Virus record (IMG/VR): IMGVR_UViG_3300032294_000189 | Location: 1 to 21,556 of that record | DNA: 21,556 nucleotides | From: a virus | Strand: one strand, 5' to 3' | Part shown: positions 1-21,556 of the stretch, piece by piece | How the letters are laid out: each line of letters opens with the position of its first letter | Numbering within the stretch: position 1 is the stretch's first letter | Translations under genes and position numbers: made by a program | The notes under the pieces: model-generated | The model's input: the letters and a program-made list of their open reading frames with translations, nothing else | Told to the model about the DNA's origin: nothing | Databases searched by the model: none

Positions 1-483
1 ATATTTAGACACAACTGCAATAATCTGTTCGTCAGAGGCATTTGCTGGTAAATTAGCAAGTTCCTCACGAAGTCTTTGTTCTTGAGCCATGCTTAATTGA
101 CCACGAACAATTTCTTGCTGAGTCTTTTGAGCGCTTAGTACTTGTCCACGACGACGCTCTGCTTCGGATGCTGCTAATGCACCAACACGGGGATCAATAC
201 GAGCAGCAGCACTAGCATAGCCCTGTAAACCTTCAGGAGTAGTCAAATCAAACTGTGTCGATAATTGACGCAGTGCGGTAGCACGATTAAGTTGCTCATC
301 TCCGCCGAGTAACTGCGCTGTTCCACGAGCTAATCCAGCACCGCCCTGAAAGAGAGCCATGTTAGCTCTTTCAAACGGATCTAACTGTGCAAAGCGATAA
401 GCCTGATTTGCATCCATGACGGCACTAGTCTGCTGTAGAGCAGCAGGATCAATACCAAATAAGTTACTTACGATTTCTGCCAT
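1..483 (-). CDS. Putative internal virion/ejection protein (partial, C-terminus missing)
   Basis: The reading frame is open from an ATG at 481-483 to the window edge, giving the first 161 residues (MAEIVSNLFGIDPAALQQ...). A GGGGAG ribosome site lies inside the end of the upstream gene. The visible part is soluble and rich in Gln, Ala, Leu and Arg, with no membrane segment. The pattern 'YRFAQLDPFERANMALFQGGAGLARG' (residues about 28-53) followed by a helical, Arg/Gln-rich stretch is one I associate with large podophage proteins carried in the head and ejected with the DNA. Its place after a gp14-like gene and a Gly-rich gene matches the P22 order 14-7-20-16. The role is inferred from context and composition, because the catalytic or pore region, if any, lies outside the window. 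Confidence 0.6.
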   Translation of the reverse strand, partial: MAEIVSNLFGIDPAALQQTSAVMDANQAYRFAQLDPFERANMALFQGGAGLARGTAQLLGGDEQLNRATALRQLSTQFDLTTPEGLQGYASAAARIDPRVGALAASEAERRRGQVLSAQKTQQEIVRGQLSMAQEQRLREELANLPANASDEQIIAVVSKY

Positions 484-484
484 C

Positions 485-1489
485 TTAGTCTCCCCAACTT
501 AAACTGCCTTCGCTACCACCTCTAGCGAAGAAAGGCGTTGATCTGCCTCCAAATAATCCACCAAATCCGCCGCTAAACATACCACCAAGACCGCTGCCAG
601 CACCACTTAGGAACGAACCTAACGGACTGTAAGCATCTGCTTGACGCTGTGCTGCGATAGCTGATTGCATTCCAGTTTGATAAATACCACCAGCTCTTGC
701 ACCAGCACCGGATTGTGCCGCAGCTAAGTCTTGACTTAACAGGAAGGGTTGCTGTCCAAGACTTTCTACCGTACGAGCAAGACCTAACTGGGTCTCTAAC
801 GGTAGGAAGGACTGAGCCTGAATTGCAGGAATCTGACGACCTAACTCTGTTGCCCCAGTTAACAAACCAGCACCAAATCGTGCTTGCTCCATTCCAGCTT
901 GCTGTCCACGAGCAGCGAGTTCTAAGTCTTGCTGTGCTAGTGCGTTGAAGTAGGCTTGTAACTCAGGAGAGGTTGGAGCGCCTCCGGTTCCTGTCTGTAC
1001 GCCTAAACCACCACGACCACGAGCAAATAAGCGACCACGGACATTTGCCAACTGTGCTTCTCTGCTGGGTGCTAACAGAGCTTGTTGTTGGTTAACAAAG
1101 CGTTGTGCTGCTTCTTGTGGGCTTTCAGCTAAATAACCTTGACCGAGATTAAACAATGACGATACGCCAGTGCTTAACTGAGGTATTAACTGTTGTTGAA
1201 TCTGTGTAGGATCATATTGACCGGCACCGGTTAACAGACGATCACGAATTGCCTGCAACTCAGGCGTTAATGTATAACCAGCTTCAGTTACTTGACCAAG
1301 ATCGTTAACATTAAAGCGAGAAGAACCAAATCCGGTAGTAATACCGACTGGTCTAAACTGCGCCATCTGTGATGCACGATTAGCAGCATCTCGCTGTGCC
1401 GCTGCAGCAGATGACGCTGCCCGTGATGCAGCACCGCCGGAGATAACTCCACCAATACCGCCTACAATTCCACTTACTACTCCACCCAT
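485..1489 (-). CDS. Putative internal virion/ejection protein, Gly/Gln-rich
   Basis: This 334-residue protein starts at ATG with a GGAG ribosome site; its stop is 1 bp from the next start. Residues 1-20 (GGVVSGIVGGIGGVISGG) and about 290-315 (GSFLSGAGSGLGGMFSGG) are glycine-rich and weakly hydrophobic. The middle is a long Gln/Ala/Leu helical region with few charged residues and no enzyme motif. Such glycine-flanked helical proteins occur among podophage ejection (pilot) proteins, which must unfold to pass the portal and then associate with membranes. It follows the gp14-like gene directly, as gp7 and gp20 do in P22. No homologue is recognised by sequence. A structural role as a neck or tail component remains possible. 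Confidence 0.6.
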   Translation of the reverse strand: MGGVVSGIVGGIGGVISGGAASRAASSAAAAQRDAANRASQMAQFRPVGITTGFGSSRFNVNDLGQVTEAGYTLTPELQAIRDRLLTGAGQYDPTQIQQQLIPQLSTGVSSLFNLGQGYLAESPQEAAQRFVNQQQALLAPSREAQLANVRGRLFARGRGGLGVQTGTGGAPTSPELQAYFNALAQQDLELAARGQQAGMEQARFGAGLLTGATELGRQIPAIQAQSFLPLETQLGLARTVESLGQQPFLLSQDLAAAQSGAGARAGGIYQTGMQSAIAAQRQADAYSPLGSFLSGAGSGLGGMFSGGFGGLFGGRSTPFFARGGSEGSLSWGD

Positions 1490-1490
1490 T

Positions 1491-1781
1491 TTAGTCGCTC
1501 CAATAATAAATGTAGACTATGTTACCTTTTAAACTGATTACTTTCTTAAACAGTTTAAAACCTAACGCTGCAATAAACTTCAAATAACCGGTTGTCTCGT
1601 ATTCTTTGCAGCAAAACAACGGACCACCGTGTAACTCTGTAAAACTATTCCAATCTTTCTTTAATGCTTTAAACACTGCTGGACTCCAGTTATACACATC
1701 GCAGTGCATAAACGGGAGACCTTCGTGTTCTTCAATATAAAACTTATAATCCGGTCTAATGATGACAGGAATCTTAATCAT
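1491..1781 (-). CDS. Small gp14-like / GNAT-fold-like phage protein
   Basis: This 96-residue protein starts in a TAATG overlap with the fibre-like gene upstream, so the two are probably translationally coupled. The C-terminal half (residues about 65-95: TGYLKFIAALGFKLFKKV...IVYIYYW) resembles the end of acetyltransferase-fold phage proteins of the P22 gp14 type (DUF2824), where a 'KF...LGF' segment is typical. I see no clear acetyl-CoA loop, so it may be a non-enzymatic version. In P22, gp14 lies between the tail genes and the ejection proteins and is needed for making infectious particles. The position here is the same, which supports the call more than the sequence alone does. Confidence 0.45.
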   Translation of the reverse strand: MIKIPVIIRPDYKFYIEEHEGLPFMHCDVYNWSPAVFKALKKDWNSFTELHGGPLFCCKEYETTGYLKFIAALGFKLFKKVISLKGNIVYIYYWSD

Positions 1782-2542
1782 TAATAAAGCTCATTCCAGT
1801 AAAATATAGACCCTGTGCCATTAACTGAATATGTTCCATTCGGAGGAACAATAAATGAACAGTTCGTTCTGACATTAGCGGTGTTTGCATCTCTGCCTAC
1901 TGCTACACCATTACAAATAATATCGTAGCCGCCGCCTGCTGGTAGATTTAATGACAGGGCTACTTGAATAGGGTATGAACGGTTATTTGTATAAGTTTGA
2001 TTAAAAGCTCTAGAGCTTGTTGTATTTTGCCAAGTCTCGCCGCCAAAGCCTAAACCTTGAAGACCTAAAGACGCAGAAGTCCATTCAGTTCCATTAGATT
2101 TAAGAAAATTACCAGAAGTCCCCGGAGCAACTGCATTAATACCTGATGTACCGTTACCGACTAACACAGCATTAGCTGTTAATGTCGAACGACCAGTGCC
2201 TCCATCAGCAACAGCTAAGTCAGTAATACCTACAATAGTGCCACCAGTAATATCTACCGCACTCTTAGCTTGAGTAGACATATTACCTAGTGATAGGGCT
2301 GTAATTTCTGTCTTTACAAACGCAGTAGTTGCAACCTGAGTAGTGTTAGTAGTGGCAGGAGCAGTAGGTGCAGTAGGTGTACCCGTTAAAGCAGGGCTAT
2401 TTAAATCTGCCTTAGATGCAATAGCTGACGCAATCGCAGTAAACTCGGTATCAATCTCAGCACCTTTAATAATCTTACCAGCATTGCCTGATGGTAGACT
2501 ATCTTTAGCAGTGAAGTTCGTAGCCTTGGTGTAATTCGCCAT
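1781..2542 (-). CDS. Tail fibre/adhesin-like protein
   Basis: This 253-residue protein starts at ATG with an AAGGAT ribosome site. The N-terminal part is an Ala/Thr-rich stalk with the common fibre segment 'SPALTGTPTAPTAP' followed by a 'TNTTQVATTAFVK' motif (residues about 48-77), seen in many tail fibres where it links trimeric stalk repeats. Residues 112-135 (VADGGTGRSTL) match another recurrent fibre motif. The C-terminal 90 residues are beta-rich, with the sequence GLGFGGETWQ then 'SRAFNQTYTNNRSYPI', a pattern I associate with receptor-binding tips. It probably forms a trimeric fibre or spike. Its location among connector and ejection genes, apart from the main fibre cluster, suggests a central needle or tip position. 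Confidence 0.72.
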   Translation of the reverse strand: MANYTKATNFTAKDSLPSGNAGKIIKGAEIDTEFTAIASAIASKADLNSPALTGTPTAPTAPATTNTTQVATTAFVKTEITALSLGNMSTQAKSAVDITGGTIVGITDLAVADGGTGRSTLTANAVLVGNGTSGINAVAPGTSGNFLKSNGTEWTSASLGLQGLGFGGETWQNTTSSRAFNQTYTNNRSYPIQVALSLNLPAGGGYDIICNGVAVGRDANTANVRTNCSFIVPPNGTYSVNGTGSIFYWNELY

Positions 2543-2551
2543 GTTATATCC

Positions 2552-4177
2552 TTAAACTAAAGTCTTGCCTGTTTTAATTCCAATATCAATCTTTTGTATC
2601 GACAATGGATTACCATTGATGTCTGCTTCAATGCCTATCTGCATTACAGTTCCTTGACCGCCAGCATTGATGTTAAATCGATCTAAAACAATACCAGAAC
2701 TATATTCTGCAATATTGTATTCCCCAATGTTGTATTCATATACTACTGCTGTGTCTAATCGATAAGTAGTAGCTTGATAGCCTTCTGTGTAATCAAAACC
2801 CCACTTAACAGCAACTGACTGGTTTGTACCACCAATTAAGACCCAGCCAATCTTTTTTAGAATTTTTAATGAGGTTGCAGCATCAAAATCAAAGTAATTA
2901 GTAAAATACTGCATACGATAGACTGAACCATTGTCGGAATGTCCGAAGTATTTACCGATATAGCCGGGTTTACCAATTAACAGATTTCTATCCTGTGTCA
3001 CTGCAAAAGCCTTAGGTTCTAAACTATCCCAAATCGTGACCCGCATTGATCCGTCTTGAAGCGCAGCACGAGTATCAAAGCAGTACACAAACCGAGTTGT
3101 CGGTAGTGTTAAGAGATAAATTGCATCTCTTTCATAGTAAATACTCTTGATCTTGGTCAAGTCTGTTTCAGAGCCGACAGCGGACATTAACTCGTCACGA
3201 ACATTCTTGGAGATGTCTCGCATTGGTAGCGACTTCTCTTGAATTACTCGCTGTAAACTCCGAACTCCTGCGTCAGACAAGAATAGCACATCAGTGCCGA
3301 TGCTCTGTACAGAGTCACGAGCAATACAGCCAACATTGCTTAACACTTCAACCAAAGTCAACGATGCTGTGTCTAAAGGATTAGCATAGATAGCTGTGTT
3401 TCTACGACCAAAAAATATAATGTATCCGTTGTGTGCTGCAGCAGCTACTACAGGATCTCCGTTAGGAAGAACTTCTTGTAGGTTTAAATAACCAGCAGAG
3501 CCATTCCTAAAATCTGTGCCAGCTAGTAAGTCGCTGAAATAGACAGTCTGCGTATCTCCGCTAATACCGCCACACCAGATTCTACCGTAAGCAGATAACA
3601 CCCAGCTTGGCATGAATGATGCGGTGTTGTGGTTGGTTGGTAGTTTAGCATCATCGCCAACTCGCTGAAAGCCAAATGTTCCACTATCATGAGCATCGAA
3701 TGCTCCGCCAGAAACAGGCAACTCATGCCACAATAACATTGGATGCCCTGCCTGAGCTAAATACACATGAGGCTGGAAATCGCTTACATCACCGTAAGAC
3801 AAGGCAGCTCCTTGCCAATTATTAGCTGTGATGGTATAAGTAGCGTTGCCGCTGTTAGTTGCGTTACGAACTGTCTTAGTAACCATTGTCGTAGAGCCGA
3901 CAAATAGTCTATTATTACCAGCGCTGAGTACTTCCGTACCGCCACCAGTAACTACTTCAAATACAAACTCTACGGGATTGGCAGCGCCTAAATCCGTGTT
4001 GATTGATGTGTTAACAGGAGTCCATCCTCGTCTTGCGCCAATACGACCGTAACGGTCAATGACACAGTTCTGAGCTTTTAATGCAAAGCCAGAAGACAGA
4101 GTAATACTTGACTCTTGTGTGTTTAATCCGAAGAAGCCGGGAGCAGCAATCGATGCTGTCTGTAATTGACTAGCCAT
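2552..4177 (-). CDS. Tail tube B / P22 gp10-like stabilisation protein
   Basis: I start this protein at ATG 4177 (MASQLQTASI), giving 541 residues. A longer open frame exists, but its extra N-terminus lies inside the HNH gene, and the chosen start overlaps the HNH stop by 8 nt (ATGGCTAG). The N-terminal segment 'GFFGLNTQESSITL...QNCVIDRYGRIGARRGW' is characteristic of podophage tail-tube B and head-completion proteins. The rest is beta-rich with repeats of the type 'YIIFFGRRNTAIY' and 'RNLLIGKPGYIGKY', suggesting a beta-propeller. It would cap the adaptor ring and form the tail nozzle. The expected partner, the adaptor at 4703-5359, is separated only by the HNH gene. Confidence 0.78.
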   Translation of the reverse strand: MASQLQTASIAAPGFFGLNTQESSITLSSGFALKAQNCVIDRYGRIGARRGWTPVNTSINTDLGAANPVEFVFEVVTGGGTEVLSAGNNRLFVGSTTMVTKTVRNATNSGNATYTITANNWQGAALSYGDVSDFQPHVYLAQAGHPMLLWHELPVSGGAFDAHDSGTFGFQRVGDDAKLPTNHNTASFMPSWVLSAYGRIWCGGISGDTQTVYFSDLLAGTDFRNGSAGYLNLQEVLPNGDPVVAAAAHNGYIIFFGRRNTAIYANPLDTASLTLVEVLSNVGCIARDSVQSIGTDVLFLSDAGVRSLQRVIQEKSLPMRDISKNVRDELMSAVGSETDLTKIKSIYYERDAIYLLTLPTTRFVYCFDTRAALQDGSMRVTIWDSLEPKAFAVTQDRNLLIGKPGYIGKYFGHSDNGSVYRMQYFTNYFDFDAATSLKILKKIGWVLIGGTNQSVAVKWGFDYTEGYQATTYRLDTAVVYEYNIGEYNIAEYSSGIVLDRFNINAGGQGTVMQIGIEADINGNPLSIQKIDIGIKTGKTLV

Positions 4178-4706
4178 AATGTTTATTACCTTTTTCAAGG
4201 TTAGCCTGAACAGACAAAATCTGCAAATTCCAAGGTACATGAAGTCCGCAAACTTCTGAATTATTTAACGGAACAATATGATCAACATGTTGTTTCCACG
4301 GAAATACAGTTTCTAACTGTTTTGCCATTTTGTAAAAATCTACAATTTCTAATCGTTGTTCACGAGACAACCAAGCTGGAGTTGCTTGTAACTTTTTTGC
4401 TCGTCTGGTTGCTCCGTGCATAGTATTCTTTTCTGGGTATGTTTGTCTATACAATGCGTTTTTAATAGCTAATACTTGTTTATTCTTGCGACGATATTTT
4501 GCTTTAGCTTCTGCATTCTTTTCAGGATTATTTAATACATAAGTTTGTTTAGACAATAATCGTTTTTCTCTGTTATCCTTAGACCATTGAACAGAAGCCG
4601 CATTATTGCATTTCTTACAACAATACCTAATTCCATTCTTCATCTTTTTATCTTTACCAAATTCGCTAAACGGTTTAGCAATTTTACACTTGGAACAGAT
4701 TTTCAT
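4170..4706 (-). CDS. HNH homing endonuclease with N-terminal zinc ribbon
   Basis: The start is ATG 4706, which shares ATGA with the adaptor stop, giving 178 residues; a start 4 codons upstream is possible but less coupled. The N-terminus holds a zinc-ribbon pattern C4-x2-C7...C30-x2-C33 with the common spacing 'FSEFGKDKKMKNGIRYC'. The C-terminus has the HNH site: H140-V-D-H143 followed by IVPL, then N160 and the ANLEKGNK tail. The middle is Lys-rich and probably binds DNA. Freestanding HNH enzymes of this type spread between phages by cutting alleles that lack them. It sits exactly between two structural genes with only 4-nt and 8-nt overlaps, so it inserted without breaking either. Confidence 0.93.
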   Translation of the reverse strand: MKICSKCKIAKPFSEFGKDKKMKNGIRYCCKKCNNAASVQWSKDNREKRLLSKQTYVLNNPEKNAEAKAKYRRKNKQVLAIKNALYRQTYPEKNTMHGATRRAKKLQATPAWLSREQRLEIVDFYKMAKQLETVFPWKQHVDHIVPLNNSEVCGLHVPWNLQILSVQANLEKGNKHYG

Positions 4707-5359
4707 ACAGAAATCCAAACACCTTCCTCAATATATCTACCACTTTCAAGTGCAATAGCATCTGCTAAAGATTGTCTGTATAAAGAATATGTTTCTCCAG
4801 ATTGAACCCCATTATCTTCGCCACGCTCAGCTTGTGCTCTAGCCAATGCGCCTAAGATGACTGGCTCATGTGGAACTAACAGAATATCAGCGTTATTAAC
4901 TAATGGCTCTTGTGGTTTAATGATGTTAAACCGTAAGTTATAAGTTCCATTAGGAATAGGAAACAAGTCTACTTGAGTATCACCGTCGCTGTTTGTTCCG
5001 TTGAAATTATAATACTTAGGACTGCCCCTTTGCGGAGTTGTCAACAAGAATTGCTGATCCATCCACACAGTAGGAGTATTTTCAACAAAGAAGTTATCGG
5101 TATCGTTTAGAACATCGATAACACGAAAGCGTTGTCCTGAACCAACAAGGACATAGTTAAATACATCGGCTGTTGTCGTTGCCGATAGCGTCTCAGTTAA
5201 AGCATTCCAGTTGTATGAGTCCTCAACCATCCGCTTAGAGTCATTAACAAACCGAGCAATGAGCTTTACATAAGCGGTGTCCGAGACAGAACTAGCCTCT
5301 GGCTCACGCAAGCGGATTAGGACATCATTAACGAGTTGGATATAATTATACGAAGCCAT
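4703..5359 (-). CDS. Tail adaptor / tail tube A-like head-tail connector
   Basis: This 218-residue protein starts at ATG with AGGA six bases upstream. The opening 'YIQLVNDVLIRLREPEASSVSD...YVKLIARFVNDSKRMVEDSYNWNAL' is typical of podophage adaptor proteins (T7 gp11 or P22 gp4 type), which form a ring below the portal. The central part, with 'RFRVIDVLND' and 'GSPKYYNFNG', is beta-rich and the C-terminal part is helical, as in this family. It was probably adjacent to the gp10-like gene before the HNH gene arrived. A promoter-like sequence lies directly upstream. The family call is fairly firm; whether it is closer to gp11 or gp4 cannot be told here. Confidence 0.82.
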   Translation of the reverse strand: MASYNYIQLVNDVLIRLREPEASSVSDTAYVKLIARFVNDSKRMVEDSYNWNALTETLSATTTADVFNYVLVGSGQRFRVIDVLNDTDNFFVENTPTVWMDQQFLLTTPQRGSPKYYNFNGTNSDGDTQVDLFPIPNGTYNLRFNIIKPQEPLVNNADILLVPHEPVILGALARAQAERGEDNGVQSGETYSLYRQSLADAIALESGRYIEEGVWISV

Positions 5360-5364
5360 GCGTT

Positions 5365-5393
5365 ATCCTATCATATTTTGACTATTTTGTCAA
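5365..5393 (-). promoter_or_regulatory. Promoter-like site upstream of tail adaptor gene
   Basis: On the minus strand, TTGACA (5388-5393) is followed after exactly 17 bp by TAGGAT (5365-5370). The flanks (ACTTGACAAAA and TATGATA) match the terminase promoter at 17287-17315. The -10 box overlaps the AGGA ribosome site of the gene starting at 5359, so a transcript would begin at or very near the ATG and be leaderless or nearly so. This makes function uncertain. Confidence 0.5.
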
Positions 5394-5404
5394 GTAAAAT
5401 CTTA

Positions 5405-5653
5405 CTAATTGCAGTCCCACTTCTTCAAAGCCAGTGCTTTGCGGGTAGGTCTACCTTTGCTATCCTTCATAGGACCGGGAACACCACTCATCCTTGCACA
5501 GAAGCTCTTACGCCTTTTAGCGGCTTTAGGGGACTTTTGAGCCTCTTTTACAGAAACTGGAGGTTTGAGGTTAGCTCCTTCAGTTCGTTTGAAATAAGCC
5601 CTTCCTTTGGCGTTTAAACCGCCTTCAGGGTTTTGGTATACCTTCTTAACCAT
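5405..5653 (-). CDS. Small basic phage protein, DUF6321-like
   Basis: This 82-residue protein starts in a TAATG overlap with the gene upstream. The sequence 'NPEGGLNAKGRAYFKR' near the N-terminus and 'KAAKRRKSFCARMSGVPGPM' followed by 'GRPTRKALALKKW' at the C-terminus is a strongly conserved pattern in podoviruses and myoviruses of aquatic bacteria; I believe it is the DUF6321 family. The function is not known to me. It is Lys/Arg-rich with a single C-terminal Cys pair region and no membrane segment. It is the last of four consecutive very basic small genes, which suggests a common role such as DNA binding inside the virion. Confidence 0.8.
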   Translation of the reverse strand: MVKKVYQNPEGGLNAKGRAYFKRTEGANLKPPVSVKEAQKSPKAAKRRKSFCARMSGVPGPMKDSKGRPTRKALALKKWDCN

Positions 5654-5808
5654 TATTTCCTCTTTTTAGCCGTTTTAGCGGCATCTCTGAAGTCTTTAGC
5701 CGACGGCGCGCCTTTAGTGCCGGGCTTACGCATCTTCTCGCCTGATCCTGCGGCGATCCGACGGCGTTTAGCGGCAATATTGGCATATAAGCCGGACTTA
5801 GTAGCCAC
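5653..5808 (-). CDS. Tiny basic phage protein (GTG start)
   Basis: This 51-residue frame runs from GTG 5808 to TAA and overlaps the end of the previous gene by 11 nt. The sequence 'SGLYANIAAKRRRIAAGSGE' then 'KMRKPGTKGAPSAKDF' (residues 5-40) is a pattern I know from many cyanophage and aquatic podophage genomes, where it often sits beside the DUF6321-like gene, as here. There are 16 Lys/Arg against 3 acidic residues. The start is GTG because no in-frame ATG exists before the upstream stop; a second GTG four codons earlier is the alternative. The function is unknown; nucleic-acid binding is inferred from charge. Confidence 0.8.
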   Translation of the reverse strand: MATKSGLYANIAAKRRRIAAGSGEKMRKPGTKGAPSAKDFRDAAKTAKKRK

Positions 5809-5932
5809 GCTTAGCACCCGTCTTCTTAGCTGGCTTAGAAGTCATCTTAGTGCCAGTCTTCTGAGCATACTGCTTAGCTTCCTTCTTACCTTTAGCAGTA
5901 TAGGGGAACTTCTTGTCTTTTACCATTGGCAT
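5798..5932 (-). CDS. Tiny Lys-rich phage protein
   Basis: The 44-residue protein (MPMVKDKKFPYTAKGKKEAK...) starts at ATG 5932 with an AAAGGAAAG ribosome site. A longer in-frame start exists at 5983 but would overlap the upstream gene and lacks a ribosome site. It has 14 basic and 2 acidic residues. The 'KFPYTAKGK' segment is recurrent in small proteins of aquatic phages. One base separates it from the stop of the gene before, and it overlaps the next by 11 nt, so all four basic genes are tightly coupled. No function is known to me. Confidence 0.75.
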   Translation of the reverse strand: MPMVKDKKFPYTAKGKKEAKQYAQKTGTKMTSKPAKKTGAKRGY

Positions 5933-5933
5933 A

Positions 5934-6077
5934 TTACTTTCCTTTCTTCTTGGGTTTAGGAACTTTAGCGGTTTGCAGAGCAATCGCTACAGCTTGCTTC
6001 TGAGGACGACCCTCTTTTACTAACTTCGATATATTCTTACTAATTGTCTTTTGTGACTTACCTTTAGCGAGTGGCAT
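5934..6077 (-). CDS. Tiny Lys-rich phage protein
   Basis: A 47-residue frame starts at ATG 6077, nine bases downstream of the previous stop (6087), with an AGGAGT ribosome site upstream. The sequence '[20 protein letters not shown]' then '[14 protein letters not shown]' closely follows a short protein seen in many phages, where the '[13 protein letters not shown]' stretch is the hallmark. It carries 14 basic residues and one acidic. The C-terminus is a Lys/Pro tail. The role is unknown; its fixed association with other basic miniproteins near tail genes suggests a virion or DNA-packaging accessory function. Confidence 0.8.
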
Positions 6078-6086
6078 CTAAGACTC

Positions 6087-6437
6087 CTATAAGAACTGTT
6101 GTACGGTACTGCGTTGCTCTAGTTCGACTGTGATGATACAACCCGGCTGAGTAGCTCCAGACTCAATAAATACTCTGATCTCATCGCCTTCGTCTAGGAT
6201 TACATCTGAGCCATCAAACTTTAAGAATGACTTAGCAGTAAGCGGATAGTCATAAACAATGGCAATTTCTACATTCTCAGAAGCATCGTACCACCACGCT
6301 CTGAAGTTCTTTGCAGTAGATGTGCCGTTGTAAGCATAAAGCAAACTCCATCTAGCAATGTTTCTAGTCGGCACAGTAAACATTGTTGTTACTGTATTAG
6401 GAGTTAGGTTCTTACCTACGGAATGTGGTCTACTCAT
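6087..6437 (-). CDS. Beta-rich virion-associated protein of unknown function
   Basis: This 116-residue protein starts in an ATGA overlap with the holin-like gene upstream. The pattern 'LTPNTVTTMFTVPTRNIARWSLLYAYN' followed by 'FRAWWYDASENVEIAIV...YPLTAKSFLKFDGSDVILDEGDEIRVF' suggests a small beta-sandwich. I recall similar proteins in marine podophages annotated only as structural or hypothetical. No membrane segment or signal peptide is seen. It lies between a holin-like gene and the basic miniprotein set, and may be a head-decoration or tail-accessory protein; this is inference. Confidence 0.65.
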   Translation of the reverse strand: MSRPHSVGKNLTPNTVTTMFTVPTRNIARWSLLYAYNGTSTAKNFRAWWYDASENVEIAIVYDYPLTAKSFLKFDGSDVILDEGDEIRVFIESGATQPGCIITVELEQRSTVQQFL

Positions 6438-6640
6438 TTCTTAAACACCAGTTCAGCCAGCCAAGTAATAAAACCACCAAAGACTGAGGCAGCTCCCATG
6501 ATAGCCCACAAAGAACCTTTAGATCTCTCAGCCATTGCCACGAGCTTCTTGATGTCGGACTCCATTACACCTACTTTAGATTCTAAGTTCTCAACAGCTT
6601 GTACTAACTTGCCGTATTCTACTGGATCGATGTCTGCCAT
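6434..6640 (-). CDS. Holin-like small membrane protein (XhlA-type layout)
   Basis: The 68-residue protein has an N-terminal amphipathic coiled-coil stretch (residues 8-40, EYGKLVQAVENLESKVGVME...) and one C-terminal hydrophobic segment (about 44-65, WAIMGAASVFGGFITWLAEL) ending in KK. This layout is that of XhlA-type holin or holin-associated proteins, which act at the inner membrane during lysis. The start is ATG 6640 with a weak AAGAG ribosome site. It shares ATGA with the next gene. No endolysin is visible in the window. A non-lytic membrane role (for example spanin-like or superinfection exclusion) cannot be excluded. Confidence 0.6.
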   Translation of the reverse strand: MADIDPVEYGKLVQAVENLESKVGVMESDIKKLVAMAERSKGSLWAIMGAASVFGGFITWLAELVFKK

Positions 6641-6649
6641 GATTATCTC

Positions 6650-6916
6650 TTATTGTTTAGGATATTTAGCCTTAACTGCTAAGCAGTCAGCGATATATTT
6701 ATCAATCTGAGCTTGGTCTCCCTTTACTACACCATCAATGTAATCTGTGATGGGTGGGTATTCTGCGGCTCTTTTGGCAATATAAGCATGAGCATCTACA
6801 TAAGCCTGAACTGCGGCTTTATCATATGCGACTTCGTTGCCATCTGCATCGTAAGCAATATCGCCACGAATAGTAACTACGGATGGGTTTAGTTTGTATA
6901 TGGCTTCGTGGTTCAT
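6650..6916 (-). CDS. Small tail-fibre-associated protein of unknown function
   Basis: This 88-residue soluble protein starts in an ATGA overlap with the adhesin-like gene upstream. The N-terminal half includes 'RGDIAYDADGNEVAYDKAAVQAYVDAH', and the C-terminal half 'EYPPITDYIDGVVKGDQAQIDKYIADCLAVKAKYP' is a pattern found in small genes next to tail fibres of many aquatic phages. There it is thought, without proof, to be a fibre assembly factor. The neighbour arrangement (adhesin then small protein, overlapped by 4 nt) supports a chaperone or partner role. Confidence 0.65.
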   Translation of the reverse strand: MNHEAIYKLNPSVVTIRGDIAYDADGNEVAYDKAAVQAYVDAHAYIAKRAAEYPPITDYIDGVVKGDQAQIDKYIADCLAVKAKYPKQ

Positions 6917-7443
6917 GCCGCAATCTCCATAGCAATTATTACACCTTGTGTGTTATCTCTAAATAATGTAACCCCGCCACCAGTTTGACTAGCAAATTGA
7001 GTTTTATATGTAACAGACGATGTTGTTGCTGGTGAATCTAAATAAACTATAGTTTGCGATGAAATAATAGCAAACCCAGCACCAACAGTTCCAAGGTAAG
7101 GAACATTGGTTGAAAAATTACTACCAATAGGAGATGAATTTCGCACCAATATAAGTTTCATGCCGTTTGCAGTTGAAGAAGCCCCAGCATCGCCATGTAT
7201 TGCCATAATCAAAACTTTGCTTGTTGAACTTGTTGGAGTAATAGCAATGCTTAAATTTGTGTCAATAAAACTAGTTGAAGTTGTAGTATTTGCTGTTGCG
7301 TATGTTCCTTGAACCACTTGCAGCACAGAACCAGATGGCAGCAAAGACTTAGGCACTTTACCGCTTACGACTGCGGATGTAGCCTGAGTAGTGCTATCGC
7401 TAAAGGTTATTGACGGACTATCTCCGTTAATGATAGCGGTCAT
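6913..7443 (-). CDS. Tail adhesin-like protein with beta-sandwich domain
   Basis: This 176-residue protein starts in an ATGA overlap. Its opening 'INGDSPSITFSDSTTQATSA' (residues 5-24) is a fibre-attachment motif widespread in phage tail proteins. From about residue 38, 'GSVLQVVQGTYATANTTTST' then 'LSIAITPTSSTSKVLIM' begins a C1q/TNF-like beta-sandwich of the kind used at fibre tips. It ends at 'IIAMEIAA', the usual last strand. It probably forms a trimeric tip that binds host surface sugars or proteins. It is flanked on both sides by small genes (69 and 88 aa) with 4-nt overlaps. Confidence 0.72.
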   Translation of the reverse strand: MTAIINGDSPSITFSDSTTQATSAVVSGKVPKSLLPSGSVLQVVQGTYATANTTTSTSFIDTNLSIAITPTSSTSKVLIMAIHGDAGASSTANGMKLILVRNSSPIGSNFSTNVPYLGTVGAGFAIISSQTIVYLDSPATTSSVTYKTQFASQTGGGVTLFRDNTQGVIIAMEIAA

Positions 7444-7649
7444 GGTAACTCCTTAATAAATTCGTTTGCTTGTTCTTGTGTCATCACATTCCCATCAGCA
7501 TCGAGAAGTTCTGCACCAGCTAAGACTTCTTTTTTGAAGGTTTGGTAGTCGGTGTTAGCTGGGTCGAATGGGATGCTATAAAGCATATTCCCTATTTGAT
7601 GGTTTACAGAATTTACATTGCCTAACATATTTTTGCAAAGTTTATACAT
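7440..7649 (-). CDS. Small tail-cluster protein of unknown function
   Basis: This 69-residue protein starts at ATG 7649 with a GGAG ribosome site, 3 bp after the preceding adhesin gene stops. The central 'SIPFDPANTDYQTFKKEVLAGAELLDADGNVMTQEQANEFI' is a pattern I have seen in small proteins near tail fibres; its 'DADGN' turn also occurs in the neighbouring 88-aa protein. An alternative start is the ATG at codon 22. No signal peptide or membrane helix is seen. It could be a fibre-assembly helper. Confidence 0.6.
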   Translation of the reverse strand: MYKLCKNMLGNVNSVNHQIGNMLYSIPFDPANTDYQTFKKEVLAGAELLDADGNVMTQEQANEFIKELP

Positions 7650-7652
7650 GAT

Positions 7653-8759
7653 TTATAACTCCGATTGCAAAGCTAAAAAAGAACTTGCATTGTTAGTTAC
7701 TAACCAAGCACCATGCCCTGAAGTTCCAGTTGCTTCGCTATTATTTCCAAAAGTAACTGCTTTAGGCGATGCTTCATTTAAAAAGAAAGAATTTAAATTG
7801 TCTTGCCCGCCATTTCTTACTGCGGCATAGTAATCAGTTCCTGTTACTACTGAAATGGTCGGTGATGTTCTCATTTCAACTGGAAAATTGTAAACACCAA
7901 AAACAGAAGTAGCAGAATAATATGTGGCTGTGCAAATTGGTTGCCCAGCAGCACTTTTACCTACAACATTAAAATACCTCTGACACAAAGCCAATTCAGT
8001 TCCATAAGGTCTGTAATCAAAGCTAGTAGCTGTAGTGCCTACCTCTAATTGCACCCCAGTCAGATAGAAAGTTGCTCCGTTTGTGCCGACTACGGATGTT
8101 GCTCCTGTGGCTGAACCGAAACTTGAGCCAGCCCACGCACCCGCAGTTCCGCTATTACTAGAACCAACACCAAGACCCCAAAATATAGTTATCCCAGTTG
8201 TGTTATTTACAGCCCATGTTCCACTTGTATCGCCAGCAACGGTTATTGTTTTGTATTCCCAAGTATTAGCGGAAGAAATTGTATAAGTAAATGGATAAGA
8301 CCTATTACCAGCACCGTTTCTAAAAGACCCGCCAAAAGTGCCAGTTAATGAACTACGCACCCAAAACGATAATGTAACAGTCCGAGCGTTAGCAGTTCCC
8401 CACATTAAGTCAGCACAATTAAAACCTTCAATTCTTTGTCCAATCGTAAACCAATCCGATGAAGTAATTGAATATGCTGAAGAAGATGTAACTCCAAGAT
8501 AATCTGTAAATCCCACGGGCGGGGTAACTGCACCAGCATCTTGTTGAACTGTTAATCTATTGGCTTGACTTACATACGCTGAAAATCTATCTAATGTGTA
8601 TGTGTCTGTACCGCTTGTAGGATTAACACTAGCACCAGCATTACGCTGGTCAATCACCATCCCGCCATTTATGATTCTATTGCGAAATACAGCAGAATTA
8701 GGGCTAAAGGTATTGATAGAGCCTTGTATTGCGTTTGCTTGAACTGTGCCGTAGGTCAT
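7653..8759 (-). CDS. Putative receptor-binding tail protein (carbohydrate-binding type)
   Basis: The 368-residue protein starts in a TAATG overlap with the small gene upstream. The segment RNRIINGGMVIDQRN (residues 26-40) and the later 'FDYRPYGTELALCQRYF' (about 250-266) are the two hallmark blocks of a tail protein family common in aquatic phages. Between them lies a jelly-roll-like domain, with 'VTLSFWVRSSLTG' and 'WEYKTITVAGDTSGTW', that resembles carbohydrate-binding modules. The last 100 residues form a separate beta-rich tip. It likely recognises host surface polysaccharide. The family call is strong; the ligand is not known. Confidence 0.78.
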   Translation of the reverse strand: MTYGTVQANAIQGSINTFSPNSAVFRNRIINGGMVIDQRNAGASVNPTSGTDTYTLDRFSAYVSQANRLTVQQDAGAVTPPVGFTDYLGVTSSSAYSITSSDWFTIGQRIEGFNCADLMWGTANARTVTLSFWVRSSLTGTFGGSFRNGAGNRSYPFTYTISSANTWEYKTITVAGDTSGTWAVNNTTGITIFWGLGVGSSNSGTAGAWAGSSFGSATGATSVVGTNGATFYLTGVQLEVGTTATSFDYRPYGTELALCQRYFNVVGKSAAGQPICTATYYSATSVFGVYNFPVEMRTSPTISVVTGTDYYAAVRNGGQDNLNSFFLNEASPKAVTFGNNSEATGTSGHGAWLVTNNASSFLALQSEL

Positions 8760-8935
8760 TATTGAATTCCGTCAAGTTGTTCTTGTGTTGGGCGGGGTAG
8801 GGTTGGGTGTTCCCACTTAGCAATGTAGTCGCCTTTGCCGTCTGAATCGTTTTGTAAAATAATTGTTCCAAATGGAGAAAAATCCATATTAGTAAGTTCA
8901 GGGTAAATTGTTTTAATTTTCTCAGGTAGTGTCAT
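8759..8935 (-). CDS. Small XkdW-like tail protein
   Basis: I place the start at ATG 8935 (MTLPEKIKTIYPEL, 58 residues), because it shares ATGA with the preceding stop; a start 6 codons upstream is open but lies deep in the previous gene. The segment 'DYIAKWEHPTLPRPTQEQLD' (residues about 36-55) is a recurrent signature of small tail-cluster proteins resembling the XkdW family. Such proteins are encoded beside tail fibres and may help assembly, though the function is not established. It also overlaps the next gene by 1 nt (TAATG), so three genes are coupled. Confidence 0.7.
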   Translation of the reverse strand: MTLPEKIKTIYPELTNMDFSPFGTIILQNDSDGKGDYIAKWEHPTLPRPTQEQLDGIQ

Positions 8936-9474
8936 GCTGCCCTCACTAAACAACCACTCATTTCACAATTATTTCCAATCGCAATAGCTTGGAATGTCGG
9001 TCCGCCTGAGGATGTTTCTGCATAACCAAACAATTCAATATAGTCAGATGAACCATTTAAATAAACAACAGTAGAAACCACAGAAAAAACAAGCCCTGAT
9101 ATTGTAAAGCTACCAATAATTAATTGAGATCCGTTTTTATGTAACGCAACACTTCCATTAGCTATTCCAGTTCCAGTAATGCGTGCTTTACCATTTATTT
9201 GATAATAACCAGCTACAGTTGGTGTAAAACGACTAGATGCAAAATTGCTGTTTGTATCAAAAACTTCTGTATCTAATGTAATTTTTGTAACTACACCGCT
9301 AGTAAATCCTTGGTTTGTAGAGCCATAAGCACTAAACGCTGGCATATTACCGCTAACCATCGCTGTTCCAGTAACGGCTGGTAACGAAATAGTAAAGTCG
9401 CTATTGGTATTTGGGCTTTCTAATGTTACTGAGCCTGTTCCAGCAGCATTACCTTTGGTGATAAGAGAACTCAT
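8932..9474 (-). CDS. C1q-like tail adhesin
   Basis: This 180-residue protein has an AAAGGA ribosome site. The N-terminal 'NAAGTGSVTLESPNTNSDFTISLPAVTGTAM' is an attachment region seen in many fibre-linked phage proteins. From about residue 45, 'PAFSAYGSTNQ' then 'TKITLDTEVFDTNSNF...FTPTVAGYYQINGKARI' gives the strand order of a C1q/TNF-like jelly roll. It ends with 'SGCLVRAA'. Such domains trimerise and bind surface ligands. It directly follows the long Ala-rich fibre and may form its tip as a separate subunit. Confidence 0.78.
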   Translation of the reverse strand: MSSLITKGNAAGTGSVTLESPNTNSDFTISLPAVTGTAMVSGNMPAFSAYGSTNQGFTSGVVTKITLDTEVFDTNSNFASSRFTPTVAGYYQINGKARITGTGIANGSVALHKNGSQLIIGSFTISGLVFSVVSTVVYLNGSSDYIELFGYAETSSGGPTFQAIAIGNNCEMSGCLVRAA

Positions 9475-9483
9475 GTGTATCCT

Positions 9484-10926
9484 TTATAGTACAACCCAGC
9501 GACTACCAGTAGGAACTGTTACAGTAACTCCGCTAGAGATTGTTACTGCTCCAACAGAACTAGCAGAATAACCGCTAGGAATTGTATAGTTTGCTCCGAT
9601 TGTCATATTGTTTACTACGATGCCGTTAGTAGCTACAAGCTGAGAAGCCTTTAGTTCTCCTGTGCTTGGTCTGTAAAGTAACTTAGCGTTACTGGTAAAT
9701 ACAGTTGTAGGAGTTCCTGATGTTGCAGAAGCAAACATTGGAAATAAGTCACTAGCAGTCGTAGTATCATTACTTAATGCTGCACCGCCTTGAACTGAAG
9801 CAGTACTTACTGCAGTAATTAATCCTTTACCGTTTACAGTAATGACTGGAATATTTGTAGAACTACCGAATGAACCAGTGTTGGTATTTACCGTAGCAAG
9901 AGTTGCGTTAGTGATTGCAGTGCCAGTACTTCCTGACATCGTTAGATCACCACCAGTTACAGAGATAGAACCTGAGACAGTACCCCACGATGTATTAGTA
10001 CCATCAGTGGTTAAGAACTTTCCTGCATTACCAGTCTGAGAAGGAGTATAACTAGCAGCTAATGTAGCAGAGGCTGCAGCGTTAGTCGCTGAAGTTGCAG
10101 CAGCGGTTGCTGAGTTACTGGCATTCGTAGCCGATGTAGCAGCAGCACTAGCTGAGTTACTAGCGTTAGTCGCTGAAGTAGACGCTGCCGAAGCACTGTT
10201 GCTTGCATTCGTAGCAGAAGTAGCTGCGTTAGATGCTGAAGTAGACGCTGCAGAAGCTGAGGAAGCAGCGTTGCTGGCAGAGGTAGCAGCAGCACTAGCG
10301 GAAGCAGCAGCGTTAGTCTCTGCAGTCTCCGCATTGGTCTCTGCTAATTCAGCATTGGTTTCAGCGAGTTCTGCTGCAGTCTTAGCAGTCTGAGCTGCAG
10401 TCGCAGAGTTTGCTGCGTTAGTTGCAGAAGTAGCTGCAGCGGATGCACTGTTACTTGCGTTAGTTGCAGAAGTAGCTGCAGCGGATGCTGAGTTAGAAGC
10501 ATTGGTAGCGGAAGTAGAAGCTGCTGAAGCAGAATTGGCAGCATTGGTTGCTGAAGTAGCTGCATTACTTGCAGAAGTACTAGCTGCAGACGCAGACGAA
10601 GCAGCGTTAGTTGCTGATGTGCTTGCAGCAGAAGCGGACGATGAAGCAGCCGATGCCGATGATGCAGCGTTAGTCGCAGCAGTTTCTGCGTTAGTCTCTG
10701 CAGTTTCTGCATTGGTCTCTGCGGTTTCAGCGTTTGTCTCTGCAGTCTCTGCATTAGTTTCTGCAAGTTCTGCAGCAGCCTGTGCAGCCTCAGCAGCAGC
10801 TTGAGCAATCTCTGCAGCAGTCTGAGCAGCAATGGCTGCGTCTTTAGCAGCAAGGGCTAAGAGTACTTCACTGGATGCGTCGTTAACTGCATCGCCCGGA
10901 CCACCGGGACCACGATAAATAGCCAA
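9484..10926 (-). CDS. Long Ala-rich tail fibre (TTG start)
   Basis: This 480-residue protein uses a TTG start at 10926 behind a strong AAGGAG site; no better ATG exists, and the N-terminal MAIYRGPGGPGDAVNDA matches the virion-attachment end of podophage fibres. Residues about 25-290 are a near-continuous repeat rich in Ala, Ser, Thr and Asn, first as heptads (AETNAET), then as 14-residue units (TSATNASNSASAAA), forming a long trimeric coiled stalk. The rest contains 'LATVNTNTGSFGSSTNIPVI' and 'TVNGKGLITAV', a recurrent fibre module, and a beta-rich end. It would carry the adhesins encoded next. The length of the stalk may vary between relatives by unit gain or loss. Confidence 0.88.
   Translation of the reverse strand: MAIYRGPGGPGDAVNDASSEVLLALAAKDAAIAAQTAAEIAQAAAEAAQAAAELAETNAETAETNAETAETNAETAETNAETAATNAASSASAASSSASAASTSATNAASSASAASTSASNAATSATNAANSASAASTSATNASNSASAAATSATNASNSASAAATSATNAANSATAAQTAKTAAELAETNAELAETNAETAETNAAASASAAATSASNAASSASAASTSASNAATSATNASNSASAASTSATNASNSASAAATSATNASNSATAAATSATNAAASATLAASYTPSQTGNAGKFLTTDGTNTSWGTVSGSISVTGGDLTMSGSTGTAITNATLATVNTNTGSFGSSTNIPVITVNGKGLITAVSTASVQGGAALSNDTTTASDLFPMFASATSGTPTTVFTSNAKLLYRPSTGELKASQLVATNGIVVNNMTIGANYTIPSGYSASSVGAVTISSGVTVTVPTGSRWVVL
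10056..10851 (-). repeat. Degenerate 21/42-bp coding repeat in tail fibre
   Basis: The stalk part of the fibre gene is built of degenerate 21-bp (7-codon) and 42-bp (14-codon) units, visible on the plus strand as alternations of 'gcagcgttagt(c/t)gc', 'gaagtagc(a/t)gc' and similar. Several adjacent units are almost identical at the DNA level (for example around 10430-10500). The low complexity explains the long stop-free frames on other strands here, which are not genes. Confidence 0.85.
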
Positions 10927-10970
10927 AATTTATCTCCTTATTTGTTTAAATACACTCAGCGAATGCACTT

Positions 10971-11001
10971 AAACAAAACTCCCCAGCCGAAGCCGGAGAG
11001 T
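10971..11001 (-). terminator. Rho-independent terminator after major capsid gene
   Basis: On the minus strand a perfect 10-bp stem (ACTCTCCGGC with GCTGGGGAGT, two G-T pairs) closes a TTCG tetraloop (10988-10991) and is followed by TTTTGTTT. It starts 13 bp beyond the capsid stop codon. UUCG loops are very stable and typical of bacterial terminators. It probably reduces transcription into the fibre genes, giving much capsid and less fibre. Confidence 0.9.
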
Positions 11002-11014
11002 CTTGAAGCCAATA

Positions 11015-11974
11015 TTAGGCGTTTACTGCGAGAACAAAACCGGTCTCAGGACGCAAGGTCTTAACACCGTAGAGTGTGTCAGCAGTGTACAGCGTAGAGA
11101 GATACTCTTGCTTGTACTGGGTCTGCGAACGAACACCGAGTTGCTCAGCTAGAACCATCGTATCACGATGAGCCAAAATAGCTGCTTTGATGTCGCCACC
11201 AGCGGTTGCTGTGTTCTGAGCATCAGTTTCGATGACAGGAGCATTGCTGGTTACGAAAATGTCGATACCATAGAGCGTACCGATTTGACCGTTCTGAACA
11301 CCACGACCATCAACGAAATCAGAGCTGTTGTAACGGTCGATGCCCATGATAGCTGCACGGAGTGATGGAGGAATCGCAAAGAAACGATTGTCCATTGGGG
11401 TGTCAGCATCGTCCATCAACTTGATCAACGCACGGAAACCAGCGTCAGTGAACACATCGGCAGGAACTACGGTGTCTTCTGCGTAAGCAGTTAAACCGGT
11501 AGAAGCGTCGATGTAATAACTGTTGCTGTGTGTCCAGTCGTTTGTGCCGTTACCGAAAGTTTGACCCAAGTTAAACAAGGTGTCGTCAACTTTCTTAGCC
11601 AAAGCATAACCAGCGTCATCCGTGTAGAAACGACGGAGTGAAGCCAAAGCCTGAACTTCGACGATGTCCTCGATGAAGCGTGAGTACTCGAAGTGCTGGT
11701 CGATCGAAACTAATACTTCGGTCTCGGTGTCAGCTTGAATGGTAACGGTGGTGTTTGCAGCCTTAGCGGTTGCAGTGCCACGAGTTGGTTTAGGAATATG
11801 AAGAGTGTCACCCTTCTTACCACGCATAGACATCTTGTTAACCAAGTTAGCCAATACGAGGTTCTTTTTGTATGCAGCTACAACTTCGTCACTCCAAATC
11901 TCTGGAATAAACTTGTCTGCATTGGTTTTGTTGACGATAGATGAACTACCACCTGGATATGCTGCTGTTGCCAT
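11015..11974 (-). CDS. Major capsid protein
   Basis: This 319-residue protein starts at ATG with a strong AGGAG site nine bases upstream. Blocks such as 'KFIPEIWSDEVVAAYKKNLVLANLV' (about 22-46), 'GDTLHIPKPTRG' (55-66), 'EYSRFIEDIVEVQALASLRRFYTDDAGYALAKKVDD' and 'QNGQIGTLYGIDIFVTSN' (C-terminal third) are typical of HK97-fold podophage capsid proteins. It follows the scaffold gene, as expected, and is followed by a strong terminator. It assembles around the scaffold into the procapsid that receives DNA through the portal. Codon and base use look like the neighbours. Confidence 0.92.
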   Translation of the reverse strand: MATAAYPGGSSSIVNKTNADKFIPEIWSDEVVAAYKKNLVLANLVNKMSMRGKKGDTLHIPKPTRGTATAKAANTTVTIQADTETEVLVSIDQHFEYSRFIEDIVEVQALASLRRFYTDDAGYALAKKVDDTLFNLGQTFGNGTNDWTHSNSYYIDASTGLTAYAEDTVVPADVFTDAGFRALIKLMDDADTPMDNRFFAIPPSLRAAIMGIDRYNSSDFVDGRGVQNGQIGTLYGIDIFVTSNAPVIETDAQNTATAGGDIKAAILAHRDTMVLAEQLGVRSQTQYKQEYLSTLYTADTLYGVKTLRPETGFVLAVNA

Positions 11975-11999
11975 TTTATAAATCTCCTAAATTAATAAT

Positions 12000-12815
12000 T
12001 TAACGGACTCGTCCTTCGTTATAAGCAGCAAGAATTTCGTCTTGTAATGCCATGTAACGATCAGGATCTGTCATTCTCAGTTTGATAAGGTCAGCTCTTC
12101 GATAAATCTTTCTACTAGCTTCTCCTGTACCGCCTGTATCTACTGCTGCAGCTTTCAAGGCAGTTTCTTGAGCTTTAGCTTGTGTTGCTGCTGTTTGTAC
12201 TTGTTTCTCATTCGATTGAACTGATTTGATTGCCTTGTAGGTACTCAATAGTTCATCGGCAGAGTTAAAGTCAAATTCAGCGTCAGCTTTGGTAAACAAG
12301 TCTACACGAATTGGGCTTGCTTTGACCCACTCATGGAAGTCTGCGTTTTGCGCTATTTCCATAAAGTCCGGATGCTTAGACTGCAGTTTCTGTGCAGTTT
12401 GCATTCTCTTTAGTTCGAGAGCTGCTTGTTTAGCTTCAAGTACTGCTGGATGCTGGTCTACAGTTTTTAAGACGGCTTGCTTCGGGTCAGCGAAGAAATC
12501 TTCTTCTGGAACTGTTTCAGCTGGCTTGCTATTTTGCTTAGAGTCGAGTTGTTGCTTGAGTAACTGATCAGCTAGACTACGAACCTCATGTACTTCTTGT
12601 GCTTGTCGTCCAATGAGCTTTTCAGCTTCTTGGTGCATCTTAACGATGTCTTCGATTGACTTGCCTTTGTACTTATCAGGAATTACTTCCTGCTTTGGTT
12701 CTTCTGCTGGAGGCTCTTGAGGCTGAAGTGTCTCTTGAGGTTGTTCCGCTGGTGTATCTATCTGCTCAAAGTTTTCTTCTTGCAGTTCGTCTTGTTCAAT
12801 AAAATTTGCAGCCAT
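12000..12815 (-). CDS. Capsid scaffolding protein
   Basis: The 271-residue protein has an acidic, Glu/Gln/Pro-rich N-terminus (residues 1-50), then 'DKYKGKSIEDIVKMHQEAEKLIGRQAQEV' (about 47-75), a signature I know from podophage scaffolds. A Gln/Ala-rich helical centre follows and a basic C-terminal segment (RKIYRRADLIKLRM...) that in such proteins binds the capsid protein. It lies directly before the capsid gene with 25 bp between. It directs procapsid assembly and leaves before or during packaging. No protease motif is seen. Confidence 0.88.
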   Translation of the reverse strand: MAANFIEQDELQEENFEQIDTPAEQPQETLQPQEPPAEEPKQEVIPDKYKGKSIEDIVKMHQEAEKLIGRQAQEVHEVRSLADQLLKQQLDSKQNSKPAETVPEEDFFADPKQAVLKTVDQHPAVLEAKQAALELKRMQTAQKLQSKHPDFMEIAQNADFHEWVKASPIRVDLFTKADAEFDFNSADELLSTYKAIKSVQSNEKQVQTAATQAKAQETALKAAAVDTGGTGEASRKIYRRADLIKLRMTDPDRYMALQDEILAAYNEGRVR

Positions 12816-12884
12816 ATATTGCTCCTGTCACAAAGTGATTGTAGGATTTATAAAATAACAAAGGTCCGATTCGGGTTGTCTTCG

Positions 12885-13118
12885 TCACGAATTGAGCTTA
12901 CGCTCACGAAGGCGTTTCTCTTCACGCTGTCTAGCCCACCTTGCTGTTGCTTGGGGATGGTCTCCCGATACAGGGTCAAGACTAATACGAGGTGCAGAGA
13001 TCTGCCGATGTGCGTCTTTACCGCACAACTCACAAGGAATACTGGCTACCTCATAACTAACCAGCCGTTCTTGTAAGTGATCCTCTTCACAGAGGAATTC
13101 ATAGAGCCTACGAGTCAT
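12885..13118 (-). CDS. FmdB-like small zinc-ribbon protein
   Basis: The 77-residue protein starts at ATG 13118, overlapping the previous gene by 11 nt. The opening 'RRLYEFLCEEDHLQERLVSYE' with C10, H14, then C29-x2-C32 resembles FmdB-type zinc ribbons (LYEY.C..CGH...), with His in place of the second Cys. The Arg-rich tail (residues 58-77, ARWARQREEKRLRERK) is probably helical and basic. Similar proteins occur between portal and scaffold genes in several podophages. A role in regulation or assembly is guessed, not shown. Confidence 0.65.
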   Translation of the reverse strand: MTRRLYEFLCEEDHLQERLVSYEVASIPCELCGKDAHRQISAPRISLDPVSGDHPQATARWARQREEKRLRERKLNS

Positions 13119-13368
13119 CCTGAGCGTCTCCCGACGAGTCTCGTTGCAATGCCTCGTAAGCCTGTTCTGAGCTTTCCTTTAGAGTTAGCACCCATTGGAG
13201 GATGTCTAATTGCCCTTTACGAAAGTACAGATCTAATTCGTTTTGGATTGGAGCGACTTTATTGACGGCATCGAATATTCCCTGCACATCTTCGTTAAAT
13301 TGCTTCCAACCCTCAGTTGACATCATATGCCAACGGTTCTCATAGTATTTTTCGAGCGCTTTGTCCAC
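13108..13368 (-). CDS. Hypothetical protein between portal and scaffold (GTG start)
   Basis: An 86-residue protein starts at GTG 13368 behind a strong AAAGGAG site. It is mostly helical and acidic at the end ('SSGDAQDDS'), with 'YYENRWHMMSTEGWKQFNEDVQGIFDAVN' (residues 8-36) as the most distinctive part. This kind of short gene, with a WKQF..D motif, is recurrent beside podophage portal genes, but I know no function. It is the first gene behind the promoter at 13420-13448 and overlaps the next gene by 11 nt. Confidence 0.7.
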   Translation of the reverse strand: MDKALEKYYENRWHMMSTEGWKQFNEDVQGIFDAVNKVAPIQNELDLYFRKGQLDILQWVLTLKESSEQAYEALQRDSSGDAQDDS

Positions 13369-13393
13369 AGTTTTCTCCTTTAAATGGGAACTG

Positions 13394-13411
13394 TGTTGCT
13401 TGGTAACAACA
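13394..13411. repeat. Inverted repeat TGTTGC-N6-ACAACA, third copy of the operator-like motif
   Basis: The plus strand reads TGTTGC-TTGGTA-ACAACA. It differs by one base from the two TGTTGT-N6-ACAACA copies at 17660 and 17798. It lies 9-26 bp downstream of the -10 box at 13420-13425, in the leader of the 86-aa gene. As RNA it could also form an 8-bp hairpin with an ACCA loop (13393-13412). Confidence 0.6.
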
Positions 13412-13419
13412 CTTTCCTA

Positions 13420-13448
13420 ATGCTACCACAACTTAGGAAAAAAGTCAA
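13420..13448 (-). promoter_or_regulatory. Sigma70-type promoter for scaffold/capsid genes
   Basis: On the minus strand TTGACT (13443-13448) is followed after 17 bp by TAGCAT (13420-13425). The -35 box contains the TGA stop codon of the portal gene. Genes downstream are the 86-aa protein, the FmdB-like protein, scaffold and capsid. A separate promoter here would raise capsid expression above terminase and portal. Confidence 0.65.
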
Positions 13449-15445
13449 GCACTTTTTGATTGTTTCTGCAACATTTGTAGCGATGCGATACGCTCGTTGC
13501 TCTTAATATCCTCTTCTTTGAGGGCTAATTCAGCGATTTTGGCTCTACGCTCGAACTCGCCATCGGTATTTTGACCACGAATGTTTTGAGACAAGCCAGA
13601 AATGACCTTAGCTTGGGTCTCTGCAGGCATTAATTGGGCTTCAATCACATCTTTCTGAGCAGAAGCGTTGTTTCTAGTGGCTTCGGACTGTAGTTTAGCG
13701 ATTTGAGCCTCTGCAGTAGCCGTTTGGAGCTGAATTTGAGCCTGTTGTAGGGCTTGTTGCTCTGGGTTAGGCTGCATCATAGCGTCTAACTGCTGGATCA
13801 TCTCAGCACGATTTGGTAAGCTAGAGCTGGCGATAATACCTTTGAGGATCATCGGCAACACTGGAGTATCAGGACCGAGAGTCTGTAGCAAGGCGATGAG
13901 CTGTTGTTGTTCGTATTCACGGGCAATGATACCAAGCGTAGCCATTGGGATAAATTTGTAATCCACAGCTGGGTAACGCTCAGGGTCAAACTGCATGAAA
14001 CGCCATGCTGCCTTCTGTACCAACGGTACGAGGAAGTCTTCTTGGAAGTTCGTAAGCGTCCGCTTGTACTTCTTGATGATCCCCGCGATCGACATCGAGA
14101 ACTGAGCAGCGCCGTCACGGGTAAACTGCGTTGGCTGACCGGAAGCATCTACAGTGCCGGTAGCCTGTAAGAGCATACGCTCAAAGTTCTGGCTAATCGC
14201 CAAGTTACCGGGATCGGTAGTACCGAACTTAAACGGAAACAGAATCTCTGCTGGGTTACCGTTGGTAAGCAGGGCTTTACCGGGTTTAACTTCAAACTTC
14301 GCACCACGAGGTAGACGGGTTGCATCCATCGCAATCATCGGTGCGGTTGTGAGGGCTAGGCTATCTAGGTGGCTACGCAACTGGGCATCGATACCCTTTT
14401 GCATATTGTAGGCTTTCTCGACAGTGCCACGACCCCAGAAACGGTTTGGTACGGTATCGTCCTGATATGCTACGACAGGACGGTCCTTCATCATGTACGG
14501 AGTTTTTTCTGCTTTGAGGAGGGTTGAGCCATTCGCAATAACAACAATCGCCTCGACCAAGTCGCTATACTGATCCGCAGTACTATCCTCCGGAAAAAGA
14601 TCGACAACTTCTTCACCTTCTTTATTCTCCAACTGTTCAATGTATTCACGAGGAACGAGACCGTAATACTTCATAAGTAATACTTTATCGTCCTTAAACT
14701 GGACATCCTCTTGCGTAGGCTCTAAGTCGTCATCTTGACCGTAGGGCTGAATGTCTACTTTCTTGTAGATACCCTTTTCCATACCCGATACGACCTGATG
14801 GATAGAGACATAAGACTCGATAGCGACACCCATCGCATCGTCCACGCTCACAGCGTTAGGATCAATGAGGAAGTTCTTTGGATTGATGGGATTTAGCTTG
14901 ACGCAGGTATATTCCTTCTCCATCACTCCGTAGGCTGCTGTGCCATCAGGCATTGGCATAGTCTGAGGATATATCTCAGTCTTCTTGGTAACGGTTAACT
15001 CACCGATACCAGTACCGTAGATTTCAGCTAACAACTCAACCTGAGTGATAGCCTTTCTAATGTTTTCTTTTTCTAAGTCTTCTTTGAGCTGGAGTTTAAG
15101 TTGCTCAACATCGATAAGATTCTGGTCTGCCACATCATCACGGATGTCAAACCATTCGCCATTTCCGAATATGGCTTCGCAAATTTCTGCGTGTCTTGTT
15201 TCCACAGCTTGCTGAGTCGCTGGGGAGATAATACGGCTGCGCTCAGATTCTCTAGTACGGTCTTCTGCAGCCCACTTACCTCTGAATATTCTTTCATACT
15301 CTTTCCAGTCCTCTAAATAGTTAGTATCTCGATGATCACGCCAACGATCGCAGTGACCTACAACGAAGTTGACGATTTCTTTATCGGATTCAGTCGGTTG
15401 ATAAAACTCGTTTTGTCCAAGTTCGTCGTTTTGAAATTCTGCCAT
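13445..15445 (-). CDS. Portal protein (P22-type)
   Basis: This 666-residue protein starts at ATG with AAGGA upstream. The N-terminal region 'DRWRDHRDTNYLEDWKEYERIFRGKW' (about 33-58) and 'SRIISPATQQAVETRHAEICEAIFG' (70-94) is typical of podophage portal proteins of the P22 type. The core has 'NPKNFLIDPNA' and 'RPVVAYQDDTVPNRFWGRGTVE'. The last 100 residues are Gln/Ala-rich and helical (PEQQALQQAQIQLQTATAE...), which fits a C-terminal barrel. Twelve copies form the channel at one capsid vertex. It follows terminase large with a gap of 8 bp. Confidence 0.93.
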   Translation of the reverse strand: MAEFQNDELGQNEFYQPTESDKEIVNFVVGHCDRWRDHRDTNYLEDWKEYERIFRGKWAAEDRTRESERSRIISPATQQAVETRHAEICEAIFGNGEWFDIRDDVADQNLIDVEQLKLQLKEDLEKENIRKAITQVELLAEIYGTGIGELTVTKKTEIYPQTMPMPDGTAAYGVMEKEYTCVKLNPINPKNFLIDPNAVSVDDAMGVAIESYVSIHQVVSGMEKGIYKKVDIQPYGQDDDLEPTQEDVQFKDDKVLLMKYYGLVPREYIEQLENKEGEEVVDLFPEDSTADQYSDLVEAIVVIANGSTLLKAEKTPYMMKDRPVVAYQDDTVPNRFWGRGTVEKAYNMQKGIDAQLRSHLDSLALTTAPMIAMDATRLPRGAKFEVKPGKALLTNGNPAEILFPFKFGTTDPGNLAISQNFERMLLQATGTVDASGQPTQFTRDGAAQFSMSIAGIIKKYKRTLTNFQEDFLVPLVQKAAWRFMQFDPERYPAVDYKFIPMATLGIIAREYEQQQLIALLQTLGPDTPVLPMILKGIIASSSLPNRAEMIQQLDAMMQPNPEQQALQQAQIQLQTATAEAQIAKLQSEATRNNASAQKDVIEAQLMPAETQAKVISGLSQNIRGQNTDGEFERRAKIAELALKEEDIKSNERIASLQMLQKQSKSA

Positions 15446-15453
15446 GATTTTCC

Positions 15454-16713
15454 TTAGTAACCAGAAATTACATCCAAAGTCTCGTATCCGTCATCTTCGT
15501 AATCCTGCTGATAGTTGGATACCGCTAACTGATCTACATACGCCAATGCGTCGACTAAGTCGTCATGCACATTAGCGGTTGGGAAGAGGAGTAACTGATC
15601 TACTAACTCTCTCCAGTCTTCTTCCTTGTTTAGGGTGATTCTTCCATGCTCGAATCGTCCCTGTAACGCCCACGCAATCCGTTCCGTTTTCTTTTTGTTG
15701 CCGTGCGTCAAATCTGTGATGTGGAAGTAAACATTGTACTTCCGCATCAAATCATTTAGATAGGGTGCTACAGCGTTCTTTAGCGCTCCACGCTCAATCC
15801 CTACTCCGATAGGCTGGTACTCCTGTACCGCCCTTAAAATCTTCCCAGCGGTCTCTTTAATATCCCAACGACCGTGGATAATCTTTTCTACAAACCAATC
15901 GCCGTTGTCTTCTATTTTGACAATTGCTATTGCGGATTCGTCTAAGCGTTTCTTTGAAGCGCCCGCATTTTTAGCAACATCCTCAAATCCAGCGAGGTCG
16001 ATCGCAATAACATAGTCGCCGAACTGCGGGTCTTCACCATATCGAAGCCATTCCTCTTTGAAGATCTCCTGACCCGCATTGTCAAATGATGCCTCGTATT
16101 CTTGCTTGAATGCAAACGACGAAAGCGTCTTCCGAGCAGCATCCACTTCTTTTGGATCAATCGTCTCATTGTCTTTAGTGGTAAAGTGCCAAGCCTTCCA
16201 TTCAGGATCTTCTCCTTCAAAACCTAGCTTGTACATCTCATAAAACCAATTCCGCCCTGACGGAGTCGAAATGAACATCGCTTCACCTTTACGGTCCGAG
16301 AGCGATGCTCGGATAATCTTCTCCCAAGTGTCCTGCTTAATAAACGCACACTCGTCAAGGACTGCGTAATACAAACTAAGACCACGAAGGGTATCACTGT
16401 TATCTGCACCACGGACATGAATCTTACGACCATTAATCAGCGTGATGTCCAGATTGTTAATGTGTGCCGACTTAATCACCGGCTTACCAATCTCTAGGAG
16501 ACTGTCCCAGATAATCTGTCTGGACTGCCCTAGCGTTGGCGACACATACAGCACTGCCGACCCTTCCGGTGCTTCTAATGCTTTGATGATCAGCATCATC
16601 GTTGCTAAACGGCTTTTACCGCAGCGACGACCAGCAGCGATCACTTTGAAGCGAGTCTTGTCTTTGAAGACCTCTTGCTGCCACTTTAGCAGCTGAAAGT
16701 TAAGACTCGTCAC
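15454..16713 (-). CDS. terL: Terminase large subunit (packaging ATPase-nuclease)
   Basis: This 419-residue protein has a GTG start at 16713 with GAGG six bases upstream, overlapping the small-subunit gene by 14 nt. The ATPase part shows Walker A GRRCGKSR (residues 28-35), Walker B YAVLDE (116-121) and the coupling motif STPSGRNW (149-156). The nuclease part shows the acidic residues D239 (VIAIDLAG), E307 (GIERGA) and D384-D385...D388 (HDDLVDALAY). These are all the expected catalytic residues of the Terminase_6/RNase H-like family. It pumps DNA through the portal and cuts it. The length is usual. Confidence 0.96.
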   Translation of the reverse strand: MTSLNFQLLKWQQEVFKDKTRFKVIAAGRRCGKSRLATMMLIIKALEAPEGSAVLYVSPTLGQSRQIIWDSLLEIGKPVIKSAHINNLDITLINGRKIHVRGADNSDTLRGLSLYYAVLDECAFIKQDTWEKIIRASLSDRKGEAMFISTPSGRNWFYEMYKLGFEGEDPEWKAWHFTTKDNETIDPKEVDAARKTLSSFAFKQEYEASFDNAGQEIFKEEWLRYGEDPQFGDYVIAIDLAGFEDVAKNAGASKKRLDESAIAIVKIEDNGDWFVEKIIHGRWDIKETAGKILRAVQEYQPIGVGIERGALKNAVAPYLNDLMRKYNVYFHITDLTHGNKKKTERIAWALQGRFEHGRITLNKEEDWRELVDQLLLFPTANVHDDLVDALAYVDQLAVSNYQQDYEDDGYETLDVISGY

Positions 16714-17128
16714 TGTCGTCCTCTACCATGTCAACGACACCAGCATCTACAGTGGGGTTAGTCAGCCCAGTGATGTTGATACTGATCTGGGGCGTTGTTC
16801 CACCGTTCTTAGCGGTATCGAATACCGACAGGGGTAATAATCTATCGACACACAGCTTTAGTGCCGCCATGTTGTCCTTATCATTTACATCCAACGCTTT
16901 ATGAATCAGCGTCTCAATAATCTTATCTCCGGAGGTTCCAAGCAAGCGAGCTTTGAACTCATTGATTCTTGCTGCGTCTCCGGCGGGTCTACCGACTTTT
17001 CCACGGTTACCCTTCTTCTTCGCCTCAATGTCCTTCTTTAGCGGACGACCTACTTTACGACGCTGTAATTTAGGTCTTTCCTTTTTGACCTCTACGACAG
17101 CGGTAGTTATTTCGACAGAATCAGACAT
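16700..17128 (-). CDS. terS: Putative terminase small subunit
   Basis: The 142-residue protein starts at ATG 17128 with AAGGAT upstream. The N-terminal third is Lys/Arg-rich with two AT-hook-like KVGRP motifs (G27-R-P and G46-R-P), fitting DNA binding in minor grooves. The middle, 'DAARINEFKARLLGTSGDKIIETLIHKALDVNDKDNMAALKLCVDRLLP', is helical and would form the oligomer core. The end is acidic. It is the first gene of the block, directly before terL and coupled to it. The sequence is not an obvious match to a named small-subunit family; the call rests on position, DNA-binding character and size. Confidence 0.75.
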   Translation of the reverse strand: MSDSVEITTAVVEVKKERPKLQRRKVGRPLKKDIEAKKKGNRGKVGRPAGDAARINEFKARLLGTSGDKIIETLIHKALDVNDKDNMAALKLCVDRLLPLSVFDTAKNGGTTPQISINITGLTNPTVDAGVVDMVEDDSDES

Positions 17129-17162
17129 TGTCTTTTATCCTTAATGGGAAGACTGTTAAAAT

Positions 17163-17176
17163 GTAGCTTTTGCTAC
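17163..17176 (-). other. Small hairpin in terminase leader
   Basis: GTAGC-N4-GCTAC is a perfect 5-bp stem with a 4-base loop, AAAA on the minus-strand transcript. It lies 35 bp before the terS start and within the presumed leader. It is followed by ATTTTAA, so weak termination is imaginable, but the stem is short. Confidence 0.4.
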
Positions 17177-17236
17177 TATATAGGGCTTTTCGCTATAGGA
17201 GAGGGTTCTATAGAAGAAGTATATTAATCATCCTAT

Positions 17237-17264
17237 ATCGCTAACGAATCATCCCTAACGAATC
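17237..17264. repeat. 14-bp tandem repeat ATC(G/C)CTAACGAATC in terminase leader
   Basis: Two head-to-tail copies, ATCGCTAACGAATC (17237-17250) and ATCCCTAACGAATC (17251-17264), differ at one base. They lie about 20-45 bp downstream of the -10 box of the terminase promoter. Related sequences occur at 18013-18026 and, inverted, at 18175-18188. A regulator binding site is the likeliest explanation. Confidence 0.6.
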
Positions 17265-17267
17265 GTC

Positions 17268-17291
17268 ATAGTTCTATATAGTGCGAACTAT
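17268..17291. promoter_or_regulatory. Inverted repeat over the -10/start of the terminase promoter
   Basis: ATAGTTC-N10-GAACTAT is a perfect 7-bp inverted repeat. Its right arm covers most of the -10 box (17287-17292) and its left arm lies just past the expected start of transcription. A protein bound here would block the promoter. Confidence 0.5.
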
Positions 17292-17315
17292 ATCATACTT
17301 TTTCACTTTTGTCAA
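17287..17315 (-). promoter_or_regulatory. Strong sigma70-type promoter for the late (minus-strand) block
   Basis: On the minus strand, consensus TTGACA (17310-17315) is followed by a 17-bp A-rich spacer and TATAGT (17287-17292), five of six matches to TATAAT. The start would be near 17280, giving a leader of about 150 nt before terS. Sequence around it (ACTTGACAAAA, TATGATA) is shared with the site at 5365-5393. Confidence 0.8.
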
Positions 17316-17364
17316 GTACTTTGTTACTTTTTTATTCTACAGTAAGTTACATAATTGGTAACAC

Positions 17365-17486
17365 AGTGTCTAATATCGTCACTTTAAAGGCTTTAGAGAC
17401 ACTATGTTGTCCCTCCGGTGCGGGACTCCATCGGCTTGATAGGTCTCCGCTTACCCTCCGCTAGCGACCACTTCGTGTGCGCCGAT
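17365..17486. other. GC-rich segment with nested stem-loops
   Basis: Three stems occur in sequence: AGTGTCT/AGACACT (17365-17371 with 17397-17403), GTCCC/GGGAC around an 8-base loop (17409-17426), and ATCGGC/GCCGAT (17430-17435 with 17481-17486), with a small CAC/GTG stem inside the last. The segment 17405-17490 is clearly richer in GC than its AT-rich surroundings. No open frame fits. A structured RNA or a protein-binding region are both possible. Confidence 0.4.
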
Positions 17487-17539
17487 TCTGCCTCCATTTC
17501 TTTATAGTCTATGCTCCGTATAAATATACTTAGTTATCA

Positions 17540-17647
17540 ATGACTTACATTGCAGTGCAATATACTTTATTTTTACTATTTTGTATGCTTGCTTTTTACT
17601 TTTTTGTATACAGTAGCGGCTCCGACAACATCACACATCACCGTTAA
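17540..17647 (+). CDS. Possible 35-aa membrane peptide (doubtful)
   Basis: The frame ATG 17540 to TAA encodes a short peptide with a strongly hydrophobic stretch 'YTLFLLFCMLAFYFFVYSS' (residues 8-26) and a polar tail. It resembles the other single-helix micropeptides of the plus-strand block in design. However, no ribosome site precedes the ATG, and its first codons coincide with a palindrome and an AT-rich promoter-like region. It may be only a chance frame in T-rich DNA. Confidence 0.25.
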   Translation: MTYIAVQYTLFLLFCMLAFYFFVYSSGSDNITHHR

Positions 17648-17659
17648 CCCCTCCCCCGG

Positions 17660-17677
17660 TGTTGTTTTTATACAACA
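17660..17677. repeat. Inverted repeat TGTTGT-N6-ACAACA, copy 1
   Basis: A perfect 6-bp inverted repeat has a 6-bp spacer (TTTTAT). A second copy with the same arms lies at 17798 and a one-mismatch copy at 13394. It directly abuts the 11-bp inverted repeat at 17678. Size and symmetry fit a dimeric helix-turn-helix regulator. Confidence 0.65.
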
Positions 17678-17719
17678 ACTATATCGATCAATACAAATAT
17701 TCGCATACATCGATATAGT
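17678..17719. repeat. 11-bp inverted repeat ACTATATCGAT-N20-ATCGATATAGT
   Basis: Both arms (17678-17688 and 17709-17719) are perfect reverse complements separated by 20 bp. The arm sequence GATATAGT also occurs at the -10 region of the terminase promoter on the minus strand. It could be a cruciform, an operator pair or part of an origin. Confidence 0.6.
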
Positions 17720-17797
17720 GTAAAGCTATTGATAACTGCGAAGGCGATAGAGCGAGTATATAGGGCAATAAAGCACCTATACTGGATAACTATACAG

Positions 17798-17815
17798 TGT
17801 TGTAAAAATACAACA
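17798..17815. repeat. Inverted repeat TGTTGT-N6-ACAACA, copy 2
   Basis: The arms are identical to copy 1 and the spacer is AAAAAT. Both copies share the pattern TGTTGT-N4-ATACAACA. It lies 138 bp downstream of copy 1 and 152 bp before the first plus-strand gene. Confidence 0.65.
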
Positions 17816-17967
17816 GTCCAGGCTGATAGACCTAAGCTATCGGCATTGGATCTTGATTGATAAATACAATAAAAACATAGGGTTAATACCTATTCCATTA
17901 GCGACACAATAGGATCATAATAGAGTCATAGTAGTGATTGATTAACAAACCAAACGGAGTAGATAAA

Positions 17968-18153
17968 ATGACTAAGTTTCAAAACAAACAAGTAAACATG
18001 ATTAACGCTTACATCGCTAACGGGATGACCGATACAGCAGCTCGCAGTCTGTCAGCATTGGTAAGGTCAGCGATGAGAGCAAAAGATCAACAAGAGTTGA
18101 TGACATTGGCACAAGAATTAAACCTTGTTAATCATCCTGAATTTGTAGCATAA
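17968..18153 (+). CDS. Small helical protein, first gene of the early block
   Basis: The 61-residue protein starts at ATG 17968 with CGGAG eight bases before; the longer frame from TTG 17938 is rejected for lack of a ribosome site. The sequence 'MINAYIANGMTDTAARSLSALVRSAMRAKDQQELMTLAQEL' is entirely helical and mildly basic in the middle. I do not recognise a family with certainty. As the first gene after the control region it is a candidate for an early regulator, but no helix-turn-helix is evident. A motif related to the terminase-leader repeat lies within it (18013-18026). Confidence 0.75.
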   Translation: MTKFQNKQVNMINAYIANGMTDTAARSLSALVRSAMRAKDQQELMTLAQELNLVNHPEFVA

Positions 18154-18155
18154 CT

Positions 18156-18193
18156 TAGGGTTTGTCCCTATTGCGTATCGTTAGCGATAGGGA
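18156..18193 (+). promoter_or_regulatory. Pair of mutually exclusive hairpins between early genes 1 and 2
   Basis: CCCTA at 18166-18170 can pair backward with TAGGG (18156-18160, 5-base loop). Alternatively TCCCTAT (18165-18171) can pair forward with ATAGGGA (18187-18193), with TATCG-TTAG-CGATA as an inner alternative. Only one can form at a time, an arrangement seen in attenuators and RNA switches. No U-tract follows, so termination is not implied. Confidence 0.4.
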
Positions 18194-18229
18194 TAGTCTG
18201 TAAACACTTAAACACTTGAAAGGTTAATT

Positions 18230-18490
18230 ATGAAATACGAAATAGTAGAGTCTAAAAAATGGGTAAACAATAAGACAGGAGAAACTGCCTCGATTTACGG
18301 GTCTGTGCCATACACAAACGACACAGATAAGTTAAATTGGTCTATTGAAGTGACGGGATACACTATCCGCAACAATGACACAGGCACAGTCGGATTAGGT
18401 CGTAAACCATTTCAAACAATGTATGAGGCAGTAGAGCATTTACGCAAATTAAATATCAAAAAGTATTATGATACACACCAGGCTAACTGA
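18230..18490 (+). CDS. Hypothetical early protein, 86 aa
   Basis: It starts at ATG 18230 behind the recurrent leader GAAAGGTTAATT. The protein is soluble, with a beta-rich N-terminal part ('NKTGETASIYGSVPYT', 'LNWSIEVTGYTIRNNDTGTVGLG') and a helical end ('FQTMYEAVEHLRKLNIKKYY'). The composition suggests a small alpha/beta fold, perhaps nucleic-acid or protein binding. I do not recognise a family. It is separated from both neighbours by about 75 bp, unlike the tightly overlapped genes further on. Confidence 0.75.
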   Translation: MKYEIVESKKWVNNKTGETASIYGSVPYTNDTDKLNWSIEVTGYTIRNNDTGTVGLGRKPFQTMYEAVEHLRKLNIKKYYDTHQAN

Positions 18491-18564
18491 TGAGGCTTGA
18501 ATAGCCGAAACTGTCGAGAGATAGTCTTAGTCAATGCAGTATCCTAACTTTGGAGGAATTACAA

Positions 18565-18858
18565 ATGGCACAGACTCAAGTTTTCAGAGGTGTAGAAACT
18601 ACTACTTATCGTGATCGTGATGGCGCATTAGTTGGCGTTTATCGTGGCACTTCAGTAGCTAGTCAATTCGGCAACATCATCACATTAAAAACAGGAGGTT
18701 GGAAGTCTCGCACTACTAAACTTCGCATGAATCAGTTTTCTAACACTTATTGCAACTCGTCCTTTGGTGTATTCCAGAAGGATCACAGTTGGTTTGTCTC
18801 GGTCAATGGTGAGACAATTCCGTTCGATGGTGATGTAATTACATTTGAGGTTAAATAA
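18565..18858 (+). CDS. Conserved small phage protein with GGWKSRTTK.RMNQ motif
   Basis: The 97-residue protein starts at ATG 18565 behind an excellent GGAGGA site; an upstream TTG in frame is the ribosome site itself. The block 'IITLKTGGWKSRTTKLRMNQ' then 'FSNTYCNSSFGVFQKDHSWFV' (residues about 38-79) is one I recall from many aquatic phages, including cyanophages, where it is small, early and of unknown function. It is beta-rich and basic in the middle. It overlaps the next gene by one base (TAATG). Confidence 0.8.
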   Translation: MAQTQVFRGVETTTYRDRDGALVGVYRGTSVASQFGNIITLKTGGWKSRTTKLRMNQFSNTYCNSSFGVFQKDHSWFVSVNGETIPFDGDVITFEVK

Positions 18859-18953
18859 TGAAATTAAAAAATTGGCACATGGTAATTTTAGGAGTAGTCT
18901 TATTCGTGTTTGCTCAGATTGTCTGGCACTTAACTGCAACGGGGGTATTATGA
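18858..18953 (+). CDS. Single-helix membrane peptide, 31 aa
   Basis: The frame from ATG 18858 (TAATG overlap with the preceding stop) encodes MKLKNWHMVI followed by a hydrophobic run (LGVVLFVFAQIVWHL) and ends in an ATGA overlap with the next gene. Residues 8-25 form one transmembrane helix with a basic N-terminus, so the N-end probably stays in the cytoplasm. Overlaps on both sides argue that it is real. No family is recognised. Confidence 0.65.
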   Translation: MKLKNWHMVILGVVLFVFAQIVWHLTATGVL

Positions 18954-19126
18954 CTTATAAACAATTATTAGAAAACCTTAGCCGAATCCCCGAAGATAGG
19001 CTAAACGATACCGCCTTAGTCTTTCTCCAATGGGATAATGAATACTTACCGATCTCGGCAATTTGGGAATCAGGCGAGGAAAACGATGTATTAGACGAAG
19101 GTCATTCTTATTTAGTTATTAAATGA
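18950..19126 (+). CDS. Small acidic early protein, 58 aa
   Basis: It starts at ATG 18950 in an ATGA overlap with the membrane peptide gene, with GGGGG nine bases before. The sequence 'YKQLLENLSRIPEDRLNDTALVFLQWDNEYLPISAIWE' suggests helix followed by strands, in the style of small phage proteins in which 'L.....L..DTV.V......Y.P' recurs. It is acidic and soluble. No function is known to me. It overlaps a longer possible start of the next gene by 4 nt. Confidence 0.7.
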   Translation: MTYKQLLENLSRIPEDRLNDTALVFLQWDNEYLPISAIWESGEENDVLDEGHSYLVIK

Positions 19127-19137
19127 AAGGATTTAAT

Positions 19138-19317
19138 ATGATTAGCACAGCAAAATATGTAAATTGGCATGATGAAGAATTAGATACATTTTATGGCGAT
19201 GATAATAACGGATTCATACATGGTATTTATGTCTATGATGAAGATGATGATTTTCCTAGTCATGTCGAATGGTTTAGGACTGAATCAGAGACTAGAAAAG
19301 CATTATTAACGATCTGA
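19138..19317 (+). CDS. Very acidic early protein, 59 aa
   Basis: I take ATG 19138 as start, because AAAGGA sits six bases before it; the in-frame ATG at 19123 overlaps the previous stop (ATGA) and is an alternative giving five more residues. The protein is extremely acidic ('WHDEELDTFYGDDNNGF', 'YVYDEDDDFPSHVEWF'). Such density of Asp/Glu recalls DNA-mimic inhibitors used by phages against host DNA-binding proteins, but this is only a composition-based idea. No homologue is recognised. Confidence 0.7.
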   Translation: MISTAKYVNWHDEELDTFYGDDNNGFIHGIYVYDEDDDFPSHVEWFRTESETRKALLTI

Positions 19318-19329
19318 AAGGGTTTAATT

Positions 19330-19509
19330 ATGATTACTAAAGATGAAGTATTACAGAATGGCTATACAGTTCTACCTAAAGGTGGATGGATTTACATTAA
19401 TCCTGAAATAGTCCCGCATGATTGGAACGATATATGCTCAGATTTTGGTATTGATCCGGATTCTAAAGGGGCTTATTTATGTATCGTAGGAGTTAAACAA
19501 GATGACTAG
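19330..19509 (+). CDS. Small early protein, 59 aa
   Basis: The frame from ATG 19330 follows the recurrent leader GAAAGGGTTTAATT. It encodes MITKDEVLQNGYTVLPKGGW then a Trp/Tyr-containing acidic stretch (IVPHDWNDICSDFGIDPDS) and a final strand (GAYLCIVGVKQDD). It is soluble and unrecognised. Its stop overlaps the next start by 8 nt (ATGACTAG). Confidence 0.65.
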   Translation: MITKDEVLQNGYTVLPKGGWIYINPEIVPHDWNDICSDFGIDPDSKGAYLCIVGVKQDD

Positions 19510-19666
19510 ATCAGAATTGCAATACCAGATTTGGCACGATTTAGGTTACTTAGATGGCAAAACAGACCCACAATATCAGCATCATTTGTGGCGATTATCT
19601 GATGGGGAACTATTTAATTTATGGCTTAACATTCACAATGCGAGAGAGGCTTACAATCATGAGTAG
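19502..19666 (+). CDS. Small early protein, 54 aa
   Basis: The frame from ATG 19502 overlaps the previous gene by 8 nt and the next by 8 nt. The protein is helical, rich in His, Gln and Trp: 'YQIWHDLGYLDGKTDPQYQH' then 'HLWRLSDGELFNLWLNIHNA'. AGGAG lies about nine bases before the start. I do not recognise it. Double overlap and a good ribosome site support it as a gene. Confidence 0.65.
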   Translation: MTRSELQYQIWHDLGYLDGKTDPQYQHHLWRLSDGELFNLWLNIHNAREAYNHE

Positions 19667-19874
19667 ATACGAAACACAATACGAGATCTGGGAAGAAGAA
19701 TTAGACTCAAACACATGGCTATCAATTCATCGTGATCGAATAGAGAAATTCTATGCTAAAGGATTAGATTTTAAGCCTTTACACGATTGTGCTGCCTGTG
19801 ATGTGGATAACGACTATATTTGCTTTGAACATGAATTACAACAGTTAAGGGAGTCCGAATATGAGCAAGTTTGA
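19659..19874 (+). CDS. Small early protein with CxxC...C motif, 71 aa
   Basis: The start is ATG 19659, in an 8-nt overlap with the previous stop; a longer open frame from 19554 covers most of the preceding gene and is rejected. The sequence is acidic and helical, with a possible metal-binding set H42-x-C44-x2-C47...C55-x2-H58 ('LHDCAACDVDNDYICFEHEL'). A zinc-binding or redox role is possible but unproven. It overlaps the next gene by 14 nt. Confidence 0.7.
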   Translation: MSRYETQYEIWEEELDSNTWLSIHRDRIEKFYAKGLDFKPLHDCAACDVDNDYICFEHELQQLRESEYEQV

Positions 19875-20019
19875 TTATTACTTTGAGTTTCACCAAATGC
19901 GACTAGATGACCCTACATTCAGGGAACAATACGACGCTCACGAGTTTGAGATTTGGTATCAAGATTTTTATATGATGATGGAACAGGAACAAGAAAGGAT
20001 TAATACTTATGAAAACTAA
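19861..20019 (+). CDS. Small aromatic-rich early protein, 52 aa
   Basis: ATG 19861 starts a frame overlapping the previous gene by 14 nt, with AAGGGAG about ten bases upstream. The protein is rich in Phe, Tyr, Met, Glu and Asp ('SKFDYYFEFHQMRLDDPTF', 'EFEIWYQDFYMMMEQEQE') and mostly helical. It is soluble by charge. No family is recognised. It overlaps the next gene by 11 nt. Confidence 0.65.
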   Translation: MSKFDYYFEFHQMRLDDPTFREQYDAHEFEIWYQDFYMMMEQEQERINTYEN

Positions 20020-20176
20020 TCAATTTCAAATAGTTATTGAAGAAATTGCAAGAGTAGCACTAGAGAAAGACTATCGCCATGTTATTGGACATGAATTAGA
20101 TCTGTCTGATGAAGAGATGGATACTATCTATGAATATCTTACTAACTTACTATCAGAGGATTTAGAAAATGCGTAA
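20009..20176 (+). CDS. Small acidic helical early protein, 55 aa
   Basis: The frame starts at ATG 20009 behind GAAAGGATTAATACTT and encodes 'KTNQFQIVIEEIARVALEKD' then 'YRHVIGHELDLSDEEMDTIYEYL'. It is two or three acidic helices. The 'DLSDEEMDTIYEYL' part resembles small helical adaptor proteins, but no clear family emerges. It overlaps the next gene by 8 nt. Confidence 0.65.
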   Translation: MKTNQFQIVIEEIARVALEKDYRHVIGHELDLSDEEMDTIYEYLTNLLSEDLENA

Positions 20177-20315
20177 ACTATTGGTTTTATTGACTATTCT
20201 AGGACTGTCTAGCTATGCCTATGCCTGTCGGAGTGTCATTATCGACACACCAAACGGATCATCAGTCTGTTTTATTTGCAACGATGGAAAATACATAAAC
20301 TGTTCACCACTATGA
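20169..20315 (+). CDS. Secreted Cys-rich peptide, 48 aa
   Basis: From ATG 20169 the frame encodes a classical signal peptide (MRKLLVLLTILGLSSYAYA, residues 1-19) followed by 29 residues with four cysteines (C20, C34, C37, C45). Cleavage after AYA would leave an N-terminal Cys; the -3 position is Ala, which is off the lipobox consensus but not impossible, so a lipoprotein is an alternative. Four Cys in 29 residues suggest disulfides or metal binding in the periplasm. It overlaps neighbours by 8 and 4 nt. Rz1-like spanins are also short and exported, but are Pro-rich, which this is not. Confidence 0.65.
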   Translation: MRKLLVLLTILGLSSYAYACRSVIIDTPNGSSVCFICNDGKYINCSPL

Positions 20316-20413
20316 AAACACTACTATTTTACGCTTTTACGGCTTTGATTTCTGTCTATGTTTTCTATCACTTGGTAGGCGTGATTGCCTGTTATACTTG
20401 GGAATACCTCTAA
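20312..20413 (+). CDS. Single-helix membrane peptide, 33 aa
   Basis: The frame starts at ATG 20312 in an ATGA overlap with the secreted peptide. Residues 4-27 ('LLFYAFTALISVYVFYHLVG') form one membrane helix. The N-terminus is MKT and the end 'CYTWEYL' is short. Its coupling to the secreted Cys-rich peptide suggests that the two act together at the cell envelope. It is unrecognised. Confidence 0.6.
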   Translation: MKTLLFYAFTALISVYVFYHLVGVIACYTWEYL

Positions 20414-20461
20414 AACCTCTTAAACGGTCTTATACGGGGTTTTCTCAGGGTAGTTAATACC

Positions 20462-20474
20462 TAGATGTCATCTA
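20462..20474. repeat. 13-bp palindrome TAGATG-T-CATCTA
   Basis: A perfect 6-bp inverted repeat around one base lies in the 90-bp gap before the zinc-finger gene. It is next to GTTAATACCTA (20453-20463), which also occurs in the control region at 17882-17892. It could be an operator for a promoter within this gap. Confidence 0.4.
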
Positions 20475-20503
20475 CTATGTTTTAATCGAATAGAAAGGGT
20501 TTT

Positions 20504-20731
20504 ATGCATTGCACAATATGCGATAAGTTATTAAACGATTACGAATCAACACGAAAAACCTTAGATGGTCAATACTTGGATATGTGTCAAGATTGCTATA
20601 CAGGGCTGGATGTATTGATTCCGACGATTGATAGAAAGGATTTACTGCACGAGGCTGATATGCCTAGTATGGATGATTTATTCAACGAATACGAGGACTA
20701 TACAGGCTATACAGACAATGAAGATCTATGA
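20504..20731 (+). CDS. Small zinc-finger phage protein
   Basis: The 75-residue protein begins MHCTICDKLLNDYEST and has C3-x2-C6 and C28-x2-C31 ('YLDMCQDCYTG'), a treble-clef-like zinc ribbon. Small proteins of this form ('C.IC...L..YE.TRK...G.YLDMC..C') are widespread in phages of aquatic bacteria. The C-terminal half is very acidic ('DMPSMDDLFNEYEDYTGYTDNED'). It could bind host transcription proteins or nucleic acid; the function is not established. The leader is GAAAGGGTTTT. It overlaps the next micropeptide by 4 nt. Confidence 0.78.
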   Translation: MHCTICDKLLNDYESTRKTLDGQYLDMCQDCYTGLDVLIPTIDRKDLLHEADMPSMDDLFNEYEDYTGYTDNEDL

Positions 20732-20796
20732 TGTATATTGCTAATGTTATATACATAGTAATAATTACCATTGTTATATACATCGTATCACTATGA
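20728..20796 (+). CDS. Very short hydrophobic peptide, 22 aa
   Basis: The frame from ATG 20728 (ATGA overlap with the zinc-finger gene) encodes MMYIANVIYIVIITIVIYIV then SL. It is almost wholly Ile, Val and Tyr and would be one membrane helix. The DNA contains a direct repeat, GTTATATACAT(A/C)GTA, at both ends of the gene, so it may have arisen by local duplication. The small size makes expression uncertain; the coupled start and the similar neighbours favour it. Confidence 0.45.
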   Translation: MMYIANVIYIVIITIVIYIVSL

Positions 20797-20829
20797 AGTT
20801 ATCTATATAGATGAGGGTAGCATAGATTT

Positions 20830-20922
20830 ATGATTTTGTCAATAGCAATATGTTGTTTTTATGTCGTTGTATTTATTGGTTATTTGATGTATTGTCGTAT
20901 CAATAGGAGGAATTACTTATGA
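20830..20922 (+). CDS. Single-helix membrane peptide, 30 aa
   Basis: The frame starts at ATG 20830 and ends in an ATGA overlap with the next gene. The sequence is a hydrophobic helix (MILSIAICCFYVVVFIGYLM) followed by a basic tail (YCRINRRNYL), suggesting N-out, C-in topology. The tail codons AGG AGG also form the ribosome site of the next gene. The ribosome site for this peptide itself is weak (GAGGGT, about 12 bases upstream). Confidence 0.55.
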   Translation: MILSIAICCFYVVVFIGYLMYCRINRRNYL

Positions 20923-21086
20923 TGTCGCACAACGAAGAAGCACGATACCATTTCATTTTGATGGATATGGTCGATTTAATCGGGGATTATGGCTACGATA
21001 CAGTCATGGCTGATCTTGATGTCGCTATTGCTGATAAGGTCAATCGATTGGTCGCTAGAGCAATTAACGAGGATGCTGAAGAATGA
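20919..21086 (+). CDS. Small acidic helical protein, 55 aa
   Basis: It starts at ATG 20919 with AGGAGG eight bases before; a second ATG follows at once. The sequence 'YHFILMDMVDLIGDYGYDTV' then 'MADLDVAIADKVNRLVARAINED' is an acidic helical protein. Similar small proteins with 'D....L.DLI..YG...V' are common in phage early regions, without known function. It is coupled to the next gene by ATGA. Confidence 0.7.
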   Translation: MMSHNEEARYHFILMDMVDLIGDYGYDTVMADLDVAIADKVNRLVARAINEDAEE

Positions 21087-21451
21087 ACGCATACGAATTA
21101 GCAGAACAAGCCGAAGGATTGGCTTATGAAATACCAGCAGATTGGTCAAGTGGCGAACCTAAAAATGTTGCTACTGATATTGCCAATATGCTTCGCCAAC
21201 AAGCAGACCGCATAGCGGAGTTGGAGAAACAGCTAAATACACCGAAAACTTATGTATTAGATGGAAAGCAAGTATTTGACACCACACCACAAATAAAAGA
21301 GTTAAGTGATGAGGAACTCAATAAAGCGTTTGATTACTACTGCGAAACAGATGAAGGCGTATTGCGGTTTAACTATGAACTTCGTGACGAGTGGAAGAAA
21401 GAACAGTTAATCCGTTGGAAAGAAGCATTTAAGAAAGCGAGTGAAAAATGA
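21083..21451 (+). CDS. Conserved phage protein with coiled coil, 122 aa
   Basis: It starts at ATG 21083 in an ATGA overlap. Residues about 28-51 ('VATDIANMLRQQADRIAELE') follow a pattern very common in phages of proteobacteria ('A.MLR.QA..IA.LE..L'), a short coiled coil. The C-terminal part 'IKELSDEELNKAFDYY' and 'FNYELRDEWKKEQLIRWKEAF' is helical. Its usual neighbour, a 'PVAW...PLYTAP' protein, follows directly. Function is unknown; such pairs are typical accessory genes. Confidence 0.75.
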   Translation: MNAYELAEQAEGLAYEIPADWSSGEPKNVATDIANMLRQQADRIAELEKQLNTPKTYVLDGKQVFDTTPQIKELSDEELNKAFDYYCETDEGVLRFNYELRDEWKKEQLIRWKEAFKKASEK

Positions 21452-21556
21452 AGCCTGTTGCATGGATGATTATAGATGTGGATAACGGAAAATCACTTCA
21501 GTCTAAAGAAAGCAAATTTTCGGAAATAAATATTCCACTTTACACCGCACCAAGAG
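21448..21556 (+). CDS. PVAW...PLYTAP-type phage protein (partial)
   Basis: The frame from ATG 21448 (ATGA overlap with the previous gene) runs off the window after 36 codons. It reads MKPVAWMIIDVDNGKSLQSK then 'SEINIPLYTAPR'. The frame 'PVAW......IPLYTAP' is a hallmark of a small-domain family found repeatedly in phages and prophages of proteobacteria, of unknown function. The rest of the protein lies outside the window. Confidence 0.75.
   Translation, partial: MKPVAWMIIDVDNGKSLQSKESKFSEINIPLYTAPR

What the first reader, a model, noticed from the sequence alone, without database searches (positions are those of the whole stretch)
20169..20413. Secreted four-Cys peptide coupled to a membrane peptide
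A 48-aa product with a clear signal peptide and Cys20/34/37/45 overlaps the start of a 33-aa membrane helix. A periplasmic disulfide peptide plus an inner-membrane anchor is an unusual two-gene unit for the early region of a podovirus.
Basis: partly seen in the sequence, partly recalled or inferred. Interest (0 to 1): 0.55.

Follow-up and report, generated by a model that had tools for sequence, protein, structure and literature searches.

The report
Tiny secreted phage peptides, disulfide-knotted
This phage, many of its relatives and several unrelated phages carry a very small gene for an exported peptide with paired cysteines, probably used in the bacterial cell envelope early in infection; what it does has not been shown.

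Summary
ORF 20169-20315 encodes 48 aa: a signal peptide, then a 29-aa mature part with Cys20/34/37/45. It overlaps a 33-aa single-helix ORF (20312-20413) by ATGA. It is a conserved gene: 35 distinct viral-contig loci encode it, all four Cys are invariant, and the mature part is under strong purifying selection while the signal peptide drifts. The 'two-gene unit' is only partly right: the membrane peptide follows in 26 of 35 loci and is missing in 9. Lysis genes lie elsewhere, on the other strand. A wider search, with a scrambled-motif control, found the same architecture (signal peptide, C-x7-P-x-G-x3/4-C-x2-C, 4 or 6 Cys) in apparently unrelated phages; AlphaFold gives both groups a three-stranded beta-meander. 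No Pfam or convincing PHROGs family covers them, and about 1,180 proteobacterial genomes had no intact copy. Best guess: an early periplasmic exclusion or envelope-takeover peptide, working like T4 Spackle or T5 Llp but not a member of either (tested). Target and function are inferred.

The parts
20169..20225 (+). Signal peptide of the 48-aa protein (residues 1-19, ...SSYAYA)
   Evidence: AxA-type site in 46 of 46 distinct family proteins; helix 3-18 in the AlphaFold model
20226..20315 (+). Mature 29-aa four-Cys peptide CRSVIIDTPNGSSVCFICNDGKYINCSPL plus stop
   Evidence: Cys invariant in 29 sequences; strands 21-27, 30-36, 42-47, pLDDT block means 80-88; purifying selection
20312..20413 (+). 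33-aa single-helix membrane peptide, facultative partner, starts in the ATGA overlap
   Evidence: present right after the peptide in 26 of 35 loci, absent in 9; alignment A3
20504..20731 (+). 75-aa Cys-containing protein (MHCTICDKLLNDYES...), constant downstream neighbour, unknown function
   Evidence: tblastn in 47 loci, overlapping loci of the same contigs counted apart; no Pfam above cut-off
20009..20176 (+). 55-aa upstream ORF overlapping the peptide's start by 8 nt; in some relatives a sigma-70 region-4-like ORF stands in this place
   Evidence: no homologue in the loci; Sigma70_r4 hit for the L329 equivalent
20919..21086 (+). 55-aa conserved downstream ORF of the same module
   Evidence: tblastn in 44 loci, counted as above

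Best explanation
The gene makes an early peptide that is exported by Sec, cut by signal peptidase I at AYA|C, oxidised in the periplasm to a two-disulfide three-stranded beta-meander (from the predicted register, C20-C37 and C34-C45), and binds a periplasmic or envelope target. Most likely it protects the infected cell from further phage entry (superinfection exclusion) in the manner of T4 Spackle and T5 Llp. The optional 33-aa inner-membrane peptide would be a second, separable layer, as Imm is in T4. Shown here: the gene, its conservation, the export signal, Cys invariance, the replication-side location, and a phage-restricted distribution in what was searched. Inferred: oxidation, Cys pairing, target, exclusion, any co-action of the two peptides.
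For: Signal peptide and Cys kept in all relatives found; even Cys number in 46 of 46; beta-meander predicted for the core family and, from a separate alignment, for the unrelated phages; replication-side operon, lysis genes elsewhere; recurrence in contigs without a matching terminase; no intact copy in bacterial genome samples. Precedents: Spackle is an early, exported, disulfide-bonded exclusion protein acting alongside Imm (PMC7650644, PMC7677548); Llp and the ~6-kDa disulfide-bearing Rtp45 exclude from the periplasmic side of outer-membrane receptors (PMC9586334, PMC12685063).
Against: No target identified. No lysozyme-type Pfam domain was found in five large late-region proteins of G007, so a Spackle-type target is not in sight. 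The peptide is far smaller than Spackle and is probably not a lipoprotein like Llp or Rtp45. The mature part is nearly invariant, which fits a conserved host target at least as well as exclusion.
Confidence: 0.35

Rival explanations
1. Host-envelope takeover: the peptide binds and inhibits or retunes a conserved host periplasmic protein (protease, Dsb enzyme, cell-wall synthase or the sensor domain of a kinase, as the small protein MgrB does to PhoQ).
For: Mature part nearly invariant over deep divergence, expected for a conserved host target; replication-side location. MgrB precedent seen only as a search listing and start of abstract (PMC8404706).
Against: No partner identified; recurrence in unrelated phages with presumably different hosts needs a very widely conserved target.
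Confidence: 0.3
2. Lysis timing or holin regulation (an RI-like periplasmic antiholin; RI recalled) together with the membrane peptide.
For: Periplasmic Cys peptide beside a small membrane peptide; M15-type endolysins occur in 4 of 13 records searched and in G007.
Against: Endolysin (M15) and GTA-type holin lie in the opposite-strand late block in G007; the membrane peptide is missing in 9 of 35 loci.
Confidence: 0.1
3. Metal- or redox-active mini-protein: the CxxC binds zinc or copper or acts as a thiol catalyst rather than forming structural disulfides.
For: A CxxC motif is invariant.
Against: Even Cys counts and C-x13-C-x2-C-x7-C spacing on a predicted meander suit two disulfides; Pfam zinc-ribbon hits to relatives are far below cut-off.
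Confidence: 0.1
4. Small exported lipoprotein: the first Cys is lipidated, as in Llp, Cor and Rtp45.
For: A Cys directly follows the signal peptide; a loose lipobox pattern, recalled from PROSITE, fits 24 of 46.
Against: Canonical lipobox in 0 of 46; L014 (-1 Val) and L267 (-1 Gln) do not suit standard lipidation yet keep the Cys.
Confidence: 0.1

Closest known systems
T4 Spackle (gp61.3), with Imm
   Same: Early, exported, disulfide-bonded, small, acts in the periplasm; another protein, Imm, acts alongside (PMC7677548 passages; PMC7650644 passages and named sections read)
   Different: 75-aa all-helical fold; here a 29-aa predicted beta-meander with 4 Cys; no sequence match to any PDB chain; the membrane peptide is optional
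Superinfection-exclusion lipoproteins T5 Llp, Cor, Rtp45
   Same: Very small phage envelope proteins; Rtp45 is ~6 kDa with a disulfide and a beta-hairpin (PMC12685063, passages)
   Different: Those are lipoproteins and Llp is encoded next to the receptor-binding protein (PMC9586334, passages); here signal-peptidase-I type sites and a replication-side operon
PHROG 3641 (unknown function)
   Same: Weak match of one relative, L329 (E 0.0036)
   Different: The window protein itself has no PHROGs match
MW202462.1 / MW202544.1 (Manatee Spring phage), unannotated ORF
   Same: Signal peptide, AWA|C, CxxC, 6 Cys
   Different: P-x-G replaced by S-G-G; the deposited annotation puts an ORF on the opposite strand there

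Membership tests
T4 Spackle | cleavable signal peptide, early gene | tested here: met
   replication-side location (sequence only, no expression data)
T4 Spackle | sequence or all-helical fold of gp61.3 | tested here: not met
   no PDB sequence match at E<=10; predicted beta-meander against five helices
T4 Spackle | inhibits a virion lysozyme of its own phage | tested here: inconclusive
   no lysozyme Pfam domain in five large late-region proteins of G007; activity not testable
Llp/Cor/Rtp45 exclusion lipoproteins | canonical lipobox | tested here: not met
   0 of 46; loose pattern 24 of 46
Llp/Cor/Rtp45 exclusion lipoproteins | blocks an outer-membrane receptor from the periplasm | not testable with these tools
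   needs infection assays
Phage lysis cassette (spanin, antiholin) | encoded with endolysin/holin | tested here: not met
   M15 endolysin and GTA_holin_3TM at L229:4544-5375 on the other strand
Four/six-Cys exported phage peptides defined here | signal peptide, C-x7-P-x-G-x3/4-C-x2-C, even Cys, ORF ending soon after the last Cys | tested here: met
   scrambled-motif control 0 of 54 against 17 of 99

The most novel reading that the evidence does not exclude
A phage-restricted superfamily of 26-30-residue, two- or three-disulfide beta-meander peptides is exported into the host envelope early in infection by several unrelated phage lineages, and acts as a minimal, lipid-free periplasmic effector (exclusion or takeover), with lineage-specific membrane partners added on.
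Probability: 0.35. Interest if true: 0.65.

Novelty: new variant of a known kind. Interest (0 to 1): 0.45.

Why it matters
Genes this short are easily missed or left unnamed; in the Manatee Spring record the ORF is not annotated. If such a peptide repeatedly serves unrelated phages in the periplasm, it points to a conserved weak point of the cell envelope or a minimal way to shut the door on competing phages, and at 30 residues or fewer it can be synthesised and tested directly.

Tried and rejected
tblastn of the window peptide in 'phages' gave one hit, MT835779; rejected, as it lies antisense in a 546-aa frame. Genome contigs pattern scan: 12 stretches; the 9 with an open motif frame show no signal peptide by inspection, the other 3 were not open. 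Profile A5 over 399, 385 and 398 bacterial genomes: 1, 0 and 1 match at E<=0.001, both broken by stops, taken as chance. This negative is soft: the first look caps the candidates scored, the sample is small and proteobacterial, and draws can overlap; the same model rang in 6 of 6 virus records given it, but all six are themselves rows of A5. Plasmids: no match for one relative. Foldseek against BFVD and PDB: nothing at E<=0.001, expected for so small a fold. The lysis-cassette reading was set low because of gene location. A promoter/terminator reading of the gap 20414-20503 was not pursued: the scans equal the shuffles. Pattern one search added no new relatives: 21 new loci, none in the family. 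Of the 34 stretches only L267 passed the filter.

Full report
Observation. The window is an IMG/VR virus record of 21,556 bases. The minus-strand block holds terminase, portal-like and capsid genes; from about 18.2 kb a run of very small plus-strand genes begins. In it, ORF 20169-20315 encodes 48 aa with a signal peptide and Cys20/34/37/45, and ORF 20312-20413 (read from the inner ATG) encodes a 33-aa hydrophobic helix; the two share ATGA.

Is it a gene? A protein scan of IMG/VR gave 14 relatives, a profile 15, and a motif scan in DNA (C-x7-P-x-G-x3-C-x2-C-x2-G-x4-C) 102 stretches, many of them the same family. After merging identical stretches there are 35 distinct loci; a 36th row, L214, was dropped as a chance match. 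C20, I25, P28, G30, C34, I36, C37 and C45 are invariant in 29 distinct sequences, with the caveat that the DNA scans imposed Cys, P and G positions; the two protein scans did not impose all of them. Over 33 of 35 loci (L165 and L189 are one residue shorter and were left out) pN is 0.155 and pS 0.743, saturated, in the mature part; over the 19 codons before the first Cys pN/pS is 0.61; in the membrane peptide 0.48, using 20 of 26 partner ORFs, those of 33 codons that passed the script's filter. The mature peptide is under strong purifying selection while its signal peptide drifts.

Export. All 46 distinct proteins (30 core, 16 wider) have an AxA-type site within 0-2 residues of the first mature Cys; none has a canonical lipobox; a looser pattern, recalled from PROSITE, fits 24. 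The AxA was imposed by the search for most of the wider set but not for most of the core set nor for L267. Mature Cys number is 4 or 6 in 46 of 46; the patterns fixed three or four of them, so the even number is informative mainly for the wider set. Lipidation of Cys20 is therefore unlikely but not excluded.

The partner. The membrane peptide directly follows in 26 of 35 loci (overlap -4 in 24; gap +1 in L165 and +4 in L189) and is absent in 9 (L001, L002, L027, L036, L048, L055, L057, L061, L089), where the MHCTICDKLL-type gene comes directly next. In a further sub-group (L329, L332, L336, L363; CPSQI..LPDG..VCYYCN) the same order holds, with a 49-aa ORF just upstream that resembles sigma-70 region 4 in L329; L303 has a hydrophobic stretch there whose start I did not settle. 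The partner is facultative, not half of an obligate pair.

Where it sits. Ten relatives' contigs carry terminases 62-98% identical to the window's. In G007 the same strand runs on into a T7-type primase-helicase, DNA polymerase A, 5'-3' exonuclease and ribonucleotide reductase, while an M15 peptidase and a GTA-type holin lie on the other strand with the late genes. This is the replication side, not the lysis cassette. The nearest isolates by primase are Pelagibacter phages HTVC115P and HTVC103P at about 50%. The host is unknown, and whether the virion is a podovirus was not tested.

A wider group. Scanning IMG/VR for AxA-C-x7-P-x-G-x4-C-x2-C gave 99 matches, 68 open through the motif, 18 passing a signal-peptide and short-tail filter, 17 of them convincing (L310 is a GC-rich chance frame; three of the 17 repeat others). 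A control with P and G swapped gave 54 matches, 31 open and 0 passing. L277, L282, L291, L317, L318, L360 and L366, and L267, lie in contigs without a matching terminase (8 of the 9 given), though all but L317's 45 kb are fragments of 21 kb or less; L332's contig does match (63%). Some neighbours look by eye like single-strand binding protein, dUTPase and nuclease genes (not family-searched). By eye no 30-aa membrane ORF overlaps the peptide there; L282 and L286 do have a 57-aa membrane-like ORF about 240 nt downstream. Profile comparison of core against unrelated sets gave 97.7% probability, but both were chosen by a shared motif, so this is partly circular; the swapped control is the better evidence. 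A remote unannotated member lies in the Manatee Spring phage records MW202462/MW202544.

Structure. AlphaFold gives a helix (3-18, the signal peptide) and strands 21-27, 30-36, 42-47 with block pLDDT of 80-88 in the mature part (mean 73.6); the unrelated set, folded from its own alignment, gives strands 19-25, 31-37, 40-43 (mean 73.3). The register puts C20 beside C37 and C34 beside C45; that pairing is my inference, not read from coordinates. pTM is low (0.42 and 0.37), as expected for so short a chain. No significant fold match and no PDB sequence match.

Distribution. No Pfam or PHROGs family for the window peptide at E<=1; relatives give only weak hits, the best PHROG 3641 at 0.0036. No intact copy in the genome samples searched; this is not proof of absence.

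Mechanism. What is shown is a conserved, exported, Cys-paired peptide on the replication side of the genome. The step to function is inference. Spackle of T4 is the nearest working model: an early product, exported, disulfide-bonded, excluding superinfecting phage along with the Imm protein (PMC7650644: abstract, introduction, section 3.4 and passages; PMC7677548: passages). That Imm is an inner-membrane protein is recalled. Llp and Rtp45 show that very small proteins at the periplasmic side can close phage receptors (PMC9586334 and PMC12685063: passages). The window peptide fails the membership tests for both (fold and sequence; lipobox) but could work like them. The near-invariance of the mature part speaks as well for a conserved host target, so envelope takeover is kept as a close rival (0.30 against 0.35).

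Novelty. Five literature searches on small exported, periplasmic or Cys-rich phage proteins and small phage genes and one on four-Cys small proteins listed no paper that by title or start of abstract describes this family; only the top of the longer lists was shown, and subscription papers and preprints are mostly outside that library.

Noticed in passing
L329, L332, L336, L363, L189 just upstream of the peptide gene: A 49-50-aa ORF resembling sigma-70 region 4 alone (Sigma70_r4, E 3e-10 for L329's) overlaps the start of the peptide gene: a stand-alone mini regulator.
   Followed up: partly
window 20504-20731 and relatives: The constant neighbour, a 75-aa protein with a CxxC near its N-terminus (MHCTIC / MRCICC) and a second Cys pair, is found with nearly every copy of the peptide; no family.
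   Followed up: no
window 20414-20503: The gap after the membrane peptide carries TACTATGTTTTAATCGAATAG, also seen in several relatives but only once in the window; possible regulatory element.
   Followed up: partly
MW202462.1, about 33818-33958: A six-Cys exported-peptide ORF is not annotated; the record has ORFs on the other strand there.
   Followed up: partly
L291, L360, G004, G1132 (L317) and G007: Several contigs with such peptides also carry M15-type endolysins (4 of 13 records, plus G007); whether this is more than chance was not tested.
   Followed up: partly
L228:9187-10542: Relative G007 has an Amidoligase_2 gene (E 1.6e-9) near the start of the plus-strand region, followed by a 341-aa ORF without a Pfam match.
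   Followed up: no
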